Part shown: piece by piece, positions 1-64,000 of the stretch
Layout: every line of letters begins with the position of its first letter
Position numbering within the stretch: position 1 is the first letter of the stretch
NCBI GenBank assembly: GCA_009392195.1
Contig: VFGY01000026.1
Span: 1-64,000 of the forward strand
Direction: 5' to 3'
Source: SAR202 cluster bacterium
Lineage (GTDB): Bacteria; Chloroflexota; Dehalococcoidia; Lucifugimonadales; OSU-TB39
Length of the DNA stretch: 64,000 bases
Translations under genes and position numbers: made by a program
Notes under the pieces: model-generated
What the model saw: only the letters and a program-made list of their open reading frames with translations
Database searches by the model: none
What the model was told of the DNA's origin: nothing

Positions 1-74
1 TCACCTTTAGCAGTTGATGTATCCAACATTGTCGCTACTCTCGAAACAATATCCGCTTTTCTTAAATTCGCCAT
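1..74 (-). CDS. HU/IHF-family DNA-binding protein, N-terminal part only (runs off window start)
   Basis: Reverse-strand translation from ATG at 74: MANLRKADIVSRVATMLDTSTAKG..., resembling the HU N-terminus (xxKADLVxxVA). Only about 24 aa visible. Confidence 0.55.
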   Translation of the reverse strand, partial: MANLRKADIVSRVATMLDTSTAKG

Positions 75-323
75 ATTAAACTCCGACTATGAGGTATGAG
101 ATAAAAACCACACGTAATTGATTCAGTCGATGTTAGTGTTAGTCAACATGCCATGTCAAGCTTAATTCGAATTAATATTCAGCCCCTCTACCCATTCACA
201 AAAATATTCTTCAACACAGATGTATTCTATATATATCATTCTCATCCTTAAGTTATTAAACTAGAAAAACCATGTGTATTATGCTAACTTACAAAGACTA
301 ATTTCACTTAACAGAAAAGTATT

Positions 324-1412
324 TTGAACACTCTGAAACCAGACATAGCCATAATCGGCGGCGGGATTGTCGGAATTGCAACTGCTTACTACTTAATAGA
401 ATCCGGTATTAACTGTACCTTAATAGAAAAGGATCCCGTTGGAAGTCATGCATCTGGATTGGCATATGGAAGTATTGGGGCATCAAAGGTACAAGGTGCA
501 AACTATCCTCTGGCATTAAAAAGTGTATCCCTTCATAAAAAATTATCTGAATCGCTTTCAACACACACGGGTATTGATATTCAATATAGGGAAAAAGAGT
601 CTATAAGACTTGCATTCAATGAAAAAGAAAGAGAATTTCTATTATCAACCGACTCTAATATTTCAAATTGGCTCGAACCATCTCAAATATTTTCTTTAGA
701 ACCAAGTATTTCAAAACAAATCATAGGCGGAATACATGAAACGAAAGCGATGGATGTAAATACTTATAACCTACTCTCAGCTTTACATAATGCCATTGAA
801 ACAAAGGGGGTGCAGGTTATTCATGATGAAGTAATAGGAATAAATGTTAATTCAAATACTAGTTTAACTCTAAAATTAAAAAATAGTGCTAAAGTAATGT
901 GCAACAAAGTTGTTATATCCATGGGACCTTGGAGCAATAAATTGAGTGACTGGATAAATATCAAATTGCCAATTATTCCTCTTAAAGGGCAGATATTAAG
1001 ACTATCTAAACCTGGTATCCTGGAAAATTGTTCTGTTTCTTGGTCTGGCAACTACGCTAACCTTAAAGCAGATGGTTTGATTTGGACCGGTACCACGGAA
1101 GAAAATGAAGGATACGATGAATCTACAACAACTGAATCACGTGACAAAATCATGCTATCCGCAATAAAAATGATTCCCGAGATTAAAAATGCCAAAATCG
1201 TCAAGCAAACAGCGTGCCTTAGACCGATGTCTCCAGACAACCTCCCAATAATAGGGAGTTTTACTGATTATCCTCAAATATACATCGGTACAGGAGGATT
1301 AAGGTCTGGGATAACTTTAGGACCAGCAATAGGTAAAGTTATTTCCGAGCTAATATTGCAAAAATCAACAGACATCGATATGACTCATTTCAAACCAGAT
1401 AGGTTTGAATGA
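324..1412 (+). CDS. FAD-dependent oxidoreductase (DAO / D-amino-acid dehydrogenase-like)
   Basis: N-terminal Rossmann motif IAIIGGGIVGIATAYYL; C-terminal CLRPMSPDNLPIIG...GTGGLRSGITLGPAIG typical of the DAO family. TTG start. Confidence 0.85.
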   Translation: MNTLKPDIAIIGGGIVGIATAYYLIESGINCTLIEKDPVGSHASGLAYGSIGASKVQGANYPLALKSVSLHKKLSESLSTHTGIDIQYREKESIRLAFNEKEREFLLSTDSNISNWLEPSQIFSLEPSISKQIIGGIHETKAMDVNTYNLLSALHNAIETKGVQVIHDEVIGINVNSNTSLTLKLKNSAKVMCNKVVISMGPWSNKLSDWINIKLPIIPLKGQILRLSKPGILENCSVSWSGNYANLKADGLIWTGTTEENEGYDESTTTESRDKIMLSAIKMIPEIKNAKIVKQTACLRPMSPDNLPIIGSFTDYPQIYIGTGGLRSGITLGPAIGKVISELILQKSTDIDMTHFKPDRFE

Positions 1413-1449
1413 AATATTTATTTAAGTATATCTATTTTTAGAGATAACA

Positions 1450-3048
1450 TTGGACTTTATTTCCAACACAACTAACATCGATATATTTATCGCAAGTATA
1501 CCGATTATTGTATTAACCCTAGGCATTGTAGTTCTTAAATGGAATGCTGCTAAGGCCGGGGCAATATCCCTTTTATTAGTCATAATAATTGCATTATTTA
1601 GATTTGAGTCAACAGAAACCAATATAGTGATAGCTGGATCCAAAGGAATCAGTCTAAGTATTTTTGTTTTGTCTGTTATCTGGTCTTCAGTTTTGATGTA
1701 TAACATTTTAGAATTTTTGGGTTTAATTGAAGTTATTGGGAATAACATAACCAAACTTGTCAAAAATCCATTAGCGCAAGCTTTAGTAGTAGGATGGGGT
1801 TTCGGCGGACTAATCCAAGGAGTTTCTGGTTTCGGAGTACCAGTAGCTGTTGTAGCCCCATTAATGATATTGATGGGGTTCTCTGCTCCAAGAGCTGCTG
1901 CTATTGCATTAATTGGTCATTGTTGGGCTACTACTTTCGGCTCATTAGGTTCTTCTTTCTATACCCTGCAATTAGTTACTGATCTTCCCACTGAAGAAAT
2001 CGGTACTCATATGGCTGCTTTGTTCGCGCTACCAATATTCATGTGCGGATTTGCCGTTGCACATATACAAGGCGGACTAAAATCGGTCATTAGGGGTATT
2101 CCTGCTATCTTGATAATCGGAACAGTAATGACATTCGGACAATGGATTTCTGCATACCTAAATGTGCCTCAAATTGGCGGTTTGGTAGCAGGTTTATCAG
2201 GTACTTTAACTGGATGGATATTAACATTGACACCCATATTAAATTTTGAACAAATTCAATCCGATTCAATTCCTGACAACTCACATAAATCCAATTCTTT
2301 AAATACCAGAAAACTTAAAAATATAAGCTTCCATATAGCATTTCTACCCTACTACTTGATTTTAATAATCAGCCTGTTATCACAAATCCCTTTAATCAAA
2401 TCAATACCTATACAATTTGGATTAGATTACCCAACAAATATAACTGGTCTTGGCTATATTGTGAAAGCAGAGCAAGATTACGCAGGAATAAAATTATTTT
2501 CCCACCCAGCTCCAATAATCCTATTCGCAACTTTCATAACATACTTAGTATACAAAACGAAAAATATGTGGTCCAAGGATATCGGAATAAATGCATTAAA
2601 GCGCACTTATAGTCAATGCGTCCCATCAAGTTTGGGGTTAATTACTATGGTCATGATGTCTTTGATAATGATTGATTCAGGAATGACTTCCTTATTAGGA
2701 CATTCTATTGCAAAGACTACTTCATTTTTGTTTCCAATATTTTCACCATTTATAGGGGTTCTAGGTACTTTCTTGACAGGAAGCAATACAAATTCAAATG
2801 TTATGTTTGGAGCTTTGCAACTGCAGACAGCTAAAACATTGGAATTGGGAGTCTACACAATTGCTAGCTCACAATCAATAGGTGGAGCTATAGGCGGTGC
2901 TATAGCTCCTGCTAAAGTTTTAGTCGGCACAACAATAGTGGGACTTGGCGGACAAGAACATAAAGTATTGAAAAAATCTTTACCCTACTGCATGATTATA
3001 TTGGTTGCTGTTGGAATACAAGCACTCATCATATCGCTTTTGGAGTAA
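1450..3048 (+). CDS. lctP: L-lactate permease (LctP family)
   Basis: Polytopic protein with LctP-type motifs: FGGLIQGVSGFGVPVAVVAPLMILMGF, LIGHCWATTFGSLGSSF, FLTGSNTNSNVMFG. Confidence 0.85.
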   Translation: MDFISNTTNIDIFIASIPIIVLTLGIVVLKWNAAKAGAISLLLVIIIALFRFESTETNIVIAGSKGISLSIFVLSVIWSSVLMYNILEFLGLIEVIGNNITKLVKNPLAQALVVGWGFGGLIQGVSGFGVPVAVVAPLMILMGFSAPRAAAIALIGHCWATTFGSLGSSFYTLQLVTDLPTEEIGTHMAALFALPIFMCGFAVAHIQGGLKSVIRGIPAILIIGTVMTFGQWISAYLNVPQIGGLVAGLSGTLTGWILTLTPILNFEQIQSDSIPDNSHKSNSLNTRKLKNISFHIAFLPYYLILIISLLSQIPLIKSIPIQFGLDYPTNITGLGYIVKAEQDYAGIKLFSHPAPIILFATFITYLVYKTKNMWSKDIGINALKRTYSQCVPSSLGLITMVMMSLIMIDSGMTSLLGHSIAKTTSFLFPIFSPFIGVLGTFLTGSNTNSNVMFGALQLQTAKTLELGVYTIASSQSIGGAIGGAIAPAKVLVGTTIVGLGGQEHKVLKKSLPYCMIILVAVGIQALIISLLE

Positions 3049-3056
3049 CCAATATA

Positions 3057-3212
3057 ATGAAATCAAAATTTCAACAAGGAGCTTTGGCAACATATATTGT
3101 ATCCATCATACCAATGTATGTGGGGTTTTCAGTAATACATAACGAATTATTAATTATATTTGGATTAATCATAGTTATATTGAATTCAATTATTACCGCA
3201 ATAACGACATAA
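3057..3212 (+). CDS. small hydrophobic membrane protein (51 aa)
   Basis: Not in the ORF track. Reads MKSKFQQGALATYIVSIIPMYVGFSVIHNELLIIFGLIIVILNSIITAITT*, starting 8 nt after lctP and ending 3 nt before the PFK gene; two predicted hydrophobic segments. Confidence 0.5.
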   Translation: MKSKFQQGALATYIVSIIPMYVGFSVIHNELLIIFGLIIVILNSIITAITT

Positions 3213-3215
3213 ATC

Positions 3216-4403
3216 ATGAAATCATCTAACGCTTTAATAATACAATCTGGTGGAAGTACCCCTGTAATTAACCAAAGCTTAGCTGGTATTTTACGAGAAT
3301 CAAAAAAATTAGCATCTTTTACTAAAATATATGGCGCCATCCACGGCACTGATGGTTTGTTGAAAAGAAATATCACGGACTTAACTAATATAAGTAGTTT
3401 AGATATATCATCAATAGCAACTACTCCGGGTGCAGCTCTTGGGTCATCAAGATATAAAATTACGCAATCAAATGCAACTAACATATTAAATATCCTATCT
3501 GACTACAAAATAGCCTATTTATTTATAATTGGAGGGAATGATTCGGCTGCAAATGCCAAGGAACTCGGTACCCTAAGTAAAATTAGCGGATATAAACTTC
3601 AAGTTATACACGTACCAAAGACTATTGATAACGATTTAATTGGTACTGACCATTCTCCAGGTTTTGGAAGTACAGCGAGGTTTATAGCTTTAGCCACAAT
3701 GGGAGCTGGCAAAGATGCACAAACTATGGGCCAATCCGCACCAATAACAATCATAGAAGTTATGGGTAGAGACGCCGGTTGGCTTGCAGCTTCATCCTCG
3801 ATAGGAAAAAATACTTGCCAAGATCCACCTCATATAGTTTGTGTTCCAGAACATAATATCAATTATGAACATTTCCTCAATCAATTAGAAAATACTTATC
3901 GCCAGTTTGGGTATGCAGTAGCTGTTGTGGCTGAAAATTCTAAAAATGAAGAAGGTATTATTGGAAAGACAGAAAAAGCATTGTATGAGGATCAATTCGG
4001 ACATAAATATTTTGAAGGTGCTGGATACCATTTAAGCAAATTAGCTGAATCAAGACTAAAAGTAAGAGTAAGGTACGAAAAACCAGGGACGATACAAAGA
4101 TCTATGGTGTCTTGTATTTCCATCGTTGATTCCACAGAGGCTGAAATGGTTGGCACTAAAGCAGTACAATATGCACTACAAGGTGCAAATGAAGTAATGA
4201 TCTCAATAAAAAGAGACCAATTAAATTCCAAATATTCTAGCTCAACAGAACTAACTCCAGTTAAAAATGTAGCAGATAAAGTAAAATATTTACCTGCAAA
4301 CTATTTCGACAACCAAAACCTATTGCCAACCGAGGATTTCAAATCATATGCAATCCCGTTAATCGGATCTCCATTACCTATATTTGCAAACCTATTAAAA
4401 TAG
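3216..4403 (+). CDS. 6-phosphofructokinase family, likely PPi-dependent subtype
   Basis: SGGSTPVINQSLAG, IIGGNDSAANA, PKTIDNDL, GRDAGWLA, GTIQRS motifs of the PFK family; Lys in PKTIDND is a PPi-type signature. Confidence 0.85.
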   Translation: MKSSNALIIQSGGSTPVINQSLAGILRESKKLASFTKIYGAIHGTDGLLKRNITDLTNISSLDISSIATTPGAALGSSRYKITQSNATNILNILSDYKIAYLFIIGGNDSAANAKELGTLSKISGYKLQVIHVPKTIDNDLIGTDHSPGFGSTARFIALATMGAGKDAQTMGQSAPITIIEVMGRDAGWLAASSSIGKNTCQDPPHIVCVPEHNINYEHFLNQLENTYRQFGYAVAVVAENSKNEEGIIGKTEKALYEDQFGHKYFEGAGYHLSKLAESRLKVRVRYEKPGTIQRSMVSCISIVDSTEAEMVGTKAVQYALQGANEVMISIKRDQLNSKYSSSTELTPVKNVADKVKYLPANYFDNQNLLPTEDFKSYAIPLIGSPLPIFANLLK

Positions 4404-4409
4404 ATTATT

Positions 4410-5594
4410 CTAAAAAAATCTACTGAATACTTCATTGCCTAACAATCTGCCTTTTGGTGTCAACTTATATTTACCACAAGTAGGATATAACAATTTTTCC
4501 TGTATTAAATTGTTAATAGCTTCGCCAAAAACATCTTCAATATGTACTCCAAAACGTTTTTCAAATTCTACTACGTCAATACCACGTATTAACCTTAAAC
4601 CCAACATCATGGTTTCTCCCATCTCAAGCTGCTTATCAATCGGTTCAACGCTTTCAAGACTAGGTATTTGTGCTAACAAACGTTCACCATCTTCTAGATA
4701 ATCAAAATCATAAACTAATTCCCGCTGAGTTAAATATTTACTTATATAGGTATTAGGCGACTTTATATTATTGAATCTGTTTTTAAACAAATAAGAATGG
4801 GCACCCGGACCAACACCTAAAAATGGTTGATTCATCCAATATCTTAAATTATGTTGGCTTTCTTTATGAGGTTTTGACCAATTAGATATTTCATATTGTT
4901 CATACCCGTTATCGTGCAAATACTCCTCGCATAACAAGTACATATCTGCAGCTAAATCATCATCAGGATTTTCTAAGTTTCCTATATCCATCATCCGCTG
5001 CATCGGTGTGTGTTTTTCAAGAGTCAGACAATACAAAGATAAATGGTCTGGTTCCAAATCAGAAATAATCTTAAGTGAATCTTTCCAATCTTTCAAAGTC
5101 TGATAAGGTATCCCATACATTAAATCTAAACTTATATTATTAAATCCCATCTTTCTTAGTTTCTTGTACGTGTTAATTGCTGTATTCGCAGAATGAGTTC
5201 TGCCAAGAGTTTTTAATATAGAGTCTTTAAAACTCTGTACGCCTATACTAACCCTATTAATCCCCACATCCAAAAACCTTTGAACATTTGTCTCTTCTAT
5301 ATCATTTGGATTTACTTCTATGGTTATTTCTGAAATATCGCACTGGAATTTTGTTTTAACCAAATCAAGAATTGTTTTCAAGTGACCCACAGGAATATAA
5401 GAAGGAGTACCACCTCCCAAAAATATCGTTCGTACGGGGTATGATTTCAATACTGAAGACCAAAGTATTAATTCATTGCATAAAGCATCTATATAAGAGG
5501 GCATTAAATGCTCTATTTTTGTATAAGTATTAAAATCACAATACGGACATTTTGTCTGACAAAAAGGAATATGAATATATAAAGATAAATCCAA
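4410..5594 (-). CDS. hemW: HemW-like radical SAM protein (coproporphyrinogen oxidase-like heme chaperone)
   Basis: CQTKCPYCDF radical SAM cluster, FLGGGTPSYI, GVQSF, DLMYGIPYQT, SLYCLTLE. Confidence 0.85.
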   Translation of the reverse strand: MDLSLYIHIPFCQTKCPYCDFNTYTKIEHLMPSYIDALCNELILWSSVLKSYPVRTIFLGGGTPSYIPVGHLKTILDLVKTKFQCDISEITIEVNPNDIEETNVQRFLDVGINRVSIGVQSFKDSILKTLGRTHSANTAINTYKKLRKMGFNNISLDLMYGIPYQTLKDWKDSLKIISDLEPDHLSLYCLTLEKHTPMQRMMDIGNLENPDDDLAADMYLLCEEYLHDNGYEQYEISNWSKPHKESQHNLRYWMNQPFLGVGPGAHSYLFKNRFNNIKSPNTYISKYLTQRELVYDFDYLEDGERLLAQIPSLESVEPIDKQLEMGETMMLGLRLIRGIDVVEFEKRFGVHIEDVFGEAINNLIQEKLLYPTCGKYKLTPKGRLLGNEVFSRFF

Positions 5595-5725
5595 GTTTCA
5601 CCAAGCCTCAAATAATAATAAAACAACTGACAGATTTACAAAAGAACTTCTATAATAACCTTCAACATCTAACTAAAGGCAAAATCAATAAAAGCTACAT
5701 ATGACAATAAATTAAGGCATATAGA

Positions 5726-6766
5726 ATGAATTTGGTATATCACGGAGAACCTTTTTTAATAGAACAAAAGATTAACGAATTAAAATCTGAAATAGACAAC
5801 GGGGATCCAAATTCAACCAACATAAATATATTTGATTCAAGCGAGGTCAATCTAGATACCATCCTTAACTCTTGCTATTCAATACCATTTTTATCTAGTA
5901 GAAGATTGGTCATAATCAAAGGTTTGCTATCTATGTTTGAATCAAAAGGCTTTTCACAATCTAGACTCAACAAAACAAAACAACCAACCAAAACCAAAAA
6001 GATTTCCGAATGGGATAGTATAGTCGATGAACTTCCACAGTTCCCAAAAACCACGTTATTAATCTTTTTTGATTCACATTTATCAGAAAATAATAAAATG
6101 CTTACCAAAATCAAACCTCATGTAAAAACAAACTATTTCCCTCAACCTTACGGTCATACCTTAATAAAATGGGTTAAAGAACAAACTATTGCAAGAAATG
6201 TCTCTATGGAAGAAAAAGCAATCGACGAATTAATTAAATATACAGGGAACGACCTTAGAAAAATTGATTCCGAATTAGAAAAATTATCTTTATACAGTCC
6301 GGCAGATACAATTACACTTAAAGATATTGAAGAACTTGTTGTCCCTATATCAAACCCAAATTTATTCAGCGCTATTGATGCAATTTTAGCTGGAAATAAA
6401 AAACATGCCCTTACTAGCTTAATCAATTTAATGAATCAAGGAACTCCAGCTCAATTAATTATATCCCTGTTGGGCAAGCAAATTAAAACACTGCTATTAA
6501 TAAAGTCTTTAATCAACTCTGGGTTACCCAGTAGGGAATTAGCTAAACATATTTCCATAGGTAATTATGCGTTACAAAAGCTAACTAAAATACAAGACAA
6601 AATAAGCTTTGATTCATTAATAAACATGCATGAAACACTAATCAAAGCTGACCATAAAACAAAAACTACAAATATCCAAACGGACCTGTTGATTGAACTA
6701 ACGGTAATTGAGCTAACCATTTATTCAAATTCGATGTTGAAACAAAAACAAGCCAGCAATCGCTAG
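5726..6766 (+). CDS. holA: DNA polymerase III subunit delta
   Basis: Length and architecture (YHGEPFLIEQKI..., RRLVIIKG, GNDLRKIDSELEKL, LFSAIDAILAGNKKHAL) fit HolA. Confidence 0.8.
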   Translation: MNLVYHGEPFLIEQKINELKSEIDNGDPNSTNINIFDSSEVNLDTILNSCYSIPFLSSRRLVIIKGLLSMFESKGFSQSRLNKTKQPTKTKKISEWDSIVDELPQFPKTTLLIFFDSHLSENNKMLTKIKPHVKTNYFPQPYGHTLIKWVKEQTIARNVSMEEKAIDELIKYTGNDLRKIDSELEKLSLYSPADTITLKDIEELVVPISNPNLFSAIDAILAGNKKHALTSLINLMNQGTPAQLIISLLGKQIKTLLLIKSLINSGLPSRELAKHISIGNYALQKLTKIQDKISFDSLINMHETLIKADHKTKTTNIQTDLLIELTVIELTIYSNSMLKQKQASNR

Positions 6767-6787
6767 ACCAAAGAGTCGCAAGTTAAA

Positions 6788-6882
6788 GCAACAACCTTTA
6801 TACAGGTTGACTCATGGTTGTTCATATAGTAGGCTTAATTTTGTTGATAAGAAAAGAGTTAAGCAACCACAGGAATTGTTGC
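6788..6882 (+). promoter_or_regulatory. possible structured 5' leader of clpC
   Basis: Perfect 7-bp closing stem GCAACAA (6788-6794) / TTGTTGC (6876-6882), enclosing AACCT..AGGTT and GCTTAA..TTAAGC hairpins. By eye only. Confidence 0.3.
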
Positions 6883-6924
6883 TATAAATAAACCTTTTCA
6901 TACATTAAATAAACAATTGGGGGA

Positions 6925-9360
6925 TTGATGATTATAAACCCAAATGATTTCACGGAAAAAGCTCAAGGTATCCTTGCAGCATCTCAAGACATCGTACAGC
7001 GACTCAAGCATAACCAATGGGATGCTGAACATATTTTTTTAGCTTTGCTTGAAGAAACCGAAGGTGTACCAACAGAAATATTCAAAGAATTGAATATACC
7101 AATAAATGAATTAATTGATGAAACCAATAGAATTTTAAGTAAATTGCCCAAAGTTTCGGGAAATTCTTCACAAATTTATAGTACGCCTAGATCTGAGATA
7201 ATCATTCAACGTTCTAAAGAAGAATCGCAAAGACTTAACGATGAATTTATTGGAAGCGAGCACTTATTGATAGCAATAATGCAAGAAACAGAAGGAACAC
7301 TACATAATTTAATCACCAAATTCAATATAACTCTCGAAAATGTATATCAGGCCCTACAATCAATCCGGGGCGAACACCGAGTCACTGATCAACGATCTGA
7401 AAATCATTATGGTTCGCTAGAAAAATATAGTGTAGACCTTACTCAATTAGCAGCAAGCGGAAGTTTAGATCCCGTAATAGGTAGAGACTTAGAAATAAAA
7501 AGAGCCATGCAGACGTTGTTAAGGAAAACAAAAAATAACCCAGTTTTAATTGGTGGCGCAGGAGTAGGTAAAACTGCTATAGCTGAAGGATTGGCTGAAG
7601 CTATAGTAAAAGGAGATGTTCCTGAAGAACTTAAAAACCGAAAAGTTCTGGCAATCGACATGGGCACTTTAGTTGCCGGGAGCAAGTTCAGAGGAGAATT
7701 TGAGGAACGTTTAAAAGCTGTGATGGATGAAATCAAATCCGCCAAAGGTGAAATCATAGTCTTTATTGACGAAATACATACAGTAGTTGGTGCAGGAGCT
7801 GCAGAGGGAGGAATCGACGCAAGCAATATGATGAAACCAGCTTTGGCTAGAGGAGAACTACAATGCATGGGAGCAACAACAGTTAACGAATATAGAAAAT
7901 ATATAGAGAAAGATTCTGCTTTGGAACGCAGATTCCAACCAATAATGGTTGAAGAACCTACAAGCGAAACAGCAATAGATATGTTAATGGGACTTAAACC
8001 TAGATATGAATCTCATCACAAAGTAACTATCGAAGATGATGCGATTAAAACCGCTGTTAATCTAAGCAAAAGATATTTAACTGAAAGGTTATTACCTGAT
8101 AAAGCTGTAGATTTAATAGACGAAGCAGCAAGTAAAATAAGAATAGATTCTCAATCTATGCCAATCGATTTAAAAGAAAAGGAAAAAGAAATACAGCATA
8201 TGCTAAATCGGGAAGAGGCGGCAGCACAGCAGGGGGATTATGAAAAAGCAGCTGAAATAAAAACCATACGCATACAAGTCCAACAACAATATGAACAAGA
8301 CAAACAATCGTTGCCAAATTATGATAAATCACAAATGAAAGTACGGCCAGAACATATTGGGAATCTAATTACAGATTGGACAGGCATCCCAACTAGTAAA
8401 TTGTTGGAGAATGAAGCTGATAAGCTGCTAAACATGGAGCATCGATTACACGAAAAAATCATAGGACAAAGTACTCCTGTAAAATTAGTGTCCGATGCAA
8501 TTCGAAGAGCCCGAGCCGGACTAAATGATCCTAACAAGCCTATTGGAAGCTTTCTGTTTCTAGGTCCCACAGGAGTAGGTAAGACAGAATTAGCACGTTC
8601 GCTTGCAGAATTTTTATTTGACGACCAAAGCAACATGATTAGAATTGACATGTCTGAGTATCTTGAACAACACTCAGCTTCAAAGTTAATTGGCTCACCA
8701 CCCGGCTATATCGGATATGATGAAGGTGGCCAACTTACAGAAGCGGTTAAACGTCGTCCCTTTAGTGTTTTATTATTTGATGAAATTGAAAAGGCACATC
8801 CGGATATCTTTTCTATATTGCTCCAAATCCTTGACGATGGAAGGCTAACTGATGGTCAAGGTAAAACCATAGATTTCAAAAACACAATAATAATAATGAC
8901 TAGCAATATTGGATCCAACATAGACAACAAAGGCCAAGTTGGGTTTTTGCCAGATAAGGATAAACAAAATACAGACCGTACAAGAGATATAATAGAGGAA
9001 AAATTAAAGAACCAATTCAAACCCGAATTTCTGAACAGGATAGATGAAATTGTACTCTTTGAAGAACTAGAGCCTGAAGAGATAAAGTTGATAGCCAACA
9101 TTATACTGAAGGACGTTGCAATCAAAATTTCGAAGTTCGGTTTAAAACTGGAGCTATCCAAAGACGCTATGGATTGGATTGTTAATCGTGGTTACGACCG
9201 AGATTATGGTGCAAGACCATTGAAAAGAGTAATCCAAAGGTACATAGAAGACCAACTCTCTAAACAAATCATATCTGGCGAGATATCTGAGGGAGATTTT
9301 GTTTATATTACTATTGGAGCAAATGAAGAACTAAATTTCAAACCCCAACCTAAACAATAA
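6925..9360 (+). CDS. clpC: Clp AAA+ unfoldase, ClpC type
   Basis: Clp_N repeats, two Walker A sites (GGAGVGKTAIAEG; GPTGVGKTELARS), UVR-like region KEKEIQHMLNREEAAAQQGDYEKAAEIK, VGF loop (GQVGFLP) expected for ClpP docking. Confidence 0.9.
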   Translation: MMIINPNDFTEKAQGILAASQDIVQRLKHNQWDAEHIFLALLEETEGVPTEIFKELNIPINELIDETNRILSKLPKVSGNSSQIYSTPRSEIIIQRSKEESQRLNDEFIGSEHLLIAIMQETEGTLHNLITKFNITLENVYQALQSIRGEHRVTDQRSENHYGSLEKYSVDLTQLAASGSLDPVIGRDLEIKRAMQTLLRKTKNNPVLIGGAGVGKTAIAEGLAEAIVKGDVPEELKNRKVLAIDMGTLVAGSKFRGEFEERLKAVMDEIKSAKGEIIVFIDEIHTVVGAGAAEGGIDASNMMKPALARGELQCMGATTVNEYRKYIEKDSALERRFQPIMVEEPTSETAIDMLMGLKPRYESHHKVTIEDDAIKTAVNLSKRYLTERLLPDKAVDLIDEAASKIRIDSQSMPIDLKEKEKEIQHMLNREEAAAQQGDYEKAAEIKTIRIQVQQQYEQDKQSLPNYDKSQMKVRPEHIGNLITDWTGIPTSKLLENEADKLLNMEHRLHEKIIGQSTPVKLVSDAIRRARAGLNDPNKPIGSFLFLGPTGVGKTELARSLAEFLFDDQSNMIRIDMSEYLEQHSASKLIGSPPGYIGYDEGGQLTEAVKRRPFSVLLFDEIEKAHPDIFSILLQILDDGRLTDGQGKTIDFKNTIIIMTSNIGSNIDNKGQVGFLPDKDKQNTDRTRDIIEEKLKNQFKPEFLNRIDEIVLFEELEPEEIKLIANIILKDVAIKISKFGLKLELSKDAMDWIVNRGYDRDYGARPLKRVIQRYIEDQLSKQIISGEISEGDFVYITIGANEELNFKPQPKQ

Positions 9361-9500
9361 ACTATAAAAGTGAAATAAATAATTCTAGTCAGATTATTGC
9401 CGAACTTTATTAATTACTTAGAGGGTTATCGCATCTTGTTCTACCCTAATCACAAATGGTAAAATTCAATCACACGTTATTATCTTTGGTTTAATATCAT

Positions 9501-9575
9501 TCCGGTGTAGCTCAGTGGTAGAGCGGTCGGCTGTTAACCGATTGGTCGTAGGTTCGAATCCTACCACCGGAGCCA
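9501..9575 (+). tRNA. tRNA-Asn (GTT)
   Basis: Cloverleaf TCCGGTG TAGCTCAGTGGTAGAGC GGTCGGCTGTTAACCGATT ... GGTTCGAATCC TACCACCGGA GCCA; anticodon GTT; 3' CCA encoded. Confidence 0.95.
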
Positions 9576-9720
9576 ACAACCAAATTTACTTATATCCCTT
9601 AAGCAATATATAATACCGTTACTTCGTTTTATTGGTTAAATACGAGTTCGACTTTAAAAAAGCATACTGGTATGAACAAACAACATAAACGCATTAATTT
9701 TGCAGCGTGGAGAACCTATC

Positions 9721-10494
9721 ATGACCAAATCATTAATTGGAAAGATTGCTATTGTCACCGGAGGAGCCGAAGGAATAGGTAAAGGCATTGCTCTATCATT
9801 AGCAAAAAGCGGGGCTACACTGGTAATAGCTGATTTAAATGAGGAAAAAGCTATTTCCACCAAGTTAGAAATAAATAAACTCAGTCCTAAATCTGCAGCC
9901 ATGAAAGTGGATGTAGCCAAGAAAACCGAGATAGAAGAATGTGTTACTCGTGTAATATCAGAATTTGGCCAAGTTGACATTTTAGTTAATAACGCAGGGA
10001 TATACACTGATGACTGGGAAGCAAGTTTATCTATAAATATAATGGGAGTTGTAAATTTCTGTGAATCAACTATCCCTCACATGCAGTCGCGCGAATATGG
10101 GAAAATAATAAATATAGGATCTATGTCAGCACATGCTGCAAGAAACCTTGGAGGACCTTATCCAACAAGTAAAGCTGCTGTTCTTAGGTATACTAAAGGT
10201 TTAGCATATGAACTAAGAAACAATAATATTAACGTAAATGCAGTTTGCCCGGGTGCTGTATGGACATCATTCCAAAAAGGTCTTCAGGCTCAAAGTATAG
10301 AAAATGACGAAACTATCATAGACACCAATCTCTATGATAGTTTCTTGCAAAAGTATTCAGACGTTATTCCAATGGGCAGACCACAAACCACAGACGACAT
10401 AGGCCATACCGTAGAATTTTTATCTTCTGATTCTTCTAAAAACATCACCGGCCAATGTATACACGTCGATGGTGGTGCCATTTTGAGAGACTAA
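9721..10494 (+). CDS. SDR-family oxidoreductase
   Basis: TGGAEGIGKGIA, NNAGIY, YPTSKAAVLRYTK, GQCIHVDGG. ATG at 9721 preferred over the upstream start at 9700. Confidence 0.85.
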   Translation: MTKSLIGKIAIVTGGAEGIGKGIALSLAKSGATLVIADLNEEKAISTKLEINKLSPKSAAMKVDVAKKTEIEECVTRVISEFGQVDILVNNAGIYTDDWEASLSINIMGVVNFCESTIPHMQSREYGKIINIGSMSAHAARNLGGPYPTSKAAVLRYTKGLAYELRNNNINVNAVCPGAVWTSFQKGLQAQSIENDETIIDTNLYDSFLQKYSDVIPMGRPQTTDDIGHTVEFLSSDSSKNITGQCIHVDGGAILRD

Positions 10495-10608
10495 ATCAGT
10501 ATAACGTTAAAATTTTTCTAGAAGAATCAAACTCGAAAACCATAAAGATGCTTTTAAATCATTTGAACTCGGATTTTCACCAATGGAATTTATCTTATTC
10601 GTTTACAA

Positions 10609-11523
10609 TCATCTCTTCATCTTAGACCTGATAGATGATTCAAAAGCAGTCATTTCCGACAATGGCTGAGTCGGCCAAGTGCGCTTCCATTCATCTGTTA
10701 CATCAACATGCAATTTAGGTCCTAGTCCATCTATTTGCATTTCAATTTTATCGCCGTCTTGAATTGGTCCTAATCCAACATGGTTTGTACCAGTTGAAAT
10801 CAGATCCCCTGGTTTCATAGTAACTAACCAAGTGGCAAATTCTACAACTTCTCCAACACTTCTTCCCATATCACTAGTGTTCATATTTTGCCTAACTACA
10901 CCATTAACCCATAAATTAATATTCAAATTTTGGGGGTCATCAATTTCGTCTGCTGTAACTATAGCAGGTCCTATTGGACCAAATGTATCCCAAGATTTTC
11001 CCCAGAAAAAACTTGATCCTCCATTAGGTTCAACACCACGCGCTGAAACATCGATAAAATTAATATATCCAAAAATATGATCTTTTGCATTAGAAGCGGA
11101 AACTTTGCTAGATTTTTTGCCTATCACCAATCCCAACTCAGCCTCATGATGAAAATGCGGTACAGGACAATCCGGCAATACCACTGTATCACCATCCCCA
11201 ATAATTGCACTCGGCGATTTCAAAAATGCCTCCCTGTCAGCTACTAGAGCGCGAGAGCCATTCTCCATATAATTACCAGCCATACACACAATTCTTGTTG
11301 GTTCAGGTAGTGGAGGCCTAAATTTCACTTGAGAAATTGGGACCGACGGTACGTCTCCTATTTCTTCTAGCGATGGTCGATATTGATCGAAATGTTCAAT
11401 CAAGTAACTCATCATTATTTGAGGACTAAAATTAGGAACTCCAGATATTTTCTCCGAAATATCAATAACTTTATCATCTCTTAAAATACCAGGAACATAA
11501 TCGTTAAAAAGAACTAATTTCAT
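10609..11523 (-). CDS. fumarylacetoacetate hydrolase-family protein
   Basis: FAH-type motifs: CMAGNYMENG, HHEAELGLVIGKK, GYINFIDVSARG, FGPIGPAIVT, GDLISTGTNHVG. Confidence 0.85.
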   Translation of the reverse strand: MKLVLFNDYVPGILRDDKVIDISEKISGVPNFSPQIMMSYLIEHFDQYRPSLEEIGDVPSVPISQVKFRPPLPEPTRIVCMAGNYMENGSRALVADREAFLKSPSAIIGDGDTVVLPDCPVPHFHHEAELGLVIGKKSSKVSASNAKDHIFGYINFIDVSARGVEPNGGSSFFWGKSWDTFGPIGPAIVTADEIDDPQNLNINLWVNGVVRQNMNTSDMGRSVGEVVEFATWLVTMKPGDLISTGTNHVGLGPIQDGDKIEMQIDGLGPKLHVDVTDEWKRTWPTQPLSEMTAFESSIRSKMKR

Positions 11524-11574
11524 TTAAATCTCCATGTGAATTTAATTTTTTCTATAAACAATAAAACAAATCAA

Positions 11575-12606
11575 TTACCTTACTTCTTCTACCATTTGGC
11601 TCATAACTTTTGACGCTTCATCCACTATAGTTATAGCTTTGGTGTAATCCATTCGAGTAGGTCCGATAACTCCTAACAATCCAACAGATTCGCCAACAAT
11701 CCCATATTCGGCCATAATAACGCTTAAAGGCCAAAGAAAATCCCCTTTATTTTCGCGTCCTATTCTGATCTGTAAAATACCTAACTTATGGCTCTCTGAT
11801 ACAACGGCTTCTGCCAATCTACCATCTTCTACTACTTCTACAATTGAATACCCTTTACTCCTATCAGCAAATTCTGGTTGGGCTAATATATTTTTCAACC
11901 CATACAAATAATGGTCAGAACCAGACTCTCTATCTTCACGATTCATAATCGAAAATATTTCTCTTAAAAGTAAATTCTCCAGAGTAGCAATATCACTTTT
12001 CATCAACTTCGCTATTTGCTTTTTCCTTAGCCCGATACATTTATCTTTAATCCTGTTAAAAACAGATTCAAACTGCACTCTAGTGAGATGATTCGATAAC
12101 TTTATAATTCTTTTCGTTATCTTTGCATGATCTAAAACAACTATTAACATCCCCATAGATTTATTCAAATACACAAATTCCAAGTGCCTAATTTTACACT
12201 GATTTGACTTAGGAGAAGTAACTAAGGCTAGGGTACCCAAAATTTTAGAAATTATACTCGCTGCAATTTGAGTTCGTGAATCCAAATCTATTTCTGAATC
12301 ATTAATCTTTTGTCTGAAATGTGACGCAAATCCAGTGAATTCTTTAGATTGGTTTTTAGCATTATTAAAAAAATGCTCCACGTAAGAACGATAGCCTGAA
12401 TCTAGCGGCACGCTTCCCGCAGACAAATGAGGTCTTGTTATGTATCCAGCCTCTTCTAATTTTGCAACATCATTTCGTATAGTCGCAGGGCTAATACCTA
12501 ATCCATGTCGGTTTGCAATAGATTCTGATGCAATAGGATTAGCTGTCTTTATATGATCTACAACTATGCAATTTAATATTGATTGCTGTCTATCAGTTAA
12601 TACCAT
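11575..12606 (-). CDS. hrcA: heat-inducible transcription repressor HrcA
   Basis: N-terminal wHTH LTDRQQSILNCIVVDHIKTANPIASESIANRHGLGISPATIRNDVAKLEEAGYITRPHLSAGSVPLDSGYRSYV; C-terminal GVIGPTRMDYTKAITIVDEAS. Confidence 0.95.
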   Translation of the reverse strand: MVLTDRQQSILNCIVVDHIKTANPIASESIANRHGLGISPATIRNDVAKLEEAGYITRPHLSAGSVPLDSGYRSYVEHFFNNAKNQSKEFTGFASHFRQKINDSEIDLDSRTQIAASIISKILGTLALVTSPKSNQCKIRHLEFVYLNKSMGMLIVVLDHAKITKRIIKLSNHLTRVQFESVFNRIKDKCIGLRKKQIAKLMKSDIATLENLLLREIFSIMNREDRESGSDHYLYGLKNILAQPEFADRSKGYSIVEVVEDGRLAEAVVSESHKLGILQIRIGRENKGDFLWPLSVIMAEYGIVGESVGLLGVIGPTRMDYTKAITIVDEASKVMSQMVEEVR

Positions 12607-12708
12607 AGTTAGGGCTTAAATCCTTAAGAATTTTAACAAGGTTAACATATATAACATTGATTGAAAATCTTAGCATTAATTATATAAATAAGAAATGTTC
12701 AACACTAT

Positions 12709-12742
12709 AAAAAAAGGGGCCCTAGTGTGGGCCCCTTTTTTT
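12709..12742 (-). terminator. rho-independent terminator of groEL (bidirectional shape)
   Basis: A7-GGGGCCC-TAGTGT-GGGCCCC-T7: perfect 7-bp GC stem with T-tracts on both strands, 9 nt past the groEL stop. Confidence 0.9.
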
Positions 12743-12750
12743 ATATCCTC

Positions 12751-14370
12751 TTAGTAATCCATTGGAGGAGGAGGACCACCAGCCGGCATCGCCGGCAAGT
12801 CTTCCTTAACATCCGTTATCAAAGCTTCTGTAGTTAACACCATTCCGGCAACACTAGCAGAATTTTCAATTGCAGAACGTGTCACTTTCGCTGGATCCAT
12901 GATTCCTAATTCAATAAGATCACCATATGTACCAGTTTCAGCGTCGTAACCATGGTTACCTGTTCCTTCTAATGTCTTGGAAAGAACCACTTCTCCTGCA
13001 ACTCCCGTATTTTCAGCAATAAGCTTCAAAGGAGCAGCTAAAGCGTCTTTAAGTATCGTTATAGCAGTTTGTTCATCTCCAGCAAGTTTAACCTTATCTA
13101 AAGCAGCACTTGCTCTTAATAAAGCTAATCCACCTCCAGGAACGATTCCTTCTTCCACTGCTGCTCTTGTAGCAGATAAAGCATCTTCTATTCTTTGCTT
13201 CTTCTCTTTCAATTCTACTTCTGTAGCAGCACCTACTTTTATGATAGCAACTCCTCCAGACAGTTTTGCTAAACGCTCTTGAAGTTTTTCTCTATCGTAA
13301 TCAGAGGTTGTTTCTTCTATTTGAGACTTAATTTGGTTGATTCTGCCTTGTATAGCATCATCTGCTCCTCCGCCGTCAACAAATGTAGTATCATCTTTAG
13401 TTGCAACTACTCTTCTAGTCCTACCAAGGTCATCAACAGTAACTGAATCTAATTTACGACCTACTTCTTCACTAATAACAACACCGCCAGTCAAAACAGC
13501 TATGTCTTGAAGCATCTCTTTTCTTCTATCACCAAATCCTGGTGCTTTTACAGCTAGTATATTTAGAGTACCTCTTAATTTGTTTACAACTAATGTAGCA
13601 AGAGCTTCACCCTCAATATCTTCAGCAATAATCACAACATTTTTGCCTATTTGCAGTATTTTTTCCAAAGCAGGAAGAAAATCAGAAACGGCTGATATCT
13701 TTTTATCTGTTATCAATATGTATGGATTATCTATTTCAGACTCCATTCTTTCTTGATTTGTAGCAAAGTATGGAGAAATATAGCCACGATCAATTTGCAT
13801 ACCTTCAACAAATTCTTGCTCGTAACTTATTCCTTTTGACTCTTCAACAGTTATAACTCCATCTTTTCCAACTTTTTCCATAACTTCTGAAATCAAAGAA
13901 CCCATCTCATCGTCATGTGCAGACAAACTTGCGACCTTTGCAATATCTTCTCTGCCACTAACGGGAGTAGACATACTACCCACTGCTGCTCTAAGTGCTT
14001 CAACTCCTTGATCTATACCTCTTTTAATAGCCATAGGATTTGCTCCAGCAGCAATATTCTTGAACCCTTCGTGTATTATAGCTTGAGCTAAAACGGTAGC
14101 AGTAGTCGTACCATCACCAGCAACATCATTGGTCTTACTTGCTGCTTCTTTAAGTAACTGTGCTCCCATATTCTCAAAGGCGTCTTCTAACTCTATCTCT
14201 TTAGCAATTGTTACTCCATCGCTACAAACCTGAGGAGGACCGAATTTTTTATCTAAAACTACGTTCCTTCCTCTAGGGCCTAAAGTTACGCCAACAGTTT
14301 CTGCCATTATATCTATGCCGCGCTTCATTTGTGCACGAGCTTCTTCACTATAAGTAAGCTGTTTAGGCAT
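12751..14370 (-). CDS. groEL: chaperonin GroEL
   Basis: Full-length Cpn60: [39 protein letters not shown]. Confidence 0.98.
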
Positions 14371-14407
14371 TAGTTTATTTCCTCCATATTATTAAAATAA
14401 TTCAAAT

Positions 14408-14713
14408 TTATTTCTTGAAAAGCACGTCATCGTCTCTAAGCACCATATACTCAACATCACCTTCTCGATATTCAGTACCTCCGTACTTAGAAAAAACAAC
14501 GATATCACCTACTTCAACTTCAACAGGTAATCTCTTACCATCATCTGTAAGTTTTCCTGGACCAACTGCCACAACTTTGCCTTCTTGAGGCTTTTCTTTA
14601 GCAGTGTCAGGTATATATATACCACCGGGACTTTTTGTCTCTTGACCTTCTATAGGTTCAACAACAATTCTATTTCCCAAAGGTTTGAACGCAATCTTTG
14701 ATTTCGCTGCCAC
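14408..14713 (-). CDS. groES: co-chaperonin GroES
   Basis: PLGNRIVVEPIEGQETKSPGGIYIPDTAKEKPQEGKVVAVGPGK; 101 aa. Confidence 0.97.
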   Translation of the reverse strand: MAAKSKIAFKPLGNRIVVEPIEGQETKSPGGIYIPDTAKEKPQEGKVVAVGPGKLTDDGKRLPVEVEVGDIVVFSKYGGTEYREGDVEYMVLRDDDVLFKK

Positions 14714-14748
14714 CTTACTCCTCCTTTTTAAGATATTTATTTAGAGAA

Positions 14749-14775
14749 TTAGCAGTCATAATATGAGACTGCTAA
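14749..14775 (-). promoter_or_regulatory. CIRCE-type HrcA operator upstream of groES (variant sequence)
   Basis: Perfect inverted repeat TTAGCAGTC-N9-GACTGCTAA, 36 bp upstream of groES. Canonical CIRCE is TTAGCACTC-N9-GAGTGCTAA. Confidence 0.88.
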
Positions 14776-14782
14776 AGAAAAA

Positions 14783-14811
14783 TTCTAATATACGCAACTC
14801 TTAATTGTCAA
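14783..14811 (-). promoter_or_regulatory. putative sigma-70-type promoter for groESL
   Basis: Reverse strand TTGACA, 17-nt spacer, TTAGAA, directly upstream of the CIRCE element; -10 match weak. Confidence 0.5.
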
Positions 14812-15056
14812 ATAATTCGAATGCTTGGAATAACCAATATACATAAGTGTAACTTAAGGTTTTTATCGAAGTAGATTCAGATTATTAACGTTCAGGGGAT
14901 TTGTATGTTTAATGAATATCTTCATACGCTTTTGGATTGACACCAAAACAAGCAAATTTACTACTTGAAATATCTATCCTTATTCTGTGATTAACTTTAA
15001 AAACATTGCTTATTAAAAAAGTTGGATGATTAATTCACATACCTGATTAGGAGAAT

Positions 15057-15127
15057 CTGCCCGGCCAGGAATCGAACCTGGGTCATAGGAGCCAAAGTCC
15101 CATGTGCTACCGCTACACCACCGGGCA
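15057..15127 (-). tRNA. tRNA-Gln (TTG)
   Basis: Reverse complement TGCCCGGTGGTGTAGCGGTAGCACATGGGACTTTGGCTCCTATGACCCAGGTTCGATTCCTGGCCGGGCAG folds as a tRNA; anticodon TTG; CCA not encoded. Confidence 0.92.
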
Positions 15128-15371
15128 TCACTTTACCATTCGAAGTTTATATATTATCAAGAATCAAACTCTCTAATAAATATATCCAATAAAAACTTCG
15201 ACCATTAGCATCCACAATTCAAGTATACTATTCTATTAAATTAATAGTAGTAAATTAAATAGGTTTGCTTATATTTCAATCGAATGACATAGTATCATAC
15301 AATTTATTTGTACTAAAAACACTTAACATTATAGAAAACCCTAATAGAATAATAATTTTCAGAGGTATGCC

Positions 15372-16349
15372 ATGGAATTGGAGTCACGAAAAGAAAATGT
15401 ACAAATTGTTAAACAACTTGTGCAACAAATAACAGACAGCATACAAAAAGTTATTGTTGGTAAATCAGAGACGATAGAACTTTTGCTTATAAGCATGATA
15501 TGCCGTGGACATATACTTTTAGAAGATGTTCCCGGCATAGGTAAAACAACACTTGCCAAATCATTAGCCCAATCCTTAGGAAGCAGTTTCAGTAGAATAC
15601 AATGTACTCCAGACTTAATGCCGAATGATGTCTTGGGATTTAATTTTTTCAACCAAAAGAATGGAAGTTTTGAATTTAGACCCGGTCCCATATTCAATCA
15701 AATCGTTTTAGTTGATGAAATTAATCGAGCAACTCCAAGAACCCAATCGGCATTGCTTGAATCAATGCAAGAGTTTCAAGTCACAATTGACGGTAAAACA
15801 GAACAATTACCCTCACCATTTACAATCATTGCTACCCAAAATCCGATAGAAATGGAAGGTACTTTCCCTTTACCAGAAGCACAACTAGACCGATTTTTCG
15901 TAAGATTATCTTTAGGATACCCTTCGAAAGAAGAGGAAAACGAATTATTTAATCGCTCCGATAACAATTACCTTTTCGAAACAATTACTCCTATTACGAA
16001 TAGCCAAGAAATTATTAACCTTCAAAACATACATAAATCAATAAAAGTAACTAAAGAAATAAAAAATTACATCATTAAAATTATATCCGCCACTCGAGAT
16101 GAAGAAGATATTGTATTAGGCGCTAGTCCAAGGGCAAGTTTGGATCTGTACAAAGCATGCCAAGCGAAAGCAGCTGTAAATGCTAGAGATTTTGTTATAC
16201 CTGATGATGTAAAAGCTCTGGCACCACACATATTGGCTCACAGAATCGGTATAAGCTTAAATGCCCAAATCAAAGAACGTACATCAGGTCAAATTATTAA
16301 TAAAATATTGGAATCTATAGAAATACCCATAGACACCGATTATAAATAA
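15372..16349 (+). CDS. MoxR-family AAA+ ATPase
   Basis: LLEDVPGIGKTTLAKSLA (Walker A), LVDEINRATPRTQSALLESMQE, ATQNPIEMEGTFPLPEAQLDRF. Confidence 0.95.
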   Translation: MELESRKENVQIVKQLVQQITDSIQKVIVGKSETIELLLISMICRGHILLEDVPGIGKTTLAKSLAQSLGSSFSRIQCTPDLMPNDVLGFNFFNQKNGSFEFRPGPIFNQIVLVDEINRATPRTQSALLESMQEFQVTIDGKTEQLPSPFTIIATQNPIEMEGTFPLPEAQLDRFFVRLSLGYPSKEEENELFNRSDNNYLFETITPITNSQEIINLQNIHKSIKVTKEIKNYIIKIISATRDEEDIVLGASPRASLDLYKACQAKAAVNARDFVIPDDVKALAPHILAHRIGISLNAQIKERTSGQIINKILESIEIPIDTDYK

Positions 16350-16370
16350 AACGTTATATTTTAAATTCCA

Positions 16371-17621
16371 ATGAAAAAAATACGCCTCTCAGGTAAACCA
16401 CTGCACGACACATGGATTTTTTTGCTTATTGGAGTAACTATATTTGGAATAATAACGAGTAGCGGATTAGTAATTTCATTTGGATGCATAGGTGTTATTG
16501 TTGCATTTATTTCATTAATATGGGATAAAATTTGCCTGCAAAATTTAAATTACCATCGTAAATTATCCACCAAAAGAGCTTTCGTAGGAGAAAAAATCGA
16601 TATAAACCTAACTCTTGAAAACAAAAAACCTATTCCCTTACCAAAAGTTTTTATATCTGACGAATTACCTAGTGGACTTAAACTACAAAGCTCTCAACCT
16701 TCATTTGAAATAAATCACCAAATAATCGACAACAGGTTTTTCATAAGAAAATCTTTTTCGATTGGGTGGTATCAAAAAATCTTCTGGAATTACTCAGTAA
16801 TATGTACAAAAAGAGGGATTTACAACCTAGGACCCGCAGAGATAGAAGTCCATGAGCCGTTGGGGTTTTTGCAAAGTAAAGCCAAACATATTGCTCAAGA
16901 TAATATTGTAATTTATCCAAAATTGATTGACATAGAAAAACTCGAATCACATTCAAATAGGCCATTAGGCGAATCAATAAAAGGAACTAAATTACTAAAC
17001 GATTACTCAAGACCCTATAGTGTTAGAGATTATGAAATAGGGGACCCTGTAAAAACTATTGATTGGAAATCAACAGCTAAAACAACAAAACTTAAAGTGA
17101 AAACTTATGAACCGAGTATAAGCGATATATTCGTCATCGCAGTAGCTACGGAAACAACACATCCTCATTGGGCAGCACACAGCCCAAAAAAATTAGAGAG
17201 AGTGATAAGCACAGCAGCTTCAGTTGCATGGTTAGCTTTTAAAAAAAAATATCAACTTGGAATCCTAACTAATGACCTGCCATTACCCAAAAACAACCCA
17301 TTAATTGTCTCACCCAGTAAAGATAAACATAATATTGATTTAGCTCTTAAAGCATTAGCTGGAATTAAAGCCTACTCAGTTGAACCACTTGAAGACAGGC
17401 TTATGAAATGTTCACGCAACATCCCGAAAGGTTGTACACTATCTATTCTAACTTCACACCTCTCAAAGAATCTTATGTTAACTGCTCATCATCTTTCGAA
17501 CACTGGATACAATGTGCTCGTCATTAACACAGGGAATGAGTACAAAGGACAAATACCAAAAAGAATCCATCTCTATCAAATAAACGAATTCTTGAATTCA
17601 AATTACAATGAAGCAATCTAA
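16371..17621 (+). CDS. DUF58 domain protein
   Basis: Two N-terminal TM segments; DUF58 core SRPYSVRDYEIGDPVKTIDWKSTAKTTKLKVKTYEP. Confidence 0.88.
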   Translation: MKKIRLSGKPLHDTWIFLLIGVTIFGIITSSGLVISFGCIGVIVAFISLIWDKICLQNLNYHRKLSTKRAFVGEKIDINLTLENKKPIPLPKVFISDELPSGLKLQSSQPSFEINHQIIDNRFFIRKSFSIGWYQKIFWNYSVICTKRGIYNLGPAEIEVHEPLGFLQSKAKHIAQDNIVIYPKLIDIEKLESHSNRPLGESIKGTKLLNDYSRPYSVRDYEIGDPVKTIDWKSTAKTTKLKVKTYEPSISDIFVIAVATETTHPHWAAHSPKKLERVISTAASVAWLAFKKKYQLGILTNDLPLPKNNPLIVSPSKDKHNIDLALKALAGIKAYSVEPLEDRLMKCSRNIPKGCTLSILTSHLSKNLMLTAHHLSNTGYNVLVINTGNEYKGQIPKRIHLYQINEFLNSNYNEAI

Positions 17622-19023
17622 TTTACAACATATTGCTCTGATTATAACCAATTCAATTATTGAAATTATTTGGGTGTTCGCTTTATTGAACGTGCTATCA
17701 TCCTTTTTACAAATAGGAAATTCTTATCTTACTTGGATATCAATCTCAATGCTGACCATAATACCTTTATTGGCACGGGTTGTAGGCCCCAAGAAATCCA
17801 AATATCCTGAAATAACTTCTAGCATTTTAGTTGCTATAGGCATTTTGAATTTATTATTAATAATATTAATTGATTTAAATTCTGAGGATTATCCTATTAG
17901 AATCTACAATACCCTTTTGGGCCTCACTATTTTAAGCGGATTATGGCTTTGGTACCGTTCAACTACTATAGCAACAATGGAATCCCCAGAATCAAGGTTA
18001 AGTATGACTTTTAGAGTTGGTAGTGCCATAATAATGATTCTTACAATAACAGATATTTACTCCACAAATAATCTTCACAGTATCCCTATCATTATTTTAT
18101 TTTATTTGTTTGGTATAAGTGGGTTATTGATTGGAAATAAGATTCAGGATACAAATCCAGAAGGTATAAATAGAAAATGGAATATCTTTTCTTTCGGTGG
18201 ATTAGGGTTGGTCTTATCACTCGGAATGTTATTTGCATTGATTAGAAAAGATTGGTCAAACTACACTACTTATATATTAGATGGCTTGCTTTCGTTTATG
18301 ATGGGAATGATATTTGCATTCTTTGGGTCTATATCTTGGATTGCAAAAATATTAACTGATTTAATAGCATGCAAAGGAGATGATTGTCCTGAACTTCAAC
18401 CAGCAGCCAGCTCTTCTGTAAATAATACCCAATCTAACGAAACCGCATTAAATTTTGCTTTGGAATCCATTGCCGAACAAGATGAAGCAAGAATGAGCAT
18501 ACTAAATAACATAATTAATGTAATTCAATGGAGTTTCATAATCATCATATGCTTAATAATCTTGTTCATACTTTACCAAATATTGAAAAGTGCATTTATC
18601 TATGCACCAGACGGGGATGATGCTGACAAAATTAAAATTGGAGACGGCATAAATGTTTTTGATGATATAACTAAATTACTGTCAGCATTGATACCCAAAG
18701 AAATTAAAAACCTGTCACGCCTAAAATTTAAAAGATCTGAACTAAATCTCTCAAATGCTGCTGAAGCTATATACATATATCACCAATTAATAGATTTGGG
18801 AGCAAAATTGGGTGTCATTCGTTATCCATCTGAAACCCCTAAGGAGTTTCAACCCAGACTATTCAAATCTTTACAACATAAATTGGTTTCAACTTCAACT
18901 CAATGTTTCGAAATTGCTTTATATGGCAATTCTGACATCTCAGATAAGGACCTTTCTGAACTAAAACATCAACTATCAGAATTGAAAAAGGAAATTAAGC
19001 AAAAAAGAGTCGAGAGTTATTGA
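17608..19023 (+). CDS. multi-TM membrane protein with C-terminal DUF4129-like region
   Basis: Overlaps the DUF58 gene by 14 nt; C-terminal AAEAIYIYHQLIDLGAKLGVIRYPSETPKEFQPRL resembles DUF4129; no transglutaminase core seen. Confidence 0.6.
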   Translation: MKQSNLQHIALIITNSIIEIIWVFALLNVLSSFLQIGNSYLTWISISMLTIIPLLARVVGPKKSKYPEITSSILVAIGILNLLLIILIDLNSEDYPIRIYNTLLGLTILSGLWLWYRSTTIATMESPESRLSMTFRVGSAIIMILTITDIYSTNNLHSIPIIILFYLFGISGLLIGNKIQDTNPEGINRKWNIFSFGGLGLVLSLGMLFALIRKDWSNYTTYILDGLLSFMMGMIFAFFGSISWIAKILTDLIACKGDDCPELQPAASSSVNNTQSNETALNFALESIAEQDEARMSILNNIINVIQWSFIIIICLIILFILYQILKSAFIYAPDGDDADKIKIGDGINVFDDITKLLSALIPKEIKNLSRLKFKRSELNLSNAAEAIYIYHQLIDLGAKLGVIRYPSETPKEFQPRLFKSLQHKLVSTSTQCFEIALYGNSDISDKDLSELKHQLSELKKEIKQKRVESY

Positions 19024-19036
19024 TAACGCATTTACA

Positions 19037-20272
19037 TCAATGACGCTTAAATTTCATATCATCAATTGTCATAGAATTTTGTAAATATGATTTAGTATCA
19101 AACCCTATAAATCGTTGTGGCAAATATCTTTCACTATCTATACTAGTTTCTCCATCCACGACATGTTCAGCAATCAACTGTCCTGCTACCGGATTATAAG
19201 CAAATCCACCTGAATGAAAATTGGAACCAACAAATAAACCGTCAATACCTGGCATAGGTCCAATTACAGGAGTTGCATCTCTAGTAATGCTTATTAATCC
19301 CACAGTGTGATAATCCCAAACGGCACTTTCAATTACAGGCACCCTACTTCTAAATCTTTCTCGTAAAAATGGTAATGCTCTAGGATCAGGGGTTAATTGA
19401 TCTACCGTAAACTGCTGATTCGGCATAATGAAATTTTCCGGATTGTATGCATCGGTACCAACCAATAATCTATTGTCCTCTGTTGGTCTTATATAACCCT
19501 CAACAACTCTGTCATTAATCGCGGGTAAATTAAGTTTGGTTTCAAATGGTTTAGTAACAAAACGTTCATGTATAAAGTTTTTCATGGGTATTTGAAAATC
19601 AACCCAAGATAATAAATGATTTATCCATGCATTAACGGCACAAATAACAATATCAAATTTTTCTTTTGTCTCTTTTTGGTTAACTGAAGACCTAGTAACA
19701 ATTCCTTTAATTTGAGCACCTTGCAAATCGAACCCGACTACTTCTTCATGTTCTCGTATATCAACGCCCATTTTTTCAATCTTGTTTTTTAAGGCAGGAA
19801 CATATCTATGTGGTTCGCTATAACCTCCTCTTAAATCTAACACCCCATATTCATTAGGAGCAGCAACTACATCTTTGAATTTATCCGATAATTTTCCACC
19901 TTGTAAAATTTCTACTTTTGACCCTAATTTTATCTGTAAATCACGTAAATCTTTATCTCCAATATAATCTTCTTCAGATAGTAGATTTAAACAACCTACT
20001 TGATGAAAAGAATACCCATCTAATATTTGGCTAAATCGTTCGAAATTATCTAACGTTTTTACTCTAGCTCTAATAGCTGTTTCATTCCATTCCAGTGATG
20101 TCACAATTCCTGCGGCTTGCAAACTAGAGCCACCACCGATATAGCCTTTATCTATCACTGTTATTTTAGAAACACCTTTTTCAGCTAAATGGAAGGCAGT
20201 ACTCATCCCTATCACACCACCACCAATTATCGCAACAGACTGCGATTCTACATTATCTTTTTTGCCACTCAT
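19037..20272 (-). CDS. FAD-dependent oxidoreductase (DAO family, sarcosine oxidase beta-like)
   Basis: VAIIGGGVIGMSTAFHLAEKG; TRDATPVIGPMPGIDGLFVGSNFHSGGFAYNPVAGQLIAEHV. Confidence 0.85.
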   Translation of the reverse strand: MSGKKDNVESQSVAIIGGGVIGMSTAFHLAEKGVSKITVIDKGYIGGGSSLQAAGIVTSLEWNETAIRARVKTLDNFERFSQILDGYSFHQVGCLNLLSEEDYIGDKDLRDLQIKLGSKVEILQGGKLSDKFKDVVAAPNEYGVLDLRGGYSEPHRYVPALKNKIEKMGVDIREHEEVVGFDLQGAQIKGIVTRSSVNQKETKEKFDIVICAVNAWINHLLSWVDFQIPMKNFIHERFVTKPFETKLNLPAINDRVVEGYIRPTEDNRLLVGTDAYNPENFIMPNQQFTVDQLTPDPRALPFLRERFRSRVPVIESAVWDYHTVGLISITRDATPVIGPMPGIDGLFVGSNFHSGGFAYNPVAGQLIAEHVVDGETSIDSERYLPQRFIGFDTKSYLQNSMTIDDMKFKRH

Positions 20273-21276
20273 AAATCACCTTTAGTAACACCCATCGTAG
20301 TTTTAACTGCTAATTCAACATCTTTTGCACTAGGTACAACGTATTTGCTAAGATCTGAACTATAAGGTACCGGAGCACCTTTATTCCCCACCCTAACTAT
20401 TGAAGATTTAAGAAACTTAGAAGCCTCCGATTCGCTAAATCTGGCAGCTATTTCACCCCCAAATCCTCCAACTTTGACCGCCTCATGGGCTATCACTAAC
20501 CTACCAGTTTTTTCAACAGACTTAACAATTGCATCAAAATCAAGCGGCACTAACGTTCGAGGGTCAATAATTTCAACAGATATATTTTCAGATTCCAAAC
20601 GAGTAGCAGCAATCTCCACTTCTTCTAACATTTTAGACCATGCAACTATAGTTACATCACTACCTTCTTTCAAAATCGCAGCTTTCCCAAAAGGGATTTC
20701 ATATCTTTCCTCTGGCACTTCTCCAACACTTTTGTACAAACCCTCATGTTCAAAAAAAACAACCGGGTCAGGATCATTTATGGCTGTGGTCATTAAGCCT
20801 TTAACATCATGCGAATTACTCGGAACGACAACCTTAAGACCAGGTACATGAGCAAACCAAGCTTCTAGTGATTGCCCCATATATACGTTGTTAGCGGACA
20901 TTGTTATCGACCTAATAACGATAGGAACATTCATAGAGCCATTGTTGATATATCGAGCTTTAGCAGCAGTATTTACTATGGGATCCATTGCAACGGTTAT
21001 TAAACCTGTAAATTGGAGTTCAACAACTGGTTTCATACCCATTAATGCAGCTCCAACTCCCATACCCACTATACCTGCTTCAGATATTGGAGTGTCAAAT
21101 ACTCTTGCAGAACCAAACTTTTTTTGCAATCCTTTTGTTGATCCCCACAGTCCTCCATAAAGAGCTACATCTTCACCAAAACAAATAATTTGATCATCTA
21201 TTTCCATTTCCTGATATAGTGCCTCTCTTATGGCTTTTGCATATTCTAATTCACGCATTATTTTAATTTTCTCCAA
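20269..21276 (-). CDS. TPP-dependent 2-oxoacid dehydrogenase E1 subunit beta
   Basis: FGEDVALYGG, FDTPISEAGIVGMGVGAALMG, IDPRTLVPLDFDAI. Start may be the ATG at 21258. Confidence 0.9.
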   Translation of the reverse strand: MEKIKIMRELEYAKAIREALYQEMEIDDQIICFGEDVALYGGLWGSTKGLQKKFGSARVFDTPISEAGIVGMGVGAALMGMKPVVELQFTGLITVAMDPIVNTAAKARYINNGSMNVPIVIRSITMSANNVYMGQSLEAWFAHVPGLKVVVPSNSHDVKGLMTTAINDPDPVVFFEHEGLYKSVGEVPEERYEIPFGKAAILKEGSDVTIVAWSKMLEEVEIAATRLESENISVEIIDPRTLVPLDFDAIVKSVEKTGRLVIAHEAVKVGGFGGEIAARFSESEASKFLKSSIVRVGNKGAPVPYSSDLSKYVVPSAKDVELAVKTTMGVTKGDL

Positions 21277-22273
21277 AAGGTTTTTTGTAGACTTCTTTAA
21301 AAGCAGATTCTCTTGAAGTTGGCGGAGTCTTTTGAGACATTTCTACGGCGCGTTCTATTTCATCCTCTACATGGGTGGTAATAAGTTTGATATCTTTATC
21401 AGTAAGATATTTTTTATCCCTACCTTGATTTTCAAGTATCTCTAGTGGATCTCTCTTCCTCCATTTTTGGTTTTCTTTGATATCCCTTATATCTTCTAGT
21501 TTAAGCATGGTTGGATAATGCCCTAAAAAACTAAGTGTTTTACACTCTATCAATGTAGGCCCTTTCCCATCTCTTGCACGCTGTACAGCTTCTTTAACAA
21601 CCTCATAAACCGACAACACATCTTGGCCGTCAACAGTGACACCAGGCATCCCATATCCCACCGCTTTATCGGCAACATCATTAATCGCTAGTCCAACAGA
21701 TGCAGGTACGGTCTGAAAATATAAATTGTTCTCACAAACGAAAATAACCGGAAGGTTAAGTACTGCAGCCAAATTTAAACCTTCGTGAAAATCGCCACGT
21801 CCAGTAGCTCCATCTCCAAAAAAACAAATCACAATATTATCAGTGTTTCTATTCTTTAATGCTAAACCAATTCCCGCTGCAACTGGAACCTGAGAACCAA
21901 CTATAGAACTACCTGCCATTATGCCTAGTTCAGGATACCCACAGTGATGAAATGATTCTTTGCCATCTGAAATACTCCCACTGTTACCTATAACAGCATT
22001 TAATTGCTCTAGTACTGTCACACCTTTAGCCCAAAAAGCTTCCATCGTCCTAAGCGAGGGTATAACCCAATCATCTTTGGAAAGCCCATAACATGCACCA
22101 ATGCCGATTGCTTCTTGGCCTGTTGAAGGGTGAAGGCCAACTTTCAATACACCCTGCTTATTCAATTCCAACACTTTTTGAGTAAATAACCGACTTGTTA
22201 GCATCATGGAATACATTTTTTTGTAATCATCTGAATTTAAACTGTTGGAACTTTCAGCTATCATTTTTAACAC
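21263..22273 (-). CDS. TPP-dependent 2-oxoacid dehydrogenase E1 subunit alpha
   Basis: TPP motif FFGDGATGRGDFHEGLNLAAVLNLPVIFVCENN; GQEAIGIGACYGL. Confidence 0.9.
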   Translation of the reverse strand: MLKMIAESSNSLNSDDYKKMYSMMLTSRLFTQKVLELNKQGVLKVGLHPSTGQEAIGIGACYGLSKDDWVIPSLRTMEAFWAKGVTVLEQLNAVIGNSGSISDGKESFHHCGYPELGIMAGSSIVGSQVPVAAGIGLALKNRNTDNIVICFFGDGATGRGDFHEGLNLAAVLNLPVIFVCENNLYFQTVPASVGLAINDVADKAVGYGMPGVTVDGQDVLSVYEVVKEAVQRARDGKGPTLIECKTLSFLGHYPTMLKLEDIRDIKENQKWRKRDPLEILENQGRDKKYLTDKDIKLITTHVEDEIERAVEMSQKTPPTSRESAFKEVYKKPFGEN

Positions 22274-22312
22274 CTGTTTTTGAAATAGTAAAAGGTTGAT
22301 AGAAAATCACAA

Positions 22313-23062
22313 TTAATAAGTAGCACGGCCACCGCTCACATCAAAAACGGCTCCGGTAGTAAATGAACATGCTTCAGATAAAAGCCAAGCAATCATATTA
22401 GCTGTTTCATAAACTTCTCCAAAACGTCCCATTGGTATTTTACTCTTCATGTATGTAACAGCTTTAGGATCACCTTCTCTAACGGGTCTAGTCATTATAA
22501 CTGCAGGAGTAACACAATTAACTATAACCCCATCATTTACCACCTCTTTCGCAACTGCTTTTGTAAATCCAATTATCCCTGATTTTGTCGAAGAATAGGG
22601 GGCCATCTTGGGGTTTCCTTCTTTACCCGCAACTGAAGCAATATTGACAATACGGCCATATCCGTTGTTAATCATATACGGAATAATTAACTTGGTGAAA
22701 ATAAATGTTGCTCTTAAATTGGTTCTATAAGATTTGTCAAAAGCATCATCGTCAAGCTCCCATAAATTGGCATAAGGTTCAGAGCCTACTGCATTATTAA
22801 CAAGCAAATCTATTTTGCCCCAACTTTCGTTAGCCATTACAACAGCCTGATGTGCTACGTTTTCATCTCCAACATCACCTAACACCAATTTACCTTCAAT
22901 TCTTTTGTCCTTAAGATCATCTAGACATTTATAACCTCTTTCTTCACTTTTTTCCACCAAGACTATCCTTGCTCCCTCTTGTCCTAACCTAAGAGCCAAG
23001 CAAGAAGCGATTTCTCCCCCTCCACCAGTTATAACAGCTACTTTCCCCTCATATCTTTTCAT
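22313..23062 (-). CDS. SDR-family oxidoreductase
   Basis: KVAVITGGGGEIASCLALRL, NNAVG, YSSTKSGIIGFTKAVAKE, TTGAVFDVSGG. Confidence 0.85.
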   Translation of the reverse strand: MKRYEGKVAVITGGGGEIASCLALRLGQEGARIVLVEKSEERGYKCLDDLKDKRIEGKLVLGDVGDENVAHQAVVMANESWGKIDLLVNNAVGSEPYANLWELDDDAFDKSYRTNLRATFIFTKLIIPYMINNGYGRIVNIASVAGKEGNPKMAPYSSTKSGIIGFTKAVAKEVVNDGVIVNCVTPAVIMTRPVREGDPKAVTYMKSKIPMGRFGEVYETANMIAWLLSEACSFTTGAVFDVSGGRATY

Positions 23063-24390
23063 TGAAGAAACCCTTCTTTTTTCAAGTCATCTATTGCCTT
23101 ACTAACTGACTCAACCGTATCATCAATATCTTGAGTACTGTGTTTCGATCCTAAAATAAACCTGTTGGAAGCATGGACTCCATGGGAATATAAGGAGAGA
23201 TTAAATTGCTTTGCCATCGCTGGGTCAAGAATTTTTTTATATTCGGAGTCACCAAATTCGTATAATTCATCATCTGAATTGATATCTACTCCTAACCTTA
23301 TGAACACCATAGATGCCACTCCCGTGGCCCTTCCTTTAGTTTCAGTTTCGGACAACATTTCGTTTAAGCCTTTCTTGAGCCTATCTGCCATTTGATTAGC
23401 TGTATCATTAACAGGTGTGCTAGCAATTAATCCTAGCGCTGTTGCTCCTGCTACGGCTGATAATGGATTTGCATTGTAGGTTCCATTATGTGGAACTCTT
23501 GTATTACTGTTAAATTGTTCATCATCCCTAAACTGGATCATGTTAATTATTTCTTCTTTACCTCCAACTGCTCCACCAGGTAGTCCACCAGCAAGAATTT
23601 TGGCCATAGTACACATATCTGGAGTTATACCAAAATATCCCTGAGCACCTGATTTTGACACCCTGAATCCAGTAACAACTTCATCAAATATGAGCACCAC
23701 TCCAAATCGTTTAGTAACTTCCCTTAACTCCGCTAAAAACTCAGGTTTAACTGGAACCTGACCCATATGGCATCCAGTAGGCTCCAATATTATTGCTGCC
23801 ACATCTGAATCTTTTTCCAAAATATTTTCTACCAAACTTATATTATTTGGCTTCAATACATGCACGCCTCTAAGAGTGTCTTCTGGGATACCCCCTGAAC
23901 TCCAACTGTCTGCTGCAGCAATATCGCTCCAACCATGAAAATGATCCTCAAATTTTATTATTTTTGTTTTACCCGTATATGCTCTAGCCATCCTTAAGGC
24001 CAATATAACTGCCTCAGTACCAGAACTGACAAAACGTATTTTCTCAACACATGGCATTAAATCCTTAACACGCTGAGCCCACTCAATTTCCAAATCTGTA
24101 GAGCCACTAAAATGGGTTCCTTTAAGCAATTGTTCACTAACTGCCCTTACAATGTCAGGGTGAGAATGTCCCAAAATCAAAGAGCCGTGCCCTGTCCAAT
24201 AATCTATTATTTTGTGTCCATCAACATCCCATTTGTGAGACCCCTCAGCATGAGTTATGTAGTGAGGAAAAGGCATCTGATTTCTAGCATCATGAGTAAC
24301 CCCATTGGGAAACAAATTTTTTGACACATTAAATCTTTTTGCACTTTCCGGATGCATTTTAATATATCTATCTTCAATTGAAGTAACCAT
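23059..24390 (-). CDS. class III PLP aminotransferase, glutamate-1-semialdehyde aminomutase-like
   Basis: VSSGTEAVILALRMARAYTGKTKIIKFEDHFHGW, LIFDEVVTGFRVSKSGAQGYFGITPDMCTMAKILAGGLPGGAVGG. Confidence 0.88.
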   Translation of the reverse strand: MVTSIEDRYIKMHPESAKRFNVSKNLFPNGVTHDARNQMPFPHYITHAEGSHKWDVDGHKIIDYWTGHGSLILGHSHPDIVRAVSEQLLKGTHFSGSTDLEIEWAQRVKDLMPCVEKIRFVSSGTEAVILALRMARAYTGKTKIIKFEDHFHGWSDIAAADSWSSGGIPEDTLRGVHVLKPNNISLVENILEKDSDVAAIILEPTGCHMGQVPVKPEFLAELREVTKRFGVVLIFDEVVTGFRVSKSGAQGYFGITPDMCTMAKILAGGLPGGAVGGKEEIINMIQFRDDEQFNSNTRVPHNGTYNANPLSAVAGATALGLIASTPVNDTANQMADRLKKGLNEMLSETETKGRATGVASMVFIRLGVDINSDDELYEFGDSEYKKILDPAMAKQFNLSLYSHGVHASNRFILGSKHSTQDIDDTVESVSKAIDDLKKEGFLQ

Positions 24391-24474
24391 CGATATCCTC
24401 CTTAAACCTCTATATCCTTATCAACAATAAGTGTATTATATTTACCTTAAGTTTGTCTCCACTTGGAGTTAAGA

Positions 24475-25641
24475 ATGAAAAGTTATTTTTCACACCTAGA
24501 ATGCACAAATTGCGGTAAGATATATCCTTCAACTGCACCTATTCGTATATGCTTATCTTGCTCAAAAGTGATATATGCCCGATACGACTTGGAACTCGCA
24601 AGGTCAAAAATATCCAAAACCATTTTCACAAACCGAGCACCAAATATGTGGCGATATTTTGAATTATTACCCATAGCAGACCAAAATAATGTTGTGAGTT
24701 TAGGTGAAGGTTTTACCCCCATACATAGAGCTGACAATTTGGGTAAAAATCTTGGTTTAAAAAATTTATTGATAAAAGATGAATCTTTCAATCCCACAGC
24801 CTCCTTCAAAGCAAGGGGAATGTCTGCAGCTGTTTCTAAAGTTAAAGAATTCAACATAAAAGAAGTAACAGTTCCGTCAGCAGGTAACGCAGGTGGAGCA
24901 CTGGCCGCTTACGCTGCAAAAGCTGGATTACAATCCCACATCTTTATGCCAAAAGACGCACCTGAAGCCACACAAAAAGAGGTTTCAATCACAAATGCCA
25001 CCTTGAATCTCGTTGATGGATTCATAAATGATGCAGGTGTACAATCAAGAAGCTTAGCTGATAAAAAAGGTATGTTTGACTTATCCACCTTACAAGAACC
25101 TTATAGAGCTGAAGGAAAAAAAACAATGGGATATGAAATAGCCGAACAGCTTGACTGGAATCTACCAGACGCAATTATTTACCCAACTGGTGGTGGAACT
25201 GGAATCGTCGGAATATGGAAAGCAATCAAAGAAATGGAGCAACTAGGGTGGATATCTGGCAAAAGACCAAAAATGTTCTGCATACAAGCAGAAGGATGTG
25301 CTCCGCTCGTTCGAGCTTTTAGCGAAAAAAGTCGATTTGCTAAAGTATGGGAAAATCCCAAAACTATAGCAGCCGGCATGAGAGTTCCTTCAGCAATAGG
25401 AGATTATTTGATTCTTGATGCAATTTATGAAAGTGGAGGTAGCGCTATAACCGTCACCGACGATGAAATGATTGAGTTCATTAAAAAGACAATTTCTCTT
25501 GAAGGTTTGTTCTTATGCCCTGAAGGTGCCGCTACAGTCTGTGCATCAAAGAAATTGCTGGACCTTGGATTGATCAATAAAAAAGATTCCATTCTTTTAT
25601 TAAATACTGGCTCAGGATTTAAATACATGGAAGTAGTTTAA
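24475..25641 (+). CDS. thrC: threonine synthase-like PLP enzyme
   Basis: N-terminal zinc-ribbon-like CTNCGKIYP...CLSC, then NPTASFKARGMSAAVSKVKE, SAGNAGGALAAYAAKAGL, YPTGGGTGIVGIWKA. ATG at 24475 preferred over TTG at 24463. Confidence 0.85.
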   Translation: MKSYFSHLECTNCGKIYPSTAPIRICLSCSKVIYARYDLELARSKISKTIFTNRAPNMWRYFELLPIADQNNVVSLGEGFTPIHRADNLGKNLGLKNLLIKDESFNPTASFKARGMSAAVSKVKEFNIKEVTVPSAGNAGGALAAYAAKAGLQSHIFMPKDAPEATQKEVSITNATLNLVDGFINDAGVQSRSLADKKGMFDLSTLQEPYRAEGKKTMGYEIAEQLDWNLPDAIIYPTGGGTGIVGIWKAIKEMEQLGWISGKRPKMFCIQAEGCAPLVRAFSEKSRFAKVWENPKTIAAGMRVPSAIGDYLILDAIYESGGSAITVTDDEMIEFIKKTISLEGLFLCPEGAATVCASKKLLDLGLINKKDSILLLNTGSGFKYMEVV

Positions 25642-26534
25642 GAAAGATCAGTTTGAGAATTCAATCCTGCAATTTTTTCAAGTATTTTGACATAAGCATG
25701 AATTCCTTCGTCAGAAAATCCTGATTGCTGAGTCGCTCTGAATATCTGACTGACAATTGGAGTTGTGAATAGAGCAACATCCATTTGACCTGCTGCATCC
25801 AAAACCAAATTCAAATCTTTTTGAGCCAATTTCACCATAAACCCAGGCTCAAATTCTCGCTTGAAAACTTTCTCTCCTAGATTGTCCACCATCCATGATC
25901 CCGCTGCGCCAGCACTCCAAGCATTGATTAAAGCTTCAGGATTTGCACCTGCTTTGCTTGCAAAAACTATAGCTTCACACATAGCTGCTAAATTACCCAT
26001 ACCAATTATCTGATTCGATAATTTCGTAACTTGCCCCATACCATTACCTCCACAATAGGTTATTTTGGAACCCAATTCATTCAGTATTGGAGTAACTTTA
26101 CCTAATACAGCTTTATCTCCACCTACCATTATCGATAAAACACCAGCCTCAGCTCCATTAACACCTCCACTTACCGGAGCATCAAGCATTTTTGCTTTTA
26201 CAGAACTAAGCTTATTCGCTATTTCACGAGTTACTGAAGGGGATATGGTACTCATATCTATAACTATACTTCCTTCATGAACTCCTTCAATAACGCCAGT
26301 CTTTCCCAAAACAACCTCTTTAACATCTTTTGAATCCGAAACGCAAGTAATTATAATCTCGCTACTTTCAGCTACCTCCTTAGGAGATTCTAAAGAAACA
26401 GCTCCGGCTTGAACTAATTTCTCAGCCTTAGATTTGGTACGATTCCATACCGAAACATGATATTTTGCTTTAATCAAATTTAAGCACATTGGCGTACCGA
26501 TTAATCCCAAACCTATAAATCCAATTTTTTGCAT
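25638..26534 (-). CDS. 3-hydroxyisobutyrate dehydrogenase / 2-hydroxy-3-oxopropionate reductase-like
   Basis: MQKIGFIGLGLIGTPMCLNLIKAKYHVSVWNRT, DAPVSGGVNGAEAGVLSIMVGG, KLSNQIIGMGNLA. ATG at 26534 preferred over the longer ORF. Confidence 0.88.
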   Translation of the reverse strand: MQKIGFIGLGLIGTPMCLNLIKAKYHVSVWNRTKSKAEKLVQAGAVSLESPKEVAESSEIIITCVSDSKDVKEVVLGKTGVIEGVHEGSIVIDMSTISPSVTREIANKLSSVKAKMLDAPVSGGVNGAEAGVLSIMVGGDKAVLGKVTPILNELGSKITYCGGNGMGQVTKLSNQIIGMGNLAAMCEAIVFASKAGANPEALINAWSAGAAGSWMVDNLGEKVFKREFEPGFMVKLAQKDLNLVLDAAGQMDVALFTTPIVSQIFRATQQSGFSDEGIHAYVKILEKIAGLNSQTDLS

Positions 26535-26661
26535 GATAATTCCCTTTATTTTTTTCGTAAATATACGAATTTGCATACACAGTATTCGATTTGTTTTAAA
26601 AAAACAACTCACAAGATAATTAGCTTTATAAATTTATACCTATTTCAAGTTATAAATTATC

Positions 26662-26689
26662 TTGACAGTAATTTATCGACTATTATAAT
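26662..26689 (+). promoter_or_regulatory. consensus sigma-70-type promoter of the ACIII operon
   Basis: TTGACA (26662-26667), 16-nt spacer, TATAAT (26684-26689), 68 bp before the first gene. Confidence 0.75.
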
Positions 26690-26757
26690 CTTCGAATAGT
26701 GTTTTCAGGTTCAAATACAACCTAAATCAACCTGCTAAATTAGGTTTTATATCTTTT

Positions 26758-27051
26758 ATGGATCCCAATATATTATTTAATTATGAATGGACGGAAATCG
26801 GCAAATCGCTAACTTTCCTATGGATATCTGCTTTATGCGTAATAATAGCATCAGGGCATATATTGCTTGGACATGTCATATTACCGTCCCTAGTAGAATC
26901 ATACAATCTACCTAAATTCATACAGAAACAAAGAATACCACTTTACCTTGTATCGGCTGTTTTTTATGGGGCAGCAATGTGGTTTCTGATTCAGTTTATA
27001 ATCGGGTCAAAAGATGTAATAGCCCTATTTTGGAATGATTTTTTGATATAA
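26758..27051 (+). CDS. small membrane protein of unknown function heading the ACIII operon (97 aa)
   Basis: About two hydrophobic helices (FLWISALCVIIASGHILLGHVIL; LYLVSAVFYGAAMWFLIQFII); same strand, 31 nt before actA. Confidence 0.65.
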   Translation: MDPNILFNYEWTEIGKSLTFLWISALCVIIASGHILLGHVILPSLVESYNLPKFIQKQRIPLYLVSAVFYGAAMWFLIQFIIGSKDVIALFWNDFLI

Positions 27052-27082
27052 ATTTGTAGTAAATTCAAAAGGATAAAGCGGT

Positions 27083-27790
27083 TTGATACCAGGAGATTTT
27101 AAAGTTAAAAAACCTACCAAGAAACAACTCATATTGTTGGCTGTTTCTGGCATTGTAGGCCTGTTTGGAACTGCAGCAGCTATAACGGTAGGAGTTTTTG
27201 CATTCACTGCATGGTGGGGTCTACCACTTGATATATATGGGTTCAACGAAGGCCCAGAACAACCAATCGCTTTCCCTCATACTAAACACGTACAGGAATT
27301 AGGACTAGATTGCACCTTCTGTCATAGAACGGTCGCGAAAGAAGCAAGCGCATCTATACCATCCGTCGAATTTTGTGTTTCCTGCCACAAAATTATTGGT
27401 GACAATAGTGAAGAGATCGCAAAATTGCGAAGCTATAGTTCAAATGAAAAACCAATTGACTGGCAAAGAGTTCATAGGCTACCTGATCATGTTCACTTCG
27501 TACACGAGGCACACATAAGATTTTTCTCCGGCACCAAAAATGTAGTAAGTAAAATAGACAGGGATAAAGTATCTTCACAAATCACATTAGAGGACGCTAG
27601 AAAAATCTATCCCAACACAAAGGTCGGTGAAATAATTGATGTCAAAGAATCACAAGTATGTATGACTTGTCATGGAGACGTAGGCAGCATGGCAAAAGTC
27701 AAACAAATTAGACCGTTGAAAATGGCTGATTGTGTAAACTGCCATAGGGATAATAGCGCTCCAACAGATTGTATTACATGTCACTACTAA
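27083..27790 (+). CDS. actA: ACIII subunit A: membrane-anchored pentaheme cytochrome c
   Basis: N-terminal TM helix and five CXXCH motifs (CTFCH, CVSCH, CMTCH, CVNCH, CITCH). Confidence 0.88.
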   Translation: MIPGDFKVKKPTKKQLILLAVSGIVGLFGTAAAITVGVFAFTAWWGLPLDIYGFNEGPEQPIAFPHTKHVQELGLDCTFCHRTVAKEASASIPSVEFCVSCHKIIGDNSEEIAKLRSYSSNEKPIDWQRVHRLPDHVHFVHEAHIRFFSGTKNVVSKIDRDKVSSQITLEDARKIYPNTKVGEIIDVKESQVCMTCHGDVGSMAKVKQIRPLKMADCVNCHRDNSAPTDCITCHY

Positions 27791-27826
27791 ACGAATTTAA
27801 ATAAAAAGGAATCGAAAAATACAATA

Positions 27827-30118
27827 ATGCCTTTAACACGAAGACAATTTCTAAAAATACTAGGTGGTTCAGCAGTAGGAGCAGTAATATTTCAGGCTTG
27901 CGGAGTACCGGAAAAAGAATTACTCGTACAATCTCCTGCAAAAATGCCAGAGGATTTAGTTTCTGGCATTGATAATTGGTATGCCACGCTATGCAAAAGC
28001 TGCAAAACTAATGAGGGAATTGTAGTGCGCGTAATGGAGGGGAGAGCTAAAAAGATTGAGGGTAACATAGATTACCCCATCAATGAAGGTAAACACAGTG
28101 CTAGATGCGAGGCAGCACTTCAATCTCTCTACCACCCGGATAGGATTCAAGGCCCAATGGTTAGAACCGGTAACCGTGGAGAAAATCAATGGCAGGAAAT
28201 CAGCTGGACAGATGCTATAAGCAGGTTATCCGAACAGATTGACAAGCTAAATTCAAAAGAACAAATGGTTTTGGCTACTAACCCAGTAAACTCTCATGAA
28301 GGTTTAGTTGTAGAAAACTTTACAAAAAAACTAGGGTCAAGACATATTCCTTTCGAAGCAATAGAAGATACCAACTTGCTTGATGCATTTCAAAATATAT
28401 TTGGTCAAAGATTGGCACCTGAATTTGATATTGCAAATGCAGATTACCTTTTATCATTCGGATCTGATCTTCTAGGAACGTGGCAATCCCCAACCAGATA
28501 TTCCAAAGCGTACGGCGACTTCAGAGATTTACATCACGGCAGAGGTAAATTTGTTCAAATAGAACCAAGATTCTCCATGTCTGCAGCAAATGCCGATAAG
28601 TGGGTTTATGTACATCCCGGACAAGAAGGTAAACTTGCTTTAAGTATTGCTCACGAGCTTATAAAGCAAGGAGTAACGACTGATTCTAAATGGGAATCCA
28701 TCTCAAATATTGACTTGAATTCATTCAGCCCTGACAAGGTTTACTTAGAAATAGGGCTAGAATCAGCGGACACAATAAAAGAAATTGCAAAAGAATTTGG
28801 CTCTCACGGTCCCAAAAGCTTGGCAATTGGGGGCGGAATTAGTTCTGCATACACAAATGGCAGTTTTAATTTGAGCGCTATTTATCTTCTTAATCATTTA
28901 GTTAACAGTGTGGGCAGTGAGGGAGTAATTAAATTAAATCCAACATCAGCCTTAAACAATATTTCGGGTGAATCTAAGAGAGCTTCTTTTTCCGAATGGG
29001 AATCAATCCCGGGTGAAATCAAATCTGGGAAAGTAAAAATTTTAGCAATAAGAGGGGCTGACCCAATTTATAGCCTTCCTGAATCAGTCGGACTTAAAGA
29101 AGCTGTTCTAGGCAAAAATGCTGATGGAGAGTTCAATATACCATTAATCGTAAGTTTCGCTAGTCAAATGGATGAAACAACTGCGATAGCTGATTTAGTA
29201 CTGCCTGAAAATAATCCTTTGGAAGATTGGGGTACAAATATACCCAATCCAGGGCCAGGTTATCAAACTATAGGTTTTCAACAGCCGGTAGTACGTCCAT
29301 TCTTTGAAAATCGTGGTGTCGATTTGGGAACGAAAAATTTCATTGAAATTCTCCTAGGTATTTCAAAAGAGATGGAAGTTCAATTGGACCTAGAGGGTGA
29401 GACAATTATAGATATACTTAAAAATAGTGCTAAAGAACTGTTTTCAAAAAACAGGGGTTCTGTAAAATCTACTACATTCGATGGATTCTGGAACGGATTG
29501 CTTCAACGTGGTGGTTGGTGGGACACGGAATCCAAACAAGTAGGCCAAATTGATAGTAACCCAACTTTACCCACTTACTCAGAAAGCCAATTCTCGCAAT
29601 CTGCAACAAGTGAATCCTTCCATTTAATTCCATTTGAAACACCATCTATTATGGACGGTAAACTAGCCGACTTGCCATGGATGCAAGCCACGCCAGACCC
29701 TATAAGTACTGCAGTGTGGGATACATGGGTAGAAATAAACATTAATAAAGCTAATGAACTGGGCATTAAGGAAGGAGATATTCTCAAAATAACATCAGTT
29801 GATTCTAAACTTTCAATTGAAGGAGTAGCATACCCTAACCCAGCTACGCCAACTAATGTCGTAGGCATACCAATCGGGCAAGGAAAAACTCACGGGACAA
29901 GATATAGCAAAAATCGTGGCGCTAACGTTTTATCGATTATCTCAACTATTAAAGATGAGAAAACAGGTGCCTTAGCCTGGGGATCAACAAAAATTGATTT
30001 AGAAAAAACTGGAAGATGGAGACGTCTGCCAAAATTCGAAGGTTCAAAGGCTGAAACGTCAGTAGATGAACACCACAAAGTTATTCAGATAACTAATTTA
30101 AATGAAGCATCTCATTAA
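27827..30118 (+). CDS. actB: ACIII subunit B, molybdopterin-oxidoreductase-like domain (B1)
   Basis: Tat-like N-terminus TRRQFLKILGGSAVGA; molybdopterin oxidoreductase-like fold (WYATLCKSCKTNEGIVVRVMEGRAKKIEGN, VQIEPRFSMSAANADKWVYVHPGQEGKLAL). Confidence 0.85.
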   Translation: MPLTRRQFLKILGGSAVGAVIFQACGVPEKELLVQSPAKMPEDLVSGIDNWYATLCKSCKTNEGIVVRVMEGRAKKIEGNIDYPINEGKHSARCEAALQSLYHPDRIQGPMVRTGNRGENQWQEISWTDAISRLSEQIDKLNSKEQMVLATNPVNSHEGLVVENFTKKLGSRHIPFEAIEDTNLLDAFQNIFGQRLAPEFDIANADYLLSFGSDLLGTWQSPTRYSKAYGDFRDLHHGRGKFVQIEPRFSMSAANADKWVYVHPGQEGKLALSIAHELIKQGVTTDSKWESISNIDLNSFSPDKVYLEIGLESADTIKEIAKEFGSHGPKSLAIGGGISSAYTNGSFNLSAIYLLNHLVNSVGSEGVIKLNPTSALNNISGESKRASFSEWESIPGEIKSGKVKILAIRGADPIYSLPESVGLKEAVLGKNADGEFNIPLIVSFASQMDETTAIADLVLPENNPLEDWGTNIPNPGPGYQTIGFQQPVVRPFFENRGVDLGTKNFIEILLGISKEMEVQLDLEGETIIDILKNSAKELFSKNRGSVKSTTFDGFWNGLLQRGGWWDTESKQVGQIDSNPTLPTYSESQFSQSATSESFHLIPFETPSIMDGKLADLPWMQATPDPISTAVWDTWVEININKANELGIKEGDILKITSVDSKLSIEGVAYPNPATPTNVVGIPIGQGKTHGTRYSKNRGANVLSIISTIKDEKTGALAWGSTKIDLEKTGRWRRLPKFEGSKAETSVDEHHKVIQITNLNEASH

Positions 30119-30148
30119 CTGTAAAATAAATTAAACGGAGATTATAAC

Positions 30149-30886
30149 ATGGCTAAAGAAAAGTGGGGGATGGTAGTAGATGTAGATAAATGCACCGGTT
30201 GCCAAGCTTGTGTAGTTGCTTGCCAGTCAGAAAATAATATTCCCATAAATACTAAAGAACATTTTAACCAAAGACGTCCTATACAGTGGATTAGAATTGA
30301 AAGGTACTGGGAAGGAGAATTCCCCAACGTCAAAGCGCGATTCATACCCATGATGTGCCAACAATGTGACAATGCCCCATGCGAACCAGTTTGTCCTGTA
30401 TATGCTACGTATCACAATAATCAAGGCCTGAATGTACAAGTATATAATCGCTGCATTGGGACACGTTTCTGTGCTAATGCTTGTCCATATACCGTAAGAT
30501 CATTTAATTTCTGGGAGCCATCTTGGCCAAATAGTTTAAAAAACCAATTAAATCCCGACGTCACCATAAGAAGTAGGGGTATCATGGAAAAATGTACCTT
30601 CTGCGTACAAAGAATACAAAGAACAAAAAGAGTTGCGGAAAGAGACGGCACCACAAGAGATGATTCAACTCGAGAATTGAATCCAGCTTGTGTTAATGCA
30701 TGTCCAACAAATTCTTTAGTTTTCGGTGACGTAAATGACCCTGAATCTAAAGTATCTGAAATGAAATCAGACGCACAAGATGGAAGAGGGTACGAATTAC
30801 TTGAGCATCTAGGCGTTGGTTCCAATGTAACGTACCTAAAAAAAATTGATGAAGACGCCAAGGTAAGCAGTCATGAGCACCACTGA
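30149..30886 (+). CDS. ACIII subunit B, four-cluster ferredoxin-like domain (B2) as a separate gene
   Basis: CTGCQACVVACQ, CQQCDNAPCEPVCP, CIGTRFCANACPY, CTFCVQRI...CVNACPTNSL cysteine motifs. Confidence 0.87.
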   Translation: MAKEKWGMVVDVDKCTGCQACVVACQSENNIPINTKEHFNQRRPIQWIRIERYWEGEFPNVKARFIPMMCQQCDNAPCEPVCPVYATYHNNQGLNVQVYNRCIGTRFCANACPYTVRSFNFWEPSWPNSLKNQLNPDVTIRSRGIMEKCTFCVQRIQRTKRVAERDGTTRDDSTRELNPACVNACPTNSLVFGDVNDPESKVSEMKSDAQDGRGYELLEHLGVGSNVTYLKKIDEDAKVSSHEHH

Positions 30887-32270
30887 ATCTCATAAAACAA
30901 CTTATGAAAGATCTTGGACTGACTCTAGGGACCTTACTAAAAGTTTTCTCTCCAGGATTATTGGAACCACATCTTTTTTCTGGTATCTAGTTGCTATTTT
31001 CACAACTTTATTTACCATAGGAGTAGTCGGGTTTGTTCTAAAACTATATGATGTAGGGACTGATTCGCCTAAAAACTGGGGCTACTATGCAGCCTTGGTC
31101 TCTTTTGTTTTGACAACTTTCCAATCAGCTCCAATGGCCGCTATAGCTCCGAGAATAGCGAAAGCTCATTGGAGAAGGCCGTTTTCTAGGATAGCAGAGA
31201 TTTTCTGCGTAGCAGGTTCAATAAACGTTTTGTTCTTCATACCTCTAGTTTGGATATTGCCAGGTTTAGAGGATGGACGTAGAAGCCTATGGTTTTATGG
31301 AGAATTACAAAATGTACAGTACATGCCACAAATCATAAGTACAATTGCTATTCTATCTTTGTCAATTTGTGGATTAATGCTTGTATGGTTGTCTTCTTCA
31401 CCAGACCTCGCAATAACGAAAAATAAAACAACCGGCATAAGAAAATCCCTTCAAACGAGATTAGGATCTTGGTGGATAGGAAGTAGTGCACAGTGGTTCA
31501 TGCTTCACCACAGATTAGGTATTCTTGGAGCATTCTATTTTATGTCTCTAGTAGCAGTACATTTCACCTTCTCCAGTGATTTTTGCATGGCATTGATCCC
31601 AGGCTGGATTGACGCACTATTCCCTGTAACCCATGCCCATAATTCACTACAGGCAGGTGTATCAATAGTAATACTTACAATGTTTATAATGCATAAATTC
31701 GGAGGATATGAAAAAGAAATTGAATTAGATCAATTTTGGGGAATGGGAAAATTACAATTTGCATTATGTATCCTATGGTTTTGGTTCTGGTTCTCAAGCT
31801 TTATCATATTTTGGTATGGAGCTAAACCTGCTGAACAAAGCGTGATAGAACTATTAATATCCGGACCATATTTGCCCATATTCATCGCAGTTTTCTGCCT
31901 TAATTTCTTAATCCCTCTATTTACTATGATTTGGAATCCACTGCGAGTAAGTATATTAGGGCCTACTCTTATAGCAGTATGTGTATTAATTGGGACGGCA
32001 CTGGACAGAATAAGACTTTATGTAGCTGCCTATTCAGTTTCTGAACAGGCACCCGCACATTCTCTCCAGAATATACCTTCAGCAATGTCACCATCTACCT
32101 ACGATGTGATGATATGGATTGGTGGTTTATCAGGGTGCATATTAGTTTACTTATTAGCAACTAAAGTATTCCCCGTCATGAATATATGGGAACAAAAAGA
32201 ACTTTTATTGTATAAATATCACAAAAAATTCCATAGGACCGAAGTATTAGTACTGGGTAAACCAGAGTAA
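30873..32270 (+). CDS. NrfD/PsrC-like integral membrane subunit (ActF-like)
   Basis: About 10 hydrophobic segments; NrfD-type pattern (AHWRRPFSRIAEIFCVAGS; LHHRLGILGAFYFMSLVAVHFTFSSDFCMALIPGW). Weaker match to ActC than the next gene. Confidence 0.7.
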   Translation: MSTTESHKTTYERSWTDSRDLTKSFLSRIIGTTSFFWYLVAIFTTLFTIGVVGFVLKLYDVGTDSPKNWGYYAALVSFVLTTFQSAPMAAIAPRIAKAHWRRPFSRIAEIFCVAGSINVLFFIPLVWILPGLEDGRRSLWFYGELQNVQYMPQIISTIAILSLSICGLMLVWLSSSPDLAITKNKTTGIRKSLQTRLGSWWIGSSAQWFMLHHRLGILGAFYFMSLVAVHFTFSSDFCMALIPGWIDALFPVTHAHNSLQAGVSIVILTMFIMHKFGGYEKEIELDQFWGMGKLQFALCILWFWFWFSSFIIFWYGAKPAEQSVIELLISGPYLPIFIAVFCLNFLIPLFTMIWNPLRVSILGPTLIAVCVLIGTALDRIRLYVAAYSVSEQAPAHSLQNIPSAMSPSTYDVMIWIGGLSGCILVYLLATKVFPVMNIWEQKELLLYKYHKKFHRTEVLVLGKPE

Positions 32271-32302
32271 TTGTTTAAGGATTATAAAGAAGGAATGAAT
32301 TA

Positions 32303-33679
32303 ATGCAAGAACATACCCAGTTAACTCAAAAACGAATCAATGACGATTTGCTACATAGCGTATTTACCGTTCCTAGATGGTGGCCAGGTAGCACGTTAAT
32401 ACTTTTGCTAATTTTTATTGCTGGCGCTTGTGCCTTCGGTTATATGATTAATAAAGGTATCGGGGTAACCGGTCTAAACAGGCCTGCTTACTGGGGCGTT
32501 TTCATTGTTAATTTCGTTTTTTGGATAGGTATTAGCCACGCTGGAATCATGGTTTCTGCAATTTTGAGATTAACACAAGCAGAGTGGAGAAGACCAATTA
32601 CAAGAGCAGCAGAGGTTCTCACGGTATTTTCTCTTACAGCAGCTCTCATGGCTGCTCCTTTGACACACGTTGGAAGACAATGGAGAGTACTCTATTGGGT
32701 ATTCCCCTATGACTTCGCAAGAGGAATTTGGCCGAATGTAAGATCTCCTTTCGTTTGGGATCCAAGCGCAGTAATGACATATCTTATTGCAAGTACATTG
32801 TTTGTAATAATTTGTTTAATACCAGACTTAGCAGTAGTAAGAGATAGAAGCAAAGGGCTCAGAAAAAAGATATATGGAGTTTTATGTCTTGGCTGGAGAG
32901 GTACACCAAGACAATGGAAACTACAAACAGTTGCCGGAATATTATTATCAGCTTTAGTTTTACCTGTATTTGCTTCAGTACACAGCATAGTCTCATGGGA
33001 CTTTGCAGTCCAAATTGGTCCTGAAGCTTGGCATTCAACAATTTTTGCACCATACTTTATAATCGGTGCAATCCATTCTGGAGTGTCAGCTGTCGCAACG
33101 TTGATGGTAGTTATGGTTTGGGCGTGGGGCTATAGAACGTACATAACACCTGACCATTTAGACGCAATCGCACGATTATTGATTGTGGTTGCTGTAACTT
33201 GGTTTTTCTTTTTCTTTCTTGAATGGATATATGCTCTATACACCCTAGAATTTGGCGAATTAGCTATGAGAGAGCTACAGGTGTTTAGTTGGCCCTATGG
33301 GGCGTTATTTATAGTGTTCCTATTTACAGCCTTTTTAATTCCCGTACCCATGTGGCTTTTTAGAAATATAAGAAGAAGCTATTTATGGATGTTTATAACC
33401 ACAATACTTGTCAATATAGGTATGTGGCTAGAAAGATTTTTAATTATTGTTCCTGGAGTGATACGCAGGGGAGAATTAATGTTTAATTGGGGCACATACC
33501 ATCCAAGTATAATAGAGATCTTAATGGTATTAGCAACATTCGGCTGGATGATGTTTGGATTATTAGTTTTTTCAAAAATCTTCCCGTTAGTTCCACTTTT
33601 TGATGTCAAAGAAGGAATGGTAGGTAGAGATGAAATTAAAATTGGCCGCAGAATAATACCTGCGTCAATAAGAGAATAA
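32303..33679 (+). CDS. actC: ACIII subunit C, NrfD/PsrC-like
   Basis: YWGVFIVNFVFWIGISHAGIMVSAILRLTQAEWRRPITRAAEVLTVFSL; VHSIVSWDFAVQIGPEAWHSTIFAPYFIIGAIHSG. Confidence 0.9.
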   Translation: MQEHTQLTQKRINDDLLHSVFTVPRWWPGSTLILLLIFIAGACAFGYMINKGIGVTGLNRPAYWGVFIVNFVFWIGISHAGIMVSAILRLTQAEWRRPITRAAEVLTVFSLTAALMAAPLTHVGRQWRVLYWVFPYDFARGIWPNVRSPFVWDPSAVMTYLIASTLFVIICLIPDLAVVRDRSKGLRKKIYGVLCLGWRGTPRQWKLQTVAGILLSALVLPVFASVHSIVSWDFAVQIGPEAWHSTIFAPYFIIGAIHSGVSAVATLMVVMVWAWGYRTYITPDHLDAIARLLIVVAVTWFFFFFLEWIYALYTLEFGELAMRELQVFSWPYGALFIVFLFTAFLIPVPMWLFRNIRRSYLWMFITTILVNIGMWLERFLIIVPGVIRRGELMFNWGTYHPSIIEILMVLATFGWMMFGLLVFSKIFPLVPLFDVKEGMVGRDEIKIGRRIIPASIRE

Positions 33680-33691
33680 AAGGGGGTTTAT

Positions 33692-34237
33692 GTGGTGAAC
33701 TCAATATCCAATATTTTAAATCAACAAAGCGTTTTAGGGTTATTTTCAACAGAAGACTCTGCTGCTGACGCATTAGATGCATTATCAGAAGCTGGATTCG
33801 ACTCTAAAGAATATGAAATATTAACAGGTACTCCCTATCCAGAAGGAACATTTGGAGAAGAAGAACCCAAGCACAAACTATTTCGATTCCCATTAATCGG
33901 TGCAGCCTGTGGGTTCATCGTTGGCCTCGGCCTTACAACTGCTACACAATTAGCTTATCCAGTAGTAACGGGCGGTAAGCCTATATTATCCATACCTGCA
34001 ATGCTAATCATAATGTATGAAGGTACTATGCTAGGTGCTATATTAATGACAGTAGCAGGTATAATATTTGAATCTAGACTGCCAAGATTATTTATGGGAG
34101 CTTATAGTCCTAAAATTACCGAAGGCTTTATTGGAGTTGCTGTTACTTCAGCACCCGAAAAAATCCAGAAGGCAGAAGAAGTTTTGAAAAAATGTGGCGC
34201 AGAAGAAATAACAAACGGTCAGGATACATCCGAATGA
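33692..34237 (+). CDS. actD: ACIII subunit D (DUF3341)
   Basis: LGLFSTEDSAADALDALSEAGFDSKEYEILTGTPYPEG...; two TM helices; GTG start possible. Confidence 0.85.
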   Translation: MVNSISNILNQQSVLGLFSTEDSAADALDALSEAGFDSKEYEILTGTPYPEGTFGEEEPKHKLFRFPLIGAACGFIVGLGLTTATQLAYPVVTGGKPILSIPAMLIIMYEGTMLGAILMTVAGIIFESRLPRLFMGAYSPKITEGFIGVAVTSAPEKIQKAEEVLKKCGAEEITNGQDTSE

Positions 34238-34932
34238 AAATAATGAATGTAAATAATTTCAAATACATTCACGTCTTTTTCACATCCGTTATGTGTTTAT
34301 GTCTTCTCATTTTACTTGGATGCTCAGGAAATATGAGGACCGGTGATGTAGAAATTGCAGGAGGATTGATAAAAGCTAAGGGTCCTGCATTCCCAGAATC
34401 CGGTGCACATAAAGTGGAGATTTTCACCGAAATGCACTACCAACCTTCATATAAATCTCAAGAGCCAAGTAGGATTTTACCTCCGCCTAATTCTGTTCCT
34501 GTAACAGGTAAAGAAATAAGTTATAAAAGCCTCGAAGATTATAACAACTACTCTCCTAACATAAATCTTGCAAGTAATGATTTAGAGTTGGGACAACAAC
34601 TATATACTATTAATTGTCTAGTGTGTCATGGAGCTAGTCTAAAAGGAATTGATGAAACTCAAATAGAATTAAAAGCAACTATATTGAATCTTAATGATGT
34701 TGAAAATAACCCTCTTTACAATAGAGGGCCTTATCCAGCTAATTTATTAAGTGAAGTAACTACTAATTCTACCGACAGTGAAATTTTCGCCTTTATATCA
34801 TGGGGTGGTAGACAAGGGTTTGCAGCACGCGAAAAAGACAAAGCGTCGAATTCTCCAATGCCTCAATTCTATTATATGCTTTCTGAAACAGAAAGATGGG
34901 CCTTAGTCAATTATATAAGATCATTTCAGTAG
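34234..34932 (+). CDS. actE: ACIII subunit E: monoheme cytochrome c lipoprotein
   Basis: ATGA overlap with actD; lipobox LILLGCSG; one CXXCH (CLVCHGASLKG). ATG at 34234 preferred over the longer ORF. Confidence 0.82.
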   Translation: MKIMNVNNFKYIHVFFTSVMCLCLLILLGCSGNMRTGDVEIAGGLIKAKGPAFPESGAHKVEIFTEMHYQPSYKSQEPSRILPPPNSVPVTGKEISYKSLEDYNNYSPNINLASNDLELGQQLYTINCLVCHGASLKGIDETQIELKATILNLNDVENNPLYNRGPYPANLLSEVTTNSTDSEIFAFISWGGRQGFAAREKDKASNSPMPQFYYMLSETERWALVNYIRSFQ

Positions 34933-34996
34933 AATTTTACTAACATGATATAGTTGGATTTTACTAGCAATATATATATTATTGAGTATCCAAAAC

Positions 34997-35701
34997 ATGC
35001 AAATACCAGAAAACCAAATGGCTTGGCCTCGCAAAAGATTCACAGGAACTATAGGTTTATATGGGGCTTGTTTAGGTATTGCGGCAATATTGATATCTTT
35101 CATGTCGCCTGAATCAGGCTTTTTAGAATCTGCACCTGACACCCAACAAGTTTCCAACATGTCCAATTATGTTTGGCAAACAGCACAGGATACAACTCTA
35201 CTCAGAGCAATTATTCTTTCTGTATGTGGCTTTATTGGAGGAGCATTTATTACAATTCCAGTAGCCTACTGGTGGTTCGGAAAAAAACCAACATTCACAG
35301 CATATTCAAAAAAAACACTAGACTCGAGAGGTGTCCCTGCATGGCTTATGATGGGCTTAATGTATGGGCTTATTTTCCCACTGGTTGTTGGAGCTTATTT
35401 CTTGCCATTTGGAAGAGAATTCATACTCTTTCTCACTGGCTTAACTTCTGTTCCTGATTTAGTTATAAGCCAAACAGACTTGTTCACAGGTAAATGGATA
35501 AGATTCATGTTTGTGGTTGGGGCACGACTTTTGTTTGCTGGTATATTTGCCGGATTCGCTTTTGGTCCAGGGGCATGGATAATAGATAAATTCGTATCCA
35601 GTGATAATCAAAAATCATCTCGTTTCACTAGTTGGATTATTACTTTTGCCATGTCTTCGGGAGTCATTTTATTTGCTTTAATTTGGGTGTCAGGCGACTA
35701 A
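34997..35701 (+). CDS. multi-TM membrane protein of unknown function, last gene of the ACIII operon
   Basis: Five to six hydrophobic helices; same strand, 64 nt after actE; no family recognised. Confidence 0.6.
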   Translation: MQIPENQMAWPRKRFTGTIGLYGACLGIAAILISFMSPESGFLESAPDTQQVSNMSNYVWQTAQDTTLLRAIILSVCGFIGGAFITIPVAYWWFGKKPTFTAYSKKTLDSRGVPAWLMMGLMYGLIFPLVVGAYFLPFGREFILFLTGLTSVPDLVISQTDLFTGKWIRFMFVVGARLLFAGIFAGFAFGPGAWIIDKFVSSDNQKSSRFTSWIITFAMSSGVILFALIWVSGD

Positions 35702-35783
35702 ATTTAATACATACAAATTCACTAATCCACAATGAACAAAAAACTTACGTTTTCCAAGTAACTTTAGAAATAAGCAAATAGCC

Positions 35784-35813
35784 TTGACACGAATATAATA
35801 ATACTATACTCTT
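35784..35813 (+). promoter_or_regulatory. putative promoter of the ABC transporter operon
   Basis: TTGACA at 35784-35789 followed by TATACT/TACTCT at 15-17 nt spacing. Confidence 0.45.
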
Positions 35814-35883
35814 TTCCCACCTGTACCTCGTATCGTATTATGGTAAAATCTATACGTTCGAAACTTCTAAAGGGATATCAACT

Positions 35884-36876
35884 ATGGCAAATTATATAGT
35901 AAAAAGAATAATACTAGCTTTCTTCACTACAGCTGCTATATCGGTACTTTCCTTCGTTGTAATTCAACTACCTAAAGGTGATTACGTTGACTGGTATGTT
36001 GAAGATTTAATGCAAAAAGGCGACCATATTAGCTTAGCACAGGCCCAAAACATAAGAGAATATTATGGACTAGATAAACCGATGTTGCTTCAGTATGGGA
36101 TGTGGATGTGGCGAATGTCTAGCTTAGATTTTGGCTACGGATTTGAAGGTCAAAAACCAGTTGAGGAACAAATTGCTGAAAAACTACCTACTACAATTGC
36201 TTTAGTTGCCTTCACAACAGTAATAACTTGGTTATTTGCGATACCGGTAGGTATATATACAGCAATGAGACAACACACGGTTGAAGACTACACTATGACC
36301 TTTTTAGGTTTCATAGGATTGGCTGTGCCTGATTTCTTATTAGGTCTATTAATGATGTACATCTTCTTTAAATATTTTGATTTCAGTGTAGGAGGATTGT
36401 TCTCAAGTCAATATGAATATGCTCCTTGGAGTTGGGATAAATTCGTAGACTTATGTCAGCACATGATTATTCCAGCTGTTGTATTAGGTACAGCTGGTAC
36501 AGCTGGATTAATAAGAACAATGCGTAACAACTTACTAGACGAACTTGCAAAACCATACGTTTTGACGGCTAGGTCTAAAGGCCTAAGAGGGTGGCGAGTA
36601 ATTGTTAAATACCCTGTTCGTGTGGCATTAAACCCGTTTATAAGCGGTATCGGCGGAGTGCTACCAAGTCTTGTGAGTGGAAGCGTGATCGTGTCCTTTG
36701 TGTTGAGCTTGCCTACTCTAGGACCTTTGCTACTAAATTCAATTCAAAGACAAGATATGTACCTAGCAGGAACTATCATATTGATGCTAGGAGCATTAAC
36801 AGTACTTGGATTCTTGATTTCCGACCTTATGTTGGTGTTAGTAGATCCACGTATTAAATTTGAAGGCAAAGAATAA
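35884..36876 (+). CDS. ABC transporter permease, oligopeptide/dipeptide type (DppB/OppB)
   Basis: FVVIQLPKGDY, YYGLDKPMLLQYGMWM, TARSKGLRGWRVIVKYPVRVALNPFISGIG. Confidence 0.9.
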   Translation: MANYIVKRIILAFFTTAAISVLSFVVIQLPKGDYVDWYVEDLMQKGDHISLAQAQNIREYYGLDKPMLLQYGMWMWRMSSLDFGYGFEGQKPVEEQIAEKLPTTIALVAFTTVITWLFAIPVGIYTAMRQHTVEDYTMTFLGFIGLAVPDFLLGLLMMYIFFKYFDFSVGGLFSSQYEYAPWSWDKFVDLCQHMIIPAVVLGTAGTAGLIRTMRNNLLDELAKPYVLTARSKGLRGWRVIVKYPVRVALNPFISGIGGVLPSLVSGSVIVSFVLSLPTLGPLLLNSIQRQDMYLAGTIILMLGALTVLGFLISDLMLVLVDPRIKFEGKE

Positions 36877-36910
36877 AAACTATTAAATATATCTTTATAG
36901 GTATTTAAAT

Positions 36911-38134
36911 ATGACACAACAAGTAAAAGAAGAAAACCCAAGTCAGAGTGACGACAACGAAGAAATATTAGTGGCAACACAATATCAGTTGATGTGGTGG
37001 GGATTCAAAAAACATAAACCTGCAATGATTTCAGGAGTTGTTTTGATGTTGTTCTATATATTATTCCCAATAGCTGAATTTATGGGGATAGGAGATCCTG
37101 CTCAGGTTAGAACTCAATTCCACTATATAAGACCTCAGGCGTTACATTTTTTTGAGTCTACGATTGATGGCAACAAATTTAATCCACACGTAAAAGGTGT
37201 CCGTGGATTTAGAGATCCACTAACCCATAAAAAAGATTACGAAGTTTTGGAAGATGAAATACTCCCAGTTGGATTATGGCAAACAAGTTGGGATTATAAG
37301 TTTTTGGGTATAATTGAAACAAGAAAGCATCTTGTTGGCTTTAAGCATGAAGAATTTTGGTCCGATCCAAAACGTGATGAACAAACACCTGAACAACTAG
37401 CTAAATCGTTAGATAGAGAGCTGAAGAAAAGGCCTTCTTTATACCTTCTTGGAAGTGACAAGGTAGGTAGGGATCAATGGTCAAGATTACTATTATCGAA
37501 CAGGATTTCTCTTTCGATAGGGTTGATAGGTGTTGCACTTAGCTTCTTATTTGGGATAACACTCGGAGGCATTTCAGGTTACTATGGAGGCATAGTTGAT
37601 ACAATTATTCAACGTGCTATTGAAATCATTCAATCGGTACCAACACTTCCTCTATGGATTGGATTATCCGCTGCGGTACCAAGAGATTGGGGGGTGCTGC
37701 AAGTATATTTGGCCATAACTATAATATTGTCGGTATTGGGGTGGACGGGAACAGCAAGAGTTGTGAGAGGAAAATTCTTATCTTTAAGAGAAGAGGATTT
37801 TGTGATGGCCGCACAAATTGCTGGAGCAAATGAGGGAAGAATTATGTTTAGACACATGCTGCCTTCATTCTATAGCCATTTGATTGCTCAAGTCAGTTTG
37901 TCTATCCCTGGTATGATAATTGGAGAAATATCTCTTAGCTTCTTAGGACTAGGTTTAAGAGCACCAGCTGTAAGCTACGGAATTATGCTGCAACAAGCAC
38001 AAAACCCACAAGTTGTGGCTTTATACCCATGGCTTATGTTTGTAGCGATACCTGTCATATTCATTGTTTTAGCATTTAACTTCTTAGGTGATGGCCTTAG
38101 GGATGCGGCTGACCCATATGGAGGAAGGAATTAA
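36911..38134 (+). CDS. ABC transporter permease, oligopeptide/dipeptide type (DppC/OppC) with long insert after TM1
   Basis: LGSDKVGRDQWSRLLLSNRISLSIGL, EEDFVMAAQIAGANEGRIMFRHMLPSFYSHLI, FLGDGLRDAADPYGGRN. Confidence 0.9.
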   Translation: MTQQVKEENPSQSDDNEEILVATQYQLMWWGFKKHKPAMISGVVLMLFYILFPIAEFMGIGDPAQVRTQFHYIRPQALHFFESTIDGNKFNPHVKGVRGFRDPLTHKKDYEVLEDEILPVGLWQTSWDYKFLGIIETRKHLVGFKHEEFWSDPKRDEQTPEQLAKSLDRELKKRPSLYLLGSDKVGRDQWSRLLLSNRISLSIGLIGVALSFLFGITLGGISGYYGGIVDTIIQRAIEIIQSVPTLPLWIGLSAAVPRDWGVLQVYLAITIILSVLGWTGTARVVRGKFLSLREEDFVMAAQIAGANEGRIMFRHMLPSFYSHLIAQVSLSIPGMIIGEISLSFLGLGLRAPAVSYGIMLQQAQNPQVVALYPWLMFVAIPVIFIVLAFNFLGDGLRDAADPYGGRN

Positions 38135-38187
38135 TAAATCCCCTGTGTCATAATTATAAGACTAAAAATTACTTTAGGTAGGTAAAC

Positions 38188-39222
38188 ATGGTTACAACTG
38201 AACAAAAATCAATCTTGTCTGTAAAAGACTTGCAAATATACTTCAACACGGATGAAGGTGTTGTAAGAGCGGTAGACGGAGTTAATTTCGAAATCGCCCA
38301 AGGTAAAACTTTGGGAGTTGTTGGAGAAAGTGGTTGTGGTAAAAGTACAGTGGGAAGAGCTCTTCTTCAAATTCTTGACAGAAACGGAAGAATAAACGGT
38401 GGCGAAATCAATTGGGTTCGTGGTGGTGGAGAAGAGGAAGAAGAAACTATTAACATAGCAAAACAATCTCGTAACAGTTCAATCATGAGATCGATAAGAG
38501 GAGATGATATTGCTTTAGTTTTCCAAGAGCCAATGACATCATTCAGTCCTGTTCATACTATTGGAAACCAATTAATGGAAATGATAAGACTTCATAAAGA
38601 TGTTAGTAAATCCGAAGCAAAAGAAAGAGCTGTTGAACTCCTTGAAATGGTACACATACCTAATCCAGAACAAAGAGTTAATGAATATTCTTTCCAACTG
38701 AGTGGAGGGTTACGTCAAAGAGCTATGATCGCTATGGCTTTAGCATGTGAACCTAAATTACTAATAGCTGATGAGCCAACTACGGCTTTAGACGTAACAA
38801 CACAAGCACAGATATTAGACCTACTTAGAGAACTGCAAGAAAAGAACGGTATGTCAATAATACTGATAACCCATAATCTTGGAGTAGTCGCTGAAATGGC
38901 TGACGAAGTTGTAGTTATGTACCTTGGTAAAGCGGTTGAGTCTGGAACTGCCGAGCAAATATTCCATAACCCACAACATCCGTATACTCAAGGATTGTTA
39001 CGTTCGATACCAAGTATATACGCTAAATCTGAAGGCAAACTACCATCAATTGCTGGTTACATTCCACACCCATTTAATAGACCATCTGGATGTGAGTTTA
39101 GACCAAGATGTGAATCTTATATTGAAGGTGTTTGTGACAAAAACACACCGGTATTTCAAAATCTAAATGATACATCTCAAAAAGTGGCATGTTTCGTACA
39201 TCATCCACCACAGGAGGCATAA
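38188..39222 (+). CDS. ABC transporter ATP-binding protein (DppD/OppD)
   Basis: Walker A GESGCGKST, QEPMTSFSPVHTIG, signature LSGGLRQRAMIAMALACEPKLLIADEPTTALD, C-terminal CEFRPRC. Confidence 0.93.
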   Translation: MVTTEQKSILSVKDLQIYFNTDEGVVRAVDGVNFEIAQGKTLGVVGESGCGKSTVGRALLQILDRNGRINGGEINWVRGGGEEEEETINIAKQSRNSSIMRSIRGDDIALVFQEPMTSFSPVHTIGNQLMEMIRLHKDVSKSEAKERAVELLEMVHIPNPEQRVNEYSFQLSGGLRQRAMIAMALACEPKLLIADEPTTALDVTTQAQILDLLRELQEKNGMSIILITHNLGVVAEMADEVVVMYLGKAVESGTAEQIFHNPQHPYTQGLLRSIPSIYAKSEGKLPSIAGYIPHPFNRPSGCEFRPRCESYIEGVCDKNTPVFQNLNDTSQKVACFVHHPPQEA

Positions 39223-39225
39223 ATC

Positions 39226-40278
39226 GTGGCAGAAACAAAAACAGAAACAAAAACTGGAAACATACTAGAAGTAAATAATCTAGTTAAATATTTCCCAATA
39301 CAAAAAGGGTTTTTAAAACGTCATGTAGGTGATGTTAGAGCCGTCGATGACGTGTCTTTTACTATTGAAAATGGAGAGACATTAGCTCTAGTTGGAGAAA
39401 GCGGTTGTGGTAAAACCACAACCTCCAGATGCATATTGCGGGCGATTGAACCAACCAGTGGCGAAGTGAATTTTGTAACAAAAGACGACCAAACTGTTGA
39501 TGTAACTCAACTAGGTAAAGAAGCTCTTCGTGAATTACGTCAAGACATGCAAATGATCTTTCAAGACCCGTTTAGCTCTTTGAATCCAAGAATGATGTTA
39601 CTAGATATAGTTGGTGAACCACTGTTAGTCCATGGAATGAAAAGTCGTTCAGACAGAGCAGATAGAGTTGCTGAGCTTCTTAGGTTAGTAGGACTAAGAC
39701 CTGAATATATGAGAAGATTCCCACACGCATTTAGTGGTGGTGAAAGACAGAGAATAGGAATTGCAAGAGCATTAGCACTTAATCCAAGATTGGTTGTAGC
39801 CGATGAACCTGTTTCTGCTCTAGACGTATCAGTACAAGCAGCTGTAATAAACCTTCTTGAAGATTTACAAGAACAATTAGGATTAACCTATTTGTTTGTA
39901 GCTCATGACTTAAGTGTTGTAAGACATATTGCAGACCGTACAGCAGTTATGTACGTTGGTAAAATCGTTGAACTAGCTGACACTGAGGAATTGTTTGAAA
40001 ATCCTCGACACCCATATACTGCAGCGCTATTGTCAGCTGTACCTATACCGGATCCTCGATTCAAAGCTAGTCGAATACCACTCGAAGGCGAGGTTGCAAA
40101 TCCTGCAGCTCCACCATCAGGATGCTACTTCCATCCAAGGTGTCCTCATGCAACAGACCAGTGTGCAATTGATACACCTCAACTGGAAGAAATTAGTCCA
40201 GGGCACTGGGTAAGTTGCTTAAGAGCTAAAGAAATTGATTTAGCTGGATTACAAGCATCTCACGGAATGGAAAAGTAA
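39226..40278 (+). CDS. ABC transporter ATP-binding protein (DppF/OppF)
   Basis: [62 protein letters not shown]. Confidence 0.93.
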
Positions 40279-40335
40279 AACTCGGGGTTTTTGAATCACT
40301 TTATCAATAAATAATCTGTTAGTAATAGGTTAAAT

Positions 40336-40845
40336 ATGGAAGTATACCAAGCTGTTACCACATTATTGGCAGTGCGTGAATTTCAGAAAAAACCTGTATC
40401 GGAAACCTTGGTGAATAAAATCATCGAGTCTGCTAGGCTTACTGGAAGTAGTATGAATCTTCAACCCTGGCATTTCATTTTGATTAGAAATCGTGGCACG
40501 CTTGTTAAAATCGGTGAACTTGTCACATCAGGTAAATATACTGCCCAAGCTAATTTCGCTATAGCTGTTGCTACAGAAAAATCATCTCAGTTTGCGATAT
40601 CTGACGCTAGCAGAGCAATCCAATCCATGATGCTTACCGCATGGTCGGAAGGTGTAGGTTCAAACTGGACCGGTTGGGTTGGAATGACCAAGGTGGCTAA
40701 TTTACTAGGTATACCTAAGAATTTAGATGTAATTGCCGTAGTGCCTTTCGGATATCCCAAGAAAATCCATACTAAAGGCATAAAGAATAGAAAATCGCTT
40801 AAAGAAATTGTCCACGCTGAGGAATTTGGTAAATCTTTATCTTAA
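40336..40845 (+). CDS. nitroreductase-family protein
   Basis: LAVREFQKKPVSETLVNKIIESARLTGSSMNLQPWHFILI; GIPKNLDVIAVVPFGYP. Confidence 0.88.
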   Translation: MEVYQAVTTLLAVREFQKKPVSETLVNKIIESARLTGSSMNLQPWHFILIRNRGTLVKIGELVTSGKYTAQANFAIAVATEKSSQFAISDASRAIQSMMLTAWSEGVGSNWTGWVGMTKVANLLGIPKNLDVIAVVPFGYPKKIHTKGIKNRKSLKEIVHAEEFGKSLS

Positions 40846-41060
40846 TAATATCCAATAGTAATACTTTTAATGATTATATTAAAAGCACCTTAAGTAAGTT
40901 AAAGCTTTATTTGTCACACTGGTTATGAACTAAATTATTTGCCAGTAAGTGTTTAACAACGTTAATTTTATTATTATCATTTATCAAGTATTTTGGTTAG
41001 TGAATTTAATTTTACTTACTAGCGTATGTGATATAATTTCGACAAAATAAAGGTTAAATC

Positions 41061-42017
41061 ATGTCACTATTTGAAGATTTAAAAGTTTTTTCTGGGAATG
41101 CGCACAAATCGCTTGCAACCGATATATGTGCTCACCTTGGAATAACTTTAGGAAAATGTGAAGTTTTCAAATTTACTAATGATCAATCTTTCGTAAGAAT
41201 ACAAGAAAATATTAGAGAAAAAGATGTTTTTCTTGTTCAGCCTATATCAAAACCAGTCAATGACAATTTGATGGAATTGTTAATTATGATTGATGCTGCT
41301 AGAAGAGCTTCCGCAGGACGTATAACCGCTGTTATACCCTATTACGCTTATGGAAGAACTGATAAAAAAGATCAACCAAGAGTAGCAATAACTGCTAGAT
41401 TGATAGCTGATTTTTTGACGGTTTCAGGAGCTGATAGAATTTTAACAATGAATTTACATGCAGGTCAAATTCAAGGATTTTTCAACATACCTGTTGACGA
41501 ATTAGATGCTATACCACTTCTATCACGGACATATATTGAGAAAAATATTAAAGATTTGGTAGTCGTAGCAACTGATGTTGGCTCAGCAAAAAGAGCAAGG
41601 GACATGGGAGACATGTTGAATGCTCCTATTGCAATAATTGAAAAAGACAGACTTGGAAATCAAGACCAAGTTGAAGCAATAAGCATAATTGGCGAAGTTG
41701 CTGGCAAAACAGCTCTGATTGTAGATGATGAAGTTGATACAGCAGGTAGTGTAATAGCAGGAGCAAAAATATTAGCTGAAAGCGGTGCAAAACAAATTTA
41801 TTGTTGTGTCGTACATCCACTATTATCCGGAAATGCATCGAAAAACTTACAGGCGAGTAACATAAAATCATTATTGGCAACTGATACCCTTCCAATAGAT
41901 TCAAGCAAAATCATAGATAAAATAGAAATCATATCAGTGGCACCAATTTTAGGCGAAGCTATACATAGAATCCACAGTGGCTTATCAGTAGGTGCAATGT
42001 TTGAAAATTTTAAATAG
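41061..42017 (+). CDS. prs: ribose-phosphate pyrophosphokinase
   Basis: IPYYAYGRTDKKDQPRVAITARLIADFL, DVGSAKRARDMG, ALIVDDEVDTAGSV. Confidence 0.95.
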   Translation: MSLFEDLKVFSGNAHKSLATDICAHLGITLGKCEVFKFTNDQSFVRIQENIREKDVFLVQPISKPVNDNLMELLIMIDAARRASAGRITAVIPYYAYGRTDKKDQPRVAITARLIADFLTVSGADRILTMNLHAGQIQGFFNIPVDELDAIPLLSRTYIEKNIKDLVVVATDVGSAKRARDMGDMLNAPIAIIEKDRLGNQDQVEAISIIGEVAGKTALIVDDEVDTAGSVIAGAKILAESGAKQIYCCVVHPLLSGNASKNLQASNIKSLLATDTLPIDSSKIIDKIEIISVAPILGEAIHRIHSGLSVGAMFENFK

Positions 42018-42046
42018 TTTCATTCTATTTTGAATGAATAAATAAT

Positions 42047-44668
42047 ATGCTGAAACAGATAGTAAATTTATTCGGTGCTTCAAATGAAGGTTCAATTAAA
42101 AAACTCCAACCTTTAGTTGAGACGATTAATTCAAGAGAACTTTCTTTAACTGAAATACCTACAGATAAACTCGTCGATAAATCAAATGATTTGAAATCAA
42201 AGCTTTTAGATGGAAAATCAACAGATGATTATGAAATAATTGCCGAAGCATTTGCACTTGTTAGAGAAGCAGCAAAACGTGTCCTTGACCAACGCCATTT
42301 CGATGTGCAACTCATGGGAGGAATGGTTCTTCATCAAGGTAAAATAGCTGAAATGAAAACCGGAGAAGGTAAAACACTTGTATCTACTTTAGCAGCTTAC
42401 CTAAACGCTATTAACGGTGATGGAGTACATATTGTAACTGTTAATGATTACTTGGCAAAAAGAGATGCCCAATGGATGGGTGCGATATATCGAATTCTCG
42501 GATTATCAGTAGGTGTATTACAACATGACGAAAGTGCTATCTACGTAGACAAAAACTCCGATGGGGTTTCGAATAATCTACAAACAGCTACTAGGAAAGA
42601 TGCGTACAACTGCGATATCACTTATGGCACCAATAACGAATTTGGTTTTGATTACCTAAGGGATAACATGTTAACGGATCAAACCCAAAGGGTTCAAAGA
42701 TCTTTAGAGTACGCAATTATTGATGAAGTAGATAATATCCTAATTGATGAAGCACGAACACCTTTAATAATAAGTGGACCTGCTGCTGATTCATCCAAAG
42801 ATTATTACAAATTTGCAAGACTTGTACCAAATTTAACTCAATTAACTGATTTTACAATCGACCAAAAACACAGAACAGTATCTTTAAGTATGGATGGAAT
42901 CTCCAAACTTGAAAAACTTCTTGGAATAAACAATCTTTACTCACCTGATAATTATGAAATTGTTGCCTACGTTGAAAATGCCTTAAAAGCTAATACCGTG
43001 TTTGAAAAAGACAAGGAATATGTAGTAAAGAATGGCCAAGTAGTAATCGTGGATGAATTCACAGGCAGACTAATGGAAGGGCGAAGATATTCTGACGGGT
43101 TACATCAAGCACTAGAAGCCAAAGAAGGATTGAAAGTACAACAAGAAACAATAACATACGCCAATATAACCCTGCAAAATTATTTCAGAATGTACAAAAA
43201 GCTATCAGGTATGACAGGAACAGCTTTAACAGAAGCAGAAGAATTTTGGAAGATATATAAATTAGATGTTGTTGAAATTCCAACAAATAAACCTATGCTT
43301 CGCAATGATTCTACAGACTTAATCTATACTGACAAAAAATTCAAATATAAAGCCATTATAAAAGATGTATTAGAAAGAAATAAACTTGGACAACCCATAT
43401 TGATAGGAACCACCGATATATCTAAATCAGAATTGATAAGTGGCATGTTAAAAAGATCTGGGATCAAGCATGAAGTACTCAACGCAAAACAACATGAAAA
43501 AGAAGCTGGAATTGTAGCACAAGCAGGAAGTATTGGGTCCGTAACAGTAGCAACAAATATGGCTGGAAGAGGAACGGATATAGTCCTTGGAGGAAACCCA
43601 GAAACATTAAAATTACAGCAAGACACCTGGCAAAAAGACCATGACAAAGTTTTATCTTTAGGCGGTCTACATATAATCGGTACAGAACGGCACGAGGCAA
43701 GAAGAATAGACAATCAATTGCGAGGCCGTGCAGGAAGACAAGGAGACCCAGGTAGTTCACAATTCTACGTAGCACTTGACGATGATCTTATGAATAGATT
43801 TGGCGGAGATAAAGTGAAATCACTAATGCATATGGCTGGAGTTGATGAGAATACACCTATCCAAAATAAAATGGTCAGCAAATCGATTCAAAGTGCACAA
43901 GTAAAAGTAGAGGCTTTCCATTTTGATATGAGAAAACACTTAGTTGAGTATGATGACGTTATAAATACACACCGTGAAATAATATATAAAGAACGAGACA
44001 AAGTGCTAGACAAAGCTAACTTGAGGCCAAATATTGAATCAATGCTTAGTAAAGAGATACAGAACATCTTAGATTCAGAGTCACCTACCCCTGAATTACC
44101 AGACGCAAATAATACAATATATGATTCAATCCTCAATATATTTCCAAAAGACAGTATAGTCAGCAACCAAGAAATCAATCAAATGTCAAAGTCGGAAATA
44201 GAGAACTATTTTGAAGAAAATATAGAACAAATCTATAATCGATTCGAAGACCAACATAGTTCTGGTTTAATAAGAGCTCTAGAACAAAATTTGATGCTCA
44301 GAGTTTTAGATAATCACTGGGTAAATCACCTTACGAGTATGGAGTCTCTTCGCCAAGGTATTGGACTACAGGCCTTTGGTCAAAGAGACCCATTAGTTGC
44401 ATATAAAAGAGAAGGTCATTCAAAATTCCAAGAACTTTTAAATAAAATACAACATGATGTCGCTTATATGCTATTCAACATCAATATAGTAAAAAACAAT
44501 TCTGTTGCAAATCCAATCAACAAATCCGCCCCAGAAAAATCATCTTTGCCCGTTAATACTACTAATAAATCGCAAACATCTACTAAAGTTAAAACTTCTA
44601 AAATTGGTCGCAATTCTATATGCCCTTGCGGAAGTGGGAAAAAATACAAAAGATGCCATGGAGAATAA
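42047..44668 (+). CDS. secA: protein translocase subunit SecA
   Basis: MKTGEGKTLVSTLAAYLNA, TYGTNNEFGFDYLRDNM, NMAGRGTDIVLGG, RGRAGRQGDPGSSQF, C-terminal SEC-C motif CPCGSGKKYKRCHG. Confidence 0.98.
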   Translation: MLKQIVNLFGASNEGSIKKLQPLVETINSRELSLTEIPTDKLVDKSNDLKSKLLDGKSTDDYEIIAEAFALVREAAKRVLDQRHFDVQLMGGMVLHQGKIAEMKTGEGKTLVSTLAAYLNAINGDGVHIVTVNDYLAKRDAQWMGAIYRILGLSVGVLQHDESAIYVDKNSDGVSNNLQTATRKDAYNCDITYGTNNEFGFDYLRDNMLTDQTQRVQRSLEYAIIDEVDNILIDEARTPLIISGPAADSSKDYYKFARLVPNLTQLTDFTIDQKHRTVSLSMDGISKLEKLLGINNLYSPDNYEIVAYVENALKANTVFEKDKEYVVKNGQVVIVDEFTGRLMEGRRYSDGLHQALEAKEGLKVQQETITYANITLQNYFRMYKKLSGMTGTALTEAEEFWKIYKLDVVEIPTNKPMLRNDSTDLIYTDKKFKYKAIIKDVLERNKLGQPILIGTTDISKSELISGMLKRSGIKHEVLNAKQHEKEAGIVAQAGSIGSVTVATNMAGRGTDIVLGGNPETLKLQQDTWQKDHDKVLSLGGLHIIGTERHEARRIDNQLRGRAGRQGDPGSSQFYVALDDDLMNRFGGDKVKSLMHMAGVDENTPIQNKMVSKSIQSAQVKVEAFHFDMRKHLVEYDDVINTHREIIYKERDKVLDKANLRPNIESMLSKEIQNILDSESPTPELPDANNTIYDSILNIFPKDSIVSNQEINQMSKSEIENYFEENIEQIYNRFEDQHSSGLIRALEQNLMLRVLDNHWVNHLTSMESLRQGIGLQAFGQRDPLVAYKREGHSKFQELLNKIQHDVAYMLFNINIVKNNSVANPINKSAPEKSSLPVNTTNKSQTSTKVKTSKIGRNSICPCGSGKKYKRCHGE

Positions 44669-45392
44669 CCTATATTCCGATAATCGGCATTTTAATACTG
44701 ATAACCTAATAAAATCTAATTCAACAGATAAATTAATACAGACCCTTAGATATTCAATAAAAAGTGGTACATACTGGCCACAGGCTTTAATTCAAGCGAT
44801 GGGATCATGGTCGCTACCAAATGAAACATACAAAGGCAGAGAGTATGTTTACTTAATTCATGGCGAGTGCTTCAACATGCTGCTTTTGGCAGAAAGATTG
44901 ATGGCAGAGTTACAGGATCTAATTAGTTTTACTGACATAGAAAATCTTCTTTTTAATTCAGAATTCCCAGAAGATTTTGATCTATCAACCTTGAAGTCGG
45001 AATTAGGAGTAACTAAGTATCGTGGACATGTTAACTTCTTTTATGGGGTAATAGTCGAAGAAAAATTACAATACATTGTAGAACAAGAAATAGAAAAACG
45101 ATATTACAGTAATGGTATAGGTGATATTAATAATCCTAGTAATAAAACTTTTCAAAAATTATACAAAGCAACTTTCGATAATTTATACATAAAATTTTGT
45201 ATAGACACATCTGTAACTAAAACAAAAATGTTCTACTTCAATGACTATATTAAGTTCACCTATTGGCTTTTCAAGTACAGGATTAACATTTCAGATGGAG
45301 CTAAAATCGCCAGTGACACAAAAAAAGCACTAAAGCATATCACCATAAAACCTCAATCATGTTTTGCCCCAGTGTTATTTCAATTGGGATAA
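44658..45392 (+). CDS. conserved-looking protein of unknown function coupled to secA
   Basis: ORF track start (44505) lies in secA; internal ATG at 44658 (MENNLYSDNRHF...) overlaps the secA stop by 11 nt. 244 aa; no family recognised. Confidence 0.7.
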   Translation: MENNLYSDNRHFNTDNLIKSNSTDKLIQTLRYSIKSGTYWPQALIQAMGSWSLPNETYKGREYVYLIHGECFNMLLLAERLMAELQDLISFTDIENLLFNSEFPEDFDLSTLKSELGVTKYRGHVNFFYGVIVEEKLQYIVEQEIEKRYYSNGIGDINNPSNKTFQKLYKATFDNLYIKFCIDTSVTKTKMFYFNDYIKFTYWLFKYRINISDGAKIASDTKKALKHITIKPQSCFAPVLFQLG

Positions 45393-48050
45393 TAATTTAG
45401 ACAATTTTTCTGATCTTTCTTTTGATATTCTATGTTTTTCAGTTTCTTTATCTACAATTTCACTTGGTGCATTATTCAAAAATTTAGAATCAGCTAACCT
45501 TTTTGAAATAGAATTTATACGTTCATTGATATTATTCAACTCTTTATTTAACCGATCGATTTCAGAATCAATATCTATATAGTCTTTTATAGACACCGAC
45601 ACAACAGATTCATCCAAAACAATTGAAACCAATTGGTTTACCTCATCATCCTCTAGATTAGCTTTTAAACTATTGTCCCCAATATTTACATTTGCTAGCT
45701 GTTCAATAAATACTAATTGATCTGAAATTCGGTCAATTAGTTCGCTTTCTATTTGGATATCTAAAGATATATTCGGAGGAATGTGTAATTCTGCCCGCAA
45801 ATTTCTTACCGCACGTATTATATCAATCACTGATTCAATAATTGATTCAGCATCATAATCGATTGAATTTTTATCCCCAACAGGAAATGAAGCTATGATA
45901 AGAGCATCATCATTGAATTCGCTTCCACCTATTTCCTTTTTTAACGTTTGCCATATTTCTTCTGTGATAAATGGCATAAAAGGATGCAATAAACGTAAAA
46001 TCCGATCTAAAACTAAAATCAAGGTAGAAATACAACTTACATCACCTGATCTTATTCTCAACTTTGACATCTCAAGGTACCAATCACAGTATCGATCCCA
46101 AAAATATTCATAAACTTCTTGTTGAGCTTCTGAAAATTGAAATTCTTCCATGTGATTATCAAAATCAAGAATTAATCTGTTCAATAAACTTAAAATCCAT
46201 TTATCATGTATATGATTTATATCAATTGGATTTATTGATTTATATTCCTTTTGATCTGTCGCATTATTGATAACAAATCTTGAAGCATTCCATAACTTAT
46301 TCGCAAAATTCCTGCCAAATTGTATCTTATTTTCATTTAAGCGATTGTCATTCCCCGCTGCCAATCCCATCGTCAAAGCGAATCTCAAAGCATCAGCTCC
46401 ATAGGTTTCTATAAGTTCCAAAGGATCCATCACATTACCTTTGGTTTTACTCATCTTTATCCCTTGAGGATCTCTGACTAAACCATGAAGATATATAGTC
46501 TTAAATGGGATTTCACCAGTGTTTCTTATACCCATCATAATCATGCGTGCTACCCAGAAAAACAAAATGTCGTGTCCTGTTTCCATAACAGATGTCGGGT
46601 AAAAATAATTTAGGTCTTCGGTTTTATCAGGCCATCCTAAAGTAGAATGAGGCCATAAAGCTGAACTGAACCATGTGTCAAGAACGTCTGGATCTCTTTC
46701 AAGATTTTTTGAATTACATGTAGCACAAACATTTGGTTCTTTAATTTCAACTAATGTTGCTCCACAATCTAAACAATACCAAACTGGCAATCTATGCCCC
46801 CACCACAATTGCCTACTAACGCACCAATCCCTAATATTGTTCATCCAATTGAAATATACTTTTTCAAAACGCTTAGGAATGATGTTAATCTGACCTGATT
46901 CTACTGCTTTTATAGCAGGCTCAGCTATTGGTTTCATTTTCATATACCATTGTTTGCTAATCATAGGTTCAACAATTGTATTACACCTATCACAACGCCC
47001 AACTGAATGCGAAATTTTCTCTACCTTTACAAGTCTTTGAATTCTTTCCAAGTCAGTTAATATTTGAGTTCTTGCTTCTCCTACAGTTAATCCACGGTAG
47101 TCACCTGTTTTTTCATCCATAGTCCCATCAGGCTTCATTACATTCAACACGTCTATTTCATGCCTTTGCGCTATTTCAAAATCATGAGGATCATGACCAG
47201 GTGTTACTTTCAAAACTCCTGTGCCGTAAGTAGGGTCTACTAAGTCATCAGTAATAATTGGTAATTTTCTACCTACAATAGGAAGTTCAATAAATTTATC
47301 ATGTAGATCCAAATATCTTTCATCATTAGGGTTTATTGCAACTGCTGTATCACCAATCATAGTTTCAGGTCTAGTTGTAGCTATAACAACAGACTCATCA
47401 CTATCAACTAGTGAATATCTGATATGATACAATTCTCCCTCTTGATTTACATATTTAACTTCTAAATCCGATAATGCAGTTGAACATCTTACACACCAAT
47501 TTACAATTCTTTCTCCCCTATAAATAAACCCTTCCTTATACAAATTAACAAATGTAGTAACTACCGAATTACTAGGCCCTTCATCCAAAGTAAAGTGTTT
47601 TCTTGTCCAATCACATGAAACACCTAGACTCTTCAATTGCTCATAAATACGTTCTCCATATTTATCAACCCAATCCCAAACATGTTCGGTAAATTTCTCT
47701 CTCCCTAGTTCTTGTCTAGTTAAATTATTTTGTGCAAGCATACGCTCTACTACAACCTGTGTGGCAATACCCGCATGATCTGTTCCGGGTAAAAGAAGAG
47801 TAGGATCTCCCTTCATCCTATGCCACCTGGTCATCAAGTCTTCTAAAGAAGTTGTAAGTGCATGCCCCATGTGTAATTCGCCCGTCACATTAGGTGGTGG
47901 CATTATTATGGTGAAAGGAGATTTATTTATATCAATTTTAGGTTGAAAATACCCTGATTCAGTCCAAAATTCATAAATATCTTTTTCAACTAATTTAGGT
48001 TCATAAGCTTTAAGTTTAAGCAACCTATATTCTTCACTCATAATATCCAA
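45375..48050 (-). CDS. valS: valyl-tRNA synthetase
   Basis: PPPNVTGELHMGHAL, ATTRPETMIGDTAVAINP, KMSKTKGNVMDPLELIETYGADALRFAL, C-terminal coiled coil. Confidence 0.98.
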   Translation of the reverse strand: MDIMSEEYRLLKLKAYEPKLVEKDIYEFWTESGYFQPKIDINKSPFTIIMPPPNVTGELHMGHALTTSLEDLMTRWHRMKGDPTLLLPGTDHAGIATQVVVERMLAQNNLTRQELGREKFTEHVWDWVDKYGERIYEQLKSLGVSCDWTRKHFTLDEGPSNSVVTTFVNLYKEGFIYRGERIVNWCVRCSTALSDLEVKYVNQEGELYHIRYSLVDSDESVVIATTRPETMIGDTAVAINPNDERYLDLHDKFIELPIVGRKLPIITDDLVDPTYGTGVLKVTPGHDPHDFEIAQRHEIDVLNVMKPDGTMDEKTGDYRGLTVGEARTQILTDLERIQRLVKVEKISHSVGRCDRCNTIVEPMISKQWYMKMKPIAEPAIKAVESGQINIIPKRFEKVYFNWMNNIRDWCVSRQLWWGHRLPVWYCLDCGATLVEIKEPNVCATCNSKNLERDPDVLDTWFSSALWPHSTLGWPDKTEDLNYFYPTSVMETGHDILFFWVARMIMMGIRNTGEIPFKTIYLHGLVRDPQGIKMSKTKGNVMDPLELIETYGADALRFALTMGLAAGNDNRLNENKIQFGRNFANKLWNASRFVINNATDQKEYKSINPIDINHIHDKWILSLLNRLILDFDNHMEEFQFSEAQQEVYEYFWDRYCDWYLEMSKLRIRSGDVSCISTLILVLDRILRLLHPFMPFITEEIWQTLKKEIGGSEFNDDALIIASFPVGDKNSIDYDAESIIESVIDIIRAVRNLRAELHIPPNISLDIQIESELIDRISDQLVFIEQLANVNIGDNSLKANLEDDEVNQLVSIVLDESVVSVSIKDYIDIDSEIDRLNKELNNINERINSISKRLADSKFLNNAPSEIVDKETEKHRISKERSEKLSKLLSQLK

Positions 48051-48177
48051 TTACTCCCATAACCGTTTTGCAACACAAAATATAATCAATTAATTAAAGA
48101 TCATAAAAATGAGATAAAGTAAAACACTAAAGAATCTACCTAGATAGATTAAATGCTAAACTGTAATATTACAATAA

Positions 48178-49401
48178 TCATCCATTACGTTTCGTTTCAA
48201 TCTTAATAATTGTTTTTATCTTGTCTAAGATTTTTGTACTGGCTTCTTGTTTTGTCAACATACCCAAATCCTCTTCACCACCATGTTTATCAACAAGAAT
48301 AATCTTATTGTTTTCAGACTCAAATCCACTATCTGGATAAGATACATCATTAGCCGCTATAACATCTAATTTCTTCTCAATCATTTTTTTTCTAGCATTA
48401 GGAACCAAGTTTTCTGTTTCGGCTGCAAATCCTATTTTAACTAGCTTATTATTGGTTTTTAGTCTTTCCAATATATCTGTTGTTTTGACTAGCTTGATTT
48501 CCAAACTATCGTCAAAATCTTTTTTCATTTTTTGGGCATTCACATTTACAGGAGTCCAATCTGAAACTGCTGCCGCCATTATCAATATATCTGCATCAGA
48601 GCATTGTTCCACAAGAACTTCCTCCATATCTTTGGCAGATTCGACTGCTATGAAATTTACTCCAATAGGACTTTCAATCTTTGAGGCAGAAACCAAAACC
48701 ACTTCTGCTCCACGATCACGAGCTGTTTCTGCTAAAGCATAACCCATCTTACCGGAAGATCTATTTGTCAAATGCCTAACTGGATCAAGTTTTTCTCTTG
48801 TACCTCCAGCACTTACCACTATTTTAGATCCTTTGAAATCACCTGAAATATGTCCTAGAGTAGTTTTAATATATTCCAATATCTTCCCGGGTTCTACCAT
48901 TCTACCTTCTCCTGACAGCCCCGATGCAAGGTCTCCAGTTTCCGGTCCTAATACATAAAAACCTCTATCTTCCAATTTAGAAATATTTTCCATGGTTATA
49001 GGGTTCTTGTACATATAACCATCCATTGCTGGACATATCACTATTGGGCTTCTACTAGCCAAAACCGTAGCGGTTACAGGATTGTCTGAAAATCCATTAG
49101 CTAATTTTGCAATGGTATTTGCAGTAGCGGGAGCAATCACAATAAGATCAGCCCTTTCAGCTACAGAAACATGATTTATTTTTAAGTAAGACTGTAAATC
49201 ATAAATATTACTCATAACTAATTCATGGGTGATAGCTTTCAAAGTAAGAGGAGTCACGAACTTAGTAGCTCCATCACTCATAACGACATCAATGTTGGCT
49301 CTTTCTTTTTTGAGTAATCTGGCTAATATCACGGATTTATATGCAGCGATACTGCCAGTTATACCCAAAATTATTCTTTTGTCGTTTAAAACTCGATACA
49401 T
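48178..49401 (-). CDS. coaBC: bifunctional phosphopantothenoylcysteine decarboxylase / phosphopantothenate-cysteine ligase
   Basis: ILGITGSIAAYKSVILARLL, APATANTIAKLANGFSDN, VSAGGTREKLDPVRHLTNRSSGKMGYALA, IGFAAETEN. Confidence 0.95.
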   Translation of the reverse strand: MYRVLNDKRIILGITGSIAAYKSVILARLLKKERANIDVVMSDGATKFVTPLTLKAITHELVMSNIYDLQSYLKINHVSVAERADLIVIAPATANTIAKLANGFSDNPVTATVLASRSPIVICPAMDGYMYKNPITMENISKLEDRGFYVLGPETGDLASGLSGEGRMVEPGKILEYIKTTLGHISGDFKGSKIVVSAGGTREKLDPVRHLTNRSSGKMGYALAETARDRGAEVVLVSASKIESPIGVNFIAVESAKDMEEVLVEQCSDADILIMAAAVSDWTPVNVNAQKMKKDFDDSLEIKLVKTTDILERLKTNNKLVKIGFAAETENLVPNARKKMIEKKLDVIAANDVSYPDSGFESENNKIILVDKHGGEEDLGMLTKQEASTKILDKIKTIIKIETKRNG

Positions 49402-49417
49402 TTTAAATCAAAATAAG

Positions 49418-50248
49418 CTATCTGTTAGAAGCCAAAATTTGTCTCAACCCCATTAATGTTAAATCCAGATTTATATCGTCAAAAATATTTGTTTCTTTTG
49501 CTATGACAGTAACTAATCCACCCGTACCTATTACTTTTGGCTTGGAGCCTAGTTCAGATTTAAACCTTGCTACCATACCGTTAACCAAATCAACACAACC
49601 TAAAATTACACCGGATTGAATAGCATTTTCGGTGTTTTTACCAATTGCAGATGGTGGCTTATTAAGTTCAACACGCTTTAATTGAGAAGTATTGTGGTAA
49701 AGAGCATTTAAAGCAACTTCTACTCCGGGTACTATAGCCCCTCCAAGATATTCATTATCTATTGAAACGGCATCAAAAACAGTTGCTGTACCAAAATCCA
49801 CAACGATAACTGGAGATCCGTAAATCTTAACCGCAGCTGAGGCATCAACTATTCTATCAGCACCGACATCCCTAGTATTTTCATAAAGTATTCTTATACC
49901 TGTTTTAACGCCTGGACCAACAACTAATGCTTCCAATCCAAAATAGGACTTGAACATTTCACTAAATACCGATGTCAGCCTAGGTACTACGCTGCATATA
50001 GCTACGTCCTTAATATCACTAAGTTTGATATTTTTTATCTCGAGAAGTTGCTTCAATATATATAAATATTCATCCGCAGTTCTGCCTGCATCGGTAGCTA
50101 TAGTCCATCTGGCTGAGGGAGTAGAATCTGATGCATGCGTGCCAGATGTGAACATACCTAACGAAATAGTTGTATTACCTATATCAATGCAAATAATCAA
50201 TGAAACAATATCCTTTCTAGTGAAAAATGATTTTAATTCGAAAATCAA
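49418..50248 (-). CDS. coaX: type III pantothenate kinase
   Basis: IDIGNTTISLGMF, DVAICSVVPRLT, GADRIVDASAAVKIYGSPVIVVDFGTATVFDAV, GGAIVPGVEVALNAL. Start likely the M preceding IICIDIGN or upstream. Confidence 0.92.
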   Translation of the reverse strand: MIFELKSFFTRKDIVSLIICIDIGNTTISLGMFTSGTHASDSTPSARWTIATDAGRTADEYLYILKQLLEIKNIKLSDIKDVAICSVVPRLTSVFSEMFKSYFGLEALVVGPGVKTGIRILYENTRDVGADRIVDASAAVKIYGSPVIVVDFGTATVFDAVSIDNEYLGGAIVPGVEVALNALYHNTSQLKRVELNKPPSAIGKNTENAIQSGVILGCVDLVNGMVARFKSELGSKPKVIGTGGLVTVIAKETNIFDDINLDLTLMGLRQILASNR

Positions 50249-50391
50249 CTCATTTGTAAATTATATCATCAGATTTACACAGACGATTTTTCTATCTATG
50301 TTCCTACTAAATAAGGGCCATATTGATAATTAAGAATATAGGGTTTATAATTCCTTTATGGACAAAATATATGAATCTATTAAATTGGTTT

Positions 50392-50546
50392 GCGCATGTA
50401 TTTGCGCCCAGGTAGAAGATAACAAAGTTATCTCCTCTGGGCCGGTGTGAACGCAATGTAGATTCTTAGAAGACTAAGATAACTACAGATACTGTTTACA
50501 GTAAATGTTTACACCCCCCCCAACTTTAAAAGGGGGGGTTTTTTTT
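50392..50546 (+). ncRNA. structured RNA or leader ending in a rho-independent terminator, upstream of the E1-like gene
   Basis: GCGCA/TGCGC hairpin (50392-50407); long hairpin GCCCAG..GATAAC-AAA-GTTATC..CTGGGC (50406-50442); stem GGTGTGAAC (50444-50452)/GTTTACACC (50507-50515) enclosing TGTAG..CTTAG-AAGA-CTAAG..CTACA (50457-50487) and TACTG-TTTA-CAGTA (50490-50503); then terminator. Confidence 0.7.
50514..50546 (+). terminator. rho-independent terminator
   Basis: C8-AACTTTAAAA-G7-T8: 7-bp all-GC stem followed by eight T; 25 nt before the E1-like start codon. Confidence 0.9.
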
Positions 50547-50571
50547 GAGGTAATTAAGGAGAACAACAAAA

Positions 50572-51390
50572 ATGACAACGAGTGCAAAAACTTTGTCCCC
50601 ATATCAAGTTCAAAGATATAGTAGACATATCATAATGCCTCAAGTAGGTAGTACTGGACAAAGAAAATTATTAAACTCTAAAGTATTAATTGTAGGAGCT
50701 GGTGGTTTAGGTTCCCCTACATCCATTTACCTTACGCTAGCAGGTGTTGGTGAAATAGGAATAGTTGATTTCGATGATGTTGACGTAACTAATCTACAAC
50801 GACAAATTCTGCATTACGATTCCGACATAGGTAGAAGCAAAGTTGAATCTGCAAAAGAAACTTTGAATTCCTATAATCCTGAAACCGAAATCACTTTATT
50901 TGAAGAACCACTAACTTCAGAAAATGCTATAGAAATAATGTCTCAATTTGATGTGATTGTAAATGGAGCAGACAATTTTGCAGCAAGATACTTAATCAAC
51001 GATGCTGCATATCTTTGTAACAAACCTCTAATAGATGGCAGCATCTTGCTTTTTGATGGGCAAGCAACAGTTTTTGTGCCAGGAAAAGGATGTTATAGAT
51101 GCCTATTCCCTGAACCTCCTCCTCCTGGAGAAGTACCAAGCTGCGCAGAAGCTGGCGTATTAGGAGTAATGCCGGGAGTTATTGGAACTATACAAGCGAC
51201 TGAAACAGTCAAATTAATAATGGGCATAGGTGATTCTTTAGTGGGAAGATTACTTCTAGTTGACGGTCTTTCTATGGAATTTAGGGTAGTTAAGACAAAA
51301 AGAAATATAGACTGCCCCCTTTGCGGTGAAAACCCTACTATTTCTGAACTAATTGACTACGAAGAGTTTTGCGGTATTCCTACAAGTTAA
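50572..51390 (+). CDS. ThiF/MoeB/HesA-family E1-like adenylyltransferase
   Basis: RYSRHIIMPQVGSTGQRKL, VLIVGAGGLGSPTSIYL, DNFAARYLINDAAY, PSCAEAGVLGVMPG, zinc CxxC pairs CYRC and CPLC; no rhodanese domain. Confidence 0.93.
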   Translation: MTTSAKTLSPYQVQRYSRHIIMPQVGSTGQRKLLNSKVLIVGAGGLGSPTSIYLTLAGVGEIGIVDFDDVDVTNLQRQILHYDSDIGRSKVESAKETLNSYNPETEITLFEEPLTSENAIEIMSQFDVIVNGADNFAARYLINDAAYLCNKPLIDGSILLFDGQATVFVPGKGCYRCLFPEPPPPGEVPSCAEAGVLGVMPGVIGTIQATETVKLIMGIGDSLVGRLLLVDGLSMEFRVVKTKRNIDCPLCGENPTISELIDYEEFCGIPTS

Positions 51391-51393
51391 CCC

Positions 51394-52215
51394 ATGTCTA
51401 ATTGGCCAATTGCTGTTACATCACGTGATACAATCGAACAGGATTTCCCTAATATCCTTGAGGAGTTAGTGGACCTGAAATGGTCAGCAGTAATAGTCAA
51501 AAACTTCTACCCAATTATACATTGTGAAGAAATCTGTCAAAGAATAAACGAGAATAAAGATGATTTAGTTACTGTAAAAGAGTATTCTAATTCAGCAGGT
51601 GATAAAGTAGCTCTTAGATATATTGGACCCGGATTAGGTCAATATGTATCAGACAAAGAAACGTATTTTTCAGAAACAAAATTAGCACATAAGAAATTCA
51701 ACAAATTATACAACGGGCTTCCTGACCCACGTGAAATGGTAAGAAATCAACTCGCCAAACTATTGCCTGGGAAAAATATTGTAGTCGCTAAAGAAAAAGA
51801 CAGAGAGTGTTCAGATTCGGTGGTTCGAATAATGGCAGATGGTGATATGAGTGCTTTGCACAGGGATAGTGCGATGAATTATTTTAAGGGATGGCAAATA
51901 TCAAACTACCCTACACAATTTTCTGCCTTGGTATGTTTTCAAATGGCTGAATCTGGTGGAGAATTGACGGTTTACAGAAAGAGATGGGTACCTGAAGACG
52001 ACCTTGTACAAGAAGAAGGTGTTACCGGATATCCCAATTCTTTGGTATCAAACTCTGAATCGAGTACAATAACTCCACAGCAAGGTGATCTTTATATATT
52101 CCATCCAGAAATATACCATGATATCAATCCTATGCAGGGTAAAACAGACAGAATAACTCAAGGAATATTTTTCGCCATCTCTAAAAATGAGAACGTAGCT
52201 GTTTCTTGGGGATAA
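51394..52215 (+). CDS. putative 2OG-Fe(II) dioxygenase-like protein
   Basis: ALHRDS (HxD) and QGDLYIFHPEIYHDINPMQGKTDRITQGIFF (distal His plus downstream Arg) fit the double-stranded beta-helix oxygenase pattern. Confidence 0.6.
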   Translation: MSNWPIAVTSRDTIEQDFPNILEELVDLKWSAVIVKNFYPIIHCEEICQRINENKDDLVTVKEYSNSAGDKVALRYIGPGLGQYVSDKETYFSETKLAHKKFNKLYNGLPDPREMVRNQLAKLLPGKNIVVAKEKDRECSDSVVRIMADGDMSALHRDSAMNYFKGWQISNYPTQFSALVCFQMAESGGELTVYRKRWVPEDDLVQEEGVTGYPNSLVSNSESSTITPQQGDLYIFHPEIYHDINPMQGKTDRITQGIFFAISKNENVAVSWG

Positions 52216-52235
52216 TTTATTCCAGTTTGAAATAA

Positions 52236-53501
52236 CTATATAAAGTTATTCCTATCAACTAAAGTTCCACCTTGAAAAACATCAATAACATTAAATATAT
52301 CATTTATATTTTCGACCGGATTCCCCTTAACTACCAATAAATCAGCTTGCTTACCTGACTCTAACGTACCAACTATATCGTCCACGTTACATGACCGAGC
52401 AGATTCGATAGTTGCTGAACGGATAGCTTCCGCTTCCGACATTCCGACTTCAACATGAGTCAAGATCTCTTTCTGAAATTCACCCATCTTATAATGATTC
52501 CAAGCCGAATCAGAACCACACACCAAATTAACTCCATCTTCTCTCATTCTAGTTATATTTTCTATACTAACTTCTCTATTGCTTTTGAATGTATTGATTC
52601 TATCTTGTTCAACATCCGTCAAAGGCTGCACCTGTGATTTTAATGTTAAAGCATCGTATGTTTCAGTTCCTTGGTGTAAAGTTGGATTAACATAAACATT
52701 TTGTTTTACTAATCTTTCTGATATCTCAGGCCTATATAAGTAAGACCCATCTGGTTCTTTATAATATCCATGAACTATAGTATCAATATTTGCATCTAGA
52801 GCATTAATCATTCCCTGAGAGGATGCACAATGAGCCACGGTATGTTTCCCAAATTTGTGAGTTTCATTAATGATTGCAGTTAGCTCATCGACATTAAAGG
52901 AAGGTAGAAACGGATATGATGTTCTTGTGCTTCCTCCTGTTGCAGTTATCTTGATAAAATCAGCCCCTTCCTTCATTAGCTGTCTTACATTGGCTACACA
53001 TTCATCTACCCCGGTAGCCTGAATACCAAAATAACTTAAATGTCCCCCTATAATCGCCAAAGGTCTGCCACATATAATCAATCTTGGAGCAGGGGTTATG
53101 CCCATTTCTACTGCTTCTTTTAAGATAAATGTTGTTTTATTTTTAGCACCACAATCTCTTATTGTAGTAACCCCTGAATACAAGTGAATACGTGCATTTC
53201 GAGCAGCTTGCAGGGTCAACACCTCATCGGATTCTACGGCAACTTCATCACCTGCTCTCCCATCAGGTATTCCAATCAGATGAACGTGACAGTCCACTAA
53301 ACCTGGTAAAATAGTCGCATCATCATATTTATATTCCGTAGCTTTCGCGCCTTCAGGAACTTTTATGTCTTTTTCATTCCCTACCTGCAATATTTGATCG
53401 TCTTCAATCAACACAGCTCCATTTTCAAGAGCTTTATCTCCTTTGCTATCAAATAAGCGATTCGATTTAATTAACTTAAACTTGTTCTGTTGTGTCATCA
53501 A
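52236..53501 (-). CDS. metal-dependent amidohydrolase
   Basis: VDCHVHLIG, DFIKITATGGST, VAHCASS, IVHGYY, VCGSDSAW, C-terminal GTLESGKQADLLVVKGNP. Confidence 0.88.
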   Translation of the reverse strand: MMTQQNKFKLIKSNRLFDSKGDKALENGAVLIEDDQILQVGNEKDIKVPEGAKATEYKYDDATILPGLVDCHVHLIGIPDGRAGDEVAVESDEVLTLQAARNARIHLYSGVTTIRDCGAKNKTTFILKEAVEMGITPAPRLIICGRPLAIIGGHLSYFGIQATGVDECVANVRQLMKEGADFIKITATGGSTRTSYPFLPSFNVDELTAIINETHKFGKHTVAHCASSQGMINALDANIDTIVHGYYKEPDGSYLYRPEISERLVKQNVYVNPTLHQGTETYDALTLKSQVQPLTDVEQDRINTFKSNREVSIENITRMREDGVNLVCGSDSAWNHYKMGEFQKEILTHVEVGMSEAEAIRSATIESARSCNVDDIVGTLESGKQADLLVVKGNPVENINDIFNVIDVFQGGTLVDRNNFI

Positions 53502-53530
53502 TTACTCTCCAATATAGCTCTTATTGTTTT

Positions 53531-54838
53531 TCAATTCCTAGGAGGGATCTGCCTTATTCGACTCAGGGAATCTGTTGATCCTCTGTCAACAATACTTCCT
53601 CTCAAAAATACATCTCGTACCTTCCATAAATTATCAAGATGGTCATAAGGGTTTTTTCCCAAAACTAATATATCGGCGTCTTTACCTTTTGCTAAAGTAC
53701 CAACTGATTCGTCAACACCAATCGATACTGCAGATTCTTTTGTAACAGATTTAAGAGATTTAGAACGAGACAAACCCGCCAATTCCAAGCACTCAACCTC
53801 ATAAACAGTGTTGCCAAGTTGATAATCTCCCCAAGAAGAATCAGAACCAGTGATAACCTTTGCCCCAAGATCTATAAGCTTATTTAAATCCTCAACCCTT
53901 ATATCAAATTCTTTTTTGGCTTTATCTAATGCTAGAATATCTTGTTTATTTTCTGGTTTATCAATCATATTTTTCTGCATGGCCCAAATCTGCGACCGAA
54001 AAACATGAAGGGTAGGATTGATATAAACACCTTTATCAACCATCAACTCAGCTATTTTATTATCGAACCTATTCTCACCATTAGGATCTTTAAATACTGA
54101 ATGAATTATCATATCAACATTCGCTTCAACAGAAAGTTTGATACCCGCTGTAGATGTACAATGTGCAGCCGTTAATTTATTAAATTTATGCGCTTCTTCA
54201 GTAATAGCTTTAAGTTCATTTAAATTAAATGCAGGCCTCAAGGGATCAGATGTAATTGTACTTCCACCAGTAGCTGTAATTTTAATATAATCAGATCCTT
54301 CCTTCACCAATTGACGCACCATAGCACGAGATTGTACTTCTCCAGTTACTTGTGAACCGAAATAGCTCATATGGCCACCAATTATAGAAATCGGCCTTCC
54401 GCACAACATCATCCTTGGACCGATTTGATCACCTCTTAAAATACTTTTCCTTAACTCTAACATTGTTTTATTCTTGGGCCCATTTTCCCTAATAGTAGTA
54501 ACTCCTGAAAACAAGCTTTTCCTTGCATTTCTAGCAGAATTTAGAACTAACATCTCATCAGGCAATTTAACTAATTCATCTCCTAGTCTGCCATCGCCAA
54601 ATCCATTGTGATGAGTATGAGCATCTACCATTCCTGGCATTACCGTTGAATCAGAAAAATCATATATCTCCGCGTCCGCTCCAATAGGTGGTTTTATTTC
54701 ATCCCTGTTCCCTAGACCAACAATTTTTGAATCCTCTACCAAAATCGCATCACTTTTTATTGGGCCATCTGAAATTCCATCAATAATGTTATTAGATAAT
54801 ATAATTTTAAATTTCGAACCTGTTTCAAGTTTAGCCAT
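53531..54838 (-). CDS. metal-dependent amidohydrolase (paralog of the adjacent gene)
   Basis: VDAHTHHNG, DYIKITATGGST, AAHCTST, IIHSVF, ITGSDSSW, GTLAKGKDADILVLGKNP. Confidence 0.88.
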   Translation of the reverse strand: MAKLETGSKFKIILSNNIIDGISDGPIKSDAILVEDSKIVGLGNRDEIKPPIGADAEIYDFSDSTVMPGMVDAHTHHNGFGDGRLGDELVKLPDEMLVLNSARNARKSLFSGVTTIRENGPKNKTMLELRKSILRGDQIGPRMMLCGRPISIIGGHMSYFGSQVTGEVQSRAMVRQLVKEGSDYIKITATGGSTITSDPLRPAFNLNELKAITEEAHKFNKLTAAHCTSTAGIKLSVEANVDMIIHSVFKDPNGENRFDNKIAELMVDKGVYINPTLHVFRSQIWAMQKNMIDKPENKQDILALDKAKKEFDIRVEDLNKLIDLGAKVITGSDSSWGDYQLGNTVYEVECLELAGLSRSKSLKSVTKESAVSIGVDESVGTLAKGKDADILVLGKNPYDHLDNLWKVRDVFLRGSIVDRGSTDSLSRIRQIPPRN

Positions 54839-54870
54839 AAACTAAATCCATAGCTCCTTCCTTAAAAATA

Positions 54871-55572
54871 TCATTCTGTATCAGATTCACTATCTGAATC
54901 TATATCAGCTTGATTGCCTTCTATTAATACAGCAATTTGCTCATGCAGATCTGATTCAGGTGCTATATATGCTAACGATGCATTAACACCATTAGCCAAC
55001 TTTATTACAACCGATTTATATCCTAAAGTACGACCAAACCTGCCATAATTTTCACTAACTTCTGTGATTCTAGAAAGGGGTATTTTATATGTACCGGTTC
55101 GTATCATTCCTCCCCTGTTATATATCAACACATTCTCGGTCAAAACATAAGAGCTACGTAACCAAAGGAAGAATCTAGGTACAATAACCACAACAGCCAT
55201 CATTATTGCAATTACCTCGGTTATTGGCTCCATAAATAACGCTATAGCCAAAATCACAATTAACCAAGGACTGGCTGACCAGACCCAAGCTGATTTAACC
55301 TGCCTAACTTCAGTTATAACATCTCCATCTTCAATTTCATCAAGCATTTTTCTATCATCATTAGATTCAGCACTCTCCTCTTTGAATTCATTTGCTTCCA
55401 CCTCTTGTTCCACATTCAATGAATCTAGTTCATCTTCTACGTGGGTCTCATCTAATTTGTTGTCAGCATCAGAATTTAACTCAGTGCCACATATACCGCA
55501 GTAAGCATTCTTATCCTCATTAGTATTCCCACAAACTGGGCACTTATTTTTTTTGTCATTATTTGTTGGCAT
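54871..55572 (-). CDS. zinc-ribbon protein with two TM segments and a bacterial PH-like domain
   Basis: CPVCGNTNEDKNAYCGICG zinc ribbon; acidic linker; WLIVILAIALFMEPITEVIAIMMAVVVIVPRFFLWL; SYVLTENVLIYNRGGMIRTGTYKIPLSRITEVSENYG (bPH2-like). Confidence 0.7.
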   Translation of the reverse strand: MPTNNDKKNKCPVCGNTNEDKNAYCGICGTELNSDADNKLDETHVEDELDSLNVEQEVEANEFKEESAESNDDRKMLDEIEDGDVITEVRQVKSAWVWSASPWLIVILAIALFMEPITEVIAIMMAVVVIVPRFFLWLRSSYVLTENVLIYNRGGMIRTGTYKIPLSRITEVSENYGRFGRTLGYKSVVIKLANGVNASLAYIAPESDLHEQIAVLIEGNQADIDSDSESDTE

Positions 55573-55610
55573 TTCACATCCTAGTTTAAAGTAACAATTT
55601 TAGTATTAAA

Positions 55611-56483
55611 TCAATTATCTGATTTTACATTATTATAATTTATAATATGTTGTTTTTGTTTTTCAGGCATTGAGTCAGGAATCAAAGCGTTTACTGATAC
55701 AATTAAATCGCCTCGCTTACCGTTGCCATCAAGTATCGTCATACCCTGTCCAGATATTTTGAATTTTTGGTTATTTTGGCTATTAGCAGGAAGCACTAAA
55801 GCTATTTTACCTGTTATAGTTTCAACTTCAATTTCGCATCCTAAAATCAGATCATCAAACTCAACATCTACCTCGGTATATAAATCATTTTTATTTCGCC
55901 TAAATTTATTTTCTTGAGCAACTTTTATACTCAAAATCACTTCTCTCATTCCTTTAGGACTTAATTTGATTTTGGAATTTGTATCTACCCCAGCAGGAAT
56001 CGTTACTTCTATTTTTTTTGTTTTCCCAGAATCATTAATTGAAATCTGGCGAGTTGTGCCAGAAAATGCTTCTTTCAAACTTATTTCAGCCTTGATGGGC
56101 TTAGACGTATATCTGTTGGTTCTTCTTCGACTTCCAATATTACCTGAAAATAGGTCTTCAAAATCACCAAAATTAGTACTCCAATTTTCAGAATTGTTTC
56201 CGCGCCCAGGCTGTCCAAAGGGCCACCAACTACTAAAGTCTGCTCCTTGATTTATATTACCCCCATGTTGCCAATTATCTCCGAACATATCATATTTTTT
56301 TTTAGATTCAGAATTAGATAAAACTTCATATGCCTCATTAATCTTTTTGAATTTCTCTTCCGCCTGCTTATCACCAGGATTCACATCTGGATGATATTTT
56401 CTTGCAAGCTCTCTATAGGCTTGCTTTATCTCACTTTCGGTAGAAGATTTCCCAACACCTAATATGTCGTAATAGTTTGCCAT
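55611..56483 (-). CDS. DnaJ-family chaperone without zinc finger (CbpA-like)
   Basis: J-domain MANYYDILGVGKSSTESEIKQAYRELARKYHPDVNPGDKQAEEKFKKINEAYEVLS with HPD; C-terminal substrate domain, no CxxCxGxG repeats. Confidence 0.9.
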   Translation of the reverse strand: MANYYDILGVGKSSTESEIKQAYRELARKYHPDVNPGDKQAEEKFKKINEAYEVLSNSESKKKYDMFGDNWQHGGNINQGADFSSWWPFGQPGRGNNSENWSTNFGDFEDLFSGNIGSRRRTNRYTSKPIKAEISLKEAFSGTTRQISINDSGKTKKIEVTIPAGVDTNSKIKLSPKGMREVILSIKVAQENKFRRNKNDLYTEVDVEFDDLILGCEIEVETITGKIALVLPANSQNNQKFKISGQGMTILDGNGKRGDLIVSVNALIPDSMPEKQKQHIINYNNVKSDN

Positions 56484-56715
56484 AAATCTAAGGTTACTTT
56501 TTTTTCGCTTGGCTCTTACAGTAGAAAACAGTCAGAATATCTAGATTAGTTTAACTTAATGTAATTAATTTGGATGTTAAACTCTATTCTTGTTCGAGGT
56601 ATAATTTTATTATTATAAATTATAGATGTACACCCTTAAAAGAATAATGAACATTATGACTAAGTGTAATTAATGCTGATTATTATCGTACCGCAGAGAC
56701 CTAAAAGGAGATTTA

Positions 56716-57267
56716 ATGAAACTCTATACTAAACAAGGAGATGGAGGTTCCACTGGATTATTTCTAGGAGGACGCATTTCAAAATCTGACTTAAGGTGCG
56801 AAGCATATGGATTGGTCGACACTGCGGTATCTGCTATGGGCTTAGCGCGAGCGTTTTCAAGTAATAATAATGTCAAAGAAATAATAAAATCAGTTCAACT
56901 GGAAATGTTTACTGTGGGCTCAGAATTAGCAGTTGAAAAAGATAGCTACGAAAAATTTCGTAGCGAATTTGGCATTGTTACTGAAAAGATGATAAGCAAC
57001 TTAGAGGAAAAAATCGACTCGATATCTAAACAAGTTAAATTACCTCCATTTTTTATAATACCTGGAACATCTCAAACTTCGGCTGCACTAGACGTAGCCC
57101 GATCTACAGTAAGAACAGCAGAAAGAAGAGTAGTAGAACTACGAGAAAAAGGGCAATTATATAATAATAGAGTTTTAATATATCTTAACCGTGTTTCAGA
57201 CCTATTATTCATATTGGGAAGGCTAGAAGATAAAGACATGGATACCGAAATAGTTAATCAAAAATAA
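56716..57267 (+). CDS. PduO-type cob(I)alamin adenosyltransferase
   Basis: MKLYTKQGDGGSTGLFLGGRISKSDLRCEAYGLVDTAVSAMGLAR; ARSTVRTAERRVVEL; YLNRVSDLLFILGR. Confidence 0.88.
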   Translation: MKLYTKQGDGGSTGLFLGGRISKSDLRCEAYGLVDTAVSAMGLARAFSSNNNVKEIIKSVQLEMFTVGSELAVEKDSYEKFRSEFGIVTEKMISNLEEKIDSISKQVKLPPFFIIPGTSQTSAALDVARSTVRTAERRVVELREKGQLYNNRVLIYLNRVSDLLFILGRLEDKDMDTEIVNQK

Positions 57268-57333
57268 ATAAGGATTGAAACCTTAACATAAATTATTTTT
57301 TATGTATAAGTGTTTATTCAATAAAATCATGAA

Positions 57334-57945
57334 ATGCCAAATATAGCAGTAGTAAATTACGGCGGAGGAAATACTAGAAGCGTTACACTTGCTTTGGAAA
57401 GATTCGGTGCAACTCCCATTCTTGCAACTAATCAAACCCACATAGAAAATGCTGATGGCCTTGTGTTTCCAGGACAAGGTGCTAACGACCCTTCAATGCG
57501 CAATTTACGTAAGTCTAAATTAGTTGAGCCAATATTGAGATTTGTGGAAACTGGGAAACCATTTTTAGGAGTATGCCTAGGGTTACAACTTCTTTTCGAA
57601 AATTCTGAAGAAGGTACTGAACCAGGCTTAGGGATATTTAAAGGAACCGTCAAAAAATTGCCAAACAATCTAAAAATCCCACACATGGGATGGAATATGG
57701 TCAATTTCGAAAAAACGAACAAATCAATATTTGAGTTACCCAATAATGATTACTTTTATTTCGTACATAGTTATTATGTTGCACCTTCTGACAATTCCCT
57801 TATATGTGGGAAAACCGAATATGGACTGGAATTTTGTAGCGCTGTTGCATACAAAAATATATTTGCTGTTCAATTTCACCCGGAACGAAGTGGAGAAGTG
57901 GGATTGCAAATATACAAAAATTTCGTATCAATAATTAATCGTTAA
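57334..57945 (+). CDS. hisH: imidazole glycerol phosphate synthase glutaminase subunit
   Basis: VNYGGGNTRSV, FPGQGA, FLGVCLGLQLLFE nucleophile motif, VQFHPERSG. Confidence 0.95.
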   Translation: MPNIAVVNYGGGNTRSVTLALERFGATPILATNQTHIENADGLVFPGQGANDPSMRNLRKSKLVEPILRFVETGKPFLGVCLGLQLLFENSEEGTEPGLGIFKGTVKKLPNNLKIPHMGWNMVNFEKTNKSIFELPNNDYFYFVHSYYVAPSDNSLICGKTEYGLEFCSAVAYKNIFAVQFHPERSGEVGLQIYKNFVSIINR

Positions 57946-57951
57946 AACATC

Positions 57952-58704
57952 ATGAAACTGATACCTGCCATAGATATATATGAAGGTAAATGTGTAAGAT
58001 TATTTCAAGGTAATTACAACAAATCCACCACATATTCTGATTCTCCTGTTGATATGGCCTTAAGATGGGTGGAACTAGGTGCTGATATTTTACATATTGT
58101 TGACCTTGAAGGTGCCCGTTCAGGCAAATCAAAAATATTGCCAATAATCGAAAGGATTACTAGTCATGGCATACCAATTCAGGTCGGTGGTGGAATTAGA
58201 AACACAGCAGATGCAGAAAATGCATTCACCGCCGGAGCATCAAAAATCATATTAGGTACTTCCGCAATTATTGACCAACTATGGACTATGGAATTGGCAA
58301 ACAAATTTGGTAAAGATAAAATAATTATAAGTATAGATTTTGACAAAAACGGTTTAGCTGTAACTAAAGGATGGTTAGAATCAAGTGGTAAAAAAGCAAC
58401 ACAAATATTGGGTGAAATGTCAAAATTACATTTTGACCAATTTATACTAACTGATACCACAAGAGACGGCACATTGACTCAACCAAATTTTGACTTAATT
58501 AAATCTATGCGCTCACTAACAACTAACAAAATAATGATTGCTGGAGGGATTTCTAGAGTAAAACATCTTACGCAATTATCGAACTTAGGAATCGATGGTG
58601 CAATTGTAGGTACTGCAATTTATACTGGTGACATAGATTTTGAAAATGCGTTAGGAATATTAAATAAATCACAAACAAAGGGAAATGCAGGTGGAAAAAC
58701 GTGA
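57952..58704 (+). CDS. hisA: ProFAR isomerase
   Basis: MKLIPAIDIYEGKCVRLFQGNY, IPIQVGGGIR, ILTDTTRDGTLTQPNFDL. Confidence 0.94.
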   Translation: MKLIPAIDIYEGKCVRLFQGNYNKSTTYSDSPVDMALRWVELGADILHIVDLEGARSGKSKILPIIERITSHGIPIQVGGGIRNTADAENAFTAGASKIILGTSAIIDQLWTMELANKFGKDKIIISIDFDKNGLAVTKGWLESSGKKATQILGEMSKLHFDQFILTDTTRDGTLTQPNFDLIKSMRSLTTNKIMIAGGISRVKHLTQLSNLGIDGAIVGTAIYTGDIDFENALGILNKSQTKGNAGGKT

Positions 58705-59270
58705 CAGCTAGTAAAAAAACTGCTCTAACAAATGTTGATCAATCGTCCCTGACAGAAAACAAAAGATTATTAGACCCGTTTAGTATAATTCCATTAATAC
58801 CAATTCATCCAGAGCATCATGTTGCAGATATTGGGTGCGGATTTGGAACTTTCTCTATACCATTAGCTAAGTATTTATTTAGTGGTAAACTTTATGCTTT
58901 TGATACTGATTCCGCTATGTTAAAACAGGTTAAGAACTCACTTAAATCGATAAATTTGAATAATATCGAACTTAATAAATACACTGAAAAATCCATCGCG
59001 TTAAAAGATGATTTTTTAGATGGAGTGTTTCTTAGTTTAACGTTAGAAAAATCTCAATCCCCAAATATTTTATTAAATGAAATCAAACGAATAATCAAAC
59101 AGTTTGGGTGGTTAGCCATCATCTCATCGATAAATGAACTTAATAATGAAGAATATCATCACCTACCAAAAAATAAGTTAAATCAGATAGTAGAAAAGTT
59201 AGGTTTTAAAAGACTCTCCCAACGAGAACTAAACGACAAGTTTTATTTATCTATTTATAAGTGCCAATAA
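58701..59270 (+). CDS. class I SAM-dependent methyltransferase
   Basis: Motif I VADIGCGFGTFSIPLAKYL, post-I LYAFDTDSAML; GTG start overlapping the hisA stop by 4 nt, 1 nt before hisF. Confidence 0.82.
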   Translation: MTASKKTALTNVDQSSLTENKRLLDPFSIIPLIPIHPEHHVADIGCGFGTFSIPLAKYLFSGKLYAFDTDSAMLKQVKNSLKSINLNNIELNKYTEKSIALKDDFLDGVFLSLTLEKSQSPNILLNEIKRIIKQFGWLAIISSINELNNEEYHHLPKNKLNQIVEKLGFKRLSQRELNDKFYLSIYKCQ

Positions 59271-59271
59271 A

Positions 59272-60057
59272 ATGTTAACAAAAAGAATAATTTCATGTTT
59301 AGATGTAAAAGGCGATCGCGTGGTTAAAGGGATAAAGTTTTCAAACCACAAAGATGCCGGAGATCCTATTGAATTAGCTAATAAATATAATTCTGAAGGT
59401 GTAGATGAGTTAGTGTTCTATGACATAACAGCGTCATCTGATAATAGAAATATCATGGCTGGTATCGTATCAAAAGTAGCTGAACAAGTATTTATTCCAT
59501 TAACAGTTGGGGGCGGATTACGTACAATAGATGATATGCACAAAATGCTACAAGCAGGTGCAGACAAAATATCTATAAATACAGCTGCTGTTGAAAATCC
59601 AATGTTAATAAAAAATGGGGCAGAATCATTTGGGTCTCAATGCATAGTTCTAGGGCTTGATGCCATTAAAACCCAACCCAACCAATGGCGGGTTAAAATA
59701 CGAACTGGAAGAGACGGGGGGGAAGATACAGGAATGGATGTTTTGCAATGGGTACGTCAAGCCACTGATTTAGGAGTAGGTGAAATAGTTGTTAATAGTA
59801 TTGACCAAGATGGTACTGGGTCGGGCTACGATCTAGATTTGTTAAGAATAATATCTAACTCAGTAAACGTACCAGTAATTGCAAGCGGAGGTGCGGGTAA
59901 TGCAACTCATATGCTTGAAGCTGTATCTATAGGAAAAGCCGATGCCGTCCTCGCGGCTGGAGTGTTCCACTATGGGAAATTAACGATAAACCAGGTAAAA
60001 GAAACATTAAACACAAATGGTATTCCAGTCAGGAATATAGAATCTTATGCCGGTTAA
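59272..60057 (+). CDS. hisF: imidazole glycerol phosphate synthase cyclase subunit
   Basis: LTKRIISCLDVKGDRVVKGIKF, PLTVGGGLRTIDDM, NSIDQDGTGSGYDLDLL, VPVIASGGAGN. Confidence 0.96.
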   Translation: MLTKRIISCLDVKGDRVVKGIKFSNHKDAGDPIELANKYNSEGVDELVFYDITASSDNRNIMAGIVSKVAEQVFIPLTVGGGLRTIDDMHKMLQAGADKISINTAAVENPMLIKNGAESFGSQCIVLGLDAIKTQPNQWRVKIRTGRDGGEDTGMDVLQWVRQATDLGVGEIVVNSIDQDGTGSGYDLDLLRIISNSVNVPVIASGGAGNATHMLEAVSIGKADAVLAAGVFHYGKLTINQVKETLNTNGIPVRNIESYAG

Positions 60058-60095
60058 CAAAATTATCGAATCAAATAAATCACACTGGAGTTATA

Positions 60096-60710
60096 ATGGT
60101 TAAATTAAATGCTGAAGGTCTAATTCCAGTGATCACACAGGATGCTGCTAGTCATGAGGTTTTAACCTTAGCTTATATGAGTAAAGAATCTATTCAAAAA
60201 ACTTTGGATGAAAAACAAGTATGGTTTTACAGTAGGAGTAGATCAAAGTTATGGAAAAAAGGCGAATCTTCAGGTAACGAGATGAACGTTAAATCAATTC
60301 AAGCAGATTGTGATTATGACGCAATCCTTGTTCAAGTGGAACCAACTGGACCAGCTTGCCATACAGGTCACATATCATGCTTCCACAACAAAATTGAAGA
60401 CGCAACCATTTCAAGTTCCAATGAACATAATTCCAGTGTAATCGAAGAACTATACGCTACAATACAGCAAAGAAAAAAAGATATGCCCTCTGACAGTTAT
60501 ACTTCAAAATTATTCGCAAGTGGAACAGACAAAATTGCTCAAAAAGTTATTGAAGAAGCAGGTGAAACAGCTTTAGCAGGTGTAGGAAAGAACAAAGAAA
60601 ATACTATTGGTGAAATAAGCGATTTGATTTACCACCTTTTAGTTATGATGAGCAATTTAGACATAACTCCAACCGATATATGGTCAGAGCTAAAAAATAG
60701 ATCTAAATGA
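60096..60710 (+). CDS. hisIE: bifunctional phosphoribosyl-AMP cyclohydrolase / phosphoribosyl-ATP pyrophosphatase
   Basis: SRSRSKLWKKGESSGN, DCDYDAILVQVEPTGPACHTG (HisI) fused to SYTSKLFASGTDKIAQKVIEEAGETALA (HisE). Confidence 0.94.
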   Translation: MVKLNAEGLIPVITQDAASHEVLTLAYMSKESIQKTLDEKQVWFYSRSRSKLWKKGESSGNEMNVKSIQADCDYDAILVQVEPTGPACHTGHISCFHNKIEDATISSSNEHNSSVIEELYATIQQRKKDMPSDSYTSKLFASGTDKIAQKVIEEAGETALAGVGKNKENTIGEISDLIYHLLVMMSNLDITPTDIWSELKNRSK

Positions 60711-60714
60711 CATT

Positions 60715-61611
60715 TTAGTCTCGTACAGATGCATCCTTTTCATCTAATTCTTTTAATTTCTGCATAGCCATTAGTGCAACTTCTATCTGACTTTCGTTAG
60801 GAGTTTTTGTAGTCAATTTCTGTAAAGCTATAGTAGGTATTGCCAAGATATTTCCGATTTTGGTGTTTCCAAATGTACTACTAAAACGAATGATTTCATA
60901 TGATAACCCTGCGATTATAGGTATGGTTACAATCCTAACAGCTATACCTAACCAAATTGGATCTCTAGGAGTAAATGCTAATACGAAAAATGCTACTATT
61001 CCAACATATAATATAAATGCAGTACCACACCTGGGATGTTCAATTGGATATTTTTTTACTGAATTAACCCCAAGCTCATCTTTATTCTCTTCCGCATGAA
61101 TTACCATATGCTCAGCGCCATGGTACATAAACAACTGACCAATTTTTAAAAATTTGCTTATAAGGAAAATATACCCCAACACAAACAATAATCTTATAAA
61201 AGCTTCAATAAGATTAATTACTATATTTGAATCAATATATCGTTCTAATGGAGAAGAGACAAACAAAGGTAAAATAAAGAAAAATCCTACCCCAAATGAA
61301 ACACCCAATAGAACACTTATTATAATTGAAATCATGTCTACTTTTTCATCTTCGGCTTCACTTGCAACCAAGCTTGAATAAGTTAAACCTCGAAATCCTA
61401 AAATCAATGATTCCAATATTACAAACATACCTCTTATAAATGGGATATTTTTGAATATCGGTATTGGTACATTAGGTACAGATTCGTACTTATTTGCCAA
61501 AGTACCATCAGGTTTTCTTACACAAATCGCAGCTGAGTATCTACTGCGAATCATGACCCCATCCAATACAGCTTGACCACCATACATTTTATCTAATTCT
61601 TTAGATGCCAT
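60715..61611 (-). CDS. DUF1385 family membrane protein
   Basis: YGGQAVLDGVMIRSRYSAAICVRKPDGTL, LFMYHGAEHMVIHAEE, EHPRCGTAFILYV. Confidence 0.88.
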   Translation of the reverse strand: MASKELDKMYGGQAVLDGVMIRSRYSAAICVRKPDGTLANKYESVPNVPIPIFKNIPFIRGMFVILESLILGFRGLTYSSLVASEAEDEKVDMISIIISVLLGVSFGVGFFFILPLFVSSPLERYIDSNIVINLIEAFIRLLFVLGYIFLISKFLKIGQLFMYHGAEHMVIHAEENKDELGVNSVKKYPIEHPRCGTAFILYVGIVAFFVLAFTPRDPIWLGIAVRIVTIPIIAGLSYEIIRFSSTFGNTKIGNILAIPTIALQKLTTKTPNESQIEVALMAMQKLKELDEKDASVRD

Positions 61612-61669
61612 TAGTCAGTGTATGAGAATAAGCTCAAAGCATTAGCAAGACCTAACATCATTAAAAGCC

Positions 61670-61873
61670 TTATTCTACATTAAACCTACGGCGGAACCTT
61701 TCAACTCTACCTTCCGTATCTACAATCCTTTGCTCACCACTGTAAAAAGGATGACATTTATTGCATAATTCAACTTTCAATTCTTGCTTTGTTGAACCAG
61801 TTATCTGAACTGTTCCGCAAGAACAAATTATCTTGGCATCATTATAATATTTTGGATGTATATCCGACTTCAT
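61670..61873 (-). CDS. rpmE: 50S ribosomal protein L31 (zinc-type)
   Basis: MKSDIHPKYYNDAKIICSCG...VELCNKCHPFYSGEQRIVDTEGRVERFRRRF; cysteines retained. Confidence 0.95.
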   Translation of the reverse strand: MKSDIHPKYYNDAKIICSCGTVQITGSTKQELKVELCNKCHPFYSGEQRIVDTEGRVERFRRRFNVE

Positions 61874-61885
61874 ATTGCAAATCCT

Positions 61886-62137
61886 CTAAGAATAAACGCT
61901 TACTCTTTTTTTATCTCTTGATAATTTTTCAAATTTTATAGTACCGTCAATCATACTAAATAAAGTATGATCTCTTCCTATACCAACATTATTTCCAGGA
62001 TAAATCTTGGTTCCTCTCTGCCTAACAATTATCGAACCTGCTTTAGCAAATTGTGAGTCGTATATCTTAACCCCTAGTCTCTGCCCACGACTATCCCTTC
62101 CATTCCTTGTACTTCCTCCACCTTTTTTATGAGCCAT
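61886..62137 (-). CDS. rpmA: 50S ribosomal protein L27
   Basis: [26 protein letters not shown]...[27 protein letters not shown]. Confidence 0.97.
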
Positions 62138-62157
62138 TACTACACCTTCCTAATATT

Positions 62158-62493
62158 TCAATCTTTATTAATACTGTCTATTTTAAGTTCAGTAAAATAT
62201 TGCCTATGCCCTTTTTTAATTCTATACCTAACCTTGGGTTTGTACTTAAACACAATCTTTTTAGGCAACCTTCCTTGATCCAAAGCTTGAGCTGTTACAG
62301 AAGCTCCATCAACAAAAGGCATTCCTACCTTCGGCTTACCTTTTTCATTAACGAACAAGACTTTGTCTAATTTAATAGAATCACCAGGTTCACAATCTAA
62401 TTTTTCAACTTTAATCACATCACCGGGCTCAACAAGGTATTGCTTACCCCCAGTTTCAACAATAGCATAATTTTCCACTTGTAAATCCTCCAA
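62158..62493 (-). CDS. rplU: 50S ribosomal protein L21
   Basis: [24 protein letters not shown]...[27 protein letters not shown]. Confidence 0.96.
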
Positions 62494-62501
62494 AAGACAT
62501 T

Positions 62502-63425
62502 TTACTTAGCATATTGTCCTTGGTCAACTTCCACATTAATCACTTTTTTGGGACGCCAAGCCCCCAAAACATCATCAAATTCAATTATACCAATAAATCG
62601 ATTATTCTTCGAATATATTCGACTTATTTCTTTAGGCCTACCTAAAGGAATTTCAGGAGACACAAAAACAGGCCGTCCATTTAATATATCTTCCTCAAAT
62701 TTAGTACTTATAACTATTTTAGGTAAATGCGTGATAGCAGAATCTATATCCATAATTATATCAGCCCATTTACATTCATCAAATATTTTTTCTATTGAAT
62801 AATAATCAACGGAATTTCCTATATGAAAAGAACCGTGCTTCAAACGCGTTAGTGCCTCCAAATAAGCACCCATACCTAATTTTATGCCTAAGTCATTCGC
62901 TAAAGACCGTACATAAAACCCTCTCCCACATTTAATCTTAATATCCAAAGAAGGATTATTCCACTCTAACAAAGATATCTCAAAGACTTTAACTAATCTT
63001 GGTTCTAATTCTAAAGTAACACCGTTTCTAGCCAGATCATAAAGACGTTTTCCATCAACCTTTATCGCGCTATACATTGGTGGTATCTGTTCTATATCAC
63101 CAATAAAAGATTCTAGGACCTTCATTATTTCTGCGGTAGATGGAATTTCATATCCACTCTTATCAGATACAACAACTCCTTCTTTATCAAACGTATCTGT
63201 TTGAATACCCAAATTTATAACTGCTCTGTAAGAACGATCTTGATTAATCAAATACTCTATTACCCTTGTCGCTTTCCCTACGCAAATAGGCAATACGCCT
63301 GAAGCTAGAGGATCCAATGTACCTGCATGACCTACTTTTTTTATACCCGTTAATCTTTTAATCGTACGAACAACATGGGTACTCGTAACCCCACAGGGCT
63401 TATTGATATTAAATATTCCATCCAT
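62502..63425 (-). CDS. truB: tRNA pseudouridine(55) synthase
   Basis: [60 protein letters not shown]-type motif ([16 protein letters not shown]). Confidence 0.96.
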
Positions 63426-63483
63426 TATTTATTTTTTCTCTATACTTATTACAATAGCAGGGCAAAAGATATTTGTTATGTCT

Positions 63484-63825
63484 TCAAAAAAGATCGTCAA
63501 TTTTTTTAGACAATAACGCACCTTCTTCAATAGAATTATCATCTAGAAACTCTAACGCTGGTATTTTCTTTAGATTGATTTTCTTTCTTAATAATCTTCT
63601 TATGAAATTACTAGCTGAATTCAATCCTTCTATCGCGTGCATTTTGTGTTCCGCTCCACCAAGATCTGTAACGTACACTCTAGCTAAACCAAGATCACGA
63701 GACGTTTCAACATTAACAACACTTATGGTAAAAGAAACTCTTGGGTCACTAATTTCTTGTGCAACAATTAAGCTAATTTCTTGCCGCAACAAAGCATTTA
63801 TCTTGTCAATTCGCTGATACATCAC
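63484..63825 (-). CDS. rbfA: ribosome-binding factor A
   Basis: RIDKINALLRQEISLIVAQEISDPRVSFTISVVNVETSRDLGLARVYV. Confidence 0.92.
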   Translation of the reverse strand: MMYQRIDKINALLRQEISLIVAQEISDPRVSFTISVVNVETSRDLGLARVYVTDLGGAEHKMHAIEGLNSASNFIRRLLRKKINLKKIPALEFLDDNSIEEGALLSKKIDDLF

Positions 63826-63854
63826 TTTTCATAAGGTTATTTCGATTACTTAAT

Positions 63855-64000
63855 TTAAGACTGAGCTTCAACTAATTTATGTGATTCTAAAACATCCCCT
63901 TGTTCTATTTCACTGAAACCTTCAACAACCATGCCTCCTTCCGTTCCTGCCCGTACTTGCTTTACATCATCCTTATAGTGCTTCAAACTGGAAATTGGCC
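63855..64000 (-). CDS. infB: translation initiation factor IF-2, C-terminal end (runs off window)
   Basis: Reverse strand reads ...QFEALKHYKDDVKQVRAGTEGGMVVEGFSEIEQGDVLESHKLVEAQS*, matching the IF-2 C-terminus (SLKHYKDDVKEVRxGxECGIxIxxFxDIKxGDxIE), upstream of rbfA. Confidence 0.88.
   Translation of the reverse strand, partial: PISSLKHYKDDVKQVRAGTEGGMVVEGFSEIEQGDVLESHKLVEAQS

Follow-up and report, generated by a model that had tools for sequence, protein, structure and literature searches.

The DNA upstream of an E1-like gene in a SAR202 bacterium most probably (rough probability 0.85) encodes a leader-peptide transcription attenuator. As predicted from the sequence, it would sense charged Cys-tRNA and control the E1-like gene, probably together with the oxygenase gene behind it. 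The relevant features are listed below. (Positions refer to the window, the whole stretch of 64,000 nucleotides that was analysed.)

50323..50351, + strand: putative promoter TTGATA-17 nt-TATAAT (-35 at 50323-50328, -10 at 50346-50351), consensus match only
50358..50450, + strand: putative leader-peptide ORF, MDKIYESIKLVCACICAQVEDNKVISSGPV followed by the stop, 30 codons, from translation
50391..50405, + strand: three Cys codons TGC-gca-TGT-att-TGC, the proposed sensor, from the sequence
50406..50442, + strand: hairpin 1 (GCCCAG...CTGGGC), directly 3' of the Cys codons, in MFE and constrained folding
50439..50441, + strand: GGG of hairpin 1, able to pair with the terminator C-run after hairpin 1 opens, in constrained folding
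50444..50453, + strand: 5' arm of the three-way-junction stem (proposed antiterminator), holding the leader stop codon, in MFE and constrained folding
50457..50487, + strand: first inner hairpin of the three-way junction, in MFE and constrained folding
50490..50503, + strand: second inner hairpin of the three-way junction, in MFE and constrained folding
50506..50515, + strand: 3' arm of the three-way-junction stem, sharing C50514-50515 with the terminator, in MFE and constrained folding
50514..50546, + strand: intrinsic terminator with C8 (50514-50521), G7 (50532-50538) and T8 (50539-50546), from the sequence
50556..50561, + strand: Shine-Dalgarno sequence AAGGAG of the E1 gene, from the sequence
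50572..51390, + strand: E1-like adenylyltransferase gene (ThiF/MoeB/MoeZ family), the proposed regulated gene, PF00899 2.2e-81
51394..52215, + strand: WelO5-like Fe(II)/2-oxoglutarate oxygenase gene, PF22814 9.9e-31, beginning 3 nt past the E1 stop

A putative leader ORF with clustered Cys codons

The original prediction had placed the start of the element at 50392 and had overlooked the 30-codon ORF at 50358-50450; with this ORF included, the predicted start moves to about 50358. The promoter TTGATA-17-TATAAT matches the consensus in 11 of 12 positions, and ranked first among 25 promoter-like sites found on either strand in the surrounding 6 kb. It is much better than the TGGACA...TTAAAT sequence proposed before, a weak match (9/12) whose TGGACA lies within ATGGACAAA, the start of the short leader ORF. 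The ATG at 50358 is located 6 nt past the -10 hexamer and coincides with the predicted transcription start (leaderless). The short ORF occupies the 5' end of the leader and has clustered codons of a single amino acid, Cys accounting for three of the five codons in the cluster. The stretch 50392-50407, previously described as a 5-bp hairpin, is the Cys-codon sequence TGCGCATGTATTTGCGCC; the supposed hairpin shares two bases with the next one, and the MFE structure contains it only in part. The second hairpin of that description is likewise coding sequence of the leader ORF, and the TGA stop codon (50448-50450) sits within the 5' arm of the three-way-junction stem. Judging by these sequence features, transcription of the window copy would start near 50358, the ORF would be translated and the response would have the direction proposed below.

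A working terminator would yield a terminated RNA of ~189 nt anyway, as expected of a standalone small RNA with its 3' end at the terminator, or of a terminated but unregulated 5' leader carrying an ORF by chance. However, when the 320 nt preceding the E1 gene were shuffled 2000 times, a CxCxC ORF arose twice, and a leaderless Cys ORF is found again in front of E1 genes of relatives (see below). Both of these origins are regarded as extremely unlikely.

Recurrence upstream of E1 orthologs

A DNA search of the organism's genome and of 58 relatives from the same order found no homologue of the exact element. Lack of conservation beyond the strain had been named in the original prediction as an argument against the element. 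It was found for the exact sequence, but such a lack is expected for a leader-peptide attenuator, and thus the attenuator reading stands. Since the exact DNA had no match, the comparison was shifted to the orthologs of the E1 gene. These were collected from 80 loci identified by protein search, nearly all belonging to Chloroflexota of SAR202/Dehalococcoidia, and from 230 of 250 genomes of the order. Altogether 142, later 160, distinct upstream regions were compared; the relatives are non-independent samples, and the controls were drawn from the same sequences.

Short ORFs with the C.C pattern were present in 40 of the 142 upstream regions (shuffle mean 12.6, maximum 18; reverse strand 10). A Cys-cluster ORF combined with an intrinsic terminator before the gene, as in the window, was found in 30/142; shuffles had 1-2 such cases, the reverse strand had 1, and among 605 upstream regions of other genes from the same loci there were 3. 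The hits covered at least ten family-level groups (f1, f4, f6, f11, f28, f30, f34, f36, f37, f41) plus L042/L060 and L051. The leaderless layout, in which TATA[ACT]T precedes the start codon by 6-9 nt, occurred in 16 of 160 regions, in 15 of these at 6-7 nt; each of 20 shuffled sets contained 0 or 1 such case and the reverse strand 0. In other groups the -10 sequence lies tens of nucleotides ahead of the Cys ORF. Judged by this spacing, a leaderless start is common, not universal, among the Cys leaders. The layout consisting of a Cys ORF plus terminator is firmly supported by these counts.

Among the 142 upstream regions, most E1 orthologs had no detected Cys leader, and a Rfam search of 20 such loci revealed no known riboswitch. 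Cys ORFs in L012, L016, L120 and L149 were set aside as likely false, having no terminator or a promoter located after the ORF. In L150, L213 and L025 a Cys-containing frame (RLCRCQAVACAQ) stops 24 nt before the E1 start, and the terminator is absent. A start codon is not evident after the -10 sequence, and the frame may represent a translational variant or a chance frame. Scanning of the own genome for leaderless Cys leaders gave 59 pattern matches versus 34 with the reversed pattern; beyond the window's own leader these included a handful of in-frame candidates, which almost always began with a codon other than ATG.

In keeping with the original prediction, in which the RNA could not be matched to TPP, T-box, 6S, SRP, tmRNA or RNase P, the Rfam search at gathering score returned only two tRNAs elsewhere in the window. 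In the element region nothing meaningful was obtained at E values up to 10: PyrR, Trp_leader, Phe_leader and GcvB merely mirror the terminator. Dense structure, a three-way junction and a terminator would also be expected of a metabolite-binding riboswitch, recognizing a sulfur compound or a cofactor within the 155 nt. Apart from the lack of a Rfam match, however, half of the RNA is coding, and a conserved aptamer is absent at the orthologous positions, whereas Cys ORFs recur. Because the recurring unit is a Cys ORF with a terminator, without conserved aptamer sequence or fold, the element is most probably an attenuator, and a riboswitch is given scarcely any probability. Of the possibilities offered originally, the attenuator, suggested by competition between the closing stem and the terminator, was retained; the new riboswitch and the standalone small RNA found no support in view of the recurring Cys-codon leader ORF.

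In the leaders the Cys residues are kept while the codon used (TGC or TGT), the neighbouring residues and the RNA sequence vary, and sequences of different groups cannot be aligned. Recurring motifs of the peptides are CTCPxT, TCSCRN and CxCCS, and some peptides were found repeatedly in different genera: CTCP[YHQP]T followed by the stop, EDCTC, SC[LF]CCST and FC[ML]CC...GHLI. Examples are:

MYKSVSAIGCSCKTYQRG; ..KLTCSCRN; ..NICCCRRSVEL
Pair: MICKASCLCCSTKYQVV / MICIASCFCCSTQHQVV
Pair: ..EDCTCTRRSA / ..EDCTCMRRSS
Set: ..SRCTCPYT / ..RACTCPHT / ..NNCTCPQT / ..FDCTCPPT
Pair: ..FFCMCCNVTYDGHLI / ..KFCLCCSATYEGHLI

The second Cys codon was TGT in every CxC leader listed, whatever the G+C content, and the first varied between TGC and TGT.

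In the ORFs upstream of E1 genes CxC spacing is favoured over CC or C..C, as it would be in a metal- or redox-binding motif. Cys-rich upstream ORFs related to copper provide a precedent for nascent peptides that sense a metal or redox signal themselves, here by arresting the ribosome. Such a role is nevertheless considered very unlikely: several groups (L148, L154, L209-L211) carry CC or CCC in place of CxC, the remainder of the peptide is unconserved between groups, and the regulated gene is linked to cysteine synthase, not to copper genes.

Predicted switching between terminator and antiterminator

The segment 50380-50560 folded with -59.8 kcal/mol, compared with -40.7 +/- 3.9 for shuffled sequences (z = -4.94; none of 200 shuffles equalled it). 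The dense structure and strong terminator of the original prediction were thus reproduced: the long hairpin, the closing stem, the two inner hairpins and the C/G-T8 terminator were all present in the MFE structure, and the closing stem and the terminator do share C50514-50515.

When a ribosome was placed on the RNA as a constraint, folding of the window yielded two alternative states. With the ribosome at the stop codon no junction stem formed, and all seven G residues of the terminator paired with the C-run (P 0.99-1.00). With the ribosome at the third Cys codon the hairpin 50406-50442 was lost. In this stalled state, before the G-run was transcribed, the GGG at 50439-50441 and the junction stem held part of the C-run (P 0.98-1.00), with P 0.99-1.00 for the pairing of the GGG itself. 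At equilibrium the stalled state reduced two basal terminator pairs to P 0.08-0.47, and the junction stem could coexist with 5-6 inner C-G pairs of the terminator. Because these inner pairs persist at equilibrium, antitermination in the window would require kinetics or the loss of the basal pairs.

These states suggest the following mechanism. RNA polymerase would start at about 50358, and a ribosome would load at once on the ATG at the RNA 5' end. If Cys-tRNA is ample, the ribosome would reach the stop codon at 50448-50450 in the 5' arm of the junction and block the junction stem. The C-run would then be free to form the full C8/G7-T8 hairpin, and transcription would end. If Cys-tRNA is scarce, the ribosome would stall at TGC-TGT-TGC and open the hairpin 50406-50442; a halt at the second or third Cys codon would have this effect. 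Opening would make both the GGG at 50439-50441 and the arm of the junction available. The junction stem, lengthened by GGG:CCC pairing, would capture the C-run before the G-run is made, allowing the polymerase to read into the E1 gene.

In the relatives the cleanest switch was seen in L042/L060, where GGGCATT at the ORF end base-pairs with AATGCCC in the terminator arm except when a terminating ribosome sits on GGGCATT; sequestration of the terminator arm was 0.67-0.68 in the stalled state and 0.00-0.19 at the stop. The same type of switch was observed in L009, L089 and L113. Over all loci tested the terminator arm was sequestered to 0.57 in the stalled state versus 0.30 at the stop codon. With shuffled linkers the stalled-state value was 0.49, and several groups were no better than their shuffled linkers. 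Folding of the loci of group f34 gave no convincing antiterminator. A segment at and just after the stop codon pairs with the Cys codons and those that follow them in L039 and L225-L227 (e.g. CCGC/GCGG, CCCC/GGGG), by different yet matching bases in each, the compensation being judged by eye; among these loci L039 alone has a clear antiterminator. In the last 150 nt before the E1 gene of L148, L153, L154, L172 and L209-L211 a TCGAAC-like segment at the leader stop matches a GTTCGA just before the terminator, and the match persists across differing flanks. This pairing resembles an antiterminator but scarcely overlaps the terminator stem. The detailed switching, as modelled by folding, appears to be well supported in some groups, and plausible in the window.

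All folded states allow the inner terminator stem to form, as would be expected if the leader ORF sensed Cys but acted through translation of the E1 gene, reinitiation by the ribosome or Rho, with the terminator as a bystander. The mycobacterial Cys leaders point the same way: they have no terminators (PMC1262725), and two further papers (PMC9031893, PMC13236596) report them as translation attenuators, citing Canestrari et al. 2020. Yet at least 30 loci, many more than expected by chance, have a strong T-run terminator separating the leader from the gene, and the pairing options target the terminator arm, not the Shine-Dalgarno sequence of the E1 gene. Control without participation of the terminator is therefore thought unlikely, and transcription attenuation remains the preferred reading.

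The E1-like gene and comparison with known systems

The ThiF/MoeB-like assignment of the downstream gene, part of the original prediction, was borne out by the PF00899 match, and the best NCBIfam matches of the protein were MoeB/MoeZ/UbaA. The oxygenase gene is likely to be co-transcribed with it; none of the 80 related loci had an oxygenase neighbour like that of the window behind the E1 gene. Among 77 relatives the E1 gene was directly followed by a cysteine synthase (cysKM) gene in 49 and by a rhodanese gene in seven, and was preceded by a gene of a Rrf2-type regulator in 33. The adjacent cysteine synthase gene is missing in the window, where the neighbour is the oxygenase, and in its closest relatives. 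The E1 gene is thus assigned to cysteine metabolism through the 49/77 relatives, and since the window and its closest relatives have no adjacent cysteine synthase, the window copy would share this role by orthology. The mycobacterial MoeZ, an E1 enzyme of the same type, sulfurates MoaD as well as CysO, the carrier protein of cysteine synthesis (PMC3227635).

Outside the window, the organism's genome contains genes for three ThiS-like carriers, a single Prok-JAB protein and two cysKM-like enzymes; no Cys leader was found upstream of one of the cysKM genes (L173). The genes of the Prok-JAB protein (4283-4606, - strand) and of a ThiS-like carrier (10942-11157, + strand) lie ~6 kb apart on contig C43, and these two proteins are candidate partners of the E1 enzyme, corresponding to Mec/CysO. 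Among loci L022-L082, E1 genes that adjoin those of a Rrf2 regulator and cysteine synthase were mostly without a detected Cys leader. In the lineages nearest to the window Cys leaders are present and an adjacent Rrf2 gene is absent. The Rrf2 regulator and the Cys leader may substitute for one another as controls.

In the literature searched, cysteine-specific leader peptides were described only for Actinobacteria, and there without terminators. No publication describing a terminator-linked Cys attenuator, or a Cys attenuator of any kind in Chloroflexota, was found in a search that covered few subscription papers and is weak evidence to that extent; a terminator-coupled Cys leader in Chloroflexota looks new. 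If the proposal is true, it provides a testable amino-acid control element for SAR202, abundant uncultured ocean bacteria, in at least ten family-level groups, and marks the E1-like enzyme as a step of cysteine biosynthesis in SAR202. It would also give a reason why covariance-model searches overlook such elements: peptide and layout are retained, the RNA sequence is not. A wider proposal, tentative and rather more doubtful than probable, is that terminator-coupled, often leaderless Cys attenuators are a main cysteine sensor of SAR202/Dehalococcoidia. They would have arisen independently of the actinobacterial ones, and would act on E1 so that sulfur-carrier charging (for cysteine, possibly molybdopterin and thiamine) tracks the charging of Cys-tRNA.

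T-box and S-box (SAM) riboswitches resemble the element in controlling cysteine/methionine genes by means of a terminator, but the T-box senses uncharged tRNA and the S-box senses SAM directly, and the element matches no Rfam model. Cys leader peptides without a conserved terminator hairpin were predicted in Actinobacteria (2005, PMC1262725), and leaderless Cys-responsive translation attenuators of mycobacteria were described by Canestrari et al. 2020, as cited in PMC9031893, PMC13236596 and PMC9094748. The likeness to the mycobacterial polycysteine leaderless sORF is considerable: a short ORF with clustered Cys codons, located upstream of cysteine/sulfur genes, and a leaderless start, here predicted with 6 nt between the -10 sequence and the ATG. 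Unlike the actinobacterial leaders, which have no terminator and in mycobacteria are reported to act by translation attenuation, the SAR202 leaders are often accompanied by a strong intrinsic terminator; they occur in Chloroflexota, and the first gene behind them encodes an E1-like activator. From the trp, his, ilv and leu attenuators the element differs in the amino acid that would be sensed, cysteine, in the predicted leaderless start, in the proposed three-way-junction antiterminator of the window and in not being represented in Rfam, but it has in common with them the codons of the end product in the leader ORF, predicted alternative stems, an intrinsic terminator and a biosynthesis gene downstream.
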